Assembly: GCA_016192455.1 (NCBI GenBank) | Contig: JACPUC010000006.1 | Coordinates: 1 to 64,000, forward strand | Length of the DNA stretch: 64,000 nucleotides | Origin: Candidatus Tectimicrobiota bacterium | GTDB lineage: Bacteria > JACPUC01 | Reading direction: 5' to 3' | Shown: positions 1 to 64,000 of the stretch, piece after piece | Position numbering within the stretch: position 1 is the first letter of the stretch | Layout of the letters: each line of letters starts with the position of its first letter | The notes under the pieces: model-generated | Told to the model about the DNA's origin: nothing | Database searches by the model: none | The model's input: only the letters and a program-made list of their open reading frames with translations | Position numbers and translations under genes: made by a program

Positions 1-207
1 CAGGGTTGGTGGTGCGGAACTTGCGTGGCATAACACCCCCACCAGCAAACAGCGGAACAGGGCCGGCCCCCCGCCGGTTGCGAACACCTCACAGTCTACC
101 AAAAACTAGACGCCTGCGGGGGTTTCTCCGACAGGCTCCTAAGGGAGGAAGCCGGGAGTGGAACCTGGGGGAGGAACGTAGCGGCAGATCGCCTGTGTTC
201 CAGCCGC

Positions 208-561
208 TCAGTGCTTCAGCAAAAAGAGGTTCTGGTCATCATCGTAGGCGGCCTTGAGGATGATCTCCTGCTTGCTCTTGCCGGCGCCGATGGTGAAGCC
301 TCGGCTGCGCGCGTAGAGGTCGCCGGAGCCGCCGATCCAAAGCTTTGTCTCCGCCGCCCCCAGCGGCTTCACATCGAGCACCACGTTGATGAAGTCAGGA
401 CCCGCGAACTGGCCATGGCAGGTCCATGGCTCGCCCTTGAAGTAGCCCACGTCGGGTGAGGGGACGCGCTCATCCGTGGTGACGAAGATGTCCACCACGA
501 GCTGCGTGCGGGCGCTTGCGAGGTTCACGAAGACGGTCCCGCCAGCGAGATAGTTCGTCAT
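208..561 (-). CDS. Hypothetical protein, 117 aa
   Basis: I do not recognise a family. The protein is soluble-looking, with no signal peptide or membrane segment, and contains a moderately aromatic stretch around GYFKGEPWTCHGQF. The start is supported by a GAGGAG-like ribosome site about nine bases upstream of the ATG. It is the first gene in the window and reads leftward, like the three genes to its right, but more than 200 bases separate it from the next gene. The composition resembles real coding sequence (balanced hydrophobic and charged residues, few Arg/Pro runs) rather than a shadow frame. Confidence 0.6.
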   Translation of the reverse strand: MTNYLAGGTVFVNLASARTQLVVDIFVTTDERVPSPDVGYFKGEPWTCHGQFAGPDFINVVLDVKPLGAAETKLWIGGSGDLYARSRGFTIGAGKSKQEIILKAAYDDDQNLFLLKH

Positions 562-797
562 TGCGGAAGCTCCTCACCTGCCAGCCATTTCCTGCCGCGT
601 TTTCAGCAGTCTCTCAGTCCAGGAACATCACCGCGAGCTTGTCCGCTGGGCTGGACGGATAGTACCCGCGGCCTTCCGAGGAGTCAACGGCGGAGTCGCC
701 TCGGGCGCCGCGTGCGGTCACCCGGCGCGACACCTGGGGGCGCGGGGTCTCCGCGCCATGGGCGCGGCGGGCCATATCATGCTGCGGCTTCTTCCCT

Positions 798-1262
798 CTA
801 CCGCTCCTCCCGCCGCAGGCCGCGGAGGTTCCAACCGGCCCGCGCCAGCATGTAGACGATGCAGGCCATCAGCAGGGCGCTGACCAGGAAGATGACGTTG
901 AAGCGGAAAGGACTGGGGCTGAAGGATGGGCGCATGCGGATGAAGTCGAAGCCGATGTTCATCCCCAGAAAGTTCGCCAGGAACCCAAGGCAGCGGAGCG
1001 TGTTCGTGAAGACGAGGAGGTGGACGATGTTGAGATTCGCGCGCACCCTGCAGTCGGTGGCGTCGGTGACGGCGATGCCGACGCGGAAAAAGATGGCAAG
1101 CGCGAAGAGGACGATGAAGAACGCGCCCGGCAGAAGCGCCCGCAGCTCCGCCGCTTTGCGCTCGGGGGTGCCGCCGCTGAGGGTGATGAGGCCGATGACG
1201 ATGAGGCCCAGCACCACGTAAGCGACGGCGGCTTGGCGATACTTCCTGGCGCGGCAGGGCAT
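798..1262 (-). CDS. Small integral membrane protein, 154 aa
   Basis: No family recognised. I see three to four hydrophobic segments: about residues 11-29, 43-62, possibly 79-100, and 120-141. A basic tail ends RGLRREER, so the C-terminus is probably cytoplasmic. The frame stays open far upstream, but that part is Arg/Pro-rich noise. The chosen ATG at 1262 has an AGGAG seven bases upstream and begins a sensible MPCRARKYRQ N-terminus before the first membrane helix. It lies downstream of the stress protein and may be co-transcribed, although about 220 bases separate them. Confidence 0.6.
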   Translation of the reverse strand: MPCRARKYRQAAVAYVVLGLIVIGLITLSGGTPERKAAELRALLPGAFFIVLFALAIFFRVGIAVTDATDCRVRANLNIVHLLVFTNTLRCLGFLANFLGMNIGFDFIRMRPSFSPSPFRFNVIFLVSALLMACIVYMLARAGWNLRGLRREER

Positions 1263-1483
1263 GGGCCGCTCCTGGTGGTCGAGCCGCGAGGAGACGGGTG
1301 GCGCAGGGTGGATCGTCGCCGTGATGAAGCCGCCGTCGCGCACCCACCTGCAGCAGCGCGCCGGCGTGCTCGCCGCGGCGCGCCTGAAACGGCGCAGGCG
1401 GATGATCCTGCCATCCGCCTGTGCTTCGACATTCTCCGCACCCCTCCTTAGGCCGGGTCCGGCTGAGGAGGGAGGGTCCTTTC

Positions 1484-2491
1484 CTACCTCCCGCTGTCGC
1501 CGCTCGCGCGGCTCACCATCCCCTCCGCCAGGGCCGCATGGGTGGGAGAAGGGTAGGCGCCGGCGCTGAGGAACACGTTGCACGGCGCCAGGCGGAGAAG
1601 GTTCTCGGCGCAGCTCCCCAGTGCCATTTCCGTTGGCTCCGCCCCCAGACCGTTGCGGCCGAGGATGAGAAGCCACGGCTGCTCCTGCCGGCAGTAGTGG
1701 AGGAGCTGCTCGAAGGGCTTGCCATGGAGCATGAGCGGGCGAAGGCGAGCGCTCGCGGAGGCCGAGCTTCCATTCAGCGCCGACTCGGCGACGGCCACGG
1801 CCTCCTCGAGGACCTGACGGCAGAGTGCCTCGTAGTCAGCCGCCTCGGGGTGGTCGGCGGTTGCTTCGCAGACGGCGACGATGTCCGTGCGCAGGGAGAG
1901 ACGGCGGCCCAGCTCCAGCGCCGTCAGCAGGCCGGCGTAGCCGCGGGCGCTGCCATCCACCGCCGCCACCACGCCGCCGCGAAGCTGCTCCGCCAAGGGG
2001 GCGAGGTTGCGCACCACCAGGGTATCGCTGCCGATGCGCCGCACGACGCGCTCGCAGACGCCGCCGATGACGCTCTCGCGCACCGCCCCCATGCCGAGCG
2101 CGCCGAGCACCACGAGGTCGTAGCGACTCTCCGTGATGTCGCGCGCCAGCACCTCGTAATGCTTGCCATCGAACATCTTGCGCTCGAAGGGGAGGCCCGC
2201 GGCTTCACAGCGTTTCTGCAAGACATCGAGGTAGGAGTCGCTGATGAGCTGCAGCCCCATGGTGATGAGGGAGTCGTGGATGCGCCGCTGCCGTTCCAGC
2301 TCGTTCTCCTCCAGGTACTCCTCCGGCAGGGTGAACTCCATCTGCTTGAATCGGTAGTCATGCAGACGGGCGGCATAGACGTGGCTGCCGACGACGCGGG
2401 CTCCCAGGCGCTCCGCCAGCGCCACCGCGATGTCGATCGCTCGATTGGAGTGCTCGGAGTTATCCGCCGGAACATAGATCGTTCGGTACAT
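1484..2491 (-). CDS. Tandem universal stress protein (UspA family), 335 aa
   Basis: This is a cytoplasmic stress protein with two Usp domains in one chain, about residues 1-160 and 170-320. Each carries the family ATP-binding signature G-x2-G-x9-G: GALGMGAVRESVIGG in the first domain and GRNGLGAEPTEMALGS in the second. The start MYRTIYVPADNSEHSNRAID is typical of the family: a beta strand, then the Asp that contacts nucleotide. Tandem Usp proteins usually bind ATP and modulate other proteins; the partner is unknown. A small membrane protein is encoded just upstream on the same strand and another just downstream, so the three may form one leftward unit. Confidence 0.88.
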   Translation of the reverse strand: MYRTIYVPADNSEHSNRAIDIAVALAERLGARVVGSHVYAARLHDYRFKQMEFTLPEEYLEENELERQRRIHDSLITMGLQLISDSYLDVLQKRCEAAGLPFERKMFDGKHYEVLARDITESRYDLVVLGALGMGAVRESVIGGVCERVVRRIGSDTLVVRNLAPLAEQLRGGVVAAVDGSARGYAGLLTALELGRRLSLRTDIVAVCEATADHPEAADYEALCRQVLEEAVAVAESALNGSSASASARLRPLMLHGKPFEQLLHYCRQEQPWLLILGRNGLGAEPTEMALGSCAENLLRLAPCNVFLSAGAYPSPTHAALAEGMVSRASGDSGR

Positions 2492-2593
2492 CGCGCGTCC
2501 TTCTTACCGTTGTCTTGCCGTTGTCGCAGCCAGCGCGGAGGATGGAGCGGCGCGCCAGGCGTGACCTTCCTGCTCCATGACCGCCGCCGCTTC

Positions 2594-2845
2594 TCAGGGG
2601 ACGGCGCCGGGGGCGCGCCCTGCTTGCTCCTCACCTCTCCGCCGCCGGCGCCGCGGTCTCCAGGCGGCGTAGTAGAAGGCCAGGAAGACCAGCAGGTTAA
2701 AGTTGGCGATGAGGAGGAGCATGACGAAGTTGCGTTCGACGAAGACGTAGCGCAACCCGATGAGGTCGATGATCACCAGGAAGAGGCAGTTCAGCCAGAA
2801 GCCGCTGGCGATGAATCCGCGTGCGAAGCGCACCTTCCTGGCCAT
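2594..2845 (-). CDS. Small membrane protein, 83 aa
   Basis: A short protein with two hydrophobic helices, about residues 9-29 (FIASGFWLNCLFLVIIDLIG) and 39-60, followed by a very basic RRRRRR tail that should sit in the cytoplasm. No family recognised. The ribosome site is weak. A promoter-like pair on the minus strand, TTGACT and TAGACT with 16 bases between them, lies at 2911-2938, about 60 bases before the ATG. It reads toward the universal stress protein and may lead a transcript with it. Confidence 0.5.
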   Translation of the reverse strand: MARKVRFARGFIASGFWLNCLFLVIIDLIGLRYVFVERNFVMLLLIANFNLLVFLAFYYAAWRPRRRRRRGEEQAGRAPGAVP

Positions 2846-2910
2846 GGGTGACGTCGAGCCGCTGCGAGTCTGCCTGAGACGTTGGACCTGCGGAAATGCA
2901 AGAGAAGGTT

Positions 2911-2938
2911 AGTCTACCCGCCACTGTGGAAAAGTCAA
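2911..2938 (-). promoter_or_regulatory. Predicted sigma70-type promoter, leftward
   Basis: On the minus strand TTGACT (2938-2933) and TAGACT (2916-2911) are separated by 16 bases. It would start transcription near 2904, in front of the small membrane protein and the tandem Usp gene. Confidence 0.35.
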
Positions 2939-3203
2939 GGTACATGTCATGAACCTCCGTCCACGGCAAGGGTAAGAGGAGACGCGGCGGCCGGTTCTGG
3001 GCAGGCGGGTGGGCGGCGGTTGGCTCAACGACTCGCCTGACCGGGGTTCTCGAGCTCGCTGAGTGGGTTCCGGGGAGGCCGTCCGGCCGCGCCCGCCGCT
3101 CCGATTCACCTCAGCGCCCCACCCCGCCGGCCGGCAAGATCACCCGCCAGAAGGGCGCCTCCTCTTGGCAAGGGCTGCGGAGATGCGACGGTTGTGGAAG
3201 AAT

Positions 3204-3232
3204 TTGCACAAGCCGTTCGCTTGCACTATTTA
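3204..3232 (+). promoter_or_regulatory. Predicted sigma70-type promoter upstream of queD
   Basis: TTGCAC at 3204-3209 and TATTTA at 3227-3232 with a 17-base spacer. If used, the transcript would have a leader of about 290 bases before queD. Confidence 0.3.
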
Positions 3233-3529
3233 TCTACTCCAACGAGCTCAATCCCCCCTGGTCGACAGGTCAGGGAAGCCTGAGCAGCGGCGCCTTGAAA
3301 GAGGGGTGTCCGCGCGGCAACGGTGAAAGCTCCTCTGCGCCGTCGCGGAGGCGCGCCCCGTGTGCTCCGGGAGGGTGGCACGGTAGTGATTGAGGGCAGG
3401 GGCGGCTAGGGCTATCATTATTACCCATCATGGCATAGCATAGGAAACAACCTCTTGCGGGGGGCGGGCTGCGTGTCGCCTTCGGGGAGGAGGTGATGCT
3501 CCGGGGTGGCCGTCCATGAAGGAAGCGCG

Positions 3530-3904
3530 ATGTTCGTCACGAGTGAATACCGTTTCAGCGCCGCGCACCAGATACCGCACCACCCGCTGTGCAAGAGGCT
3601 GCACGGGCATACCTACCGCCTCGTGGTCACGTTGCGCGGCAAGATCGACCCCCGCACCGGCATGGTGATCGATTTTGACGAGCTGCGGGAAGTTGTCGGG
3701 CGGCAAGTTCTATCGCTCCTCGATCACGCCTTCCTCAACGAGATCGTCGAGCTGCCCACCTCGGAACTCCTGGTGGTGTGGATTTGGAACCGCCTCGCCG
3801 AGGCGGTGCCCCAGCTTCACGAGGTGCGGCTCTACGAGCAGCCCGAAACCTGCGTGAGCTATCGCGGTGAAGCGGAGCCCTTCCTGCAACCCGAGGAGCC
3901 GTAG
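3530..3904 (+). CDS. queD: 6-carboxytetrahydropterin synthase QueD, 124 aa
   Basis: QueD turns 7,8-dihydroneopterin triphosphate into 6-carboxytetrahydropterin on the queuosine route. Family residues are all present: zinc ligands His13, His25 and His27 (SAAHQ and LHGHTY), catalytic Cys21 four residues before His25, an Asp65-His66 pair (LLDHAFLN) and a late Glu in LYEQPET. The frame is open from a GTG at 3506, but the ATG at 3530 follows a GAAGGA ribosome site and gives the usual MFVTSEYRFSAAH start. Downstream lies folE, which makes its substrate, so the pair supplies the first two steps of queuosine or pterin synthesis. queG is at 48734-49816. Confidence 0.93.
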   Translation: MFVTSEYRFSAAHQIPHHPLCKRLHGHTYRLVVTLRGKIDPRTGMVIDFDELREVVGRQVLSLLDHAFLNEIVELPTSELLVVWIWNRLAEAVPQLHEVRLYEQPETCVSYRGEAEPFLQPEEP

Positions 3905-4041
3905 GCGACAGCCGGCCTTGCCTTGGCCCCTGCGCTGGCCGGCGGACCGCAGGGCGCGCCTGGGTAGTCGCCACACTTTAGTCGAGAGGCCGAGAAGACT
4001 AGACCACCAATCCCCCGAGGGTACTTGGGTGGGTTGCTTGC

Positions 4042-4611
4042 ATGGGATGCTGCACGATGGATCGAGAGAAGATGATTGATGGCATCCGTCAGTTCCTCTC
4101 CGCCTTCGGCGATGTGCTGGCGGGCGAAGACCTGGAGCTGATTGCGAGCAACGTTGCCGAAACCTGGAGCACCGAGCTTCTGCGGGGGTACGAGACGCAG
4201 CCGGCTGAGATCCTCAACGCCTCGTGGACGGAGCATGATACCGACTTGGTGTTGATGCGCGATATCGACATCGTCTCACTTTGCAACCATCATCTCCTGC
4301 CGTTTGTGGGGAAAGCTCACATCGCCTACCTGCCCGGCAACCGTATCGTTGGCATCTCGAAGCTGGCGCGTCTGGCTGATTGCCTGGCGCGCCGCCTGCA
4401 AACACAGGAACGCCTCACGAATCAGATTGCCTCCGTGCTCATGGAGGTCCTCGAGCCCCGCGGCACGGCCTGTCTGCTGGAGGCGCAGCATCTCTGCGTG
4501 GCGGCGCGCGGCGTCGAGCAGCATGGCAGCCGTGTCATCACCATGGCGTTTCGCGGCGTCTTCGAGGATGACCGTGCCTACCGCGAGCGCTTCCTGGCCT
4601 TGGTGCGCTGA
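4042..4611 (+). CDS. folE: GTP cyclohydrolase I FolE, 189 aa
   Basis: FolE converts GTP to 7,8-dihydroneopterin triphosphate for folate and queuosine. Zinc ligands are visible as Cys81 and His84 in LCNHHLLPFVG and Cys152 in HLCVAARGV. The substrate-binding stretches GISKLARLADCLARRLQTQE and TMAFRG near the C-terminus are also intact. Length matches the type IA enzyme. The start may be the ATG at 4042 or at 4057; neither has a strong ribosome site and the difference is five residues. It lies 137 bases after queD on the same strand, and the product of FolE is the substrate of QueD. Confidence 0.94.
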   Translation: MGCCTMDREKMIDGIRQFLSAFGDVLAGEDLELIASNVAETWSTELLRGYETQPAEILNASWTEHDTDLVLMRDIDIVSLCNHHLLPFVGKAHIAYLPGNRIVGISKLARLADCLARRLQTQERLTNQIASVLMEVLEPRGTACLLEAQHLCVAARGVEQHGSRVITMAFRGVFEDDRAYRERFLALVR

Positions 4612-4862
4612 TCGTCGGGGTTCCACCTTGCGGTGCAATGGCGAGGGGTGGAGAGCGGAAGCGCTCGGCAGGTTATGGTGCGGGCCTGGCGCTCCCCCTC
4701 TCCTCATCACCCGAAAGACGCAAGAATTCTCGCCGCAGGGCGCCCTCTTCTCGAGGTGTGCTGACGGGGTTCCCCGGCAGGCGCCCTGCGGCGGATCGCA
4801 ACCCCTCGTAGTGAATCGCACTTGCAAGGCATGGCGCTAGGCGCCGCCATGGCGAGTCGGGG

Positions 4863-5621
4863 ATGAGATCAGCAAGCACCCGCAATCAGGCTGCGCCCGC
4901 CGCCGCGCTGTCTGAAGCGCCGGCGCATGTTGCGGTCGTGACGGGCGCCGGTCGCGGCATCGGCGCCGCCATCGCCGCAGGGCTCGCCGCCGAGGGGATG
5001 CGGGTGGCCCTGCTGGCGCGAACCGCCTCGGAGCTCCAGGCGGTCGCCGAGCGCATTCAGGCACGGGGCGGCCAGGCCCTGGCGCTGCAGACCGATATCA
5101 CCGATGCGCGGCAGGTTGAGGCCGCTGTGGCCAGCGTGGCGGAGCGGCTCGGCGTCGTCGATGTGTTGGTGAACAACGCCGGCGTGGTGATCGTGCAACC
5201 ATTGGTAGAGATGCGACGCGCAACCTGGGAGCGCGTCATCGGCACCAACCTCACCGGAGCCTTCCTCTGCTGCCGGGCGGTGTTGCCGGGGATGCTGCGG
5301 AAAGAGTGGGGCAGGGTCATCAACATCGCCTCTATCTCGGGACGCGTGGGCACGCCGAAGCTGACCGCCTATTGCGCCTCGAAGTGGGGTCTCCTGGGGT
5401 TCACCAAGGCCCTCGCCGAAGAGGTGCGCCAGGCTTCGATCACGGTCAACGCCATCTGTCCCGGCTCCGTTGATACGGCGATGCTGCGGCAGTCGCGACC
5501 AGGCGAGCGTCCCGACATGGAGCCCGATGACATCGCCGACGCCGTCTGCTTCCTGGCCTCGGAGCGGGCAAAGCGCATCACCGGGGCGGTGATCGATATC
5601 TTCGGCGCGCAGTCGCTGTAA
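4863..5621 (+). CDS. Short-chain dehydrogenase/reductase, 252 aa
   Basis: A classical SDR oxidoreductase with an N-terminal Rossmann fold. The cofactor motif TGAGRGIG lies at about residues 27-34, NNAG follows in VDVLVNNAGVV, and the catalytic Ser-Tyr-Lys set is IASISG then YCASK. The C-terminal ITGAVIDIFGAQSL replaces the usual ITGQ...VDGG ending. The substrate cannot be read from sequence; such proteins are often labelled 3-oxoacyl-ACP reductase-like. The first 20 residues are Ala-rich, so the true start may be slightly later. It follows folE by 250 bases and could also serve pterin reduction, but nothing specific shows that. Confidence 0.85.
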   Translation: MRSASTRNQAAPAAALSEAPAHVAVVTGAGRGIGAAIAAGLAAEGMRVALLARTASELQAVAERIQARGGQALALQTDITDARQVEAAVASVAERLGVVDVLVNNAGVVIVQPLVEMRRATWERVIGTNLTGAFLCCRAVLPGMLRKEWGRVINIASISGRVGTPKLTAYCASKWGLLGFTKALAEEVRQASITVNAICPGSVDTAMLRQSRPGERPDMEPDDIADAVCFLASERAKRITGAVIDIFGAQSL

Positions 5622-6426
5622 TGCTGCCTGTGGGGTGCGCAGGCGGCGAGGGCAGGTCGCCCTCCGTTCTGATCCAGTGGCTCCACCCTGACGAAAGAAG
5701 GCGCCCCATTCTCAGACGCGGTGAGAGGGTGTGTAGATCCTACGTAGTCTCCAGGACACGTTGTGTAGGTATTAGACTCGCAGCGGCGCGGCATCCAGCC
5801 TCAGGAGGGAAAGGCAGCCACCTGGTTGCCGGCATTCCGGAGAGAAGAAAAGATATAGAAAATCAGGCTTTTCACAAAAGATGTTGAAAAGTTGGATGAA
5901 AACTCTTTGCTTTCTCCTGGAGGCTCTCAGTATAATAGGTGGAGGGTATGACAAAACCGTCCGCTGCTCGTGGGTGTCGTGCCTTGCGGAGGGAATTGCA
6001 GCCTACGCCGGAACGGCAGAGAAAACCACGGCCATCATGCCGGCGTGCTAATCGTGGAGCTTCCGGGGGCAAAGACTTCGTTGCTCCTGCTGAATGCGAG
6101 GTTCGGGCAAGGCGAGACACTGCCTCCTTGATTTCTTGTTCGAGAAACTGGAACCATGATGGTCGAGATGGAGTTCATGACGAGAACGGCGCCGCCTCAT
6201 TCATCTCGGTTCTCAGGGCAAGAGGCTGACGCCCTGGCTGGACCCTTGACGAGTGCAGCGCGGGGTGAGGAAGTGCTGCGGCGCGTCTTCTCTTTTCGGC
6301 AGCGGCCGCGCCGGCAGCGTTCTCCGCGAGGCCGCGGAACGTTCGCCCCCTGCTGAAGCCGCCACCGTTCACGTTCCGCACAGCCTGCTCTTCCAGGCAG
6401 TGGTTGAGAAGGCGGGAATCTCAAGG
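5622..6426. other. Long leader region before the secretion-type ATPase
   Basis: No gene is accepted here. The part from about 5850 to 5945 is AT-rich compared with the surroundings and ends in a good promoter at 5907-5936. The next 480 bases to the ATPase start are open in several frames but look non-coding. I looked for a GEMM (cyclic di-GMP) riboswitch core here and did not find it. Confidence 0.45.
5907..5936 (+). promoter_or_regulatory. Predicted sigma70-type promoter with perfect -10
   Basis: TTGCTT at 5907-5912 and TATAAT at 5931-5936, spacer 18. It lies in an AT-rich island and points toward the ATPase and HD-GYP genes, with a leader of about 480 bases. Confidence 0.45.
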
Positions 6427-7230
6427 ATGTACGAAGCCTACTGGGGGCTGAAAGTTTCGCCGTTTGATAACGCGCCCGATCCAGCATTCTTTTACAACTC
6501 CCCAAAGCATGAAGAGGCCCTCAATCGACTGCTCTACGTAGCGCGGCGGCAGAAGGGGGCCGCCATGCTGACGGGCGAGATCGGCTGCGGCAAGACCCTG
6601 ATCGTGCGTCTCCTTATGAAGGAGCTGCTGCAACAGCACTACGAAATCGGCCTCATCGTCAACCCTATGCTCGCCCCCGATGAGCTGCTGCGCGAGATCT
6701 TGCACCAGCTTGGCCTCTCCGCCGGGGAGGAAGGCAAGGGCGAGCTGATCCATCGCCTGAACTCGATGCTGGTCGAGACGGACGCCCGGGGCCACAGCAC
6801 CGTCCTCATCATCGATGATGCGCAGGACATCCAGGAGACGCGCACCTTCGAGGAACTGCGCCTGCTCCTGAACATGCAGCTCAACAATCGCTTTCTGCTC
6901 ACGCTCCTCCTCGTCGGTCAGCCTGAGCTGGAGGTGAAGGTGACGAAGCTGCAACAGTTTGAACAACGCATCGCGCTCAAGTACCACCTGGACCCGCTCG
7001 ACTTCGATGAGACCGTCCACTACATCACCACCCGACTGGAGCGAGCCGGAACGAAGCGGCAAGTTTTTACCTACGACGCGATCGAGAAGATCTACGCCAT
7101 GAGTGGCGGCATCCCCCGTCGCATCAACAATATCTGCGATCTCAGCCTCCTGGTCTCTTACGGAATGCAAGCCAAGGAAGTGGATGTGAATCTCGTGCTG
7201 GAAGTTATTAAAGACCTGAAGTGGCATTGA
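6427..7230 (+). CDS. Secretion-type AAA ATPase of exopolysaccharide loci (ExeA/GspA-like), 267 aa
   Basis: An AAA ATPase of the kind found beside exosortase/EPS loci. The start MYEAYWGLKVSPFDNAPDP is diagnostic. Walker A is GEIGCGKT at residues 50-57, and Walker B is VLIIDDAQD around residues 126-134. A GQPEL sensor and GGIPRRINNICD near the C-terminus complete the module. It lacks the C-terminal peptidoglycan-binding extension of full ExeA. The frame is open from 6253, but the extra 58 residues are not conserved-looking. It leads the polysaccharide region and probably energises or organises an envelope export step; the direct partner is unknown. No exosortase gene is visible in this window. 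Confidence 0.85.
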   Translation: MYEAYWGLKVSPFDNAPDPAFFYNSPKHEEALNRLLYVARRQKGAAMLTGEIGCGKTLIVRLLMKELLQQHYEIGLIVNPMLAPDELLREILHQLGLSAGEEGKGELIHRLNSMLVETDARGHSTVLIIDDAQDIQETRTFEELRLLLNMQLNNRFLLTLLLVGQPELEVKVTKLQQFEQRIALKYHLDPLDFDETVHYITTRLERAGTKRQVFTYDAIEKIYAMSGGIPRRINNICDLSLLVSYGMQAKEVDVNLVLEVIKDLKWH

Positions 7231-7753
7231 GAGCGCCCAGGGGGAAGACCCGCGGGAGTTCCTCGTTACCCGAGGTCGGGTGCGGGACGCAGATGTCGTC
7301 GGCATGGCTTGGTTCTTGCTTGGAGATAAGCGGAGGCTGCGTTATCCTCGTCGCGGTGGGCGGGGTGGCGGACGCCTGGAGCGCCGAGCTTCCGGCGCCC
7401 TTGCGGGGGGGGGAGAGCAGGGGTCGGGCCCAGCCATCCCTGACGAACCCCTAGTAGAGAGAAGGCTGCACACCCAATTCTGTCGCGTTGCGCCGCCGCG
7501 TGGGTCGTTTGGTAGGGCGGGGAGCGGGTGGAAGAAGGTTTCTGCCGGTTTTGTTGCGCGACCCTTGCAGGAGGGTTCATCTTTACAAGTAGAGAGGCAC
7601 GCCTCTTGGCCTCAGGAGCGTCGGGGTGTGCCGGGGAATCGTTCTCGCGGCTCGCGTCGCCGCTTCTTCAGCCCGGCGTTGATGAGCCGTTGCGTTGTGT
7701 GGAGTTCTTCCCTGTGCCAGGGGTGGGTTCACCACCCTGCACTCGAGATCAGA
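7231..7753. other. Intergenic stretch, nothing clear
   Basis: This is open in one frame into the HD-GYP gene but reads as Arg/Gly/Ser-rich noise. No terminator, promoter or small gene is convincing. Confidence 0.4.
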
Positions 7754-8944
7754 ATGGTCCGCTTCTCCGATCTCATCAAGCGCGAGATGATCGATGCCCC
7801 CCAGCGCAAGCACAAGCCTGCTGGGCAGGAGGAGGAGAAGGAGCGCCCGCGCGAGGGGGGTGACGAGGTTGAGACCAGTCCCGAGAGGGGAGGCAGGGGC
7901 GGTGAGATCGGCGAGCGCTTCATTTCGAGGACAGCCCCGGAGCGGCCACCGGCCCGAAGCGGCGAGGGAGGGGGGCGCGTGGCGGCGCCGATCACGGTGC
8001 AGGCAACAAGGGAGAGTGCGGCAAGGGCGCTCAGCGTCGACGACTTCGTGCACTCCCAGGCCAACTCCTTCTACCTCTCCATCGTGGAGTACATCGAGCA
8101 GCAGCTCCGCCGCGTCATCGAGGATGCGCCGATCGAGGTGGCGCCTGGGGAAAAGATCGTCCAGCAGCTCATCGAAGACCCCAGGCAGTGCGAGCTGGTC
8201 GGTTTTCGCGCCACCCTGGGAGACGTGTCGCTGGACTGGCTTGCCACGAACATGGCGAACGTCTGCGTCTACTCCCTGAAACTTGCTCATGGGATGCAGC
8301 GCCACTCACCGCAGGAGCTGCGGCTCCTCGGCATGGCTGCGCTGCTGCACGATATCGGCGTGGCCAAAATCCCAGAGGCGGTGGTGAACAAGAATGAGGC
8401 GTTCACGCCCAAAGAGTATGAGCTGATGAAGCACCACCCGCAGATCAGCGCGCAGCTCATCTCCGCCTTGGGGGATGACTACAAGGAGGTGGCTGCGGTC
8501 GTCCTCCAGGAGCATGAACGGTACGGCGGCCAGGGTTACCCGCGCGGCCTGCGCGGCGAGTCCATTCATCCCTTTGCGCTCATCATCGGCATGGTCGATG
8601 TCTTCGATGCGCTGGTGAGCCCGCGGCCGCACCGCAAGCGCTTCAGCCCGCCCTACGCCGTGAAGTTCATCATCGAGACGCAGCGCGACCACTTTGATCC
8701 GCGCCTCCTGAAGCGTTTCGTCATGGAGTTTTCCATGTTCCCGCTCAACAGCCTGGTGCGTCTCAACACCCGGGCGATCGGGCGGGTGGTGCGGATCAAC
8801 AGCACTTACGCCATGCGGCCCACCGTGGAGATCATCTGCGACTCGCATGGGCGGCGGCTGGGTGTCCCGCAGGTGGTTGACTTGGCCGAGACGCCGCTGC
8901 TCTACATCATCGACAACGTTGACCCCGACGATGTGCCCGACTAG
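7754..8944 (+). CDS. HD-GYP domain protein, 396 aa
   Basis: The C-terminal half is an HD-GYP domain, the cyclic di-GMP phosphodiesterase fold. The metal pair His199-Asp200 lies in LLHDIGVAKIPEA, with a KHHP helix after it, and the GYP motif is at 261-263 in GGQGYPRGL. The usual HExxDGxGYP reads HERYGGQGYP, so the Asp is replaced by Gly, and activity is therefore uncertain. Residues 15-85 are highly charged and low complexity (Glu/Arg/Pro). After the HD domain comes a 60-residue tail resembling the beta-rich end seen in similar proteins. The start ATG 7754 was chosen because the upstream frame is noise. It follows the ATPase and could tie polymer production to cyclic di-GMP. Confidence 0.82.
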   Translation: MVRFSDLIKREMIDAPQRKHKPAGQEEEKERPREGGDEVETSPERGGRGGEIGERFISRTAPERPPARSGEGGGRVAAPITVQATRESAARALSVDDFVHSQANSFYLSIVEYIEQQLRRVIEDAPIEVAPGEKIVQQLIEDPRQCELVGFRATLGDVSLDWLATNMANVCVYSLKLAHGMQRHSPQELRLLGMAALLHDIGVAKIPEAVVNKNEAFTPKEYELMKHHPQISAQLISALGDDYKEVAAVVLQEHERYGGQGYPRGLRGESIHPFALIIGMVDVFDALVSPRPHRKRFSPPYAVKFIIETQRDHFDPRLLKRFVMEFSMFPLNSLVRLNTRAIGRVVRINSTYAMRPTVEIICDSHGRRLGVPQVVDLAETPLLYIIDNVDPDDVPD

Positions 8945-9272
8945 TGTTGCGTCACACAAATTCCCTCCTTAATCGGACGCCTTCTTCGGGCCATGTGGTG
9001 GGGGAGTTTTTGCGCAAGACCTTGGCTTCCCCACACCCCCAATCCCCGCGAGCTGCGCGGCAGCTCGCGTAGTCGGGGTGCGCGAGGGGGCGAGGCTCCC
9101 TCGCAAATTCTGGCGATAGAATGTGTGAAACAGCACACGAGGCCCTCCGGCGTCTCGTCCTGCCTGGGCCCGCCGAGGCGCCTCCGCCCGCAGGCGGCGG
9201 TTTGCTCGGCCGCGCTCCCCTCGCCGCCCTCTCGTTCCTCCCCCCTCGGCCCCTCTCCGCGCCTCTCAAGGC
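8945..9272. other. Convergent intergenic region
   Basis: It lies between the ends of the HD-GYP gene and the leftward nucleotidyltransferase gene. The only structured element I see is the hairpin at 9047-9069. Confidence 0.5.
9047..9069. terminator. Strong hairpin between convergent genes
   Basis: CGCGAGCTGC (9047-9056) and GCAGCTCGCG (9060-9069) form a perfect 10-bp stem with a three-base loop. There is no T-tract on either side, so it is at best a non-canonical terminator; its position between two gene ends supports that role. Confidence 0.35.
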
Positions 9273-10427
9273 TCAGCGTCTATGCAGGCGCCAGAGGGCG
9301 TCGATGGCAAAGCCGCTGAGCCGCAGCATGCGCAGTAGGTAGGCAAGCGCGAAGAGTGGGCGCGGCAGCCAGGGGTAGTTTGCCGCCAGCGCGGACGGGT
9401 GCGGGAAGCAGGCCTCAACCAGCAGCCGCAGGCGTTGCCGCCGGGAAGGCGACCCATAGGCCAACATCACGTCGCCGAGGCGCGGCAGGGGCTGGAGCCG
9501 CGCCACCCCGAGGAGGAAGCGCCGCTCCACTCCGTCGAACGGCGCCTGGCGGTCGAGCCACGACTGCGGGACCGCGGGTAACCTCTCCCCCAGACCCAGG
9601 CGCAGCGTCTGCAGCAGATAGCAGAAGGCGCGCTCGCCGCCGACGGCGCGCGCCTCGCCGAGCACCTCCTCCCAGGTGATCTCCGGCTCCGACCCACCCA
9701 GGTGACGTTCCAACACCAGCCTCAGGTCGGCAACCCAGATGAGCCGCTTGAAGCCATGCTTGAGAGTGTGCGCCGTGAGGGCCAGGATCGTATCCGTCGG
9801 GCAGAGAAACCGTACACTGGCGGGGTAGCCGGGCATCGCCCTGGCCCGTTGCCAGAGGCCCATCGTGCTGAAGCGCCAGAGTCTGCCGCGGGCCGCCAGG
9901 CGCTCGACGTTGACGACGTGGCGGTGCAGGTCGATGACGGCGGCCCCCCGCACCCAGGTGGCGGAATCCGGCGCCAGGCGCTGGAAGCCACAGCTCCTGA
10001 GGACGCGGCGGAAGCGCTGGTACGAGCCGGGGAGGACGAGAAGGTCGAGATCTTCCATGGGACGCAGGCCGGGATCGGGGTAGTACAGCGCCTGCAGGAG
10101 CGCCCCTTGAATCGGCAGGAAGGAGCACTTCGCCTCGGCCGCCGCCGCCGCGACGACACCCAGCACATGCATCAGGTGCAGCGTGGTGGCGGTGGCGCCG
10201 TAGTAGGCGGCGCGCAAGAGGCTGAACGGGCGATTCAGGGCGGCTGTGCGTCGCAGCACCTCGCGGCACTGCCGGTAGAGAAGTCCCTGCAAGCCGTGGT
10301 CGCCGGCGAGGTCGAGCACTTCGCGCCAGTCCTGCACCGCGGCGCAGAGACGACGAACCTCGGGCGGCGGCAGTGGCTGGACCCGCGCAGCGCGCCTGAG
10401 GAGTTGCAGGGAGGTACGGTGGGGCAT
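9273..10427 (-). CDS. Nucleotidyltransferase-like protein of the HprK/PqqD system, 384 aa
   Basis: This resembles the uncharacterised nucleotidyltransferase family (PF14907 type) found beside HprK-like kinases. The active-site-like stretch is GLRPMEDLDLLV, preceded by a helix ending in LQALYYPDP; the two Asp of the DxD pattern are present. The rest is helical and Leu/Arg-rich. By family precedent it would transfer a nucleotide to a small molecule or peptide; the substrate is unknown here. It is the last gene of a leftward operon: Tat peptide, PqqD-like, HprK-like, then this gene after a 277-base gap. Related pairs of kinase and nucleotidyltransferase occur in some lasso-peptide clusters. Confidence 0.75.
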   Translation of the reverse strand: MPHRTSLQLLRRAARVQPLPPPEVRRLCAAVQDWREVLDLAGDHGLQGLLYRQCREVLRRTAALNRPFSLLRAAYYGATATTLHLMHVLGVVAAAAAEAKCSFLPIQGALLQALYYPDPGLRPMEDLDLLVLPGSYQRFRRVLRSCGFQRLAPDSATWVRGAAVIDLHRHVVNVERLAARGRLWRFSTMGLWQRARAMPGYPASVRFLCPTDTILALTAHTLKHGFKRLIWVADLRLVLERHLGGSEPEITWEEVLGEARAVGGERAFCYLLQTLRLGLGERLPAVPQSWLDRQAPFDGVERRFLLGVARLQPLPRLGDVMLAYGSPSRRQRLRLLVEACFPHPSALAANYPWLPRPLFALAYLLRMLRLSGFAIDALWRLHRR

Positions 10428-10704
10428 TGCCGGCGCCGAGGTTCAATCAGGAAGGGCGGAGGCTGCAAGTTCGGTTTCTGACAAGCTTACGGTGTCCGAG
10501 TATACAGGAGAGAGCCAGAGGCGCGGAAGAGCTGGGGCTGGAAGCGGAGCGAGGCTTTCCTCGTTCGAGGGGGGGAATCGACCGCCGAGAGGGCGCGGAG
10601 GTTGGCGGGTCTGCCGGGTTTTTCCAGGGGAGAGGAGGAACAGCGGCGGCGCCGGGACGGCCGCTCTCCTGCCGGGGTTCCGACCCCTGGCGCCGTTGTT
10701 TGTC

Positions 10705-11697
10705 CTAGCTGCCGGTCTCGGGGGTTGCCGCGAGGCGGTCGACGAGCTGCGCCACCAGGGCCGCGGTTGCGGGCGCCTCGCCGCTGCGCAGGGTGAAGCA
10801 GGCGCAGCGTTCGACAAGGCGGAGGAGGGCCTCGAAGCTCGGCACCCGGGGCGCGGGCAGGCGCACGAGCTGGTTCGCTAGATGGCGGAGCATGAGGCTG
10901 CGAGGCATCGGCTCGAGCGACGGCGCGGCGGGCTGGGCGGCGAGCTGGGGGAGGAGGATGGCCCGCAGCGGCGCGCCCGCTCCCAGCCTGGCGGGAGCTG
11001 CCCCGCTTTCCCCCTGCGCGCCTCTGTCTGCCTGGCTCACGACATCCAAGGGGTTGACGTACCAGAAGGGCCCCTTCTCTTCCTTGATGTGGTACCCGCC
11101 GGCCGACAGCCGGGGGAGGAAGGGACGCAGGGGGTCGAGGCTGCCCGCCTTGATGCTGAGAGCACGGTAGTAAGGAAGGATGCGCAGCGAGGGGACCTCA
11201 AGGAACACCACCTCATCGGCAAGGTAGCTGAAGCCGTGCGCCAGGAGGGTGCAGACGAGGGTGGTCTTGCCGGCGCCGGGGGGACCCACCACAAGAAGCC
11301 CGACGCCGCGTTTGACCACGGCCCCGGCGTGGAGCTGCAGGTAGTCGCTCAGGTGCTCGACGAGGCAGCAGGCCAGCGCCATCTCCAGCTCGGGCACCAG
11401 CTCGCGGCGGTTGCTTGTGGTGTAGAGGAGATCATCCTCTTCCAGAAGCACGTAGCGCAAGCGTCGCTGCGATCCGGCCTGCGGGGTGACGCGCCTCTGG
11501 GCAAAGAGCGACAGGGTGACATGAGCGGGTTCCGTCGGCGCGACGAGGAGATGCCGATGGAGATGCGCAAACTCGTCCACGATGGTGCGAACCGTGGAGC
11601 GCACGCACGCCGAGAAGGTGGCAAGGCGGAGGTGGCAGCTTGCTGTCCAGCACTTGGGCAGGTGGAGGAGCGACGTTGCCCGCTGATCGTGAGGCAT
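10705..11697 (-). CDS. HPr kinase-related protein, 330 aa
   Basis: A P-loop kinase related to the C-terminal domain of HPr kinase/phosphorylase. The Walker A motif GPPGAGKTTL follows LQLHAGAVVKRGVGLLVV, and YLADEVVFLE supplies the acidic residue after it, as in HprK. Unlike true HprK the N-terminal part is short and divergent, and no HPr gene is nearby. In other genomes this subgroup sits with a PqqD-like protein and a nucleotidyltransferase, exactly as here. A role in phosphorylating a peptide or other small target is inferred, not shown. Residues 215-255 form an Ala/Gly/Gln-rich loop. The start is uncertain because no clear ribosome site is visible. Confidence 0.8.
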   Translation of the reverse strand: MPHDQRATSLLHLPKCWTASCHLRLATFSACVRSTVRTIVDEFAHLHRHLLVAPTEPAHVTLSLFAQRRVTPQAGSQRRLRYVLLEEDDLLYTTSNRRELVPELEMALACCLVEHLSDYLQLHAGAVVKRGVGLLVVGPPGAGKTTLVCTLLAHGFSYLADEVVFLEVPSLRILPYYRALSIKAGSLDPLRPFLPRLSAGGYHIKEEKGPFWYVNPLDVVSQADRGAQGESGAAPARLGAGAPLRAILLPQLAAQPAAPSLEPMPRSLMLRHLANQLVRLPAPRVPSFEALLRLVERCACFTLRSGEAPATAALVAQLVDRLAATPETGS

Positions 11698-12044
11698 ATC
11701 GAGCTCGGAGCAAGGTGGAGATCTTCCGGCTTCACCGCCGGCGGTCTGGTCGAACGGATTACCATCTGGCGGGGGAAAGGCGGTGAGAGAAGACGCACTC
11801 GGCAGCCGGGAACGGCCGCTGCGCAGGGGACATCGCGACGTGTCCCCGGATTGTCCCCGCCGGAGGTGCGTGGCTGGGCACGAGGCGCTGTGGCGTGGGT
11901 TTCACCCGCCTGGCGTAGATGGTGCTGAAGTAGGCAAGCAAGGTCCAAGTCATTGCAAACGCGGGCATCAGCACATGCTCAAGGGCGGCCCGCTGGCGGA
12001 TGGGCGAGCGACTTTCGACGCCGGCCCTGCAAGCGCGTCGTACC
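11698..12044. other. Gap inside the HprK/PqqD operon
   Basis: No gene is seen. An inverted repeat GGGGACA (11827-11833) and TGTCCCC (11841-11847) with a seven-base loop could form a hairpin, and a further TGTCCCC copy follows near 11852. It might adjust expression between pqqD-like and hprK-like genes. Confidence 0.35.
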
Positions 12045-12338
12045 TCACGGCAGTGGCGCATCAAGCAGGTTGCGACTGCGAAACAATTCAAGCAGCGCCT
12101 GAATATCCTTCTCGGCCTGCTCGGGTCGCACGTCAAAACGGCCGCAGACGGCCTCCACCAGCTCCGCCATTCCATGCCGGCCATCGAGGAGGTCCCAGAT
12201 GGCTCTGGCTGTCGGGTTCAGCGCGTGAACCATCTCAGCTTGCGGGTCCAGGACAATGACCTCGTCATCGAGAGGTCGAACAATCAGGTCCTGGCGCCGA
12301 GAGGGGTGCTGCATCTGCTGCTGCTTCACGACGCGCAT
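12045..12338 (-). CDS. PqqD-like peptide chaperone, 97 aa
   Basis: A small PqqD-fold protein. The beta-rich start VRPLDDEVIVLDPQAEMVHA and the helix LNPTARAIWDLLDGRHGMAEL, followed by VEAVCGRFDV and a last helix DIQALLELFRSRNLL, are the signature of the family. PqqD-type domains bind leader peptides and present them to modifying enzymes. In the HprK-related operons the bound partner is unknown. Here the only small peptide in the operon is the Tat-type protein 166 bases upstream, which makes it a candidate partner. No strong ribosome site precedes the ATG; Met9 is an alternative start. Confidence 0.85.
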   Translation of the reverse strand: MRVVKQQQMQHPSRRQDLIVRPLDDEVIVLDPQAEMVHALNPTARAIWDLLDGRHGMAELVEAVCGRFDVRPEQAEKDIQALLELFRSRNLLDAPLP

Positions 12339-12504
12339 CGACGAGCGGAGAATGGCGAAAAGCTCACGCCTCGCCGCCTAGGTTGTTCCACAACGAGCAC
12401 GTTCCTCGGCACGGCCAAGGAACGCACCCTCCCCACCCGCTCTTTCACGCAGACCAAGTGTGTCTTCCTGAAGGGACCCTGCTCGCCGCGGGCTGCGTCG
12501 AACC

Positions 12505-12816
12505 CTAGTCGTTGTCCTCGCCAAAACGCCCGCGACGCCGACGCCGGCCAGGCGGGGACGTCTTCTCCTGTTTCTTCCCCTTCCTGTCTTTGTCATCATC
12601 CTGATCCTGGGGGAGAAAGGGATTCCACCTCTGGGCTTCGACGTCTGAGAGGGCAACCGACTGGACCAGCGGGGCGACATAAGGAAGCAAGCCAATCCCC
12701 ACCAGCCCGGTCTTCAGGAACCGCCGCCGCGTGGCGCCAGACTCCGCCCCCTCGGGCTGTGACTCTCCACCCTCGCGGTCTTCGTCACTCTCGGAGCGCA
12801 TGCTGCTCGTGCTCAC
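12505..12816 (-). CDS. Small twin-arginine signal protein, candidate peptide substrate, 103 aa
   Basis: First gene of the HprK/PqqD operon. Residues 1-29 are acidic and Ser-rich. Then comes a twin-arginine signal, RRRFLKTGLVGIGLLPYVAP, with a hydrophobic core, and then a short mature part containing WNPFLPQDQDDD and an extremely basic then acidic end, RRRRRGRFGEDND. No enzyme fold is possible at this size. The GTG start at 12816 has GGAGG eight bases upstream, and a near-consensus promoter lies just before it. It may be a Tat-exported or membrane-anchored small protein, or the target of the downstream PqqD-like and kinase proteins. That role is inferred from position only. Confidence 0.65.
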   Translation of the reverse strand: MSTSSMRSESDEDREGGESQPEGAESGATRRRFLKTGLVGIGLLPYVAPLVQSVALSDVEAQRWNPFLPQDQDDDKDRKGKKQEKTSPPGRRRRRGRFGEDND

Positions 12817-12852
12817 CGCTGATGCCTCCTACAACTAGTTCTCACGTAATAA

Positions 12853-12881
12853 ATTATAGCCGCCAGGTAAGGAGGCGTCAA
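12853..12881 (-). promoter_or_regulatory. Near-consensus sigma70-type promoter of the HprK/PqqD operon
   Basis: Minus strand TTGACG (12881-12876), 17-base spacer, TATAAT (12858-12853). It is among the best promoter matches I saw in the window, about 30 bases before the GTG start of the small Tat protein. Confidence 0.6.
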
Positions 12882-13022
12882 GTAACACTGGGAGGATCTC
12901 CGCGACTTGCACCGCTCTCTTCCACGCTTCTCGGCCTGGAGTAGTCCAACACTCCGGCCGCCGCTCCAGGCAAAACTTCATTTTCGCACGTGGTCAACGG
13001 TTCCTTTATCGCTCTCCGTCGC

Positions 13023-13055
13023 TGCCGCGGCCTTCGGTGTGCCGCGGCATTTTTT
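13023..13055 (+). terminator. Rho-independent terminator
   Basis: Perfect 8-bp stem TGCCGCGG (13023-13030) and CCGCGGCA (13042-13049), 11-base loop, then a run of six T ending at 13055-13056. No rightward gene ends nearby, so it may block upstream read-through into the export operon or act on a leader transcript. Confidence 0.5.
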
Positions 13056-13058
13056 GAG

Positions 13059-13087
13059 TTGACTTTGATCGAGATTGAATTTATTTT
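13059..13087 (+). promoter_or_regulatory. Predicted promoter of the polysaccharide export operon
   Basis: TTGACT at 13059-13064, 17-base spacer, TATTTT at 13082-13087. It starts four bases after the T-tract of the terminator and would give a leader of about 200 bases before the export lipoprotein gene. Confidence 0.45.
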
Positions 13088-13292
13088 GCTTTTCACGGAG
13101 ATATAGTAAAAACTCTGCGGCTCCACCTTAGGGTCCTCACCACAACGGTTCGGAGCTGCGGGGGAGACCACCAGCGTGTGGGGAATTCTTCATGCGGCTG
13201 CCCGCCCGCCAGCGGCTGTCAGGGGCGGCAGGCGCATCTCCAGTGCGAGCGGGGGACCAACACGGTCGAGCAACGCGAGTAAGGGAGAGGCC

Positions 13293-14834
13293 ATGATGAG
13301 AGTCGTCAGACTGCTCGGTGCGCTCCTCCTTGGGCTCTTCATCACCGCCTGCGCGCAGCGCACGCTGTACGTTTCCGATGGGCGGATCGTGCCTCCGGAG
13401 CGCGCGCTTCTAGCCCTGGCGCAACAGCAGGCAAAGTCGTCCGAAGCCGCTCGGGTGGAAGAACGCGGCATTCCCGCAGCACCACCCACCATCTCCCCCC
13501 CTCTGCAGCTCGAAGTTAGGCCCACGCCGCCATCTGGCGAATCCCCCGCGGAGGAGGCTGAGGCTGCGGGGCAAGAGCAGGCGCCGCAAGGTGAAGCCCC
13601 TGCGACGCCGGCTGAGGCCCAGCCCGAAGCTGCCGCGAAGCCGAGCAATGGCAAGGGCGCGCCTGCCGCGGCAGCGGTGGGGACGCCCGCGGCGCCGGCA
13701 AAGTCGAACGGGGCCGCACCGCCAGGACAGCGACCGGCAGTGGCGGCACCCGAGGGGATAACCGGGCGCGAAATCCCGATCCTCGCCCCGCCGGTTCCGA
13801 TCAGTGAGGAGCTGCTTCCTTTCAAAATGATCCAGGGGCAACCGGAGTACATCGTCGGCCCGGGCGATGTCCTGGCGGTGCGGCTGTTCACCCGCGGCAC
13901 CGAACGGGAACTCAGCCTCCTCGTTCCTCCATCCGGCACCATTTCGATTACATTCGTCGAGGACGTGCAGGCAGCCGGGCGCACCCCTTCCGAAATCGAT
14001 GCGGATATCACCAGAAGGCTGTCCCGCTTTTTCCGCGGCCCGCAAGTGGACGTCTTTGTCAAAGAGTACAGCAGCAAACGGATATTCTTTTTCGGCGAGG
14101 TGAACCGTGTGGCCGGCCAGCGCTCCGGGCCGGGCATCTACCCGCTGTCGGGACGCACCACGCTGTTAGAGCTTCTCCTGCAGGCCGGCAGCGAAACTCC
14201 CGACGCCGACCTGAAGCAGGTGGAGCTGACACGCGACGGGAAGGTCTATGGCTTGAACCTGGAAGACGCTCTTTTTCGCGGCGCCGCGGAGCATAATCCC
14301 GTCCTGCAACACAACGATCGCGTCCTCATCGCCAACAAGCGGCGCTTCATCAGCGCGGTGCGCGAGAAAATCCGGGTGAGCGCCTACGGCGAGGTTGTCA
14401 GGTCGGGCAGCTTCGACTTGCCAGCGGATCAGACCTTCCGCATCATGGATGCGCTGGCCTCGGCGCAAGGCTTCACCCAACGTGCAGACCTGAAAGCGAT
14501 TCGGCTCATCCGGCAGGAAAAAGGCAAGATCACCGTCCAGAAGGTCAACTTCTTTGATATCCTAAAAGGGGATGTGAACCAGAACGTGGCGCTTCAGGAC
14601 GGCGACCAGGTTTTCCTGGATCGATCCTTCTCGGCGAAGTTCAGCACTGTCCTCAACCGTGTCAACCCGATCCTATCGCTCATCCTCATCCCCGCGATCC
14701 TGCGCGACACCTATACCACCGGCGGCGGGCTGCGCTACGATACCGGGCCGGTGGAGACTGGCGTGGGCGTGTCGCCGGAGGTTACCACGATTGCCAGGGA
14801 GCAGTTGCTGCGGACCTTGCCCGTGGCGCCGTAG
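13293..14834 (+). CDS. Polysaccharide export outer-membrane lipoprotein (Wza/PES family), 513 aa
   Basis: The N-terminus is a lipoprotein signal with lipobox ITAC and Cys20 as the lipid anchor. Residues 55-160 are a long Ala/Pro/Glu/Gly-rich linker. The polysaccharide export sugar-binding domain begins near residue 186 with YIVGPGDVLAVRLF. SLBB-type repeats follow, one starting at RIFFFGEVN and another at IRVSAYGEVVRSGSFDLP. The family forms the outer-membrane channel for polysaccharide and works with the Wzz/kinase protein encoded next. The start has AGGGAGAGG just upstream; the longer frame is noise. The long linker is unusual and may span periplasm or polymer. Confidence 0.9.
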   Translation: MMRVVRLLGALLLGLFITACAQRTLYVSDGRIVPPERALLALAQQQAKSSEAARVEERGIPAAPPTISPPLQLEVRPTPPSGESPAEEAEAAGQEQAPQGEAPATPAEAQPEAAAKPSNGKGAPAAAAVGTPAAPAKSNGAAPPGQRPAVAAPEGITGREIPILAPPVPISEELLPFKMIQGQPEYIVGPGDVLAVRLFTRGTERELSLLVPPSGTISITFVEDVQAAGRTPSEIDADITRRLSRFFRGPQVDVFVKEYSSKRIFFFGEVNRVAGQRSGPGIYPLSGRTTLLELLLQAGSETPDADLKQVELTRDGKVYGLNLEDALFRGAAEHNPVLQHNDRVLIANKRRFISAVREKIRVSAYGEVVRSGSFDLPADQTFRIMDALASAQGFTQRADLKAIRLIRQEKGKITVQKVNFFDILKGDVNQNVALQDGDQVFLDRSFSAKFSTVLNRVNPILSLILIPAILRDTYTTGGGLRYDTGPVETGVGVSPEVTTIAREQLLRTLPVAP

Positions 14835-15277
14835 CGCTCGACGGTTGACGGTGCGCGAGGGCCGAGGCAGCGGCCGCGAGCCGGCGCGGCGAGGTCGTCG
14901 TGGACCAGCAGCGGCAACACGCTTGGCGCTCTTGCTGCGCGCCTTGCATGCCGATAGGGGCGGTAAGCGCCCTTCGCGCGGCGACATTGGCGCGCCGCGG
15001 GAGGGTGGAGGTGCGCCACGGGGTGATCGCCTCTTCGTCCGCATGCGAGGGGACCGCCTTGTGACTTGCTAGGAAGGGTGGGAATGCGTATACGTTTACA
15101 TAGGGGATGAAAAAGCAGACGGTGTTTGTTCGAGCGGTTGAGGCTGTCGAGGAGGGGTGGCGCCGTAGTGGTAGGAGGGCGGCGGCGAAGAGCCGCCCGC
15201 CGCGGAGTGGGTCGGGCGGCGCAAAAGTGAACTGCGGCGGTATTCTCCACCACCCATGGTTTTTCTAGTGTGCAGCA
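14835..15277. other. Intergenic region before the tyrosine kinase gene
   Basis: No gene is seen. A promoter-like pair lies at 15066-15094. The rest is GC-rich without clear structure. Confidence 0.4.
15066..15094 (+). promoter_or_regulatory. Weak promoter candidate before the tyrosine kinase
   Basis: TTGCTA at 15066-15071 and TATACG at 15089-15094, spacer 17. Confidence 0.25.
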
Positions 15278-17869
15278 ATGGCAACCTACGAATTTAACAT
15301 TCGCGACTACTGGCATATCATCCGCAAGCGCAAGATGGTGGTCATCTTCACCATCGTCATGTTGGGCTTTTTCAGCTTCGCCTTCGGCTCCTTGCGCAAG
15401 CCCATTCCGATCTACCGCGCCACCTCAGCGGTGAAGATTGATCAGAATGTGGGTCTGGCCGGGAGGTATTTCGACAGCGGCACCGCGGCGGCGGGTGACA
15501 ACCTAGAGACGCAGGCGATGATCATCCAAAGCTTCCCGATCATGGAGCGGGTGGCCCGGCAGTTGAAGATCGTCTCAGGGGAAGGAGAGACCGAGGAGGT
15601 CCGGAACAGCAACGAGTACCTGAACCAGATTCTTGCCATCAAGGGGCAGGTGAACACCTCGCAAGAAGGGTTCACGAATATCATCAATGTCCACGCCACC
15701 TCCCGCGACCCGCGCTTTGCCCAGAAGCTCGCCAATGCCGTGGCCGAGGTCTACCGCGATTTCCACAACAGCAAGCGCAATCAGCGCAAGAACGATACCC
15801 GGGAGTTTATCGAAAAGCAGCTTCTCGTCTACCGGCAGCGCTTGGCCGAGGGTGAGGAGGAGGTCCGCCAGTACCGCGAGCGCCACAACATCGTCTCCAT
15901 CGATGCGCAGTCCGGGCAGCTCCTGACGCAGCGGCAGTCGGTGGAGGATCGCCAGAAACTGCTTGAAGCCTCCCTCAGGGACCTCGATTCCGTGGAACGG
16001 GAGCTGCGGAATACGAGAAATCTCCAGCAAGCGAATCTCGGCACCTTCTTCGCCGAAGGTGTGAGCGGCATGTTCGGGCGCCTCCACGCCCGTCTCACGG
16101 AACTCAACCTCCAGCGCGACACCCTCCTCTTGCAGTTCACGAAAGAGCACCCGCAGGTGCAGGACATGAACCTGCAGATCGAAGAAGTCCTCATGGCCAT
16201 GACGAATGAGTTGAAGGGCCACCGGGATTCGCTGCGCTTCCGGCTGAAAGAGGTAGAGGCTACGGCCAAGGGGCTCGAGGAGTACTCCCAGCGGCTGCCG
16301 CAGTTGGGACTGGAGCTGGCCCGCCTGCAGCGCCGGGTGGCCCTGAACGGCGAGCTTTACACGTTCCTGGAGCGGAAGTACCAGGAAGCCCTCATCAATG
16401 AGTCGGAGAAAGTCGAAGAGGTCAGCATCGTGCGGCCGGCCCTGCTGCCGACCGAGCCGATCAACCAGCCGAGCGTGGTGACCACCACCATGGTCGGGAT
16501 CGTCCTTGGCGGCATCCTGGGATTGGTGTTCGCCTTCATCCTGGAAACCTTGGATACCTCGATCGGGCGCATCGAAGATATCGAGAGCTACCTCGATGTG
16601 CCGGTGCTCGGCGTCATCCCCTACTTCGAGATTGAAACGCACGGCGAAGAGGAGACCGAGCCGGACGGCGGTCGCGGGGAGCAGGCCACGCGGCAGAGTC
16701 GCGCCCTGCTGAGCTCGTTCTACTCGCAGAACTCGAGCGCGGCGGAGGCGTACCGCTCGCTGCGCACGAACGTGCAGTTCCTGCTGCGCGAGCGGAACCT
16801 GAAGACCATCGTGGTCTCGAGCACGACGCCGCGCGAGGGGAAATCGACCATCGCCGTCAATACCGCCGTGGCGATGGCCCTGGTCGGCCTGCGCACGTTG
16901 CTCATCGACTGCGACCTGCGGCGTCCATCGATCGCCCGCTACTTCGGCATCGAGAACGATCTCGGCTTCACCGATATCATCGTCGGCAACAGCGACTGGC
17001 GCGAGACCGTGAAGACGGTTGCCGACATCATCATGGGGCAGATGGGCCTGGAGAGCGTCCTCAACACGCCGGGGATCGATAACCTCAACCTCATCGTCAG
17101 CGGCAAGGTTCCGTTGAATCCCACGGAGATGCTCAACTCCAAGCGCGCCGAGGAGCTCATCCGGGAGATCAGCGCGGACTATGACGTGGTGCTGATCGAC
17201 ACGCCGCCCATCCTGCCGGTGACTGATGCGGTGGTCCTCGGTTCGAAGGTCGACGGCGTCATCCTGGTGTACCTGGCGGGCGAGACGGGGCGCAAGTCGC
17301 TGATGCACGCCAAGGGGCAGATGGATGCGGTGCGGGCGGAGGTGCTGGGCATCGTGCTGAACGGCCTGAAGTCGGCTATGAGCCCCGATTACATGGATTA
17401 TGGCTACTATCACTACTATGGTCAGGCCGAGGAAGAGGGGAAGGTGGGGCTTGGCGAGGAGGGCTTTGGGCCCTTGCAGAAGGTGAAGCGCCTCTTTGGC
17501 CGTCTGACGGGATCCGGGAAGAAGGCGGGGAGCGCGGTTGCGAGCGAGCCCGAGCAGGAGTTCGAGGGTTTGGGAATGAAAACGCGCGGCTCGGCGGAGA
17601 ACGGGCGCTCGCTGACGAAGACCCTCTTCCTCTTCCTCGCCGTTGCCGCCCTGCTGGTCGGCTATATCCTGGCCCACGGCCAGCCACCCAGGCAGAGCGA
17701 AGACATCATCCCACAGCGCGCCGCGGTGCGCACCTCGCAGGTGAGCAGCCCCGCGGAGACGATGCCGGACGGCGTCGCACCCCCTCCCGCCGCGACTGTC
17801 GCGGCGCCGGTTTCCAAGGTTTCTGCCGTACCGAAGGCCAAAGCGCCAGCGCGCGCGGCGGGGCCGTAG
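15278..17869 (+). CDS. Wzc-type chain-length regulator and bacterial tyrosine kinase, 863 aa
   Basis: An inner-membrane protein that couples polymer length control with a tyrosine autokinase. A first helix lies at about residues 20-40, a Wzz periplasmic domain with coiled coil follows to about 400, and a second helix occurs near 407-428. The kinase has Walker A in STTPREGKSTIAVN near 515-527, Walker A-prime LLIDCDLRRPS, and Walker B VVLIDTPPILPV. The Tyr cluster is at 705-714 (YMDYGYYHYY). In most relatives the chain ends soon after that cluster. Here about 150 residues follow, including a third helix near 780-800 and a Pro/Ala tail. It lies between the export lipoprotein and the polymerase/ligase gene. 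Confidence 0.92.
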   Translation: MATYEFNIRDYWHIIRKRKMVVIFTIVMLGFFSFAFGSLRKPIPIYRATSAVKIDQNVGLAGRYFDSGTAAAGDNLETQAMIIQSFPIMERVARQLKIVSGEGETEEVRNSNEYLNQILAIKGQVNTSQEGFTNIINVHATSRDPRFAQKLANAVAEVYRDFHNSKRNQRKNDTREFIEKQLLVYRQRLAEGEEEVRQYRERHNIVSIDAQSGQLLTQRQSVEDRQKLLEASLRDLDSVERELRNTRNLQQANLGTFFAEGVSGMFGRLHARLTELNLQRDTLLLQFTKEHPQVQDMNLQIEEVLMAMTNELKGHRDSLRFRLKEVEATAKGLEEYSQRLPQLGLELARLQRRVALNGELYTFLERKYQEALINESEKVEEVSIVRPALLPTEPINQPSVVTTTMVGIVLGGILGLVFAFILETLDTSIGRIEDIESYLDVPVLGVIPYFEIETHGEEETEPDGGRGEQATRQSRALLSSFYSQNSSAAEAYRSLRTNVQFLLRERNLKTIVVSSTTPREGKSTIAVNTAVAMALVGLRTLLIDCDLRRPSIARYFGIENDLGFTDIIVGNSDWRETVKTVADIIMGQMGLESVLNTPGIDNLNLIVSGKVPLNPTEMLNSKRAEELIREISADYDVVLIDTPPILPVTDAVVLGSKVDGVILVYLAGETGRKSLMHAKGQMDAVRAEVLGIVLNGLKSAMSPDYMDYGYYHYYGQAEEEGKVGLGEEGFGPLQKVKRLFGRLTGSGKKAGSAVASEPEQEFEGLGMKTRGSAENGRSLTKTLFLFLAVAALLVGYILAHGQPPRQSEDIIPQRAAVRTSQVSSPAETMPDGVAPPPAATVAAPVSKVSAVPKAKAPARAAGP

Positions 17870-18260
17870 CGCGGCAGGAGGCGACCCCGCGGCCGCCAAC
17901 GCGGCATCGGACCATCGGCGAGCCGGCGAGCAAGCGCCCCGGGCCCTGGTGAGGCGCGGGGGTGGCGGCGCCGCGGCGGCGCGACCGCTGCGAGGCGGCG
18001 TAGGGCAGCCTCCCTCTTGGCGTGCGTGGACCTCGCGACCCCCTCCTTTACCAACACCGCCCCCACAACGCTGGGGGCGACGGTCAGCGCGGCGTTGGCG
18101 GCGCACAACCGCGCCGAGCACCCTTCCTTGCCGATCTCCTCTCTCCCCGGCCCTCCGCGCCGGGAGACGCCTGCGGGAGCGCCGTCAGGGCGCGCCAGCC
18201 GCGGCGCTTGCGCTGGGCGCCGGGGCAGCCCGGCAGCGAAGAAGCATCGGGACCCTCACC
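17870..18260. other. Intergenic stretch, nothing clear
   Basis: Very GC-rich. It is open in the frame of the following ligase but reads as Arg/Pro/Ala noise. I see no promoter or hairpin that I would defend. Confidence 0.4.
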
Positions 18261-19964
18261 ATGCGTGGACCAACCGCCGGGTCAGCAAGCCTTGTGATGC
18301 TCCTGTTCGTCGCCGTGATCCTGGTGGTCACGTTCTTCGCCGGCTTGGTCGTCATTCAAATTCCTGGCTTCGTGGCGTTGTCCGTCGGCCTCGGCCTCGC
18401 CATGTTCGTCCTTGCCTTCTTCAACCTCGATCTCGCTCTCTTCTTGCTCATCTTTGCCATGCTCCTGTCGCCGGAGTTCAGCGTTGGCGGTGGCGGCGGC
18501 ACCAGCATGGAAACCCAGCGCGGCGCGGTCATTCGCCTCGATGACCTCCTCCTCGTCCTGATCTCCTTCTCCTGGCTGGCTCGCATGGCGCTGCAAAAGG
18601 ACCTGGGCCTCATCCTGCGGACGCCCTTGAATCGGCCCATCATTGCCTACACCTTCGTCTTCGTCTTGTCCACCGGCCTGGGCATGATGGTGGGTCGGGT
18701 ACAAATCTTCTCCGGCTTCTTCTTCATCCTGAAGTACCTCGAGTACTTCGTGCTCTACTTCATGGTCTCCAATAGCCTGAGAACGAAATCGCAGGCCTAC
18801 CGCTACATCGCTGCCCTGCTCATCACGGCGGGGATCGTGTCGGTGATCGCGATCGTCCAGATTCCCGGAGGCCGGCGGGTTTCGGCGCCTTTTGAAGGGG
18901 AGCGCGGCGAACCGAATACCCTCGGTGGCTACCTGGTGCTGATGATCGCGCTCTCCCTGAGCATGGCGCTGACCATCCGCGACCGCGCCAAGACCTGGTT
19001 ACTCGTGGGTCTTAGCTTCATCATGGTCATCCCCGTCCTCTTCAGCCTGTCGCGCAGCTCCTGGCTGGCGATGTTCCCCATGACGGCGGTGCTCCTCTTC
19101 TTCTGCAAACGCCGCGGCTACCTCCTCCTGGGGGTGATCGTCATTGCCCTCCTGGCGCAGAGCGTCATTCCGCCTGAGGTGCGCAACCGCATCTTGTACA
19201 CCTTCCAGCAGCAGCGCACCTCCGTCGCGGTCGGCGGCGTGGCCCTCGATCCTTCGACCTCGGCGCGACTCTCCAGCTACTGGTCGGTCCTGACGGACGT
19301 CACCAAGCATCCCATTCTCGGCTACGGGGTGACAGGCTACCCATTTCTGGATACCCAGCTCATGAAAGTGCTTGCCGATACCGGGCTGGCCGGGGTGGGG
19401 ACCTTCCTGTGGCTCATCGCGGCCTTGTTCTACCACATCTGGTCCAGTCTCAAACGCGCCACGACTCCGCTGGAGGAGGGGATCGCGCTGGGGTTCCTGG
19501 CCGGACTTGCGGCCATGCTCACCCATTCCCTGGGTTCAAACACCTTTATCATCGTGCGCATCATGGAGCCGTTCTGGTTCCTGGCGGCAATCGTCACGCT
19601 TCTGCCGAGCCTCGAGGAGAAAGCCGCGGTGGAACCATCCGTGCCTGCTCCTCGCCGCTTGCAGCGTCGTCCCCTGCCGTTGCCAACGCGGCTGACGCCG
19701 CGGCCTGTGGGTCGAGCCGTGGCGCCGGAGCCTCCCGCCCCGAGCGAGCAGCCAGCGGAGCGCGCGCCTGAACCCCGGAGCAGGCGACCTGCCGGGCGCC
19801 AGCCCGCCCGCCCAAGTCCGCCGGCGCCGAAGCCCGGGCGGGGTGTGCGGATCAGCGGGGCCGTTGCAGCGCGAAGAGGCGGGAGCGCTTCAGCCCCAGG
19901 CGAGCCAAAAGATACTCGGCAAGGCAGTGGAGGAAGCGCAGGCCGTAGCCGACGCTCCGGATGA
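18261..19964 (+). CDS. O-antigen ligase/Wzy-type polymerase, 567 aa
   Basis: A polytopic inner-membrane protein with about ten to twelve helices and the large periplasmic loop of the Wzy_C/WaaL family. That loop contains [20 protein letters not shown] and later [14 protein letters not shown], the conserved region of the family. It would polymerise or ligate the polysaccharide made by this locus. The last 115 residues are a Pro/Arg/Ala-rich tail not expected in the family. The tail overlaps by 113 bases the end of the next gene on the opposite strand, so the overlap may have shaped its odd composition. The ATG at 18261 precedes the first helix; the longer open frame is noise. Confidence 0.85.
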
Positions 19965-20595
19965 AGGAGATCGACGAGGCCTCCCGCATGTAACGCACCG
20001 GGATGGGCGCATCGCCAAGCCGAAAGCCGAAGGCCACCGTCTGAACCAGGAGCTGCGCGTCGAACTCAAACCCATCGCCGTTCCGCTGGAAGGGGATGGT
20101 CTCGAGCACCTCGCGCCGATACACCCGAAAGCCGGAGTGCACCTCGCCGAGGTTCTGTCCCAGCACCACGTTGCTGATGATGGTGAGGAGCCGATTGAAG
20201 AAGTACTTGTAGGGCGGCATGCCGGACGAGAGCGCCTCGCGGCGGGTGCGGATGCGCGAGCCGAGCATCAGGTCGCAGACGCCGTGCTCGATGAAGCCGA
20301 GGAAATAGGGGATGAGGCGGCTATCGTACTGGTAGTCGGGATGCAGCATGACGATGACGTCGGCTCCGGCTTTTAACGCCGCTTCATAGCAGGTCTTCTG
20401 GTTGCGACCGTAACCGTAGTTGCGGTCGTGGCAGTGCACCTCCAGGCCGAGGGAACGGGCAATCGCCACGGTGGCGTCGCGGCTGCCGTCGTCCACCAAG
20501 ATGATGCGGTCCACGCAGTCAGCCGGAATGTCGGCAACCGTGCGCGCCAGGGTTCGGGCCGCGTTATAGGCGGGGAGTACCACCACCACACGCAC
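19852..20595 (-). CDS. Glycosyltransferase family 2 (dolichyl-phosphate mannosyltransferase-like), 247 aa
   Basis: A GT-A fold enzyme of the DPM1/ArnC branch without membrane helices. Motifs: [14 protein letters not shown] at the start, [12 protein letters not shown] for nucleotide-sugar binding, MLHPDYQYD as the DxD-like site, and [15 protein letters not shown] with [10 protein letters not shown] later. It probably transfers a sugar to a lipid carrier or growing glycan. The frame is open to 21072, but only from the GTG at 20595 does it look like protein, and GGAGA lies eight bases upstream of that GTG. It is the only leftward gene in this part of the EPS region and runs tail to tail into the ligase gene. 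Confidence 0.85.
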
Positions 20596-21378
20596 CGTCG
20601 TGTTCTCCGGCGCAGTGCCGCATCTCGGCGCGGGGGCGGGAAGGCTGCCTGCCGCGGCCTTCACGAACCGGTTTCGAAAGCCAGCCGCGATCCGGCGCGC
20701 CGTGCCCCCAGAGCAGCCCCTGCCGCGGCGAGCGGGGCCGCCGCGCGCGGCCCCAGGAAGCCTGCGCTGCCGCAGGCGGAGCGCTCGCCCGGCGTGCTCA
20801 TCGGCTGCGGAGTGTACCATACCATACGATGACCGCGGAGGGTACCGTGGCCGCGGGCTCCGTCGAGCCCGTTGTCGGTGAACTTCGCCGACAGGCGGCT
20901 GGCGCGGCCGGCGGCGCGCCGCCGGCGACTCTCCCCGTGCGGCCAGGCGCTCGCTGCCGCGCGAGCTCGCATGAGCCCCTCCGAGCAGTCGCGGATGAGT
21001 CGGCTGGAGGTCTCGAACACCCGCCCTTGGGTCCATCGCGGGAGCGCAACTTCCAGGACGCCACGCTCGCATCGCCTGCCGTGTTCAGTGCCGGCGTGGT
21101 GAGCGAGCGGCAGCGACGCTCGATCTCAGGTCATCCAGGCGATGAGGCGGCAAGCCGGCCGCTCCAGTCCAGGGCCGGGCCGCCGATGCTCAGGCGCCTG
21201 CAGGGCACGCCGATCCTTCCCCCACGCCGAGGCGCCATGCTACACTGCGCCGCACCCCCTCCCTCCCGCACCAGCCGCGAGGAGCAGCGCGGGCCGCCGG
21301 CGGGGCGCCACGCCGCAAGGCTCGGCTGACGGCCGCCGGGGCAGCCGAGCCATCTCCTGACCTATCCGGTTGCCACGC
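20596..21378. other. Long divergent intergenic region
   Basis: About 780 bases between the leftward GT2 and the rightward flippase. Several frames are open, but all read as Arg/Ala/Pro noise. I found no convincing gene, promoter or terminator. Confidence 0.4.
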
Positions 21379-22689
21379 ATGAGCAGTCGCTTGCTGCAAC
21401 GGCTTGTAGGTTCGAAGCTCCTGGGTTCACAAGGATCGTTGCGGCAGAAAACCGTCGCCGGCAGCCAGTGGCTCATGGCGCGCTCCGCGGTGCTGGGTTT
21501 CACCGATCTGCTGCGGGCGGTCGTCTTCGCGCGCATCCTCTTCCCGGATGATTACGGCCTCATGGCCCTGGCCATGATCCCCATCGGCCTTTTCGAATCC
21601 TTCTCAACCACCGGCATCGACATCCTCATCCAGCGGGACAGCGACGAGTTTCGCCGCAAGCTGGAGAGCTACTGGACCATCAAGCTCGTACGCGGCTTCC
21701 TTCTCACCCTGCTCACCTGGTTCGCGGCGGAGCCGCTCGCCAGCTTATACCAACGACCTGATCTCGTTCCCTTGGTGCGCTTCCTGGCGGTGCGGTTTCT
21801 CATCCTCGGCGGTTGCGGGTTTGGCAAGGAAGTCAGGCAGCGCAGCATGGATTTCGTCAGCGTGGCGGTGGTTGAGTCCGCCAGCTCGGTTGCCGTCCTC
21901 CTCGTCAGCCTCGGGGCGGTGTTCGTGTGGGGAAACTTCTGGGCCCTGGCCATCGTCAGCATGGCCACCGCGGTCAGTCTCCTGGTAAGCTCGTACATCC
22001 TCTACCCCTGGCGGCCGGGACTGCGCCTCGAACGCTCGATCCTCAAGGATGTGGCGGCCTTCAGCGGCAGCCTCGTCATCATGAACCTTTTGAACGCCTT
22101 CTTCTCCTACTTCGATACCGGCGTGGTTGGCAAGCTTCTGGGAGTGGAGGAGCTGGGCTACTACGCCAGAGCCTACTTCCTCGCCTTGATTCCTGTCACC
22201 TACTTCTCAAACGTCGTCGCCCCCATCTTCCTGCCGGTGTTTCGACAGGTCGCCGACGATGCGCCTCGTCTCCGCCGCGCCTTTGGCAAGTCCGCGCTGG
22301 TGATAGGGCTGCTCGTCCTCATCATGGGGGGAGTATTCTTCCTCTTCGCCCGGGAGATCGTGGTGATCGTCTATGGTCGGCGCTGGCTGCCGGTGCTGCC
22401 GGTGTTTCAGGTCCTCCTCATCTTCGGCCTCGGCAAGAGCATCGTGGCCATCTGCCCGTCCATCTTCTTCCTGCGCAACAAGCCGTGGATGATCACCCTC
22501 TCCGCCGCCGTGATGGTTGTGGTCTTCGGCGCCCTCTGCATTCCCCTGACCATGGCCTACCACCTCCTGGGAACGGCGTGGTCGGTGGTCATCGCCTCGC
22601 TCCTCTCCTACGCGCTCTCCTTCGCGCTCGTGGGGTATCTGCTGGCCAGGCCAGCCCAGAGCGGCGCGCAAGGCCGCGAGGCGGCCTGA
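21379..22689 (+). CDS. Lipopolysaccharide/exopolysaccharide flippase (Wzx/MOP family), 436 aa
   Basis: A membrane protein with about twelve helices of the MOP superfamily, closest in feel to the WzxC/teichuronic-type flippases. It shows the family start QKTVAGSQWLMARSAVLGF and FARILFPDDYGLMALAMIPI, and the central VGKLLGVEELGYYARAY. It moves lipid-linked repeat units across the inner membrane before polymerisation by the Wzy-type protein. No strong ribosome site; a TTG at 21370 is an alternative start. A glycosyltransferase follows on the same strand after 93 bases. Confidence 0.88.
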   Translation: MSSRLLQRLVGSKLLGSQGSLRQKTVAGSQWLMARSAVLGFTDLLRAVVFARILFPDDYGLMALAMIPIGLFESFSTTGIDILIQRDSDEFRRKLESYWTIKLVRGFLLTLLTWFAAEPLASLYQRPDLVPLVRFLAVRFLILGGCGFGKEVRQRSMDFVSVAVVESASSVAVLLVSLGAVFVWGNFWALAIVSMATAVSLLVSSYILYPWRPGLRLERSILKDVAAFSGSLVIMNLLNAFFSYFDTGVVGKLLGVEELGYYARAYFLALIPVTYFSNVVAPIFLPVFRQVADDAPRLRRAFGKSALVIGLLVLIMGGVFFLFAREIVVIVYGRRWLPVLPVFQVLLIFGLGKSIVAICPSIFFLRNKPWMITLSAAVMVVVFGALCIPLTMAYHLLGTAWSVVIASLLSYALSFALVGYLLARPAQSGAQGREAA

Positions 22690-22782
22690 GGCCGGCTGCC
22701 GCGGCGCCGCCGGGAGCTCGCCGGAGGCGGGGGTTACCGCGCTGCTGGCGCCGAGCAGGCGCCGGCCTGCACGAGGCCCGCG

Positions 22783-24018
22783 ATGTCCAGGCTGCCAAGG
22801 ATTCTCGTACTTGCCCCCGATCTCCCCTTCCCGGTGCGCGCCGGAGGCCAGATGCGCATGGCATCGTTGCTTCCGGCCATGGCGCGGGTCGCCACCCTGC
22901 GCATCGCCTGCATCGCGCCGGCTGTCCCGCAGGAGACCGCGCAGTGGGTACGCCGTCTGGGGGCCACGATCGCCCACTTCCCGCGCCCGCCGGTCAGAGG
23001 GATGCGGCTCTGGGGCGAGCGGGCGCGCATGCTCGCGACCGGCTCGAACCTGGTCTGGCGCAAGGCCGAGCAACGCTTCTTCGCGGCGCAGCGCCACGAG
23101 GTTGCGCCGCACCTCGTCTGGCTGGAGACGCCCTACCTGCTGCGCTACGCCTTGTCCTGGCGAGCGACCCTGCCGCTGGTCGTCGATTACTGGGGCACCT
23201 CCGGCGGGGCTCGGCGGGACTACCAGCACGCGCGCGGTCTGCGGCGACTCTGGGAGTGGCTGCGTTGGCGGGCCGCCCTTGGCGGCGAGCGTCGCTACGC
23301 ACGCCTGCTCCCCTACCTCGTCACCGTCTCCAGCCTCGATGCCGCCCACTTCCGCGCCCTGACGCCGGAAAGCCGCATCTGGGCCATCCCGAACGGCCGG
23401 TTCGGTGGCGCAGGCGAGGCCGGAGCCGGCGCCTGGGAGCCGCCGCCGAACCCGCAGCAGCTCATCATGACCGGCGACCTCGGCTACCGGCCCAACGTTG
23501 ATGCGGCCCAGTACTTCGCACGGCAGATTCTGCCGCTCATCCAGGCGCGGCGGCCGGAGGCCCGGCTGCGGCTGGTGGGACGCGATCCGCTCCCCGCGGT
23601 GCTGGCGCTGGCGCGTCTCCCCGGCGTCGAGGTGCAGGGGTACGTGCCCGATCTCGCCGCGGCCATCCGGCAGGCGGCGGTGTACATCCTGCCGATGCGC
23701 CTCGGCTCCGGCATCCGCTCGAAGCTCTTCGATGTTTTCCCGCTCGGCAAGCCCATCGTCTCGACGACGGTCGGGGCGGAAGGCCTTGAGCTGGTGCACA
23801 ACCAGAACTGCCTCATCGCCGATACGGCGGAGGAGTTTGCGCGCGCCTGCCTCTACGTGCTGGAGCATGAGGCGGAGCAGCGGCGGCTCGGCGCCCAAGC
23901 GCAGCGCCTGGCCCTTGAGGTTTACTCGCAGGCGAACGTGGAGCGCCTCGTCGCGGCGGCTCTTGGCGAGATGCTGCAGGCTGGCGCCTGCTCCCCCGAG
24001 AGCAGGTGGGGCGTCTGA
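22783..24018 (+). CDS. Glycosyltransferase family 4 (exopolysaccharide), 411 aa
   Basis: A GT-B enzyme. The N-terminal half starts PRILVLAPDLPFPVRAGGQM, a form typical of EPS-locus transferases. The C-terminal half has the acceptor motif QLIMTGDLGYRPNVDAAQYF and the donor region SGIRSKLFDVFPLGKPIVST, where the usual EGFG-type Glu motif is replaced by SGIRSK. That matches the TIGR03087-like group linked to exosortase EPS loci, from memory. It is the last gene of EPS region one; a broken integrase follows within 75 bases. Confidence 0.85.
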   Translation: MSRLPRILVLAPDLPFPVRAGGQMRMASLLPAMARVATLRIACIAPAVPQETAQWVRRLGATIAHFPRPPVRGMRLWGERARMLATGSNLVWRKAEQRFFAAQRHEVAPHLVWLETPYLLRYALSWRATLPLVVDYWGTSGGARRDYQHARGLRRLWEWLRWRAALGGERRYARLLPYLVTVSSLDAAHFRALTPESRIWAIPNGRFGGAGEAGAGAWEPPPNPQQLIMTGDLGYRPNVDAAQYFARQILPLIQARRPEARLRLVGRDPLPAVLALARLPGVEVQGYVPDLAAAIRQAAVYILPMRLGSGIRSKLFDVFPLGKPIVSTTVGAEGLELVHNQNCLIADTAEEFARACLYVLEHEAEQRRLGAQAQRLALEVYSQANVERLVAAALGEMLQAGACSPESRWGV

Positions 24019-24089
24019 ACACCTCGGCGCCGGCATTGCGATCTGCGATCTGGTAGCAAAGGCTCCTGCTTGGGGCGATCTCCTTCGTC

Positions 24090-24460
24090 GTGCGCGACCT
24101 GTTTGAGCAGCACCTTGAGAAACACGCGCTGCCCAAGAAGAAACCGAAGAGCGTCTACGAAGACCGGCGCCTGGCGAACCAGCACATCTTGCCGAGGCTG
24201 GGGAGCAGACGGGTGGCCGAGGTAACGCGGGCGGACGTGGCGCAGCTTCATCATTCCTCTCGGAGCGCCGGCGCTGGTGGTGCTGGCGAAGCTGCCGCGC
24301 CTGAAGGGGAGTGACGACGTCTTGCCGGAGGTCAGTGGCGTGCGGAAGTGGTGGGAGCGTTTGCGGGAGCGCGCCGGCCCGGAGGGGGTGCGGCTGCACG
24401 CCCTGCGGCATAGCTTCGCCAGCGGGCGGGCCGTGTTGCGTGCCGATGAAGAGAAGGAGT
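24090..24460 (+). pseudogene. Broken tyrosine recombinase (phage-type integrase)
   Basis: Two pieces in different frames. The first, 24090 to about 24262, is the N-terminal SAM-like DNA-binding domain (VYEDRRLANQHILPRLGSRR and VAEVTRADVAQLH). The second, from about 24277, holds the catalytic-domain piece ending VRLHALRHSFASG, which is the Arg-box with its His. The stretch between them, including the first catalytic Arg and the Lys, is missing, and the catalytic Tyr end is gone. The frame runs straight into the ribosome site of the next SDR gene. This is an inactive scar of an integrated element. Confidence 0.75.
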
Positions 24461-24467
24461 GGGCGAG

Positions 24468-25226
24468 ATGGAACGATTTGCTGGGCGCACCGCCGTGGTG
24501 ACGGGGGCCGCATCGGGGATAGGCCGCGCTACCGCCTTGCTGTTGGCGCAGGAGGGGGCCATTGTTATAGCAGGCGACATCAACGCCGAGGGGGTGAACT
24601 CCACCTGCGCCACCATCGAGGCCTCCGGCGGCCAGGCGCTGCCCTGGGAAGTCGACGTGGCGCGGCGCGACCACGTGGAAGCGTTCACCCAGGCAGTGGT
24701 GGATCGGTTCGGCCGGATCGACGTGCTGATGAACATCGCCGGCATTGCACGCCGCGCCAACTTCATCGATTTTGACGAGGCGGTATGGGACCGCATCATG
24801 GACGTGAACCTGAAGGGGGTGCTGCACCTGTCGCGCACGGTGGCGCGGCACATGGTGGAGCGCGGCTACGGGCGCATCGTCAGCATCGCCTCCACCGCTG
24901 GCGAGGTCGTCTATCCCCACCTGGCGCCCGCCTATCACGTCTCGAAAGCTGGCATCATCCAGCTCACCCGTTACATGGCCCAGGAGCTGGCGCCGCACGG
25001 CGTCACCGTCAACGCCATCGGGCCGGGCATCATCGCCACGCCCAACACCGAGCCGTCGATCAGCGATCCGGAGTACGTGAAGACGGCCATGGCGCGCATC
25101 CCGATGAAGCGCTGGGGACAGCCGGAGGACGTGGCCTACGTGGCCCTCTTCCTGGCCTCGGATCACGCTGCCTACGTGACCGGACAGACGCTCTTCGTCG
25201 ATGGCGGCATGCTGACGCTCTTTTGA
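24468..25226 (+). CDS. Short-chain dehydrogenase/reductase, 252 aa
   Basis: A classical SDR. TGAASGIG lies at about residues 12-19, DVLMNIAG replaces the usual NNAG, the catalytic set is IVSIASTAG with YHVSK, and the C-terminus is the standard VTGQTLFVDGGM. The ATG at 24468 is preceded by AAGGAG at 24454-24459; a GTG at 24459 is also in frame. It sits directly after the integrase scar and 58 bases before the split ThDP decarboxylase genes, on the same strand, so it may act on the aldehyde or hydroxyacid of that pathway. That link is an inference. Confidence 0.85.
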   Translation: MERFAGRTAVVTGAASGIGRATALLLAQEGAIVIAGDINAEGVNSTCATIEASGGQALPWEVDVARRDHVEAFTQAVVDRFGRIDVLMNIAGIARRANFIDFDEAVWDRIMDVNLKGVLHLSRTVARHMVERGYGRIVSIASTAGEVVYPHLAPAYHVSKAGIIQLTRYMAQELAPHGVTVNAIGPGIIATPNTEPSISDPEYVKTAMARIPMKRWGQPEDVAYVALFLASDHAAYVTGQTLFVDGGMLTLF

Positions 25227-25284
25227 TCCGGCAGGCGGCGGCACCGTCGCGCTGCGCCCACCTTCCCCGCACGAGGAGACAGGC

Positions 25285-25788
25285 ATGACGCCAGCAACCG
25301 CGAAGGTTATCATTGAGGGCTTGAAGCAGGCCGGCATCAACTTCGTCACCACCCTGCCGGAGTTCAACCTGCAACCGCTGGTGCAGGCGATCCACGACGA
25401 TGCGGAGATCATTCACGTTCCCGTCTGCCGCGAGGAGGAGGGCCTCGGCATCTGCGCCGGCGCCTACCTTGGCGGCAAGCAGGCAGCCATGGTGCTCATG
25501 AACACCGGCTTCCTGCTGTCGGCGAACATCCTCACCACCCTCCACTACCACACGCAGATTCCCGTGCTCATGCTCATCGGCTACTCGGGTGGCATGGGCG
25601 AGCCCTACCCGGCCCATACCTCGCTCGCCAAGGTCACCGAGCCGGTGTTGCGCGCCCTTGACATTCCGTACGAGCTGGTGGGCCGCGTCGACGCCATGCC
25701 GAAAGCGATAAGGTACGCGCAGGTGCAGGCCCGGAGCTCGCGACAGCCGGCGGCCATCCTCATGTACCAGGATGTCCTCTTTACCTGA
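25285..25788 (+). CDS. ThDP-dependent decarboxylase, alpha (PYR) subunit, 167 aa
   Basis: The PYR-domain half of a split thiamine-diphosphate decarboxylase, like sulfopyruvate or phosphonopyruvate decarboxylase alpha. The start has KVIIEGLKQAGINFVTTLPE, the conserved cofactor-activating Glu falls in PVCREEEGLGICAGAYLGGK, and VLMNTGFLLSANILTTLH follows. It has no PP domain of its own; the next gene supplies it. A good ribosome site, GAGGAGACAGGC, precedes the ATG. The real substrate cannot be told from sequence; a 2-oxo acid is expected. Confidence 0.82.
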   Translation: MTPATAKVIIEGLKQAGINFVTTLPEFNLQPLVQAIHDDAEIIHVPVCREEEGLGICAGAYLGGKQAAMVLMNTGFLLSANILTTLHYHTQIPVLMLIGYSGGMGEPYPAHTSLAKVTEPVLRALDIPYELVGRVDAMPKAIRYAQVQARSSRQPAAILMYQDVLFT

Positions 25789-25836
25789 GTCCTGAATCGC
25801 ACCAGCGAAAAGCGCCGAACGGCGAAAGGAGCGGTG

Positions 25837-26436
25837 ATGAAACGGTATGATTGCGTGAAGGTCTTGGCGTCGGAGGTTTCGGAGGACACTCTGGCGGTGG
25901 TGACGATCGGCGGGCTGCGCCACGAGTGGCACCATGCCCGGCCGAGTCCGGCCAACTTCTTCATGAACAACATGGGCGGGGCGTCATCGGTTGGCCTTGG
26001 GCTGGCGCTGGCGCTGCCGCACCGCAAGGTGGTGGTGGTGGACGGCGACGGGGCGCTGCTGCTCAACCTCGGCATGCTGGCGACCATCGCCACGCAGGCG
26101 CCGCCCAACCTGGTCCACGTGGTCTTCGATAACCAGGTCTACGACTCCACCGCCCGCGTGCCCACCGCCACGGCCCACGGCGTCGATCTCGCCGGCATGG
26201 CGGCTAGCGCTGGTATCGCCAAGAGCTTCCGCGTCACCGACCTCGAAGGCTTCAAGGAACGCTGCCACCAGGCACTGCAGACCAACGCCACCACCTTCCT
26301 CTGCGCCAAGGTGGAGCCGGGCACCGCCGATGTCCCCGACCTCCCCGTCGATCACGTGGAGGTGAAGTTGCGTTTCGTGCGCTACCTCGAGAAGACGGAA
26401 AAGCTCTCCATCCACGGCCTGCCGCCATTGGAGTAG
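25837..26436 (+). CDS. ThDP-dependent decarboxylase, beta (PP) subunit, 199 aa
   Basis: The pyrophosphate-binding half of the same enzyme. The ThDP/metal motif is VDGDGALLLNLGMLATI (GDG, then Asn at the usual distance), followed by VVFDNQVYDSTARVPTAT. A strong AAAGGAG lies six bases before the ATG; a GTG one codon earlier is also possible. It is 48 bases after the alpha gene and so very probably co-transcribed. Together they resemble ComD/ComE-type sulfopyruvate decarboxylase. About 30 extra residues at the C-terminus (RFVRYLEKTEKLSIHGLPP) go beyond the domain. Confidence 0.82.
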   Translation: MKRYDCVKVLASEVSEDTLAVVTIGGLRHEWHHARPSPANFFMNNMGGASSVGLGLALALPHRKVVVVDGDGALLLNLGMLATIATQAPPNLVHVVFDNQVYDSTARVPTATAHGVDLAGMAASAGIAKSFRVTDLEGFKERCHQALQTNATTFLCAKVEPGTADVPDLPVDHVEVKLRFVRYLEKTEKLSIHGLPPLE

Positions 26437-26454
26437 GCGAGCAGTGGCGGTTGC

Positions 26455-26568
26455 TTACTTTGCCGGAGCGAAGCCCGGGGATCGCTCGCTGGCGTAGCGG
26501 CCGTGGCAGGTGGTGCAGGTCGGCAGCATCTCTCCGAAGAGCCGCACCAGGAGGAACTGATCATGGTT
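26455..26568 (-). pseudogene. C-terminal stub of a cytochrome c
   Basis: A 37-codon leftward remnant that ends with LFGEMLPTCTTCHGRY. The CxxCH motif close to the C-terminus resembles class II-type cytochromes. Upstream of the stub the frame turns into noise at the edge of the IS256 remnant, so the body of the gene was lost, probably with the insertion. Confidence 0.4.
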
Positions 26569-26689
26569 GCGGGCCGGAGGAGAAAAGCGCGCTGACGTGG
26601 TGCTGGCCGCCGATGGTGGCCGCGACTGCCGGTGGGCGCTGACGGCGGCGGAGGTCGCGGCGCTGGGATTCGGCTTCGAGGCACCGGGC

Positions 26690-27616
26690 TGAGCCGAGAG
26701 CTTGCACGCCTCAGGCGCCACGCTCAGCCGCGAGGTGGCGACCTTCCAGCAGTGCGCCCTGGCGGACCCACTACCGCTATGTGCCGCTCGACGGCGTGGT
26801 GTCGAAGGTGCGCGGCGCCGTGGGTGTCCAGCGCAAGGTGGTCTTTCCTGCCTGTGCGTCGCAGGCAGACAAGTGCGCCCTAGGGATCAGCGCGGAGGGA
26901 CGGCGCGAGCTCCTCGCCCTGCGGGTTGCCGAGGCCGGGAGCGAGGCCGCCTGGATGGCGCTCCTCAACGACCTTTGCAGCCGCGGCCTGCGGGGACGGG
27001 CCTTGCGCCTCATCGTCACCGACGGCTGCCCCGGCCTGAAAGCCACCCTGGAGAGGGTTAACTCCTTCGCCGCTTCTCAGCGTGCTGGTTCAATGCCGTG
27101 CAGAACGTCCTCGCCAAGGTCCGCAGGCGCGATCAGGAGGCGGTCCTGAAGGGAGCCCGCGCCATCTCCGGGCCCCCGTGCGACGCGCCGCCCTGTCTGC
27201 CGACAGGCAGGCGTGGGCGCCATTTGGGCCTGCGCTTGGCGCGGCGCTTACCCCGAGTCCGCGCAGTGCCTGGAAAAGGACCTGGACGCCCTGCTGGCGC
27301 ACTGCTGCGAGCCGCCCGCCTTGCGGCCCACGCCCTGGACCACCAACCCCATCGAGCGCTGCTTCCGCGAGGTGCGCCGCCCTGTCTACCCGCCAGGCAG
27401 GCGCACTCGCCCCCTGTCTGCCGACAGGCAGGGATGGGGGGCTTCAACGACCAGGCCTCCCTGAAGCGCATCATCTACAGCGTCGTGCATCGCTTCAACG
27501 CCCAGTGGAAGAAACGGGAGCACCGCCCTTTACAAAGGCGTTTCTCCAAAAAACTCTTGACAGTCCCGCAGGACGCCAACGTGCTTGCTATTCGTCAATG
27601 GTCTCAACTAGAATGA
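26690..27616 (+). pseudogene. Degenerate IS256-family (mutator) transposase
   Basis: Pieces of an IS256 transposase spread over several frames. The first DDE Asp region is HYRYVPLDGVVSKVRG near 26775. Then come CALGISAEGRRELLALRVAE and ALRLIVTDGCPGLKATLE (second Asp) up to about 27060. VLAKVRRRDQEAVLKGARAI follows after a frame change near 27100, TPWTTNPIERCFREVRR near 27335 in another frame, and the C-terminal MGGFNDQASLKRIIYSVVHR to the stop at 27616. Four copies of a short palindrome interrupt it. No functional product is possible. I could not define terminal inverted repeats. Confidence 0.75.
26847..27433. repeat. Short imperfect palindromes inside the IS256 remnant (four copies)
   Basis: A unit of about 22 bases with core CCTGTCTGCCGACAGGCAGG lies at 27191-27212, 27412-27433 and, more diverged, 27380-27402 and 26847-26870. 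Each can fold into an 8-bp hairpin with one G-T pair. Each falls inside transposase-derived sequence and breaks it. A related palindrome occurs at 43866-43881 in the terminase remnant. Confidence 0.65.
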
Positions 27617-27666
27617 GCTACTTTCCTAGAAAAGGACCGCGGGAATGACCAGAGGGAGGGAATGAA

Positions 27667-28686
27667 ATGCCTCGGCAACATACTCCGTACCTTAGCCTGT
27701 ATCGCGGACTTGCCTGGCTCACGCTGGTCCTGTTGCTGGCGATGGGGGATCGCCCGGCGGTGGCGCAGCCGTCCCAGGTGAACATGGGTATCCAGCCATT
27801 CATCTCGTACGTCCCCATTTTCGTAGCGCTCGACCAGGGGATGTTCGGGGAGCAGGGACTCGAGGTGAAAACCGAGACGTTCGCCTCGTCGCAGAAGATG
27901 ACCCCCGGGATTGCCTCGGGACAGCTCGATGTGGTTGGGGGAGCCCTGAGCGCCGCCTTCTATAACAGCATCGCCACGGGCCTGAAGATGAAGATCGTGG
28001 CCGACAAGGGACGCTGGTCAAAAGGTCACAGCATCACCCAGTTCCTCGTGCGCCGCGATCTCTACGAGAACGGGACGATCAAGTCAGTCGCCGACCTGAT
28101 TGGACGCAAGATTGTCAACAACTCCCCGTTGACCGGCCCCGTTTACTTACTCGCCATAGCACTCAAGCGTGCCGGCGGAGCGTACGATCATTCGAAAATC
28201 AGCTACATGGAGGTTCCCAAGATTTACCAGGGGTTGAAGAGCAAGGCGATCGAGGTGGGAACGTGCGTCGAACCATGGTGCTCACGGGCCGTGAGCGACG
28301 GCACGGCGGTCTCCCTGATAAAAGGAGAGGATTATCCTGAAACGCTGGACTTCCAGGTCGCCTACGTCATCTTTACCGACAAGTTCATCAGCGAGAAGCG
28401 CGAGACGGCGCAACGCTTCATGAACGCCTACGTGCGCGCGGTGCAGTTCTACCACGAGAAGGGCGAGCAAAGCGACCTCATCGCGCAGATCGTCAGCAAG
28501 CACACAAAGATTCCTCCTGCCATCGTCAAGGCCGCGGCGCCTACCGGCATCGCCCCGGATGCCATGCCGAATATCAAGAGCGTGGCCGATTTCCAGGATT
28601 GGCTCTACGAGCAAGGGTTCGTGAAGCAGAAGCTCGAGATCAATGGCCTCTGGGATCCGAGCTTCGTCAAGAACGCGACGAAGTAA
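27667..28686 (+). CDS. NMT1/TauA-type substrate-binding protein, 339 aa
   Basis: A periplasmic binding protein of the NMT1/TauA group. A signal peptide with core LAWLTLVLLLAMGD ends near VAQ at residue 36. The mature part starts with IQPFISYVPIFVALDQGMF, the typical first strand and helix, followed by GQLDVVGGALSAAFYNSIA. No cognate permease or ATPase gene is in the window. A clear paralogue is encoded at 31471-32499, and both share the FYHEKG stretch. A strong AGGGAGGG ribosome site precedes the ATG. The ligand is unknown; an aromatic or sulfonate-type carboxylate would fit the neighbouring enzymes. Confidence 0.85.
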   Translation: MPRQHTPYLSLYRGLAWLTLVLLLAMGDRPAVAQPSQVNMGIQPFISYVPIFVALDQGMFGEQGLEVKTETFASSQKMTPGIASGQLDVVGGALSAAFYNSIATGLKMKIVADKGRWSKGHSITQFLVRRDLYENGTIKSVADLIGRKIVNNSPLTGPVYLLAIALKRAGGAYDHSKISYMEVPKIYQGLKSKAIEVGTCVEPWCSRAVSDGTAVSLIKGEDYPETLDFQVAYVIFTDKFISEKRETAQRFMNAYVRAVQFYHEKGEQSDLIAQIVSKHTKIPPAIVKAAAPTGIAPDAMPNIKSVADFQDWLYEQGFVKQKLEINGLWDPSFVKNATK

Positions 28687-28821
28687 TCGCCCCGAGCGTG
28701 ATACCCCTTCGCTCGCTCGCCAGGCACTTCGTGTCTTGGTGTCAGCTCTGCTCCGCCCGCGGAGGTCAGTGCATCCCCGCCACGTGGCTCCTGTGCCGTT
28801 CAATGGAAGGAATGCGCAACG

Positions 28822-30270
28822 ATGGGCTACCACGACATCCGAGAGTTCATCAGCGTGCTCGAGGCCCATGGCAAGCTGCGGCATGTGAAGAAAGAGGTCG
28901 ATCCGAGCTGGGAGATCGCCGGCATGGCGCGCTGGGTGTACCAGGGCTTCCCCGAAGAGCGGCGCTTCGCGCTCGTGTTCGACAACGTGAAAGACTCGTC
29001 GATCCCTGTCGCCACCGCCCTCATCGGCGCCTCTCGCGAGGTGTATGCGCTGGCGCTGGGAACCACGCCGGAGAAGATCCATGAGGTGTGGCTGCAGGCG
29101 TTGCGACACACCATCCCCCCGCGCCTCGTGAGATCTGGCCCCTGCCAGGAGGTCGTCATTGGCCGAGAAAAGGTGGACCTCTCCGCCCTGCCGGTGCCGA
29201 CCTGGACGCCCGGCAAGGACATGCGACCCTGTATCACGGCCGTCGTCATCACCAAGAATCACGATACCGGCGTGCAGAATATGGGGACCTACCGCTGTCA
29301 GGTGCAGTCCAAGGACACCGTTACCTTGAACACGATGCCAGGCCGGCAAGCCTATCAGAACTACGAATCGTACGCTCGGCACGGCAAGCCGGCGCCGCTG
29401 GCCGTGGCCATCGCCTGCGAACCTGTCGTTCACCTGGCGACGTCCGCGGCGCTGCCGAAGGGGATCGACGAGCTCCACCTGGCTGGGGCGCTGAAAGGAG
29501 CCGCCGTCGCCACGGTGCGCGCCATGACGGTCGATCTCCAGGTTCCCGCCAACGCCGAAATCATAGTCGAGGGCGAGTTACAGCCGTCGAAGACCATGCA
29601 AGAAGACTCCTTCGGGGAGTTTGCCGGCTACATGGGGCCGGGTGGGCAGAAGCCGTTCTTCCAGGTGGCGAGCATGACGCATCGCTCGAACCCCATTTAT
29701 TATGGCTACATCAGCCAGTTCCCGCCGAGCGAGAGCACAATGATTCAGGGGAACGCCAACGAGTGCATGGTGCATAAGCTTCTGGTCGATGACTTTGGCG
29801 AGACGACCGTTGTCGATGTGGCGATCAACCAGACACATGGCGGCAACCTCGGCCATGCGGTGGTGCAGATGACGCCGATCTACCCGCAGCACGCGATGCA
29901 CGTAGGACGACTCGTGGCTGAACTCACCCGCTTCAAGATGATCACCATCGTCGATTGTGACATCGACATCCGTGACCGGCAGCATCTGGACTGGGCATGG
30001 AACTCGCGGGTCAATCCGGCCAGGGATACGCTGGTGATCGAGAAGGTGTTCGTGCCAAACGACCCCGCGGCGGACCGCGGCATCACCTCGAAGCTCATCA
30101 TCGACGCCACGCACAAGGGCACCTTCCCCGATCTCTCCCTGCCCGCGAAGGAGGTGATGCTGCGCGCCTATGAGAGCTGGCAGGAGGCCGATCTGCCGGC
30201 CTTCAATCTCCCCAGCCGCGTTGAACGCCTCCTCGACTTTCATGCGCAACGTATGCAGGGTCAAACGTGA
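28822..30270 (+). CDS. UbiD-family decarboxylase, 482 aa
   Basis: A prenylated-FMN-dependent decarboxylase or carboxylase of the UbiD/Fdc family, cytoplasmic. Family markers: DIREFISVLEAHGKLRHVKK at the start, NMGTYRCQV with the active-site Arg, and EDSFGEFAGYMG, in which Glu261 and Glu266 match the catalytic pair spaced by five. The metal and cofactor residues around Asn and His in QNMGTYR and VVDVAINQTHGG also look intact. Length is typical. No UbiX gene, which makes the cofactor, is in the window. It lies between a binding protein and the AhpD-like selenoprotein candidate, suggesting a role in aromatic or unsaturated acid metabolism. Confidence 0.9.
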   Translation: MGYHDIREFISVLEAHGKLRHVKKEVDPSWEIAGMARWVYQGFPEERRFALVFDNVKDSSIPVATALIGASREVYALALGTTPEKIHEVWLQALRHTIPPRLVRSGPCQEVVIGREKVDLSALPVPTWTPGKDMRPCITAVVITKNHDTGVQNMGTYRCQVQSKDTVTLNTMPGRQAYQNYESYARHGKPAPLAVAIACEPVVHLATSAALPKGIDELHLAGALKGAAVATVRAMTVDLQVPANAEIIVEGELQPSKTMQEDSFGEFAGYMGPGGQKPFFQVASMTHRSNPIYYGYISQFPPSESTMIQGNANECMVHKLLVDDFGETTVVDVAINQTHGGNLGHAVVQMTPIYPQHAMHVGRLVAELTRFKMITIVDCDIDIRDRQHLDWAWNSRVNPARDTLVIEKVFVPNDPAADRGITSKLIIDATHKGTFPDLSLPAKEVMLRAYESWQEADLPAFNLPSRVERLLDFHAQRMQGQT

Positions 30271-30404
30271 ACCAGCCGTTCGATTCACGGAGGACCGCCC
30301 GGCCCCCCCCTCCGGCGCGCCGGGGAGTCCGGCATCGCTGCCGGTCTTATGCTGAGCCTCTACGCTCGGAGCCAGGTGGCGAGAGCAGCAAGGGGAGGAT
30401 TGCC

Positions 30405-30998
30405 ATGGCCTACATCAGGGTCATTGATGAGCACGAGGCCAGCGGAGAGCTTGACCTCGTCTATCAGAAGTATCGGGACCAGTACGGCGTGGTGCCGGAA
30501 ATCCGCAAGGTCCTCTCCCTCAAGCCGGGCTTTGTCACGCTCTACGATGCCTGGGTGCACAGCATCACCTTCGGCGGCTCGCGCTTGGGCCGCTACCGGG
30601 AAGAGTTGATCGCCGTGCTCGGCTCCTCGCTCAATAAGAGCAGCCACTGAACGGTCGCCCACGGAGAGTTTCTCCGTCAGACCCTGGGAGGCGACCAGGA
30701 GCAGGTTCTACGCATCCACGCGGATTACCGTGCCGCGGGGCTGGCGCCGGCCGATGTGGCGATGCTTGATTTCGCGCAGAAGGTCCTGGTGGCATCTCAT
30801 ACGATCGAGGAGGAGGACGTCCGAGCGCTGCGCCAGCATGGCTTCACCGACGAGGAGATCCTTGATATCACCTTGATCGCCGCTCAGCGTGCCTTCATCA
30901 GCCGCGTGGCGAATGCGCTTGGCGTGCCCATCGAACCGCGGAATCAGCATCTGGACGAGGAGTTCCTCAAGGCACTGAAGGTTGGCAAGCCGTGGTAG
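30405..30998 (+). CDS. AhpD-like/carboxymuconolactone decarboxylase-family protein, candidate selenoprotein (SxxU), 197 aa
   Basis: The frame from the ATG at 30405 (AGGGGAGG just upstream) to the TAG at 30996-30998 is interrupted once, by TGA at 30648-30650, and both parts are in the same frame. Part one has RYREELIAVLGSSLNKSSH; part two begins TVAHGEFLRQTL and continues to LRQHGFTDEEILDI and SRVANALGVPIE. Peroxidase-related AhpD proteins have CxxC then two to three residues then His-Gly here, and the TGA sits exactly at the second Cys while the first is Ser. A SECIS-like hairpin follows. I read it as Sec in an SxxU redox site, probably a thiol- or peroxide-linked reductase. A Cys-to-stop mutation is the main alternative. 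Confidence 0.75.
30653..30696 (+). promoter_or_regulatory. Candidate bacterial SECIS element
   Basis: Just after the TGA, GGTCGCC (30653-30659) pairs perfectly with GGCGACC (30690-30696), and inside it ACGGAGA (30661-30667) pairs perfectly with TCTCCGT (30671-30677), leaving an apical loop GTT. The loop starts 17 bases after the TGA and its first base is G. As I recall, bacterial SECIS elements need a short stem, a small apical loop with G in the first two positions, and this kind of spacing. Confidence 0.65.
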
Positions 30999-31470
30999 GC
31001 GCCGAACATGCCGGTGGACCGGTTTCGCAGCGTCGTGCGAAGAGCGGCAGCCGGGAAGCGAGCCCCATGGCCTCTGGGGGTCTGCCGTCTGCGCGGAGGG
31101 GTGACGGGGTCAGAGCATAGGGCAGCGGCGCGACACGGGTTGGTCGCACCCGGCGGCTGGGATGGGGTCCGTCTGGCGCTTCAAGCGGTGTGCCGGCCCA
31201 TTCCGAGCAAGATGCCTTGACGCAGGAAGGTCCTTGGGGATAGGGTTCCGGATATGAAGACGGCTGCCTCGGTCAACGAGCGGTATCCGGAGGCGCACCG
31301 TTGTGGGGCGGGGGTCTTGCCTGGGGTGGCCTCGGGCTGACGAGCGAGGAGACCACCTCGGCGATGCAGCCGCTCGTTGGAGCGAGGAGAGATGTTACGT
31401 GGGACGGCGTGCACGAGCGGCAGGTGATCGTGTCGTGCCGAAGGGGTGGCGGAGAAGGGGGGATGGCACC
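30999..31470. other. Intergenic region before the second binding protein
   Basis: No gene is seen. TTGACG at 31217-31222 with TAGGGT at 31241-31246 (spacer 18) is a weak promoter candidate. The rest looks non-coding. Confidence 0.35.
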
Positions 31471-32499
31471 ATGAAAAGAAGGCCGGCAGGAGGGTTCGAG
31501 GGCTGGTGTCGCACGGCAGGAGTCGCCGCCGCCGTTGCGGTTCTTCTACTCCTTGGGAGCGCGAGGGGGAATGCCCAGCCTCTCGAGAAGGTGAAGATGG
31601 CGTACCAGCCGTTCATCTCCTATGCGCCGCTGTTCATCGCCATGGAGAACGGCTACTTCAAGGAACACGGGATCGACCTCGAGATCACCTTCCTGGACGG
31701 ACCGAGGGCGATGCTGCCAGCCTCGCGCGGCGATCTCGACGTGATCGGCGGCTCGATTGGCGTCGGGTTCTTCAACAGCGTGGCGCAAGGATTGGACTTC
31801 AAGGTCGTGGCCGACAAAGGGCAGATCCGTTATGGCTACGGCTACGTGCCGATCGTCATCCGCAAAGCTTTGTGGGAGAACGGCACGGTGCGACTCTACC
31901 GAGACCTGGCGAAGATACGCATTTCCAGCAACAGCCCGGGCAGCTTCGGCATGTACCAGTATGCTATGGCCTTGGAAGAGGCCGGCGTTCCGTACGAACA
32001 TGAGAAGCTGAAGTACCTGGATCCCCCCAAGTGCGTCAATGCGCTGACGACCGGAGCCATCGACGCCTGCTGGATGCCCGAGCCCTGGGCCACGCGAGCC
32101 GAGCGCCTCGGCGTGGGCAGGATTTTCGTCACCACGGATCAGCTCAACGCCATGAAAGGCTACCAGGTGGCGGTCGTCATTTACTCAGGCAAGTTCATTC
32201 GGGAACGCCGCAACCTTGCCCAGGAATGGATGAAAGCGTATATCCGCGGCGTCAGGTTTTACCACGAGAAGGGGCCGGTCAGCGATGCCGTCGTCTCGAT
32301 CCTCAACAAGTACACGAAAGTAGAACCCGATGTCATTCGCGCTGCCATCCCGGTCTACTTTGTGCCCGACGGTTCCGTGAACCTCGACAGTGTGAAGCGC
32401 TTTCAAGAGTGGTGCTTCCAACGCGGTTTTGTGAAGGAGAAAGTGGATTTAGATAAGGTGGTGGATCTCAGCTTCATTCGCGCCGCCATGCAACAGTAG
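31471..32499 (+). CDS. NMT1/TauA-type substrate-binding protein, 342 aa
   Basis: A paralogue of the protein at 27667-28686. A signal peptide with core AGVAAAVAVLLLLGSARG ends near NAQ. The mature start is MAYQPFISYAPLFIAMENGY, then GDLDVIGGSIGVGFFNSVAQ and the later FYHEKGPVSDAVVSILNKY. The ATG at 31471 follows an AGAAGGGGGGAT-like ribosome site; the open frame before it is noise. No transporter membrane subunits are present nearby. The next gene starts 17 bases later, so it is in an operon with the flavoprotein, ferredoxin and reductase, and its ligand is probably their substrate or a precursor. Confidence 0.85.
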   Translation: MKRRPAGGFEGWCRTAGVAAAVAVLLLLGSARGNAQPLEKVKMAYQPFISYAPLFIAMENGYFKEHGIDLEITFLDGPRAMLPASRGDLDVIGGSIGVGFFNSVAQGLDFKVVADKGQIRYGYGYVPIVIRKALWENGTVRLYRDLAKIRISSNSPGSFGMYQYAMALEEAGVPYEHEKLKYLDPPKCVNALTTGAIDACWMPEPWATRAERLGVGRIFVTTDQLNAMKGYQVAVVIYSGKFIRERRNLAQEWMKAYIRGVRFYHEKGPVSDAVVSILNKYTKVEPDVIRAAIPVYFVPDGSVNLDSVKRFQEWCFQRGFVKEKVDLDKVVDLSFIRAAMQQ

Positions 32500-32516
32500 G
32501 AAGGGAGGAACCAGCC

Positions 32517-34262
32517 GTGGCTCTCCGTGATCTAGCCGAAGTCTACGAGACGGACATCCTCGTCGTCGGGGGTGGTCTGGCGGGATCGTTCGCTGCCATC
32601 AAGGCCCGCCAGAACGGCGTCCAGAGGGTGGCGCTCGTCGACAAGTCGGTCCCCGGCAAGAGCGGCTGCAGCACCTTCGCCGCTGGGGTCATCGCGGCGC
32701 ATTTTCCGCATCAGGACAGCCTGCAGCAATGGATGGAAGAGCTGTGCGAGCTGGGCGGCTATCTGAACGATCAAGCCTGGCTCGAGATCGTCTTGACCGA
32801 AGTGTTTGGGTACGTGGAGGAGATGGCGGGCTGGGGGGTGAACTTCCTGCGTAAGGCCGATGGCGACTACGAGCGCATCGTCGGCCGCGGCGGCGGTCCC
32901 GGCCGAGGTCTGCGCAATATCATGTTCCACGGCCCGCAGCTCATGGAGCCTGTCGTCAAGCAGCTCCGTCTCCTCGGGGTGACGCGCTACGATCGCACCA
33001 TGGTGACCGACCTCCTCGTCAAGGACGGCCGCGTGCTCGGCGTCGGCGGCTTCAACGTCCTCGATGGCGGCTACCGCATCATCAAGAGCCGGGCGACCAT
33101 CCTCAGCGCCGGCGGCACGTACTCGAAAGGCTCCTTCGTCTCCCATAAGAACCTCAGCGGCGATGCCCACGCCATGTGCGTGCGGGCCGGCGTGGAGCTG
33201 ATGAACTTCGACTTCACCAGCCGCAACCAGTCCTGCACCGAGTTCGATACCGAGGGGATGAACATGTTCGTGGCGCTCGGGGGCAGATTCATCAATGCCC
33301 GCGGCGAGGAGTTCATGCCCGAGTACGACCCGGTCCTCGGCAACCGTACCACCAAGCCGGTGATGGCGGCGGCCACGGCGCTCGAGGTGAAGGCAGGACG
33401 AGGCCCGATCTACATGGACATGACCCACTTCACGCCCGACAAAGTGCAGAAGCTGCGCCAGGTGCTGCCGCTCGCGTCCCTGATCCTGCAGCGCGCCGGC
33501 GTCATGGTGGGCGACCGCATCAACCGCAAGCTGGCGTGGGGACCAGCGGGGGTCGGCACCGTCGCCTTCGGCGGCGGCGCGCGCATCACCACGCGCTGCG
33601 AGACCTCCATGCCCGGACTGTACGCGGCGGGCGATTCCGCGGCGCGGCATGGCGCGGGCCACAATGAGATGGGGGCGGGGGCCCTCACGTGGGCTATCGT
33701 CAGCGGCGCGCGGGCCGGCCGCTGCGCCGCCGAGGATTACTCCCAGTTCGACCTCGAAGATGCCGACGTGGCCTTCGTGGAGGAGCGGCGCGAGGCGGTC
33801 CTCAAGCCACTGCGGCGCAAGACCGGCGTGGAGCCCGAGCAGACGATCCTCGCCATCCAGGAGGCCGTGCATCCCTGGAACGTGCTCGAGCTGCGCCACG
33901 AGAAGCGCCTGCAACGCGCCCTCGACAGGATCCTGGAGATCAAGGAGCTGCATCTTCCGCGGCTGTGCGCCTACGATCCGCACTACCTCATCCTGGCCCA
34001 CGAGGCCGAAAGCCTTGCCATCACCATGGAGCTCATCCTGCGGGCCGGCCTGGAGCGCAAGGAGAGCCGCTGCAATCTGCGCGAGGACTACCCGGAGATC
34101 GATAACATCAACTGGCTGAAGTGGATCATCCTGCGGCCCGAAGGGAAAAGCTTCGCCTTCCGCACCATGGAGATCCCCGAGGGACCGGTCAAGTTCAAAC
34201 GCGTGAAACGCCTGCACCCGCTGTTTACCGCGGCCGGCTTGACCGAAGTAGGAGCGAGGTAA
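32517..34262 (+). CDS. FAD-dependent fumarate reductase/AprA-like flavoprotein, 581 aa
   Basis: A flavoprotein of the succinate dehydrogenase/fumarate reductase superfamily. The FAD-binding start is TDILVVGGGLAGSFAAIKAR, the family stretch GKSGCSTFAAGVIAA follows, and the FAD-binding end is MPGLYAAGDSAARHGAGHNE. With the small dicluster ferredoxin encoded two bases later it resembles the AprA/AprB arrangement, though it is shorter than typical AprA. Start is GTG at 32517 behind GGGAGG. The real reaction is unknown: it could oxidise or reduce a C-C, C-S or S-O bond of the compound bound by the preceding protein. Cytoplasmic; no Tat signal. Confidence 0.83.
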   Translation: MALRDLAEVYETDILVVGGGLAGSFAAIKARQNGVQRVALVDKSVPGKSGCSTFAAGVIAAHFPHQDSLQQWMEELCELGGYLNDQAWLEIVLTEVFGYVEEMAGWGVNFLRKADGDYERIVGRGGGPGRGLRNIMFHGPQLMEPVVKQLRLLGVTRYDRTMVTDLLVKDGRVLGVGGFNVLDGGYRIIKSRATILSAGGTYSKGSFVSHKNLSGDAHAMCVRAGVELMNFDFTSRNQSCTEFDTEGMNMFVALGGRFINARGEEFMPEYDPVLGNRTTKPVMAAATALEVKAGRGPIYMDMTHFTPDKVQKLRQVLPLASLILQRAGVMVGDRINRKLAWGPAGVGTVAFGGGARITTRCETSMPGLYAAGDSAARHGAGHNEMGAGALTWAIVSGARAGRCAAEDYSQFDLEDADVAFVEERREAVLKPLRRKTGVEPEQTILAIQEAVHPWNVLELRHEKRLQRALDRILEIKELHLPRLCAYDPHYLILAHEAESLAITMELILRAGLERKESRCNLREDYPEIDNINWLKWIILRPEGKSFAFRTMEIPEGPVKFKRVKRLHPLFTAAGLTEVGAR

Positions 34263-34264
34263 CC

Positions 34265-34483
34265 ATGGGTATCCGCTTGATCCAGGAAGAGCTGTGCACG
34301 GGCTGCGGGGTGTGCGTCATCTCCTGCCCGATGGATGTCATCAAGTTGGATGAGGAACGCCGCAAGGCCATCGTCCAGTACATCCGCGATTGCCAATGCT
34401 GCTACATGTGCGAGCGCGACTGCCCCGAAGACATCATCTACGTCACGCCGGATCGCGAACGGCGTATCCCTCTTGCCTGGTAG
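34265..34483 (+). CDS. Dicluster [4Fe-4S] ferredoxin (AprB-like), 72 aa
   Basis: Two cluster motifs are visible: CTGCGVCVISCP near residue 11 and, near residue 40, CxxCxxCxxxCP within CQCCYMCERDCP. They should hold two [4Fe-4S] clusters. It starts two bases after the flavoprotein stop, with GAGG before the ATG, and ends 14 bases before the FAD reductase. It very probably carries electrons between those two proteins. An extra Cys in the second motif could be structural. Confidence 0.88.
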   Translation: MGIRLIQEELCTGCGVCVISCPMDVIKLDEERRKAIVQYIRDCQCCYMCERDCPEDIIYVTPDRERRIPLAW

Positions 34484-34497
34484 GAGGCGACCAGCCA

Positions 34498-35730
34498 ATG
34501 GCCGAGCGAGCTGCACGCTACGTCATCATCGGGAATGGCATCGCCGGGTCGGTGGCGGCCCGCCGCTTGCGGGAGTTTGACCGCGCGTGCCGCGTCAGCC
34601 TGCTGACGGATGAGCCGTATCCGCTCTACAACCGCGTCCGGCTGCCGCACTACCTGAAGGGGATGATCAGCCGGGAAGAGGTGTTCATGCGCTCGGCGGA
34701 AGAGGAGAAGGCTCGCGGCATCGACTTCCTCGCCGAGACCACGGTCAGTGCCGTGCACGCGCAGGAGAAATTCGTAGAGTGCGCGGACGGTCGACGGTTG
34801 CCGTTCGACCGCTTGCTCATTGCCACCGGCGGCAGGCCGAGGCGGCTGTCGGTCCCCGGCGCCCAGGGGCCGGGAGTCTTCACCTACCAGTACCTCGACG
34901 ATGTGAACGCCATGCGCGAGCTGCTGCCGAACGCCAGGCGCGCCATGGTTGTCGGTGGGTCGCTCATCGGCTACGAACTGGTGGCGGCGTTTCGCGAATG
35001 GAACCTGGAGACCACCTGGCTCATTCGTGGTCCGCACTTCATGCACCGGCAAATCGACGCCGAAGCGGGAGCCCTCGTCTCCCGGATCGCTCAACGCCAC
35101 GGCGTCAAGGTCATCTACGGCGAAGAGGTGGCGGAGATGCAGCGCGCGAACGGCTCGGTCTCCGAGGCGCGCACCACCGGCGGGCGCACCATCTCCTGCG
35201 ATCTTGTCGGCGTTGCCGTCGGCTTGAAGAAGAACATCGACTTCCTCCAAGGGTCGACGATTGCGCTCAATGAAGGGGTGCTGACGGACGAGCACCTCGT
35301 CACCTCGCACCCGGACGTCTACGCCGCTGGCGATGTGGCGGAGTTCAACGATCTCGTGGTTGGCCAGCGCAGTCTCCTCGGCACCTGGCACAACGCCTCG
35401 CTGCAGGGCGAGCTTGTGGCGAAGAACATGCTCGGCGCACAACTCGTGTTCAAGGCCGTGCCGATCTACTCCAACCCCCTGTTCGACTCGCGGATCAAGG
35501 TTATCGGCATCACCTCGCAGAGCGATCGCTCGCTGGAAAGCCTGGTGAAGAACGAACCGGACCAGGGGCGGTACCTGCGCCTCTTCTTCCGCGGCGCTCA
35601 GCTTGTGGGCGCGGTCATCATCGGCAAGATCGACTATCATCTCCGCGTCGCCCTCATGAAGTACATGCTGACCGGCGAGCACGTTCCCAACAAGCAGCAC
35701 CTGATCGCAACCCAATCGCATACCGTGTAG
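34498..35730 (+). CDS. FAD-dependent pyridine-nucleotide oxidoreductase, 410 aa
   Basis: A class I pyridine nucleotide-disulfide-type reductase, like rubredoxin reductase or the NirB N-terminal part. The FAD motif is YVIIGNGIAGSVAARRLRE, the NAD motif MVVGGSLIGYELVAAF, and the FAD end VYAAGDVAEF. No redox-active CxxC is present, so it is not a disulfide reductase. The ATG at 34498 follows TAGGAGG. It closes the unit of binding protein, flavoprotein and ferredoxin, and probably passes electrons between NAD(P)H and the ferredoxin. Confidence 0.86.
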   Translation: MAERAARYVIIGNGIAGSVAARRLREFDRACRVSLLTDEPYPLYNRVRLPHYLKGMISREEVFMRSAEEEKARGIDFLAETTVSAVHAQEKFVECADGRRLPFDRLLIATGGRPRRLSVPGAQGPGVFTYQYLDDVNAMRELLPNARRAMVVGGSLIGYELVAAFREWNLETTWLIRGPHFMHRQIDAEAGALVSRIAQRHGVKVIYGEEVAEMQRANGSVSEARTTGGRTISCDLVGVAVGLKKNIDFLQGSTIALNEGVLTDEHLVTSHPDVYAAGDVAEFNDLVVGQRSLLGTWHNASLQGELVAKNMLGAQLVFKAVPIYSNPLFDSRIKVIGITSQSDRSLESLVKNEPDQGRYLRLFFRGAQLVGAVIIGKIDYHLRVALMKYMLTGEHVPNKQHLIATQSHTV

Positions 35731-35796
35731 CGCCGCGCGCCGCCGAAGCCCGCGCAGGCGTCGCGACATGCTGCCAAACCATGGAGACGACACGGG

Positions 35797-36969
35797 ATGC
35801 ACAGAGAGGCGCGGAAAGAAACCGGGTTAACGTTCTACCGCAGGGATCGCGCCTATCCAGGCTATACACTCTATGCACCGCTGGTAGGCCAGGGCGACGT
35901 CTACCTCATTGACATGCTTGGCAACATCGTCAAGCGCTGGAAGCTGTCCGAACCACCTGGCAACTATGGGTTCCTGCTCCGAAACGGCAACCTCCTCTAT
36001 TCCGGCCGCACGCCGACTGGACAGGTTCTCCTTGGCGGCAAAGGGGGTGTTCTCTACGAAGTCAATTGGCAGGGTGACATTGTCTGGGACTACCGCAATG
36101 ATCTCATGCACCACGATTTCGACCGCCTGCCCAATGGCAATACCATGGTGCTCGTTTGGGAATCCGTGCCGGCAGAGCTGTACGAAAGCATCAAAGGAGG
36201 CGTCCCGGGCACCGAGCAGAATGGTGGTATCTGGGGTGATGCAATCCTTGAGGTTACGCCCGCGGGACGCGTGGTCTGGGAGTGGCACGGATATGAGCAC
36301 CTGGATGGCGCCGAAGACAGCATCTGTCCACTCTGTCCGCGAAACCAATGGACCCATGCCAATGCCATCGAGTATGTGGAGTTGCCCGGCGGTAAACCAG
36401 CGATCTTGATCAGTTTCCGTTTCCAGAACACCCTTGCCCTGATCGACCGGAGTACCGGCGACTGGATCTGGAAGTGGGGACGCGATGATCTCGGCCACCA
36501 GCACGATCCGACGATGCTCGACAGTGGCAATATCTTGGTGTTCGATAATGGTCTGCACTACCTGGTCAACAAGAAACATATGCAGCGGCAGATCCTGGCG
36601 CGAGGTACGCCGCGCTCGCGCCTTGTGGAGGTGAATCCTACAACGAACGACATCTGTTGGGAGTATATGGGTAACCCACGTTATTCATTCTTAAGTGCCT
36701 TCCTTAGTGGAGCTCAACGCCTACCGAACGGCAACACGTTGGCCTGCGAGGGCATCACGGGTCGATTCTTTGAAGTGTCCCAGGATGGTGAGGTGGTGTG
36801 GGAATACATCGTCCCATTCTACGGCGATTTTCGTGACTTCAAAAACGTGAATATGTGCTTTCGGTGCTATCGTTACGGTGCGGACTTTCCTGGCTTCTTG
36901 GGAAAAGATCTGGATGCAGAGAGCTACAAGTGGTTAAATCACATCGTTCGAACTACTGCTGTTAGCTAA
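35797..36969 (+). CDS. Arylsulfotransferase (ASST)-like beta-propeller protein, 390 aa
   Basis: A repeat protein of the arylsulfotransferase group. It shows repeated strands with Trp and Asn-Gly-Asn turns (LLRNGNLLYSG, RLPNGNTMVL, RLPNGNTLAC). His residues matching the ASST active site occur in HHDFDRLPNGN, WTHANAIEY and GHQHDPTM. True ASST is periplasmic, but no signal peptide is visible here. Base composition is noticeably lower in G+C than the neighbours, and codons ending in A/T are common, which hints at transfer. It starts 66 bases after the reductase. Whether it transfers sulfate or only shares the fold cannot be told. Confidence 0.72.
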   Translation: MHREARKETGLTFYRRDRAYPGYTLYAPLVGQGDVYLIDMLGNIVKRWKLSEPPGNYGFLLRNGNLLYSGRTPTGQVLLGGKGGVLYEVNWQGDIVWDYRNDLMHHDFDRLPNGNTMVLVWESVPAELYESIKGGVPGTEQNGGIWGDAILEVTPAGRVVWEWHGYEHLDGAEDSICPLCPRNQWTHANAIEYVELPGGKPAILISFRFQNTLALIDRSTGDWIWKWGRDDLGHQHDPTMLDSGNILVFDNGLHYLVNKKHMQRQILARGTPRSRLVEVNPTTNDICWEYMGNPRYSFLSAFLSGAQRLPNGNTLACEGITGRFFEVSQDGEVVWEYIVPFYGDFRDFKNVNMCFRCYRYGADFPGFLGKDLDAESYKWLNHIVRTTAVS

Positions 36970-37749
36970 AAAGTGTCCAAGGGCCCAACTTTTGCCGCCA
37001 ATCCAGTGTCCGAGCAATTACCACCTCTTCATGCAAGGCCGAGAGGTAACGCGCATTGGTGGCAACGTGCTTGCCGGGGTGGTCGAAGCCAAAACGGTGG
37101 GCCTCCGTCCGTAACCCGGCTTTTCCAGCCGGGGGTGCTGCGGCGCCACGCCCTCAGCCGGCGGAGCGCCCAGCTCATCGGCGTGCAGCCCAGGCAGCGC
37201 GAGGGGAGAGAGGTATTCCAGGCCGCTCTGCGCGACAGCTTCCACCTGCCGCAGCGCCTTGAGCATTCTCTCGGAGAGCGCAACTGGAAGATGCCCAAGC
37301 GCGGGGCTGCCTCGACTCCCGCAACAGCTCGATCCTGGCGCACCGGCTGCGGCCGTGCGCGGCGGCGGAGTACGAGCATCTGCGCGGCGAGGTCTGGAAG
37401 CTGGCGCGCGTCGTCATCCCCGACGCGCCTGAGCGCGCGCGGTCCTTGCAGTTTCCCTGGCTGGCGGGAGGATGCGGAGGCAGTGAAGGGGTATGATGTT
37501 GCAAACCCGACGGTTCATGCCCGAAGGTGGAAACGATGGGAGCATGCCGTTAACGTTGGCGGCTACGTGACAAGCCAGGAGAACAGACGGTTGCGCTCGA
37601 GCGGCTGACTTACTTGGCTACTGACCGTCTTGTTCGAATATCGAGAGTTGAACCTCTTTTGGTGAAGTTGCTGGCTCATAGCAAAGGGGCTTTTTGGTCA
37701 CGTCTCTGGCTGGTACGAATTAGCAATCTCCTAGAAGTGATTCAGCGTT
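36970..37749. other. Decayed convergent region
   Basis: No intact gene. It includes a hairpin CCCGGCT (37115-37121) with AGCCGGG (37127-37133), the possible CARF-type fragment at 37200-37490, and a lower-GC part from 37600 to 37740 with an open but start-less frame (LTYLATDRLVRISRVEPLL) that I cannot assign. Confidence 0.4.
37200..37490 (+). pseudogene. Possible remnant of a CRISPR-associated CARF-type protein (TIGR02710-like)
   Basis: One frame reads FHLPQRLEHSLGERNWK; another then reads DSRNSSILAHRLRPCAAAEY and EVWKLARVVIPDAPERARSL. The RNxSILAH stretch recalls the C-terminal HEPN-like part of TIGR02710-type proteins. It is short, frame-shifted and without a start. This assignment is weak. 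Confidence 0.25.
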
Positions 37750-38424
37750 CTACTCCTCCTCCTCAAACCCATGATCTTTGAACTTCAGCGTGCGGCAGTT
37801 TTCGGTGACGGTGCGGACGATGTGGTCTGGTGCGCCATTGGGCAGCTTTGCCTGGATTTCGAGGGTAACCTCGACCTCGGCGCCAACGAGGCCGGCAAGG
37901 TGCTGGATCACCTCCTCGGCAATCTTCCCGGCGTCGCGCTTGCTTTCCCGCCGCGCCTGTTCCTCGAAGCGAATGCGCAGCAGCTCCTGCTTCTGCCGCT
38001 CGATCTCAGCCGCCTCCGGCGCGGCAATGGCGCTGAGCAGCCGCTGCATGCTGTCGAAGGCGCGGTAGGCGTCGTCGGTGTTGAAGCTCTGTTGGTGCGC
38101 CCACTGGTTGCGCACCTCGCGCAGCTCGCTCACCAGGCTGCGTTCGGCGTGGCCCAGGGTTTTCTTGAAGACAAGGTTCCACTCGTTCCAGAGTACGGCG
38201 AGGAGGATCTGCGTGTCTGAAGGGAGCGCGGGCGTCTCGCCCGCACGGGAACCGGCGGCCCCTCTCCCCTTCGCCTGCGGATGATCCGATGGGAAGCTCG
38301 CCAGCGCCGACTCACGCCACTGCTCCCCATGGGCCGCCTGCATCTCCCGCTCGATGAAGGGAATGAGGCCGCGGTTCAACAGCTCCAGGGCCTTGCCGAT
38401 GCGCTCGTGGTTGCTTGCCGCCAC
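37750..38424 (-). CDS. Swt1-type HEPN protein, probably an internally deleted DUF499-type protein, 224 aa
   Basis: Residues 1-140 are a HEPN domain of the Swt1 type: HERIGKALELLNRGLIPFIE at the start and GHAERSLVSELREVRNQWAH, the R-x4-6-H-like RNase motif being RNQWAH. From about residue 155 the sequence switches to VEVTLEIQAKLPNGAPDHIV and RTVTENCRTLKF, which I associate with the far C-terminus of DUF499 ATPases. In relatives a large ATPase of several hundred residues lies between, so a big in-frame deletion is likely. A REP palindrome (38223-38244) is translated within the HEPN domain as AGETPALP. It lies downstream of the DUF1156 chimera on the same strand. Confidence 0.65.
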   Translation of the reverse strand: MAASNHERIGKALELLNRGLIPFIEREMQAAHGEQWRESALASFPSDHPQAKGRGAAGSRAGETPALPSDTQILLAVLWNEWNLVFKKTLGHAERSLVSELREVRNQWAHQQSFNTDDAYRAFDSMQRLLSAIAAPEAAEIERQKQELLRIRFEEQARRESKRDAGKIAEEVIQHLAGLVGAEVEVTLEIQAKLPNGAPDHIVRTVTENCRTLKFKDHGFEEEE

Positions 38425-38462
38425 GGCTTAATCCTCCGGATTGAGAAGGTATGGCTCGTCGT

Positions 38463-38529
38463 GCGGGCGGGACGCCCGCGCTCCACCCTCTCCTTGTGAC
38501 GCACGCCGGAGCGCGGGCATCTTGCCCGC
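38463..38529. repeat. REP inverted pair (BIME-like) 1
   Basis: A forward REP at 38463-38484 and a reverse one at 38508-38529, the second with the variant centre GCATCTTGCC. The 67-base arrangement is repeated at 38608-38673. Confidence 0.75.
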
Positions 38530-38607
38530 AGGGGAGACCATGGAGACCACCATGCGCCGTGATTCCCCCTCGGTCGTGGCGCGGGCGGGCGCGGTGCGCT
38601 TTCCCTT

Positions 38608-38673
38608 GCGGGCGGGACGCCCGCGCTCCCAGCTTTTGTGTGACGCACGCCGGAGCGCGGGCATCTTGCCCGC
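38608..38673. repeat. REP inverted pair (BIME-like) 2
   Basis: Same order and linker end as pair 1: forward REP 38608-38629, then TGACGCACGCC, then the reverse variant 38652-38673. Confidence 0.75.
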
Positions 38674-38701
38674 TTCATTCGCGTCTACGTCGCGGCTCGG
38701 C

Positions 38702-42853
<4,152 letters not shown>

Positions 42854-43470
42854 AAGGATTTGCTCCTCTGGTCTTTTGGATCGGCGGAGAGATATCAAGC
42901 ATCATGTATGGTTGAGGGCATAGAATAACTAATTCGTAGGTGAAATGAAATGAAGCGGGATTGTTCAGGGGGGTGTCAATCTTGTTGCGGAAGGGGGCCA
43001 GCACAGGGAGCGGCTGTTCTTCAGGATCCGGGAAGCGGATGCGCCAGCGGCCTAAGCCTGCGACGCGGAGGAGCTTGGGAAGAATGATCGGTTGGGATTA
43101 GGGAAGGTTGCCGTAGAACCCAGCCTTGGTCCGATTGAACTCGGCGAATTTTGTTTCCTGGATGCTTTCTGGGTAGCTTGCCTGGAACCTTATCTTGTGG
43201 AAATGTTTGAGCTCCAGGCGTGTGATGAAAGCTTTGAAACTGCGACCTCTGAGGGAGATGGCGGAGCAGGAGCGATAGGGATAGAGGGTTGGAATCTCTG
43301 GGCCTTGCGTGGCGGATACCGTGGGGGCAAACCAACTTTGTGTGGCCGCGAAATTCGTGAGGTAAAAGCATGGGTAGAAAAGGCCGATCGCCAAAGACAA
43401 CGACCCTGAAACTGGTCGACCGGCAACCCCGGCCATCGGCCCCTCTCAAAGGATGAGCCGCGGACCGAGG
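42854..43470. other. Intergenic region of lower G+C
   Basis: No gene accepted. From about 43090 to 43380 the G+C is lower than around it and both strands have open frames of about 100 codons that match nothing I know. Confidence 0.4.
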
Positions 43471-43960
43471 TGACGGCCCCGAGCTACCCACACTGCCTCT
43501 CTCCCGCAGCCAAGGCCGAGTGGCGGTGCATCATGCCGGAGCTGGCAAAGCTGTGGCTGGGGACGAAGCTCGACCGTGCTGCTCTCGCCGCCTACTGCCA
43601 GAGCTACGCCACCTGGCGGCGCAGACCTTCGTCAACAAGAAGGGTATGACCTACGAGCTGCGCGACCGGAACGGCAACCTGCGCTTGGTCCGGCTACGGC
43701 CAGAGGTGGAGATTGCTCGCCAGGCGATGCTCGCCATGAATCGGATCGTCCTGGAGTTCGGTATGACACCGGCCAGCCGCAGCCGCGTCAAGAGTGCAGC
43801 CGTGGACCCACAGGCGGCGAAGACGGCCCGGCAGCGCACGTTCCTGTTCGGCGTCAAGGACGGCCTGCCTGCCGGTAGGCACGGCAAGCGCCGCGCCCCT
43901 CCTCCTAAGCGCCTGGCCTGCCTCCGCGAGGCTGGCGCCCCTGGAGTGACCCGCGGCTAG
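43471..43960 (+). pseudogene. Frameshifted phage terminase small subunit (P27 family)
   Basis: The first frame from 43471 reads YPHCLSPAAKAEWRCIMPEL and LDRAALAAYCQSYATWRR, the helix-turn-helix start of P27 small terminases. Near 43612-43625 the frame shifts and continues as FVNKKGMTYELRDRNGNLRL, then RPEVEIARQAMLAMNRIVLE and FGMTPASRSRVK, the conserved C-terminal part. The tail contains a translated short palindrome (PAGRHGK). No other phage gene is visible nearby. It is a prophage remnant 160 bases from tRNA-Gly. Confidence 0.75.
43866..43881. repeat. Short palindrome related to those in the IS256 remnant
   Basis: TGCCTGCCGGTAGGCA, an almost perfect palindrome with one G-T pair, inside the terminase remnant. 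Its flanks CC and CGG extend the resemblance to the units at 26847-27433. Confidence 0.5.
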
Positions 43961-43976
43961 AAGCCTCCTTCCCGAA

Positions 43977-44009
43977 GACAAAAGCCCCTCCCAGGTACAG
44001 GAGGGGCTT
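43977..44009 (-). terminator. Rho-independent terminator of tRNA-Gly
   Basis: On the minus strand a 10-bp stem AAGCCCCTCC (complement of 44000-44009) with GGAGGGGCTT (complement of 43982-43991) and an eight-base loop is followed by TTTTGTCTT. It lies about 115 bases after the tRNA 3-prime end and before the terminase remnant on the other strand. Confidence 0.65.
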
Positions 44010-44122
44010 GTCGTGGGGCGCGGAGAGGCCGCGAAGTTCTTCCCCCTTCCCGCCAAGGTGGTTCCTCTGCGGTTCCTTGCCGAACCTTTGAGAATCCTAC
44101 TTGCTGGAGGTTATTGAAATTC

Positions 44123-44197
44123 TGGAGCGGGAAACGGGATTTGAACCCGCGACCCTCGCCTTGGCAAGGCGATGCTCTACCACTGAGCTATTCCCGC
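44123..44197 (-). tRNA. tRNA-Gly (anticodon GCC)
   Basis: The minus strand gives a full cloverleaf: acceptor GCGGGAA with TTCCCGC, D arm AGCTCAGTGGTAGAGC, anticodon loop TTGCCAA with GCC (44163-44165), and T arm GCGGGTTCGAATCCCGT. The discriminator is T, as usual for Gly, and CCA is encoded (44123-44125). A phage remnant next to it suggests the tRNA may have served as an integration site, but I found no duplicated 3-prime end. Confidence 0.96.
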
Positions 44198-44490
44198 TCC
44201 GTACTTGCGCGGCGTCGATGTTCGTGGAAGACCAGGAAGAACTGCATGATCCAAGGGGACGCCCAGAGGGGACGCGAGGAGATCAACCGGCTTCCGATCG
44301 ATGGGGACATTCGTTCCAAACGCAAGCATTCCCTATAGCATTCCAGTCGCTGGCTGTCAAGGGCGGCGGACGCGGGGGATGGGGCTTGCAGCCGCAGGCC
44401 GCTGGGTCTGGCGGAAGGCCGAGCACGGCGTCGGCGCGGAAGGGGTGGCAGCCGCCCTGCGCAGCGCCTGCGGGGGCAGCCGCGATGGTC

Positions 44491-46812
44491 CTACGGGCTG
44501 AAGGTGAAGGGCGCCTCGGCGAGGCTCACGATCTCCACCTGGGGGGAGAGGACGTCGGCGCCTACGGCCACGATCCCAGCAACGAGACGGTAGCCGCCCG
44601 CCGGCTCCTCGCCGGAGAAGGTGTGCGCGAAGAGCAGCTCGGAGCCTATCTGGAGGCCGCGGTCGGCCTGGAAGGGGAGCAGGTCGAGGAGAACACCGCC
44701 CGCTGGCCGCAGGGCGCGCAGCTCGCCATTGGGAAGCTGGACGACGAGGTAGAGATCGAACCGGCCGGCGTCGCCCGCCAGGGTGTGGAGGGTGAGGAGG
44801 AGATCATCGCCGCTGCGGAAGCTGCTCCGGTTCAGGGTGGCGCGGAGTTGCGGCGCGCCCGTTGCCGGCTCAGCGCCTGGCGGGGGGGCGGGCAGGAGCT
44901 GGGGATTGACGACGAGGCCGCCGCCGCCCACCACGAGGACGCTCCTTCGGAAGGCGAGGAAGCCGTCAGCGACGACGAGAATCTCGTGCTCGCCCGCAGG
45001 CGCCTCGGCAAGCAGGAAGTTGCCGTCCGGATTGCTGCGGACGCGCAGCGTCCCCAGGGCGACACTCGCCTGGGTGACCGGCTCCCCCGTGACCAGGTTG
45101 GTGATCCGGCCGGCGAGGGAACCGAGCACGGGAACGAGAGAGACGCTGACCTCAACGGGCAGCAGGGTGTTGATCGGCTCCTGCTTGGCTGCGAAGCCGG
45201 GTGCGCTGACCTCGAGGCTGCCGGCGCCGCGTGGCCCTTCGAGGAAGAAGAAGTTGCCCTCCTGGTCGGTCGTCGCGCGCAAGCCGCCTAGACGAACGAG
45301 GACATTCGGCAGCGGCAGGCCGCTGGCGGCCGAGACCACCCGACCCTGGACGAGCGGCGGCGCCTCGCTGATGGCGAGGTCGTAGTTGTAGCCGCCGCCG
45401 AAACGTCCTCCCTGCGCCGCTGACGGCAGCCACTGGCGAACTTGTGCGAAGTAGTCGCCGCTGCGCGCCGCCCGAAAGGTGATGCGTGAGGCAAGCTGGC
45501 CGCGCGCCGTATCGAGGTCATCGGCACGCGCATCGTTGTGCTGCACGGCCAGCCGCTGCTCGTCGAAGAGCTCCATGATGGTATCGGCGAAGGGGCCGAG
45601 GCGGGAGGTCTCGATGGTGTAGGCGGTGCCGGCGCGCCCGCTGAACCGTACCGTATCCACGTCGCCCTCGGTGGAGAAGTTATGGGTGCGGGCGACACCG
45701 TTGGTGGGGACCTCGCGGGCCTGCTCGAAGGTGTTGTCGGGCTCGAAGGCATCGGGATCGGTGCCCGCGGTGACGCTGAAATTGATGCCGGTTACCAGGC
45801 GCCCTGTTTGAACGCCGATGACCAGTCCTTCCGCCGGAACGGGGGTGCTGGGATAGGTCACCGCCAGGAGGTTCTGATCCGCGCCGGCGAAGTAGCCCGT
45901 CAACGTGGCGCGGTCGACGGCGTTCAGGCGCAGGCGGTAGGAGCCGGGTTGCAGCCCGGCGATCTCGTAGTCTCCCGACGGGAAGGTGATGCCGGCCACC
46001 TCGCCAGGGCCGCCCTCCTGCGGGCGCACGGGAACGGCCGTGATGTAGGCGCCGAAGACCGGCAGGCCATTTTTGCTGACGCGCCCCAAAATGCGGCCGG
46101 TGCTGGCGCCGAAGCCGGCCGCGGGGTAGATGGTGGAGACTCCCGCCCGGTCGTCAGCCTCCAGGCTGCGGCTCTGCAGATCGCCGGCGAAGGTGGAGGG
46201 GTGCATGGTGGCGCCGGCGACGAAGGTGTGGTCGAGCTGCAGCAGGTGGCCGATCTCGTGCGTGACGATGTGCTGCACATCGGCGCGCCCCGCCTCGCCG
46301 CGCGTGCTCCACTGAAAATCGGCGCCGTTCAGCTCGATCTCGGTTCCCATCACCTCGCCGTCGGAACGAAAGGTGGAGGTGGTGAGGGCGAAGACGCCGG
46401 GGCCGAGGGCCGAGTTCTCTCCCTGCTCGCGCCAGACGACGAGGTTGGTCTGGCCGCCGAAGGTACGGGTACGGGGTGTCAGGCCGTCATCGAGGAACGC
46501 CACCGTCGCCGAGGCCACCCCTTGCCAGGTGGCGAAGGCTTGACGGATGGCCTCGAATTCGGAGCCGTCGTCAATATCCTCGGAGCCGCGCTCGTTGATG
46601 ACAAAGGTAATGCGGCCGTCGCGCACCGCGCCGCTGGTGGGCGTGCTCGGCGGCAGACTCCAGTGCAGCGCCTGGCCGTTGGGGCTGTGGCTCTGGATGT
46701 AGGCGTGGGCCGTCCGCCGCGGGAGGCCGCTCGGCAGGCTCAAGAGGCTGAGCTCGAGAAGCAGCACGACAACCAGGAGACGAGGGCCATGGGGCGTGGG
46801 TGCTGGGCTCAT
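44491..46812 (-). CDS. Secreted matrixin-type metalloprotease with carboxypeptidase-regulatory-like domains, 773 aa
   Basis: A signal peptide (LLVVVLLLELSLLSL, cleavage near AHA) leads to a metzincin domain. The zinc motif HEIGHLLQLDH has His185, Glu186, His189 and His195, and the Met-turn is ATMHP at about 201-205. Then come a carboxypeptidase-regulatory-like domain (ILGRVSKNGLPVFGAYITAV), a PPC-type domain from about 355 (DPDAFEPDNTFEQARE), and two more regulatory-like repeats starting VQGRVVSAASGLPLPNVLVR and LAGRITNLVTGEPVTQASVA. Such beta domains often mediate binding outside the cell. No strong ribosome site; the start is the signal-peptide Met. It lies downstream of the PpiC gene and may be helped by that chaperone, which is only inferred. 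Confidence 0.88.
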   Translation of the reverse strand: MSPAPTPHGPRLLVVVLLLELSLLSLPSGLPRRTAHAYIQSHSPNGQALHWSLPPSTPTSGAVRDGRITFVINERGSEDIDDGSEFEAIRQAFATWQGVASATVAFLDDGLTPRTRTFGGQTNLVVWREQGENSALGPGVFALTTSTFRSDGEVMGTEIELNGADFQWSTRGEAGRADVQHIVTHEIGHLLQLDHTFVAGATMHPSTFAGDLQSRSLEADDRAGVSTIYPAAGFGASTGRILGRVSKNGLPVFGAYITAVPVRPQEGGPGEVAGITFPSGDYEIAGLQPGSYRLRLNAVDRATLTGYFAGADQNLLAVTYPSTPVPAEGLVIGVQTGRLVTGINFSVTAGTDPDAFEPDNTFEQAREVPTNGVARTHNFSTEGDVDTVRFSGRAGTAYTIETSRLGPFADTIMELFDEQRLAVQHNDARADDLDTARGQLASRITFRAARSGDYFAQVRQWLPSAAQGGRFGGGYNYDLAISEAPPLVQGRVVSAASGLPLPNVLVRLGGLRATTDQEGNFFFLEGPRGAGSLEVSAPGFAAKQEPINTLLPVEVSVSLVPVLGSLAGRITNLVTGEPVTQASVALGTLRVRSNPDGNFLLAEAPAGEHEILVVADGFLAFRRSVLVVGGGGLVVNPQLLPAPPPGAEPATGAPQLRATLNRSSFRSGDDLLLTLHTLAGDAGRFDLYLVVQLPNGELRALRPAGGVLLDLLPFQADRGLQIGSELLFAHTFSGEEPAGGYRLVAGIVAVGADVLSPQVEIVSLAEAPFTFSP

Positions 46813-47164
46813 GGGTGGTGGGATGGACTCTCTGCTGAGGCGAGGCGGGCTGCGCCGAGAGGGCTCGGCTCCCGGCGATCCTCCGCCGGTTCACTCCATG
46901 GCGGGCGGCTCGGCTGGTTCCCCGCTGGCGGCCATGGCATGCGTGGCTGCCTTGCGCGGCGGCCGCGGGATGGGGCCGGCCTGACCTCCCCAGGATGGCG
47001 ACGAGGCGGGCCTCGCCTGCATCCGCCCGCCCCTCATCACGGTACCATTCGCAGGAGACCCCGACCTTCGCGTGCACTCCTACGACAGCACGGCGGCAGA
47101 TGCACGCCTCCCCCGGCGGGGCATCCCCCGTCTCCGTCTTAGGCAAGGCCTTCCCGCGTGCCCC
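46813..47164. other. Gap between PpiC and matrixin genes
   Basis: No gene, promoter or terminator that I can defend. Confidence 0.4.
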
Positions 47165-48265
47165 CTATTCCTTGTCGCTTTGCTCTTTCTCCTTGCGCTC
47201 CTTGGCGCGGCGCAGCGCATCGAGGAAAGGATTTGAAGGCTGGCTGCCGGACTGGCCGTTTCCTCCCCCTTGCGCCGATCCTTTCTTCAGGGCTTCCAAA
47301 AACTTCTTCGCCGCCTCTTCGGGATTCGGCGCGGCGCCCTGCTGAGCGGCCGGTTGCACGCGCTCGGTGAAGATCTTCACCTCGTATTTCTTTTCGAGGG
47401 CGGCTTCCTGCTCCTTGAGGAGATCACGCTCCTTCGAGCGTTGCAGGCGGGTTCGGATACTCTCCTTCACCTCATCAAAGTTCTTGTCCACGGCGGGCCG
47501 CCGCTTCTCCAGTTTGATGATATGGTAGCCGAACTGCGTCTTGACGATGTCGCTCACTTCACCCGGCTTGAGTTTGAAGACCGTCTCCTCGAATTCCGGC
47601 ACCATCTTGCCGCGGCCGAACCACCCCAAGTCGCCCCCCTTGGGTGCCGAGGGGCCGGTGGAGTACTTGCGCGCCAGGTTCACGAAGTCTCCCCCGCGGC
47701 GGACCTCCTGGAGCAGCCGATCGGCCTCCTCGCGGCTTTTCAGGAGGATGTGCCGCGCGCTCACCTGCTCGGGGCTGTGGAACTCGCTGCGGTGCGCGTC
47801 GTAGTACTTCCGCGCCTCGGCCTCATCGACGCTTGCCTGCGCCTGCGTCATCTTGCTGCGATACTCGCGCGCCAGAATCTTCTCGCGAGTGCCGTCGATC
47901 TGCGCCTTCACCTTCGCATCCTTGTGCAGGCCCTGGGCTTCCGCCTCCAGGGCAAAGAGTCGCCACTGCACGAGGCTCTTCAGGATGTTGAGGCGCGCCC
48001 CCTGCGAGGCGTAGCGCTGGCGAATGGCGCTGGGGAACTGGTTGAGGTACGCCTCCAGGTCGTCCTCGGTAATGGGTTGGCCGCCAACCGTCGCCAGGAC
48101 CGTATTGGCGGGCTCTGCTTTCGCGGGCTCCGGCTGCGCAGGCGCCGCCTGCTTCGCGGGGACACGGCCGGCCGGCTTCTTCCCCTGAGCGGACGAGCTG
48201 GGAGGAACGACCAAGCCAAGGAGCATGATGCCTGCCGCGAGACCAACCACAACGCCGTTGCGCAT
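47165..48265 (-). CDS. Periplasmic peptidyl-prolyl isomerase (SurA/PpiC type), 366 aa
   Basis: A signal peptide (VVVGLAAGIMLLGLVVP, cleavage near SSAQG), a Pro/Ala/Lys linker, a SurA-like N-terminal chaperone helix bundle from ITEDDLEAYLNQFP, then a single parvulin domain: VSARHILLKSREEADRLLQE, GGDFVNLARKYSTGPSAPKG, GDLGWFGRGKMVPEFEE and TQFGYHIIKLE. The C-terminal 60 residues are charged and Gln/Gly-rich. It folds outer-membrane or secreted proteins. The ATG has GAGGAGG about seven bases upstream. Only one rotamase domain is present, unlike E. coli SurA with two. Confidence 0.9.
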   Translation of the reverse strand: MRNGVVVGLAAGIMLLGLVVPPSSSAQGKKPAGRVPAKQAAPAQPEPAKAEPANTVLATVGGQPITEDDLEAYLNQFPSAIRQRYASQGARLNILKSLVQWRLFALEAEAQGLHKDAKVKAQIDGTREKILAREYRSKMTQAQASVDEAEARKYYDAHRSEFHSPEQVSARHILLKSREEADRLLQEVRRGGDFVNLARKYSTGPSAPKGGDLGWFGRGKMVPEFEETVFKLKPGEVSDIVKTQFGYHIIKLEKRRPAVDKNFDEVKESIRTRLQRSKERDLLKEQEAALEKKYEVKIFTERVQPAAQQGAAPNPEEAAKKFLEALKKGSAQGGGNGQSGSQPSNPFLDALRRAKERKEKEQSDKE

Positions 48266-48733
48266 GCCGAATCCTCCTCTACCAAGCGCGATTTTGAAAA
48301 CCCTGCTGACCGGTGGCTCAGCCGCCGCCTACCTCGCTGTGGGGCAGCAGCCCCGCACCACGTTTCAGGAATGTTGCCACGCGCGACCGCTTTTGCAGCT
48401 TTTTCAGAGCGGTGGTCCGTGCCGGCGCCACGCTGCGCCGGGCAAGGGTGCGCCGCCTTCTCTCCGTCACACCTCGGCGCTACACCATTTGGAGCGTCCC
48501 GCTGCCAATGGGTTCCAAGAATCAGGGGGAGCGCCACCGCAAGACCCAGGGAGAGTTTCCGGCACAGCATCCCCTGCAAGGAGACGCCGCCTCCTCTGCC
48601 GCCGGCATCCTTGCCGAGGTCGTCAGCCGGCGCACCGAGCGGACCCGCCGCGAGCGGCTGGTTTCCCGCGCGGCGGAGGCAGGCCGGCGCCGCTGGCCTA
48701 GGTTGAGACGCCTCGACGTCGCCTGCGGCGAGG
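48266..48733. other. Intergenic region between queG and the PpiC gene
   Basis: Nothing accepted. Several shadow frames are open, and I found no clear regulatory element. Confidence 0.4.
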
Positions 48734-49816
48734 TCACCCCGGGACGCGAACCCTGCCGTTCGTCTGGGCGGTTTTGCCGCGCTCCACCTGCGCCACCTCG
48801 GCAAGCCGCTCCCTAGCCCAGGCGATGTGCTCGGCCACGAGCGGCTCGTGAGTCGGCATCGCATCGAGGAGGCCCATGAGCTGCGGATTGCCTGAGTTCC
48901 CGATCGCCACCGCCACGGTGCGCAGGAAGCCGCTGTACTTGGCACGCTTGATGGGACTGCGCCGGGTGGCGGCACGGAAGTCGTCCGCGCTCCAGAGCGC
49001 GAGATCGGCGAGCCGCGGCGGATCGAAGACCGCCCGCGGCGCAAAGGCGGGCTCCGTGGAGGAGGGGAGGTGCTGGTTCCAGGGACAGACCTGCTGGCAG
49101 ATGTCGCATCCGAAGAGGTGCTCTCCGATCGGCGCGCGCAGCTCCTCGGGAATGCCGTCGCGCAGCTCGATCGTCAGGTAGGAGATGCAGCGTCGGGCGT
49201 CGAGCTGGTAGGGCGCGGCGAAGGCGTCGGTTGGGCAAGCCTCGAGGCAGCGCTGGCAGGTGCCACAGTGATCGGTGTCCGGGGTATCCGGTTCGAGCGC
49301 CAGGCTGAGGAGAATCTCGCCGATGAAGAAGAGCGAGCCGAGCTCGCGGTTGATGAGGCAGGTGTTCTTGCCCACCCAGCCCAGGCCGGCGTCGCGACCG
49401 TAGGCACGCTCGAGGACGGCGCCGGTATCGACGTAGATGCGGCTTTCGAGCGGCTGGGGGCTGTGCGCTTGGATGCGGCGCAGCAACTCCCCCAGGCGCT
49501 GTTCGAGGACGTTGTGGTAATCGTCGCCGCGGGCATACTCGGCGACGCGCCCGCGCGGCACCGGGGCCCCGCGGCGCTCGCCTGCCTCGGCGAGGTGGTA
49601 GTTCATGCCGCAGACGACGACTGAGCGCGCGCTCGGCAGCAGCGCCCGGACATCGGCGCGGCGTTCAGGCTGGCGCTGCAGGTAGGCCATCTTCCCGGCA
49701 TAGCCGAGCGCCACCCAGGCCGCGTAGCGCGGGAAGTCCTGCTGCGGCCCCGCCGCGGCAACCCCCACGAGGTCGAAGCCGAGCTGCCGCGCCTGTTCTT
49801 TGATGAAGGTCTTCAT
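48734..49816 (-). CDS. queG: Epoxyqueuosine reductase QueG, 360 aa
   Basis: The last step of queuosine synthesis on tRNA: reduction of epoxyqueuosine with cobalamin and two [4Fe-4S] clusters. Cluster motifs: CGTCQRCLEACPTDAF and CDICQQVCPWN. The catalytic Asp stretch is VDTGAVLERAYGRDAGLGWV, followed by GKNTCLINRELGS. After the ferredoxin-like part a HEAT-like tail ends the protein, as usual. The ATG at 49816 starts the conserved MKTFIKEQARQLGFDLVGVA; a GTG at 49864 would add 16 residues and has a slightly better ribosome site. queD and folE are 45 kb away, so the pathway is dispersed. Confidence 0.93.
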   Translation of the reverse strand: MKTFIKEQARQLGFDLVGVAAAGPQQDFPRYAAWVALGYAGKMAYLQRQPERRADVRALLPSARSVVVCGMNYHLAEAGERRGAPVPRGRVAEYARGDDYHNVLEQRLGELLRRIQAHSPQPLESRIYVDTGAVLERAYGRDAGLGWVGKNTCLINRELGSLFFIGEILLSLALEPDTPDTDHCGTCQRCLEACPTDAFAAPYQLDARRCISYLTIELRDGIPEELRAPIGEHLFGCDICQQVCPWNQHLPSSTEPAFAPRAVFDPPRLADLALWSADDFRAATRRSPIKRAKYSGFLRTVAVAIGNSGNPQLMGLLDAMPTHEPLVAEHIAWARERLAEVAQVERGKTAQTNGRVRVPG

Positions 49817-49900
49817 CGAGGCAAGACCATCGAGGAGAAAACCGCGGCGTACGAATGAACCCACGGCGGCTGAGCCTTCGCCCCCATCTCTCCGAGCAGG

Positions 49901-50659
49901 TCAGTGCATGCCCTCGCCGCCATCGACCGAGATGACCTGCCCGGTGATGAAGTTGGCGTCGTCGGAGGCCAGGTGCGCCAGGGTGCCGACGAGGTCCTCG
50001 GGGTACTGGGTGCGGCGCAGCGCCCGGGAACGGATCGTGTTTTCGTTCACCTTCTCCGGGTTGTGCTCCGTTCCTGTGCTCATCGTGTAACCGGGGGCGA
50101 TGGCGTTCACCGTAATGTTATGGCGCCCGAGCTCGCGCGCCATGGCGCGCGTCATGGCGACGATTGCTCCCTTCGAGGTCACGTAGTGGAGGAAGTTCGG
50201 CACCCCGGTGTAAACCGTGCTCGAGGCAATGTTGATGATCTTGCCGCCGCCCCCTTCGATCATCGCGGGGAGCACCGCCTTGACGCAGAGCCACGGCCCC
50301 TTGACGTTGATGGCCATGACCCGGTCCCATTCCTGCTCGTCGAGGTCCTGCAACTTGCCGAAGCGGATGGTGGCGAACATGGCGGCGTTGTTCACCAGCA
50401 CGTCGATGCCCCCGAACGCCTGCCGCGCGGCGCCTGCCATGGCCTCGACGGAGGCTGCCCGGCTCACGTCGCAGGCGACGCCGATGGCTTCCCCGCCCGC
50501 CTTGGTGATGGCGTCCACCGCGGCCTGCGTGGGGATGACGTCCGCCACGACCAGCCGCGCCCCCTCCGCCGCGCAGCGTTCGGCATAGGCCCTGCCGATG
50601 CCGCGCGCACTCCCGGTGATGATGATGACCTTACCGCGTAAACGATCCGCCACGGTCAT
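49901..50659 (-). CDS. Short-chain dehydrogenase/reductase, 252 aa
   Basis: A classical SDR with TGSARGIG near residue 15, DVLVNNAA, catalytic IASSTVYTG with YVTSK, and the C-terminus ITGQVISVDGGEGMH. GGGAGGAG lies just before the ATG. It resembles glucose 1-dehydrogenase/3-oxoacyl reductase-type members; the substrate is unknown. It lies between queG and the DUF971 gene on the same strand, but with no functional link that I can see. Confidence 0.85.
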   Translation of the reverse strand: MTVADRLRGKVIIITGSARGIGRAYAERCAAEGARLVVADVIPTQAAVDAITKAGGEAIGVACDVSRAASVEAMAGAARQAFGGIDVLVNNAAMFATIRFGKLQDLDEQEWDRVMAINVKGPWLCVKAVLPAMIEGGGGKIINIASSTVYTGVPNFLHYVTSKGAIVAMTRAMARELGRHNITVNAIAPGYTMSTGTEHNPEKVNENTIRSRALRRTQYPEDLVGTLAHLASDDANFITGQVISVDGGEGMH

Positions 50660-50784
50660 GCCGCTCCTCCCAGCCTTCGCCAGCTCCTGGTGCGCCTCAT
50701 TCCTTGCCGTCAGGACGGCCCTTCGCGATGGGACCGAATCGGTGCTCAGATCATGAAGTGAAGGGAGCAGCAGCTCACCGCGGG

Positions 50785-51186
50785 CTACTCCTCGGGGACC
50801 TGGCCGAACTCGTTATGCGGCGGCGCCGCGCTCCCTTCTGGGCGGCACACCCCGCAGGGGCAGAGCTTGCGCAGCAATTTGAACGAGTAAATGCCGCTCG
50901 TGTGTTGATCATTCCACTCGATGTTGACCGCGTATCGTCCCACCAGCTTGATGTTGGTGGGCACGTACTGCTGTGGCGCGCTGCGGGTTACCACGCGCAG
51001 CAGCGGGCTCGACTGCTTGGTAGCCTTGGCGCGCTCTTCACAGCAGGAGGCGCAGGGACACTCGCGGCGCAGGAGGCGATGGGGATAGACGCTCTCATGG
51101 CCGTCATGCCAGATGATCTTCAGGTGCTCCGCGTCGAGTTTCTTGATCTCACGCGGTATGGGGGGAGGGGCAAACTTCTCGGTCAT
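50785..51186 (-). CDS. DUF971 (GBBH-like N-terminal domain) protein, 133 aa
   Basis: A stand-alone DUF971 domain: REIKKLDAEHLKIIWHDGHE, then YPHRLLRRECPCASCCEERA, and later LVGRYAVNIEWNDQHTSGIY with SFKLLRKLCPCGVCRPEG. The paired Cys motifs (CPCASC and CPCGVC) probably bind a metal or Fe-S cluster. DUF971 genes often neighbour mrp/apbC or are fused to it, and here mrp starts 605 bases away on the other strand, so a shared role in Fe-S handling is likely. The frame is open from 51288; the ATG at 51186 was chosen because the extension is Arg/Gly-rich. Confidence 0.8.
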   Translation of the reverse strand: MTEKFAPPPIPREIKKLDAEHLKIIWHDGHESVYPHRLLRRECPCASCCEERAKATKQSSPLLRVVTRSAPQQYVPTNIKLVGRYAVNIEWNDQHTSGIYSFKLLRKLCPCGVCRPEGSAAPPHNEFGQVPEE

Positions 51187-51496
51187 GGGAGGTTTACCTG
51201 GGGGCTGAAGGGAGTTTCCGCGACGGGCCGCGCGCATCAGCTTGCCAAACACCCGGCCCGGGGCGCTTCCTACAATGTAGTCGCGCACCCTTGACGGGTC
51301 AAGAATGCGCCTCCGTTGTCGAGCCTCGTGTTGCAGAAGCGGCCGCAGCCCTCCCGCCTGGTGGCAAGGTGCGCTGGCGCTGCCCCTGCCACTCCCTGGG
51401 GTAAGGGCCGCGATTCACCGCCGCTCAGGGTCGGCGCCGCCGGTGCTGAGACAGCGGCTCCGTGAAGTCGCGCCGAAATAATTCGGGCTGGAAAAA

Positions 51497-51524
51497 TTGA
51501 CTTTGCCACGGCATTGACTATATT
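51497..51524 (+). promoter_or_regulatory. Predicted promoter of mrp
   Basis: TTGACT at 51497-51502 and TATATT at 51519-51524, spacer 16, in the most AT-rich stretch of this region. Confidence 0.5.
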
Positions 51525-51536
51525 GTACGCAATACT

Positions 51537-51567
51537 CTCTAACCTATTGAAGTGATTTAGGTTAGAG
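51537..51567. promoter_or_regulatory. Inverted repeat after the mrp promoter, possible operator
   Basis: CTCTAACCT (51537-51545) and AGGTTAGAG (51559-51567) are perfect inverted 9-mers with a 13-base AT-rich centre; the symmetry extends to ATACTCT and AGAGTAT with a two-base slip. It lies at the expected transcription start, as for a repressor operator. No T-tract follows, so a terminator is unlikely. Confidence 0.4.
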
Positions 51568-51791
51568 TATGTCCTCGGATGCGTCCCGGAGGTCAGCGAG
51601 GAGAAAGAACTTACCGAGCGGCGCGTTCACGTGGTGGGGGATTCCCGCTGTTCTCGGCAGAGAAGAAGCGGCAGTAGGTGGGAGCGCGAGGCAGCGCGTG
51701 GTGAAGCTGAACGATTGGTGCGGAGTGTGCGAGTGCCAAGGTTCGTGAGACCGCCGCGGATGAGTGAGCGGTCCTGATAGGTGGAGCAGCA

Positions 51792-52574
51792 ATGTCTGGG
51801 GTACAGAAGACGATTGCGGTTGCAAGTGGCAAGGGAGGCGTGGGGAAATCAACCACTGCGGTGAACATCGCCCTGGCGCTGGCGCACCTCGGCTCGCGGG
51901 TCGGCCTGCTGGATGCCGATATCTACGGGCCCAGCATTCCGATCATGCTGGGGGTGAACAGCCATCCGAAGGTGACGAGTGATAAGCATATCCTCCCCGT
52001 GGAGCATTACGGCCTGAAGATTATCTCCATGGGCTTCCTGACGGACGAGAACAGCCCGGTCATCTGGCGTGGTCCCATGGTGCACGGCATCGTGAAGCAG
52101 TTTCTCACCCAGGTTGATTGGGGTGACCTCGACTACCTCATCGTGGACCTGCCGCCCGGCACCGGCGATGCCCAGCTCACCCTGACGCAGTCCGCAGCCC
52201 TGGCGGGGGCGGTGATTGTGACGACGCCGCAGAACGTGGCGCTCCTCGACGCCCGCAAGGGGCTGCGGATGTTCCAGCAGGTGAACGTCCCGGTGCTCGG
52301 CATCGTGGAGAACATGAGCTTCTTCATCTGCCCCAACTGTCAGCATGAATCGACTATTTTCAGGAAGGGGGGCGGCGAACGGATTGCCGCGGAGCTTGGG
52401 GTGGCATTCCTGGGCGGCATCCCCATCGACCCGGCGATCTGCGAGGCGGGCGATGCCGGCAAACCAGTCGTCTACCAGGACCCGCGGAGCCGCCTCTCGC
52501 AGGCGTACCTCGCCGTCACCCAGCAGATGCTGGCGAACCTGGGCAGCCAGGTGGAGACGACGATCTCGCTGTAG
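51792..52574 (+). CDS. mrp: Mrp/ApbC-type Fe-S cluster carrier ATPase, 260 aa
   Basis: A cytoplasmic P-loop ATPase that carries and hands over Fe-S clusters. The deviant Walker A is GKGGVGKS at residues 13-20 and the switch region DADIYGPSIPIMLG follows. LDYLIVDLPPGTGDAQLTL is the Mrp signature, and the cluster-binding CxxC is Cys180 and Cys183 in FICPNCQHES. The usual N-terminal MIP18 (DUF59) domain is absent, so this is the short form. GGTGGAG is six bases before the ATG. DUF971 is encoded divergently. Confidence 0.92.
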   Translation: MSGVQKTIAVASGKGGVGKSTTAVNIALALAHLGSRVGLLDADIYGPSIPIMLGVNSHPKVTSDKHILPVEHYGLKIISMGFLTDENSPVIWRGPMVHGIVKQFLTQVDWGDLDYLIVDLPPGTGDAQLTLTQSAALAGAVIVTTPQNVALLDARKGLRMFQQVNVPVLGIVENMSFFICPNCQHESTIFRKGGGERIAAELGVAFLGGIPIDPAICEAGDAGKPVVYQDPRSRLSQAYLAVTQQMLANLGSQVETTISL

Positions 52575-53101
52575 AAGGTCTCTGGGGGGGTTGTTGACGA
52601 GGGGCGGAGAAACGCCGGCTGGCGGCTGGGGGGAGAGGGAGCTGCCGCGGGCGGAGAGCGGCAGAGCCGATCGACGTTCCCAGCCACCTTCCTCGCGCGT
52701 CAGTTCCAGTGCCTTGGCGCGTCACCTCACGAACGCTGAGCGAATCGCGGCGTGGAAGATTGCTCCCGACCAAGAGGAGTCTTGCGGCGCGGGGCCGCTT
52801 GCCTCGGTTTTCACGCCAGGGAGGCACGCCAGGTGCGCGAGCTCGTGCGCGGCTCGCGGCAAGGGGGGCGTCGGGGAGCGCGTGATCTCCCACGCCACCG
52901 CGCCTCGCCGACTCCACTTCCGCTGGCTCGAATTCCCCTGTGAACTGTTGCGACCTGATTCAAGCCACCTCCCGGCGCGCGCCGCTCCAAGAGACTCCTG
53001 CCCGCCGCCCCGGCGATGTGCGTAGTGTCTCCCTCCTCGCGCCCCGCTACCACCCTCCTCTCCCTGCTGCCCCCATCCCCCAGCCGTCCCGCGCCACGGC
53101 A
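52575..53101. other. Convergent intergenic region
   Basis: It lies between the ends of mrp and the lipid-carrier transferase gene. I see no gene and no clear terminator hairpin. Confidence 0.4.
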
Positions 53102-54268
53102 TCAGCGGGCGCGGCGCCGTGAAATCCAGCGATTCCCTTCCAGCTCCAGGACGGTGAAGACGAGCGTCAGGAGGATCGCTTGCACAATCAGGAGGATGGC
53201 ATCGAGGATGCGGGCGTTCCGCAGCACCACCGCGGCGATGCCGAAGCAGGTCGCCCAGGAGTAGATGAGGAGGACCGCGCGCTTGTCATCTTGGAGCAGC
53301 GCGCGCAGCCGATGGTGCAGATGATCGCGCCCCACGTAGCTGATCCACTGCTGGAAACTGCGGACGTTGCCGCTGGCGATGCGCGTCACCGTGATGTGGA
53401 TCATATCGAAGATGAGGACCGAGAAGATGAGCAGCGGCGCCGCGAAGGAGACCACGGCGCTGGTCTCCGACCATTCCCCTGCCACCGCCAGGGCGCTCAG
53501 GGTGAAGCCGAGGAAAGTGCTGCCGGAATCGCCGAGGAACATCTCGGCTGGCTTCGAGCGCCTGAAGTTGTAAGGCAGGAACCCCAGGCACGCCCCCATG
53601 AGGGCGATCGACATCCACCCAAAGAAGGCCTGCCGCGTCTGGAACGCCACCATGCCGAGGAAGAACGCGATGATCGCCGACAGCCCCGTGGCCAGGCCGT
53701 CCATGCCATCGAGGAAGTTCAAGGCGTTGGTGATGCCGACGATCCAGAGGAAGGTGAGGGTGTAGTTGACGACATTGCCGACCGGGGTCTGCGGCAGGAG
53801 GCGGAGGTAGACGCCGCTGATGATCAGCCCGCCGACGGCAACCACCTGCACGCCGAGCTTCAAGCTGGCGGGAAGCTCATACTTATCGTCGATCGCCCCC
53901 ACGAGGGTCATCAACACACCGCCGAACAGGATGCTGTTGACGGCAGGACTGAGAATCTGGTTGCTCACGAGGGCAAGGAAAAAGGCCGCAAAAATGCCCA
54001 ACCCGCCCAAGAGGGGGGTGGGATTCTTGTGCACCTTGCGCAGATCAGGGAGGTCGAGGATGCCCGTCCGCTGCGCCAGCCAGCGCGTCGCAGGTCCAAG
54101 CAGGTAGGAGAGGCTGGTGGCGAGGAGGAAGATGAAGAGCCACCGCTTGCCGGCACTGGTCAACAGGCTCCGCACCGGCGGGATGTTGATGAGCGCGAAA
54201 CAGAGGAGCGCCAAGAGGTAGGCGATCCTCCGTCTCCAGCGGACGACTGCGACGCCCCGCTTCTCCAT
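53102..54268 (-). CDS. Polyprenyl-phosphate sugar-1-phosphate transferase (WecA/MraY family), 388 aa
   Basis: An inner-membrane enzyme with about eleven helices that loads the first sugar phosphate onto undecaprenyl phosphate. Family motifs: HKNPTPLLGGLGIF, GAIDDKYELPASLKL (the DD pair), NALNFLDGMDGLATGLS, EMFLGDSGSTFLGFTL, and the cytoplasmic His motif GRDHLHHRL. It is closest to WecA/TagO-like N-acetylglucosamine-phosphate transferases. The ATG at 54268 has GAGAGAGGG seven bases upstream. It is the last gene of the leftward EPS region two. Confidence 0.9.
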   Translation of the reverse strand: MEKRGVAVVRWRRRIAYLLALLCFALINIPPVRSLLTSAGKRWLFIFLLATSLSYLLGPATRWLAQRTGILDLPDLRKVHKNPTPLLGGLGIFAAFFLALVSNQILSPAVNSILFGGVLMTLVGAIDDKYELPASLKLGVQVVAVGGLIISGVYLRLLPQTPVGNVVNYTLTFLWIVGITNALNFLDGMDGLATGLSAIIAFFLGMVAFQTRQAFFGWMSIALMGACLGFLPYNFRRSKPAEMFLGDSGSTFLGFTLSALAVAGEWSETSAVVSFAAPLLIFSVLIFDMIHITVTRIASGNVRSFQQWISYVGRDHLHHRLRALLQDDKRAVLLIYSWATCFGIAAVVLRNARILDAILLIVQAILLTLVFTVLELEGNRWISRRRAR

Positions 54269-54367
54269 GGATCGACCCTCTCTCGTCGTGGTGTCGCGCG
54301 GCTTCGAGTCTGTGAGCGCCGCATGGTGAAATTCCCGAAACAAGGCGCCTGCTACTTGTCTTGGCGG

Positions 54368-55992
54368 TTACCTCCCTGCCGCCCCCGCCCGAGCGGCAGG
54401 GTTGGACGGCGCGGCGGTGCCCGGGGACGAACCGGGGGACGACGCAGCGGGGGGCGGCGCCGTCTCGCTTGGCGCCCCGGGGCGCACGAAGATCGGGTTC
54501 GACACCACGTAGTTCGGGCGCGGCCCCTGCACGTAAATCCGATAGAATGCCGGCTCCTTGTGATCCGCTTGCGCATCCCGACGCAGGACTCGCAGCGGCG
54601 TGGTTCCTTGCAGCAAGTCCATGCGCCTGCCGGAGCGGATGATCTCCACCGTCACCGCCACGCGCTGCTGATTGGTCGCCGCCACGATCACCTCCACCTG
54701 CGGCGCCTCGATGCTGGGGACGCTGGGGGGGCCCTGGAGAACGAGCGTCTCACCCGCCTGCGCAGATTTTCCCGTCGTCACATCCGTGAGGGTGAAGGTG
54801 TGCAGGACGAGCTGGTAGTCATCGCCGCGGCGCAACGCATACATGCGGCCGCGACGCAGGGCATCCAGCGCCGCCGCGGCGCTGAGCTCCGGCACGAGGA
54901 GGACGCTCTGCACGTGGGAGAGCCTGGTGCCCGGCTGGTCGAGGTGAAAGTCGATGCCGCCCACGCCCCACAGCGGCTTGGAGCGTTCGCCCCGCAGGTA
55001 CTGCAGGAGCGCCATGTCCCACTGCATCCCCGCTTCGGTGATGTGGATCGTATCCTGGTAGGCCGTCTCCACCCCGTCGGCTCCAAACGTTTTCAAGATA
55101 TCATTGGGGTAGCGCTTCGTCTCCATCTTGATGATGCCCAGGTCCTGGACGTCGCGATTCGATTCGGGGTGGGCCCAGAAGGCCAGGATGTCCTGCTCGT
55201 TGGCGTAGTTCAACACCTCCTGGTACGGCGCCACTCCCTGATCGCCGTCGAACTGGGTGAAGGCGGAACTTCGGAAGGGATGGGTGTCAAGGATCGCCAG
55301 GATGCCGAGGATCGCCAGGCCGAGACCCGCCCAGCGCTGCCATCCCCCCAGAACGAGCAGGATCATGCCGATGAGCGCAGCGAAAAAAAAACTAGGCTGG
55401 GCAGCAGGAGGCGGGGAAGGTAGCGCCGCGACAGCTTCCCATGCAGCACCGGCAGCCCATTGATCTGCTCGGCAGAGCGAAAACCGATGAGGAGGAGATG
55501 CTTGTGCCAGTTGTTCGCCGTCAGGCTGTTCAGCGGATTGCCGCTCCAGTAGTAGAACGGCACCGACTCGATCCCCGGCAGCAGCACGAGATCGGGGTTC
55601 TGGGCGCTGAGCTGCTGGATCGTCTCCAGGTAGCGGGCGGCGCCGTACTGGAAGACTCCGCCTTGACTCTGCTTGCGGCGCAGCAGGTTGCGGAAGGGAG
55701 GCAGGCCATAGGCCAGGCTGACCGCCTCGTGGTCGGCGAAGACCACAACCTTGATGCCCGCCTGGCGCGCCAGGTCCACGATCTCCTCCGGCGAATGGGC
55801 GCCGGTGCTCACCGTCGTCTGCACGTGCAGCGCGGCGGGAGCCTGGAGGTACTGGGCCGCCGCGGCTCCGCCCCAGAGGGCAAGCACGCACCCCAGCAGC
55901 ACGAGCCTTAGGAGGCCGTCCGTTGTCCGGCGAGCGATCGGAGGGGTTCGTTCTTGGTGCGCGGACATGGGCGGAAGCCTCGTGGCGCTCAT
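54368..55992 (-). CDS. PHP-domain membrane protein split by a frameshift at a T9 run
   Basis: The first part, from the ATG at 55992, has a signal/anchor helix (LLRLVLLGCVLALWG), then a PHP-type start, LHVQTTVSTGAHSPEEIVDL and KVVVFADHEAVSLAYG. It hits a stop just after 55383-55391, a run of nine T on the coding strand. Adding one T joins it to the second frame: FFFAALIGMILLVLGG, then FDGDQGVAPYQEVLNYANEQ, FWAHPESNRDVQDLG, GVGGIDFHLDQPGT, and on to 54368. Together that makes a PHP metal-hydrolase-like protein with a C-terminal beta domain and a Pro/Ala tail. It may be a sequencing error, a true mutation or slippage. It lies between the WecA-like and PIG-L genes. Confidence 0.65.
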
Positions 55993-56065
55993 CCGGCAGG
56001 CGCGGTTGTTCTCTTGTAGCAAATCGCCCCCCTTGCCGCAAGCCGAAAGGTGAGTTCCGCGGCAG

Positions 56066-56716
56066 CTACGCGAGGCGCACGCCGCCACGGCTGTCGTGCC
56101 GGTCGATGGCCAGCCACGCCCGCATGACGTGGAAGGCTTCGGCGAGCAGCGCCCGTCCCTGGATGCCGCGGAAATGCGCCGCGCCCCGCGCCGTGTCGAG
56201 GATTGTCAGGCCCTCCACGTTCGTCTTCGACAGTTGCGAGGCATGCGCCTTGAGCGCCGCTTCCTTGATCGCGTAGACGTTCGAAATGTCCGAGAAGACC
56301 TGCGGGGTGAAGCCAAGCGTCGACGGCACCTCGTAGAAGAGCACGGTGCGGATGTGCCGCGCCGCGGAGAGGGTCGAGAGCGCCAGGTTGCGATGATCCT
56401 GGTGCGTGTCCTCGGTGTAGTTGACGAAGATCATGCTCGGCGCCACTTCGTTGATCACCGCCTCGATGGAGTCGATGACCTCCTTCGAGTTGGGGACCCG
56501 GGTATCCTCGTAGTCACCGAGGAAGAGCTTGGACACCTGCAGGATCTGCTGCGAGGCAAGTTGCTCCTGGCCGCGCCCCTCGCGATCGCCGCCGCTTCCC
56601 CCCTTGGTCATCACCAGCATGAATGTTTCGTGGCCGTTGCGGGCCAGGTTCACGAGCGTGCCGGCGCAGCCGAACTCGATGTCATCCGGATGCGCTCCGA
56701 TGGCCAGAACCCTCAT
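56066..56716 (-). CDS. PIG-L family N-acetylglucosaminyl deacetylase, 216 aa
   Basis: A zinc-dependent de-N-acetylase of the LmbE/PIG-L fold. The metal motif is VLAIGAHPDDIEFGCAGTL, and the third ligand is in THQDHRNLALST. It probably removes the N-acetyl group from a sugar in the polysaccharide precursor. The ATG at 56716 has GAGGAG seven bases upstream; the longer frame is noise. It starts 26 bases after the glycosyltransferase gene, so both are in one operon. Confidence 0.9.
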   Translation of the reverse strand: MRVLAIGAHPDDIEFGCAGTLVNLARNGHETFMLVMTKGGSGGDREGRGQEQLASQQILQVSKLFLGDYEDTRVPNSKEVIDSIEAVINEVAPSMIFVNYTEDTHQDHRNLALSTLSAARHIRTVLFYEVPSTLGFTPQVFSDISNVYAIKEAALKAHASQLSKTNVEGLTILDTARGAAHFRGIQGRALLAEAFHVMRAWLAIDRHDSRGGVRLA

Positions 56717-56741
56717 GGTTTCACTCCTCATGCCGCTCGGT

Positions 56742-57902
56742 TCAGGTGCGGCGCCGCAACAGCTCCTGGTAGAGGTCGTCGATGAGCGCCACCATGCCGA
56801 CCGCGCTGAAATGCTCGGCATGGCGCTGCGCCGCTGCGGCGAAACGCTGGCGCCGCGGCGCATTGGTCAGGAGCGCCTCGCACGCCCTGGCCAGCGCGGC
56901 CGCGTCGGCGGGCGGCACGAGGAGGCCGGTCCCCCCCTCGACGACGATGTCGGGAATGCCCCCCACCCGCGTCGCCACCACCGGCACGCGCGCCGCCTGG
57001 GCCTCCAGGAGCGCCCTCCCCATCCCCTCGTTGAGGGAGGCCAGCACGAACAGGTCGAGCGCGCCCAGGAGACGCGGCACATCAGCACGCCAGCCGAGGA
57101 AGCGCACGCTCTCGCCCAACCCCAGGCGGGCGGACTGCGCGGCAAGCGGCGCCTGTAGCTCGCCGTCGCCCATGAGCAGGAGCGTTGCCGTGGGGACGCG
57201 CCGCCGAAGCTGCGCGAACGCATCAATGAGATAGCAGTGCCCCTTGATGGAGGTCAAGCGCGCCGCGCAGCCGACGGCGAGGCTCTCCCCCGTCAGGCCG
57301 AGCTCGGCGCGCACCGCCGCCCGCTGCGCCGCCGCCTGCCGGTATGGTTCGAGATCGATGCCGCTGTAGATGGCGCGAAAGAGCGCCGGCGGCCCGACCC
57401 CAAGGGTCACATGCTCGGCGGCGCCGCGCTCGGTCAGGGTGATGATGCGATCGGTGACGCGCGCCGTGCGGCGTTCGGCCAGCAACATGGCGCGCGTCAT
57501 CCAGGGGCCGAAGTAGCCGTAGAAGACGTGCCCGTGCGGGGTGTGCACGAGGTGCGGCACGCCGGCCCACCGCGCCGCCCAGCGCCCCAGGATGCCGGCC
57601 TTCGAGGAGTGGGTGTGGACGAGATCGTAGCGCTTGCGGCGCAGGTAGCGCCAGAGGTTGAGAAGGGCGCGCGCGTCGGCGGCGGGGGCGATGTCGCGGT
57701 GCAGGGCGGGGACGACGAGGAGCGGCACGCCGGCGCGCCGCAGCCGCGCCCGCGCCGCACCCAGGCCCTCTTCGGTGCGCCCCACCGCCAGGTGTACTTC
57801 GTAGCGCTCCTTGTCGAGGCCGCAGACGGTCAGCAGCGTATTCTCGCTGGAGCCGCCGGCATCGAGCCGCGTGATGATATGAAGGACTCGCCAGCGGCCC
57901 AC
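56742..57902 (-). CDS. Glycosyltransferase family 4, 386 aa
   Basis: A GT-B enzyme. The N-terminal half contains VLHIITRLDAGGSSENTLLT and DLVHTHSSKAGILGRWAARW. The donor half has GCAARLTSIKGHCYLIDAFA, GDGELQAPLAAQSARLGL and ASLNEGMGRALLEAQAARVP, where the E-x7-E motif is EGMGRALLE. GTG start at 57902 with a GGGGAG-like site. It begins four bases after the stop of the next upstream gene, so translation is probably coupled. Confidence 0.88.
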   Translation of the reverse strand: MGRWRVLHIITRLDAGGSSENTLLTVCGLDKERYEVHLAVGRTEEGLGAARARLRRAGVPLLVVPALHRDIAPAADARALLNLWRYLRRKRYDLVHTHSSKAGILGRWAARWAGVPHLVHTPHGHVFYGYFGPWMTRAMLLAERRTARVTDRIITLTERGAAEHVTLGVGPPALFRAIYSGIDLEPYRQAAAQRAAVRAELGLTGESLAVGCAARLTSIKGHCYLIDAFAQLRRRVPTATLLLMGDGELQAPLAAQSARLGLGESVRFLGWRADVPRLLGALDLFVLASLNEGMGRALLEAQAARVPVVATRVGGIPDIVVEGGTGLLVPPADAAALARACEALLTNAPRRQRFAAAAQRHAEHFSAVGMVALIDDLYQELLRRRT

Positions 57903-57905
57903 GCC

Positions 57906-59054
57906 TCACGTCTCCCCTGCCGGACTCGGCGCGCAAGGCGCCCGGCAACCTTCGAGCACCGCCAGGATGCGCCGCGCAATGACCTCTTGGTTGAAGGCCT
58001 GCGACCGTTTCAGGCCGAGGGCGGCGAGGCGCTCGCGTTCGGCGGTATCGTTGAGGAGGCGTTGCATGGCGGCATGGAGGGCCTGCGGGTCGTCGGGATC
58101 GACGTAGAGGGCGCAGTCGCCGGCCACCTCGGGCAGCGAGGTGCGGTTCGAGCAGATTACCGGCGCGCCGCAGGCCATGGCCTCCAGCACGGGCAGGCCG
58201 AAGCCCTCGTAGCGCGAGGGAAAGACGAAGAGGTGCGCCATGCCGTACAGCCCCGCAAGGTCCTCATCCGGGACGGCTTCCGCAAACGTCACCTGGTCCC
58301 CCACCCGCAACTGCCGCACCTGCGTCTCAACCGCCGCGCGACCGCTCCGCCGGCCCGCCACCAGGACGAGCCGGTGCGCCCGCCGCTGCTCGTCGCTGAG
58401 CCGCGCATAGGCGCGCAGGAGACCCTCCACGTTCTTATGCGGACGAAAGTTGCCGACGTAGAGGAGGTACGGGCCGTCGAGGCCGTAGCGCCGCGCCGTG
58501 GCGCGCGCCTGCTCGCGCTGCCGTGGCGGGCGGAAGTGCGCCGCCAGCCCCAGCGGCACCGTCTCCACCTTGCCCTCCGCGGCCGGGAAGAAGCGCAGGA
58601 TGTCCCGCCGCGAGTGCTCGGAATCGGTGATGATGCGCCTGGCCGCGCGCACCGCCAGGGCGCCGTAGCGGCGCAAGAGCCAGCGCCGCCAGAGGGGCTG
58701 CTCGCGTCGGTACTCCGGCAGGATGAAGAACATGAGGTCGTGGATGGTGATGACCAGCGGGCAGGGGCTGCAGAGGGGTCCCTTCAGGTAAGGGGAGAGG
58801 AAGACCTCCACCCGATCGCGCCGCAGCCGCCGCGCCAGCGTCACCTGATCCCACCACAGCGCCAGCCGCTCCGGCAGGCAACGCCACTGGACATTGGGCG
58901 CCCGGAGATGCGGCACGGTCTTCTGGTTGCCGTAGAGGAGAAAGGTGATGTCGGGACGCTCGCGGACGTTCACCGCCAGGAAGTTGCGCAGGTAGCGCTG
59001 AATCCCCGTCGTCGTGCCGCCTGCGAACTCGCGGGCGTCAATTCCCAGGCGCAT
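57906..59054 (-). CDS. Glycosyltransferase family 4, 382 aa
   Basis: A GT-B enzyme of the mannosyltransferase-like branch: [20 protein letters not shown] at the start, then [55 protein letters not shown] and [20 protein letters not shown] with the EGFGLPVLE motif. The whole is close in plan to the product of 62751-63875. The ATG at 59054 was chosen by the family start; the very long upstream frame is Arg-rich noise over the next gene. A weak GAGGG lies 11 bases upstream. Confidence 0.9.
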
Positions 59055-59094
59055 GGCGGTGGCATCCCTCTCTGAACCGCCGCTCCGCCCGGGC

Positions 59095-60219
59095 TCAGGC
59101 CGGGGAGCGGCCTGCGGTCCGGGCGCCGAGCAGGCGCGCGTAGAGCTGCTCGACCCGCTCGGCATGCTGCTGGATGCTGAAGTGGCTGGCGACGCGGCGC
59201 GCTCCGGCCTCCGCGATGCCGCGCCGCAGCTCCTCATTGCCGAGGAGACGGCTGATGGCATCGGCCAGCGCTTCCGCATCGCCCGCCGGAACGAGGAGCC
59301 CGCTGCGGCCGTCCTCGATGATCTCCGGCACGCCGCCCGCCGCCGTCGCCACCACCGGCGTCTCCGCCGCCATGGCCTCGATGAGGACGCGCCCGAAATG
59401 CTCCTCCAGGGAGGAGAGGACGAAGACGTCGAGGGCCGCCATGACGTTGGGGATGTCCTCGCGGTGGCCGGCGAAGTGCAGCCGTGCGCCCAGCTCCAGG
59501 CGGCGGGCCTCCTCTTCGAGCTCGCCGCGCAGCGGGCCATCCCCCACGACGATGAAGCGCACCTCCTTATGTTGCATGGCCAGGAGCGCCGCGGCCCGAA
59601 GGAAGTAACGCTGGCCCTTGAACGGCACCAGGCGGCTGACGTTGCCGACGAGCCGCACGCCGCTCGCGCCTCCCCACGCCGTCCGCAGCGGCGACGGGCG
59701 GGGCGCGGCCTGAAAGGCGGCCACGTCGACGCCGTTATGGATGACCGTGACCTTCGCGGCGGCCCAGTGCGCGAACCTGAACCGCTGCGCCGTGGCCAAG
59801 GAGTTCGCCACGATGGCGCTGGCGAGCGCCGCCAGGGGGGCGTCGAGCCAGCGGTCGCGCTCGATGATGCGGACGTGCCAGATGCACGGCACCCCGGCCC
59901 AGCGGGCCGCCGCCCCACCGTACACCATGCAGCGCGAGCCGTTCGCGTGCACGAGGTCGAACCCCTGCCGCAGCAGGCGCACGAAGGCGGGGATGGCGCG
60001 CAGCGCCGCCACGGGCGGCACCTGCCGCAGGCTCGGCATGGGAGCGAGACAGACCGGCACGCCGAGCGCCCGCAGGCGCGGCACGAGGCTCCCCTCGGAG
60101 GGGCAGACCACGGTCGGATCGTAGCGCTCCCGGTCGAGCGCCCCCAACAGGCCGAGGAGGCTGATCTCGCCACCGCCCACGATGTTCCCGCTATTGGCGA
60201 GTATCAGGACGCGCGGCAT
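59095..60219 (-). CDS. Glycosyltransferase family 4, 374 aa
   Basis: A GT-B enzyme. The N-terminal half has PRVLILANSGNIVGGGEISL and FDLVHANGSRCMVYGGAAAR. The donor half has VRLVGNVSRLVPFKGQRYFL, GDGPLRGELEEEARRLEL and SSLEEHFGRVLIEAMAAETP, in which EHFGRVLIE is the E-x7-E site. GGAG lies close to the ATG at 60219. It is 40 bases from the next gene downstream. Confidence 0.9.
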   Translation of the reverse strand: MPRVLILANSGNIVGGGEISLLGLLGALDRERYDPTVVCPSEGSLVPRLRALGVPVCLAPMPSLRQVPPVAALRAIPAFVRLLRQGFDLVHANGSRCMVYGGAAARWAGVPCIWHVRIIERDRWLDAPLAALASAIVANSLATAQRFRFAHWAAAKVTVIHNGVDVAAFQAAPRPSPLRTAWGGASGVRLVGNVSRLVPFKGQRYFLRAAALLAMQHKEVRFIVVGDGPLRGELEEEARRLELGARLHFAGHREDIPNVMAALDVFVLSSLEEHFGRVLIEAMAAETPVVATAAGGVPEIIEDGRSGLLVPAGDAEALADAISRLLGNEELRRGIAEAGARRVASHFSIQQHAERVEQLYARLLGARTAGRSPA

Positions 60220-60292
60220 GCCTGCTCCGCACCTCCTTCCCTCCGTATCAACCTCTCTCCTCGCCGCCGCCCCATCATGCCCGCAGCCCGCC

Positions 60293-61297
60293 TCAGCGGC
60301 GCCAGCGGCGCGCCGCAAGCCCCTGCAAGCGCCCGACGTCAAGGCTGAAATCGAGCACGAGCTTCACGAGCGGCACCGTGAGCCAGACGGCCAGGCTGCG
60401 TGCCCGCCCCAGGCTGCGGTAGTAGCGGTAGCCGTAGAAGTAGCGGCTCAGCATCGCCGCGTAGTAGATCGCCGCAAGCAGCGCCAGGACCGGCAGACTC
60501 GTCACGCCGGTCACGAGCAGCAGGAGAAGGAGCAGCGCCAGCCGGAGGGTCATGGAGCTGGCCGCCATGCCCGCGAAGTGGCGAGGCGGCGCGTCCGTGT
60601 ACTTCGCGAGTTCCGCCTGGCTGTTCCCCCGGCGGATGAACCAGCGCGCCAACCCCCGCCAACTGCCCCGCGGCTTGTGGTAGACGACCGCCGCCGGCGT
60701 GTAGCGGCAGCGATGGCGGGCTGCCACGCGCGAGGCGAGGAGCTGGTCTTCGCCGCCATACGTCGTATCCATGGCGAAGCCTCCCGCCTCCTCCAGGGCG
60801 GCGCGCCGGTACGCGCAGTTGCAGGTTGAGAGGGCCCGCGTATCGTGCGCCCGGCCGTTCGCCCGCACCACGTACTTCAGACCGCCGCCGGGGAAGCCGA
60901 GGATGTTCTCGCAGTAACCGAGGGTGTTCGTGGGCTCGACGAGGACGGCGCCGGCCACCCCCGCCACATCAGGCTCGAAGGCGCGCACGAGCTCCGCGGC
61001 CCAAGTCGGCTCCACCACGCAGTCGTCGTCCGTGAACAGGAGGAGGTCGTGCCGCGCTTGGGATACCGCGACGCGGCGCGTGTGGCCGTAGCCCCGATGC
61101 TCCAGCGGGATGGTGACGTAGCGCACCCCTTCGGGAGGGCGCGGATCGTCCGTCTCCTCAACGACTACGATCTCCAGCTTCTGCCGCGGGTAGTCGAGCT
61201 GCCGCAGGGAAGCGAGGGCGCGGTCGAGTTCGGCGCGCCGGTCCTTCGTGCTCACCAGGATCGAGATCGCCGGCGCTGCATCGTGGCTGTCTCCCAT
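60293..61297 (-). CDS. Membrane-associated glycosyltransferase family 2, 334 aa
   Basis: GT-A domain: ISILVSTKDRRAELDRALAS at the start, the DxD-type site LLLFTDDDCVVEPTWAAELV, and TTYGGEDQLLASRVAARHR with the catalytic-base region (GGED). C-terminal helices lie near 250-283 and 300-320, so it sits on the inner membrane. The ATG at 61297 was taken from the family start; the open frame beyond it is noise. It lies 83 bases from the next upstream glycosyltransferase. Confidence 0.87.
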   Translation of the reverse strand: MGDSHDAAPAISILVSTKDRRAELDRALASLRQLDYPRQKLEIVVVEETDDPRPPEGVRYVTIPLEHRGYGHTRRVAVSQARHDLLLFTDDDCVVEPTWAAELVRAFEPDVAGVAGAVLVEPTNTLGYCENILGFPGGGLKYVVRANGRAHDTRALSTCNCAYRRAALEEAGGFAMDTTYGGEDQLLASRVAARHRCRYTPAAVVYHKPRGSWRGLARWFIRRGNSQAELAKYTDAPPRHFAGMAASSMTLRLALLLLLLLVTGVTSLPVLALLAAIYYAAMLSRYFYGYRYYRSLGRARSLAVWLTVPLVKLVLDFSLDVGRLQGLAARRWRR

Positions 61298-61380
61298 GGA
61301 CCACCTGCGGGTGAACGCCGCCCTCCCCGCCTTCCTTGCCGGCCGCGGCACGGCCGCCGCGCAGCCGCGGCGGCACCAAC

Positions 61381-62442
61381 CTAGAGACAGACCGACCGGT
61401 AGCGTACTGATCCATACCAGCGCCCAAGCGTCAGCGCGGCGGACTTCAGGAGGAGGAGGCCGGTGCATTGAAGGCCGGCGGCGCGACCGCCTCGCAGGCC
61501 GATCTGGCGCATGCGCCGCCTGATATCGCGCTCGACGTAGGCAAGGTACGCGGCCGCCAGGAGAAGCGCAAGGGGCTGCCACCAGGCCAGCAGGAGGAGC
61601 GCCGCGAGCTTCTTCTCCGCCGAGGCCAGGTCGATCCAGGCGCTCAGCCGCCCCCAGCGCCACTCGCAGAACTTGCCGGGCAGCACGAGCGCCAGGCGCG
61701 GCTCGTAGTAGCGCCGCAGCCCCAGGGCGTGGGCCTTCCCGAAGCCGAAGCTCTGCCGCAGCATGCCGCGCAGGGTGCCGCGGTGAACGTGGAGGACGAG
61801 CGCCTCCTCCGTGTAGCGGATGGCGTACCCGGCGCGGTAGATGCGACCACAGAGATCGTAGTCCTCGCCGTAGATCGGGATGCGGCGGTCGAATCCCCCC
61901 AGTTCCAGGAAGAGGGCGCGGCGCACCGCGAAGTTCGCCGTCGGGAAGCCGCCCGCCCTCGGCGTGATGCTCCGGAACACTGCCCCCCGCGCCGCGCCGC
62001 GCAAGGTGAACAGGCAGAGGAAGAGCTGCAGGACGTTGCGCGGCGTCTTGCCCGCGATGTTGCCCGCCACCGCGCCGATGGTCGGGTCCTCCCCGAAGGC
62101 CGCGGCGAGTCGTTCGATCCAATCCGGCGCCGGCTCGCAGTCGGCGTCCGTCATGCAGACGAGGTCGCCGGCCGCGGCCTCGACCCCGCGGTTGCGGGCC
62201 GCCGCGGCGCCGCGAAACGGCTCCTGCAAGAGCTTCACGCCGGCGACCGCCTGCTCGTCGATGAAGCGCTCGATGCAGGCCACCGTCTCATCCGTCGAGT
62301 TGTTGTCGACGATGAGGACCTCGACGGGAGGCTGCGTCTGGCGCCGCAGCGCCTCCAGGCAGCCGCGGATCGTCGCGGCGCCGTTGTAAACCGGCACGAC
62401 GACGGAGACGCGCCGCGGCGAGGCCGGGCTTGCTACCCGCAT
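61381..62442 (-). CDS. Glycosyltransferase family 2, 353 aa
   Basis: GT-A domain: VSVVVPVYNGAATIRGCLEA, VLIVDNNSTDETVACIERF, the DxD motif VCMTDADCEPAPDWIERL, and IPIYGEDYDLCGRIYRAGY with the ED pair. A hydrophobic segment near 277-299 and a basic tail suggest membrane association. It is the first gene of the leftward EPS region two and starts divergently from the GT4 gene at 62751. Confidence 0.88.
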   Translation of the reverse strand: MRVASPASPRRVSVVVPVYNGAATIRGCLEALRRQTQPPVEVLIVDNNSTDETVACIERFIDEQAVAGVKLLQEPFRGAAAARNRGVEAAAGDLVCMTDADCEPAPDWIERLAAAFGEDPTIGAVAGNIAGKTPRNVLQLFLCLFTLRGAARGAVFRSITPRAGGFPTANFAVRRALFLELGGFDRRIPIYGEDYDLCGRIYRAGYAIRYTEEALVLHVHRGTLRGMLRQSFGFGKAHALGLRRYYEPRLALVLPGKFCEWRWGRLSAWIDLASAEKKLAALLLLAWWQPLALLLAAAYLAYVERDIRRRMRQIGLRGGRAAGLQCTGLLLLKSAALTLGRWYGSVRYRSVCL

Positions 62443-62750
62443 GTCGGTGCTCCAGGACGGAGGACGCCCGCGGCGAGGCCGGCATGCGCCTCCCCACCAC
62501 ATAGTGTATGCTGGGGAGCCTACGGGAGCAAAGCGGCGCAGGGGAACCACCCGCGCCGCCTCGGCCTCCGCGCGCCGTCGCCGCAATCGTCCACCTTCGC
62601 GGCGCGCCGTCGCCGGTGCGGGAGCTGAACCCAGGCGCCCGGACGCGGCGGGGGCGTCAGGGCGGCGGCATCTCCTTCCAGGCCGGGAGGGCTCGGAAGG
62701 GTGTCGGCGCGTCGGTCCCCTCTCGACACTCCTGCCGGCGGATCGTCCCC
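62443..62750. other. Divergent intergenic region
   Basis: This is the shared upstream region of two glycosyltransferase genes. No clear promoter hexamers are seen apart from a weak TACACT near 62505 on the minus strand. Confidence 0.4.
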
Positions 62751-63875
62751 ATGGCCACGATCACCATCGACGCCTTACCCCTGCTTGCCGAAGGCGGCAT
62801 CAGCAACTACGTCCGCCCGTTCACGCACGCCCTCCTGGAGCAGAACGAGAGCCACGCCATCCGCTTGCTCTTCCGCCTCGGCCGGCGGCGACAGCGCCGC
62901 GAGCGCTACGCGGCCTACCGCCGCCGGCGCCCCGCGACCTCCGAACGCGATCTCCTCGTGTCGCTGCCGGACCGCCTCGTGCGGCTCCTTTGGTGCTCCC
63001 CCTGGAGCCTGCCGCCGCCATGCGGAGCCGGTCGGTCCGAGTACTTCCTCGCCACCACGGAATTGCTGCCCCGCTGGCGGCGGGTGCGGAAGGTGCAGAT
63101 CGTGTACGACCTCAACCCGCTGCGCCTGCCGCAGTTCTTCCGCCTTGACCATGCCGCCTTCCGGCGCGCCCGCGAGCGCCAGGCGGCGGCCTGCGAGCTG
63201 ATCATCGCCATTTCCCGCTCAACGCAGCAGGACGTCATCGAGCTCCTGCGGGTGCCGGAGGAGAAGACCCTCCTCCTCTACCCGGGCCCGCCGCAGCTTG
63301 CCGGGCCGGCACCGGAAGCCGAGCTCGCGGTACAGCCGGAGCGGCCCTATATCCTCTACATCGGCGCCCTGGCCCTGAACAAGAATGTGGACGGCCTGCT
63401 GCGCATCTTTGCGCGCTGCGTGCACGAGCATGGGCTCGACTACCATCTCTACCTCACCGGCAAGGATTTCCTCGGCGAGGAGTTCCGCGATCGGCTGCTG
63501 GGGGAGCTGCGCCTGGGCGGGCGCGTCCACTTCCTGTCGTGGATTCCCGAGGCGCACCTGGTGCGCTACTTGCTCGAGGCCCGCATGCTCTGGCTCTTCT
63601 CCTGGTACGAGGGCTTTGGGCTGCCGGTCCTCGAGGCGGCCTGTCGCGGCACTCCCGTGCTCTGCAGCAACCGCGGCTCGCTGCCGGAGATTCTCGCGGC
63701 GCCGGAGCAGCTCATCGATCCCGACCAGGAAGAGGAGGCCGCGGCGTATGCGGCGCGCGTCTGCCGCGACGACGCCCTCCTCGCCGCCTGGGCGCGGCGC
63801 GCCAGGGAGCGCGCCCGCTGCTTCTCCTGGGAGCGCTCGGCCGCCGCGCTGCTGGCCTGGTTCAACGCGCACTAA
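62751..63875 (+). CDS. Glycosyltransferase family 4, 374 aa
   Basis: A GT-B enzyme: ATITIDALPLLAEGGISNYV at the start, VQIVYDLNPLRLPQFFRL, LIIAISRSTQQDVIELLRVP, YILYIGALALNKNVDGLLRI and [20 protein letters not shown] with the EGFGLPVLE site. It resembles the product of 57906-59054 in order of motifs and may be a distant paralogue. It is the only rightward gene of EPS region two; its neighbours to the right are outside the window. Confidence 0.9.
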   Translation: MATITIDALPLLAEGGISNYVRPFTHALLEQNESHAIRLLFRLGRRRQRRERYAAYRRRRPATSERDLLVSLPDRLVRLLWCSPWSLPPPCGAGRSEYFLATTELLPRWRRVRKVQIVYDLNPLRLPQFFRLDHAAFRRARERQAAACELIIAISRSTQQDVIELLRVPEEKTLLLYPGPPQLAGPAPEAELAVQPERPYILYIGALALNKNVDGLLRIFARCVHEHGLDYHLYLTGKDFLGEEFRDRLLGELRLGGRVHFLSWIPEAHLVRYLLEARMLWLFSWYEGFGLPVLEAACRGTPVLCSNRGSLPEILAAPEQLIDPDQEEEAAAYAARVCRDDALLAAWARRARERARCFSWERSAAALLAWFNAH

Positions 63876-64000
63876 GGCGACGCCGGAGGCGATGCGGGCC
63901 GCGTTCCGCCAGGTCTCCTCTTGCGTGGGTCCGGCGTGACGGCAAGCGTGGAATGTGCGGTCCCGGCCCGTGACGAGGGAAGGTTGCGGAGCCTGCTTGA

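Follow-up and report, generated by a model that had tools for sequence, protein, structure and literature searches.

The seemingly broken gene at positions 30405-30998 of the window, the 64,000-nucleotide stretch of DNA analysed here, is almost certainly intact, its in-frame UGA being read as selenocysteine. The explanation that we favour with high confidence as the best overall is that it encodes a functional TIGR01926 selenoprotein in which Sec82 would carry out one-selenol chemistry. The selenocysteine machinery of the genome, the TGA of the homologues and the conserved stem together identify the gene as that of a selenoprotein, not one with a nonsense mutation. Its features are:

30405..30998, + strand: AhpD-like selenoprotein coding sequence, 197 residues with TGA read as Sec (TIGR01926 match)
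30639..30641, + strand: codon 79, AGC (Ser), first residue of the motif, Cys in the family (sequence and alignment)
30648..30650, + strand: in-frame TGA, codon 82, proposed Sec at the nucleophile position of SxxU (homologue alignment)
30653..30696, + strand: whole predicted two-stem structure, outer stem GGUCGCC/GGCGACC (folding)
30661..30677, + strand: apical hairpin ACGGAGA-GUU-UCUCCGU (folding), its stem kept in Sec homologues and not in Cys homologues

The frame runs from the ATG at 30405, just downstream of the ribosome-binding-like sequence GGGGAGGA, to the TAG at 30996-30998, and the TGA is its sole in-frame stop. The initial annotation had described one frame split by this single TGA and had expected gene calling to divide it; standard calling does indeed give two ORFs, 30267-30650 (127 aa) and 30756-30998 (80 aa). 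Its claim that the joined halves form one AhpD/peroxidase-related domain also holds. In a search of NCBIfam profiles, the 197-residue protein matches TIGR01926 over residues 3-178 with 108.5 bits (cut-off 81.8 bits), and it matches Pfam CMD as well. The AlphaFold model of the joined protein is confident and helical (pLDDT 94.6), and a fold search with this model places PDB 2prr, 3c1l, 2pfx and 6k40, the peroxidase-related group, closest; model and search thus agree on the all-helical AhpD/CMD fold. Identity to homologues does not fall after the TGA, being equal to or higher than before it. Codon preference continues past the TGA, an observation of little weight since the codon table took in one neighbouring gene out of frame.

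Selenocysteine insertion in bacteria calls for selA, selB, selC and selD, the genes that the initial annotation had named as a check on its reading, and all four are present in the source genome (G000; 31 contigs, 88% complete). In profile searches selA (596 bits), selB (366 bits) and selD (389 bits) each score above cut-off, selA adjoins selB, and selC is found as a tRNA-Sec with anticodon UCA (75.5 bits). SelD as a selenoprotein is a known arrangement, and the SelD of this genome (G000:C3:190907-191827) has an in-frame TGA, in the sequence AGUAAK, at what we take to be the catalytic place of the enzyme; the genome must therefore decode UGA to make its own machinery. There are in all four AhpD-like genes with TGA at the same codon: the one described here and paralogues on contigs C22 (CRYU), C23 (CTFU) and C3 (CAYU). 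The C23 paralogue (L052, G000:C23:164065-165258) appears to be a double-domain AhpD-like protein, in which domain 1 has the CTFU site with its TGA and domain 2 has lost the site (CPSL). A protein from another genome, L131, resembles it, with CSYU followed by APYF.

Across 573 genome searches the AhpD-like family proves widespread. About 150 homologues have TGA where they align with codon 82 and the others have Cys, so that both kinds of homologue proposed as a check exist, and in the alignment the TGA falls on the closing residue of the CxxC/CxxU motif, the place of the second Cys, as had been claimed. The redox-active Cys position therefore carries an in-frame UGA, as in bacterial selenoproteins. 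Glu67, Sec/Cys82 and His86 are invariant across 43 aligned sequences, which provides the Glu and His of a proton relay. If the gene were of the Cys type and held only a nonsense mutation or a sequencing error, selenocysteine would play no part and a single change from TGC or TGT to TGA would suffice; however, the TGA coincides exactly with the Sec codon of the homologues, the machinery is present and the hairpin is conserved, and we regard such an origin as extremely improbable.

The two-stem hairpin with a GTT loop, noted in the initial annotation, stands up to closer analysis. It starts 10 nt past the TGA, with 17 nt from the TGA to the loop G, and has an apical and an outer stem of 7 bp each; it is thus a SECIS-like hairpin just 3′ of the UGA whose small apical loop contains a G. 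The two-stem fold has an energy of -22.2 kcal/mol (z -2.7), and none of 200 shuffles is as stable. The 7-bp GUU-loop hairpin has the same location as in other Sec homologues. Across this and neighbouring genes, 55 of 1832 codon sites fold as well and 28 of the 1832 also match the G-loop hairpin, while synonymous recodings equal both measures in 0.46% of cases. By itself the hairpin is modest evidence in GC-rich DNA; it is conservation across the family that makes the case convincing. The 134 distinct Sec homologues, a set from which this gene was left out, form a mean of 4.91 pairs out of seven as against 3.96 expected from synonymous codons, with a z of 11.7 that is overstated because related sequences are treated as independent. 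All seven pairs are present in 52 of them. The 30 Cys homologues, in contrast, show no stem excess (z -1.2) and none has all seven pairs. This difference and the exchange at pair 14-24, which is G-C in 44 and C-G in 43 Sec homologues, are the sturdier support. A search of Rfam found no SECIS family match.

The first residue of the motif sets the protein apart. Among 196 aligned domains there are 153 CxxU, 23 CxxC, 4 SxxC, 3 NxxC and 2 SxxU sites; SxxU was described from the outset as an unusual variant, and only this gene and L125 have it among the 155 sampled Sec homologues, the other 153 being CxxU. The site therefore departs from the CxxC/CxxU of TIGR01926 in that the nucleophile position is retained and the partner Cys is replaced by Ser. 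We place the protein in TIGR01926 by descent, with an altered site and not as a typical CxxU member, because the same variation occurs in other homologues (the four SxxC and the one other SxxU). The two SxxU genes are far apart in the tree. L125 has its own 8-bp G-loop hairpin and its tree neighbour is CxxU, so its change from Cys to Ser is most simply a separate one. Our gene belongs to a clade of five, together with the C22 and C23 paralogues, L131 (CxxU) and L014 (SxxC), of which L014, with S-x-H-C, shares the His that precedes the nucleophile. This clade persists when the motif columns are removed (93/95), whereas its inner order does not: this gene (L013) and L014 are sisters in the full tree (98/88), a grouping that is lost without those columns, and we accordingly make no claim that Ser79 was inherited from an ancestor common to both. 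Elsewhere, L209 (G320:C109), L086, L090 and L139 are NxxC and SxxC AhpD-like proteins in which the partner Cys has also gone, several of them in tandem.

Ser79 and His81 both differ from most of the family, and this rarity bears on whether the gene might have become a pseudogene recently, having started as a CxxU selenoprotein, lost the resolving Cys and begun to decay, with the TGA and hairpin as relics. Relaxed selection could produce both residues, and among the genomes searched, in which the phylum is represented by this genome alone, we found no close orthologue that would show constraint on Ser79 or the TGA; a single-protein search of genome contigs gave one distant Cys relative only. 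Against this, the 197 codons are open, Glu67 and His86 are retained, both stems are intact, and Ser recurs at this position in the SxxU protein L125 as well as in SxxC proteins; one of these, the clade relative L014, shares the His too. Decay is thus very unlikely, and we return to the reading of the gene as a functional selenoprotein.

AhpD-like CxxU selenoproteins have been established predictions since 2005 (Zhang and Gladyshev, PMC1088965, 2005; Zhang and Gladyshev, PMC2398784, 2008) and are tabulated in PMC13188914. The gene shares with them its family (TIGR01926/COG2128), the Sec position and a SECIS hairpin directly downstream; all those in the three sources are CxxU, whereas here Ser replaces the first Cys. 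Since the family was already known, only this Ser variant adds something, and we found no SxxU for AhpD-like proteins in the selenoprotein reviews consulted. In the literature C/SxxU describes a mercuric transport protein, SxxU also appears in a paper on mammalian SelO, and a T/SxxU/C site is known in peroxiredoxins (PMC1794560), where Ser/Thr likewise precedes the selenol or thiol by three residues, although the fold is unrelated and the likeness an analogy only. PDB 2prr, 2pfx, 3c1l and 6k40 share the fold over nearly the full length, with identities of about 30%; 2pfx and 2prr have a Cys aligned with codon 82, and this structure group is without selenium. With respect to Mycobacterium tuberculosis AhpD (1gu9/1knc; Cys130/Cys133), Sec82 occupies the place of the second Cys, although that enzyme has both Cys residues and its identity to our protein is very low (13-15%). 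The second Cys, Cys133, attacks the partner AhpC (PMC6626918).

We suggest that SelB and tRNA-Sec would read the UGA of codon 82 as Sec, directed by the hairpin just 3′ of it, as the sequence features indicate. Sec82, with the invariant Glu67 and His86, would make up an AhpD-type active site in which, by analogy with Cys133, it would be the nucleophile. From what is known of the family, a hydroperoxide or a similar oxidised compound is the probable substrate that the selenol reduces. In support of a peroxide role for the family, loss of the AhpD-like protein renders a Deinococcus radiodurans mutant more sensitive to H2O2 (PMC8945050). The 197 residues include no Cys, so Sec is the sole thiol or selenol of the protein, and with Cys79 missing the oxidised selenium would have to be reduced by an outside thiol, either a small thiol or a partner protein, and not through an internal Se-S bond.

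The annotated neighbours bear on substrate and electron donor:

28822..30270, + strand: UbiD-family decarboxylase
31303..32499, + strand: NMT1/SsuA-type ABC transporter substrate-binding protein, its real start possibly further in
32517..34262, + strand: fumarate reductase/succinate dehydrogenase-type (FrdA-like) flavoprotein
34390..35730, + strand: pyridine nucleotide-disulphide oxidoreductase, PadH-like

Another NMT1-type binding protein and an arylsulfotransferase-like protein also lie on the same strand. The PadH-like reductase is a possible electron donor. The C23 paralogue is near a UbiD decarboxylase, an NMT1-type binding protein and an ABC ATPase. That UbiD and an NMT1-type ABC binding protein stand beside two Sec AhpD-like genes (interval 27667-37608; L213) may reflect a shared pathway; involvement in the catabolism of aromatic or other carboxylic acids is no more than a lead.

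The UbiD and NMT1-type binding proteins that adjoin this gene as well as the C23 paralogue would fit a genuine selenoprotein with chemistry other than peroxide reduction, such as reductive dehalogenation or another aromatic-acid step, and the fold search also matches the debrominase Bmp8 (6ohi, 6ohj). However, identity to Bmp8 is only 17%, the closest structures are those of the peroxidase-related group and the neighbourhood is no more than suggestive. We consider such chemistry unlikely; it competes with the functional part of our proposal only and leaves the selenoprotein assignment untouched. Returning to one-selenol catalysis, we raise as a tentative, somewhat doubtful generalisation that SxxU and SxxC sites represent a recurrent one-selenol or one-thiol form of AhpD-like catalysis, which would have shed the internal resolving Cys, would need an outside thiol or the neighbouring flavoprotein reductase, and would serve a UbiD-linked acid pathway.

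Ordinary gene calling splits this selenoprotein gene in the sole genome of its phylum among those searched. The conserved SECIS, with its compensatory changes, is a usable signature for finding further members. SxxU adds an active-site type to the AhpD-like family, and the lack of Cys makes this protein well suited to the question of how a single selenol is regenerated within the AhpD fold.

Follow-up and report, generated by a model that had tools for sequence, protein, structure and literature searches.

What decides the fate of the TGA at 30648-30650 of this DNA: does it end a gene, or is it read as selenocysteine (Sec), and which part of the structured sequence that follows it would direct such a reading? 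The locus lies in the window, by which we mean the whole 64,000-nt stretch that was analysed. The original prediction described two perfect 7-bp stems, one nested in the other, directly after the TGA, and proposed that together they form a SECIS-like hairpin. Based on the comparisons described below, we propose that the upper hairpin (30661-30677) is very probably a bacterial SECIS element and that the UGA is recoded as Sec. The features on which the argument turns are as follows.

30390-30399, forward strand: likely Shine-Dalgarno sequence AAGGGGAGGA, upstream of the ATG, assigned by eye
30405-30998, forward strand: predicted AhpD-like selenoprotein gene (peroxidase-related, TIGR01926/COG2128), 197 amino acids, ATG at 30405, TAG at 30996-30998
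30648-30650, forward strand: in-frame UGA (putative Sec codon) in the column of the second CxxC Cys, placed by homologue alignment
30653-30659 with 30690-30696, forward strand: outer 7-bp stem, outside the recognised element, predicted to form, not conserved
30661-30677, forward strand: upper hairpin of the putative SECIS, 7-bp stem ACGGAGA/UCUCCGU, 3-nt loop GUU at 30668-30670, 17 nt past the UGA

The reading frame and its hairpins

When the TGA is translated as U, Sec is codon 82 and lies within LNKSSHUTVAHGEFLR. The product scores 108.4 bits against TIGR01926 (NCBIfam), above the curated cut-off of 81.8, and it also matches the CMD/AhpD family; solved relatives of the family are 2pfx, 3c1l, 6k40, 2prr and 2oyo. 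AhpD-like proteins of TIGR01926 are already a listed selenoprotein family with the motif CxxU (PMC13188914), also listed as COG2128 (PMC1088965, PMC2398784). As both the family and the bSECIS model are known, the gene adds a further case to an established type. The listed AhpD-like proteins, from the Sargasso Sea and GOS selenoproteomes, resemble it in family, in the placement of Sec at the second Cys and in a bSECIS directly downstream. A standard annotation would break the gene at the UGA. Its neighbours on the same strand, between 27667 and 35730, include two NMT1/SsuA-type substrate-binding proteins, a UbiD-family decarboxylase, a fumarate-reductase-type flavoprotein and a pyridine nucleotide-disulphide oxidoreductase, and the open reading frame at 34121-34483 probably encodes a ferredoxin, as judged by eye.

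Both stems pair exactly as they had been drawn. ACGGAGA (30661-30667) and TCTCCGT (30671-30677) are exact reverse complements, as are GGTCGCC (30653-30659) and GGCGACC (30690-30696); the last base of the outer stem lies 46 nt past the UGA, and translation confirms the peptide VAHGEFLRQTLGG given for these bases. The minimum-free-energy fold consists of exactly these two stems, at -22.2 kcal/mol. Its z-score of -1.9 against dinucleotide shuffles is modest and 7 of 200 shuffles are equally stable, so folding energy by itself makes no strong case; the z-score was set aside as an argument for a SECIS, being weak both for the window and for the family. In isolation the upper hairpin folds at -8.4 to -9.0 kcal/mol. 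The bSECIS model allows a loop of 3-9 nt with a G in its first two positions, a stem of 4-16 bp, a spacing from the UGA of 16-37 nt and a minimum free energy of -7.5 kcal/mol or lower (PMC13188914), and the upper hairpin fits every one of these constraints: the G stands at loop position 1, the 3-nt GUU loop is of minimal size, and nothing that matters differs from the bSECISearch consensus. An Rfam scan of 30000-31300 returned chance-level matches only and did not find the SECIS family. We take the SECIS of E. coli fdhF to be similar in its distance from the UGA and in the G of its apical loop, and to be unlike the hairpin described here in stem sequence and loop.

Selection on the upper stem

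Can a hairpin that overlaps a conserved peptide be told apart from the coding sequence that it overlaps? The original prediction held that the pairing was unlikely to arise by chance under coding constraint. For the upper stem this is borne out by synonymous recoding of the same peptide (P ~0.01 by pair count, ~0.0003 by pair strength), whereas for the outer stem the result is borderline (P ~0.06 by count, ~0.03 by strength), because the peptide alone already gives about five of its seven pairs.

Homologues carry the argument further. They were sought by protein or profile in about 790 further whole genomes, the hairpin not being used as a query, and 120 distinct UGA-bearing segments were compared with 42 that have Cys (TGC/TGT) at the same codon; the later set comprised 133 and 42, so that the Sec column of the alignment holds TGA in 133 distinct homologous segments and TGC or TGT in 42. 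The search at contig level yielded one Cys homologue only. Expected counts were obtained by redrawing each gene's codons synonymously from its own usage. All seven upper pairs are present in 57 of the 120 UGA homologues, against 0.76 expected, and six pairs in a further 17. Among the Cys homologues the complete stem occurs in none of the 42 (0.06 expected) and six pairs in just one.

The key pair of the stem, whose offsets relative to the T of the UGA are 16 and 26, makes the point at the level of single codons. A Gly codon at this place goes with a G-C pair and an Ala codon with a C-G pair; among homologues that form six or more pairs, Leu is written CTC with Gly in 44 of 45 cases and CTG with Ala in 38 of 38. 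The Cys homologues use CTG after Gly in 11 of 17. The same peptide motif is thus found with and without the UGA and the choice of Leu codon tracks the hairpin, which makes coding and RNA structure separable. On a tree built without the stem columns the key pair flips four times, with both sides changed each time; a sign test on four flips cannot reach significance, and the argument therefore rests mainly on the codon control. The covariation score, computed on 24 sequences, is 0.29 against 0.12 after shuffling (0 of 500 shuffles), and it drops to 0.13 or less when the stem positions are slid. Compensatory changes in both stems, with the loop G kept, had been named as the check on the original prediction: the upper stem displays such changes and the outer stem is not conserved. 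Taken at the level of codons and alignment columns, these comparisons show that the upper hairpin is under selection independent of the peptide.

A covariance model was built from 24 sequences, with the window left out and its UGA paralogues L018 and L019 included. The window site scores 43.3 bits (E 3.5e-8) and is the sole significant match in the 64 kb, the next having an E of 0.87. In the whole genome it again ranks first, followed by L018 and L019, which match by construction since both belong to the training set. The fourth genome-wide match, C23:274453 (22 bits), was rejected, as it has no matching reading frame or hairpin.

Clear Sec codons without a conserved hairpin had been set as grounds for refutation, and some UGA homologues do lack this hairpin. 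These have other residues after the Sec and form a different hairpin, in which a G occupies one of the first two positions of the loop; since the hairpin sits there in another register, its difference does not amount to a refutation. The loop lies at +18 in the HAEGLRR and HGEGLL classes, at +19 in HRRGLRR (L094, L104 and L122, for instance) and at +24 in DLRAEV (such as L121, L124 and L106). In the HRRGLRR class the loop region is GGUCU-like and presumably closer to that of E. coli fdhF. Synonymous shuffles lend the +24 class weaker support, and a few members (L136, L139 and L141, among others) form four pairs only, so not every alternative register is proven as a SECIS by these alignments. 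Across the family, then, the register of the hairpin appears to move (loop at +16/17, +18, +19 or +24), but the Sec site does not.

The outer stem and the reading of the UGA

Does the upper hairpin make up the functional element, or must the outer 7-bp stem form as well, in a two-stem structure? In favour of the latter, the outer stem is fully paired in the window, its predicted probability of formation is about 0.9 or more, and the seven closest homologues retain four to six of its seven pairs, partly as G-U. However, those homologues pair no better than their coding would lead one to expect (P 0.14-0.92 by pair count), the UGA homologues as a whole form 2.26 of the seven pairs against 2.29 expected from their coding sequence, and two of the stem's central pairs form in just 4% and 15% of homologues. 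A stem that is perfect in the window only, and there nearly dictated by the peptide, is not to be counted as evidence. The homologue and synonymous-codon controls rule it out as part of the element, and we regard a requirement for both stems as unlikely; the outer stem may help the local fold in the window.

The genome from which the window derives holds a complete Sec-decoding set: tRNA-Sec (75.5 bits), SelB (366 bits), SelA (596 bits), which adjoins SelB, and SelD (389 bits; L185, G000 C3:190907-191827). SelD carries an in-frame TGA near its own N-terminus (VAGUAAKLGPGD) and is therefore likely to be a selenoprotein itself.

A second alternative is that translation really does end at the UGA, in a truncated gene or a decaying pseudogene, and that the hairpin arises only as a side effect of the conserved HGEFLR peptide. 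The replacement of the first active-site Cys by Ser would suit such decay, and the peptide alone yields about four of the seven upper pairs as well as about five of the outer ones. Against this, the frame downstream of the UGA is open, with no other stop, and the seven closest homologues, each of which has TGA at this site, are as similar to the window protein downstream of it (41-52% identity) as upstream (40-44%). Furthermore, the Leu codon follows its pairing partner and not the peptide, the stem is absent from the Cys homologues, and the genome keeps its Sec machinery complete. Taken together, these observations make a pseudogene very improbable. The window stems from a single assembly, and the UGA might be thought a sequencing error, but the conservation of the hairpin argues strongly against this. 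Least credible of all is a UGA read by near-cognate suppression or reassigned genome-wide with no need of a SECIS, for which we found nothing in favour and against which stand the dedicated Sec system and the occurrence of the UGA at a single, defined catalytic codon, together with a hairpin that is selected along with it.

The preferred reading, a SECIS in the upper hairpin, is backed by covariation, by the controls with Cys homologues and with synonymous codons, and by the Sec machinery. In bacteria Sec is inserted when SelB, bound to the hairpin, brings Sec-tRNA-Sec to the UGA (PMC13188914, PMC1794560). By this mechanism, SelB with GTP and Sec-tRNA-Sec would bind the upper stem and the G-containing loop in the mRNA, and selenocysteine would be delivered to the ribosome at UGA 30648-30650 in place of termination, giving a 197-aa protein of the thiol/selenol peroxidase type. 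The position of the UGA, the pairing, the selection and the machinery are read from sequence; SelB binding and Sec insertion at UGA 30648-30650 we infer from the established biochemistry.

The SxxU active site and the paralogues

What kind of enzyme would be produced? The closest homologues, all from one small phylum, share 42-46% identity with the window protein and have the UGA at the same place in every case. The gene departs from known members in having Ser for the first Cys: its sequence reads SSHU, and listed AhpD-like selenoproteins are CxxU, so that the window protein belongs to the family by homology and the resolving Cys is absent. Three residues before the Sec, 132 of the 133 UGA homologues have Cys, and the window gene is the single exception. 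The residues of the proton relay, Glu (-15) and His (+4), occur in the window protein and in all 133 UGA homologues. The active site of M. tuberculosis AhpD comprises Glu118, Cys130, His132, Cys133 and His137 (PMC3141380). Relative to the Sec, the window protein keeps the Glu at -15, the His at -1 and the His at +4, and the C-S-H-C of the M. tuberculosis enzyme becomes S-S-H-U, with Sec for Cys133 and Ser for Cys130.

Given that Ser replaces the first Cys, a one-selenol enzyme suggests itself, in which oxidised selenium would be reduced by an external thiol and not by a resolving Cys of its own. We advance this tentatively, as a possibility somewhat less probable than its absence: an AhpD with a peroxidatic Sec and Ser for the resolving Cys, whose cycle would need an external thiol or a partner protein. 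One-selenol chemistry for AhpD-like selenoproteins is not described in the literature cited here. TTHA0727, a relative of the Cys type whose residue at the Cys130 position is Ser, is taken to lack peroxidase activity (PMC3141380). The loss of the first Cys could reflect relaxed function; alternatively, Sec may compensate with the help of an external thiol, or the protein may have taken on a different function. An SxxU site makes it testable whether AhpD-like selenoenzymes require the first Cys.

Three AhpD-like paralogues in the same genome have TGA at the same position, namely L018, L019 and the more distant L021, and the first two carry the same hairpin as the window gene. L018 is closely followed by a further paralogue, L020 (both genes at G000 C23:164065-165264), which is without the second Cys and has Tyr in place of His at +4. 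A similar arrangement of a UGA gene and a paralogue lacking the second Cys occurs in a genome of a different phylum (L085/L149, G237 C117); in such paralogues the second Cys is replaced by Leu or Phe. From their residues, the UGA gene and its Cys-less neighbour are possibly an active/inactive pair.
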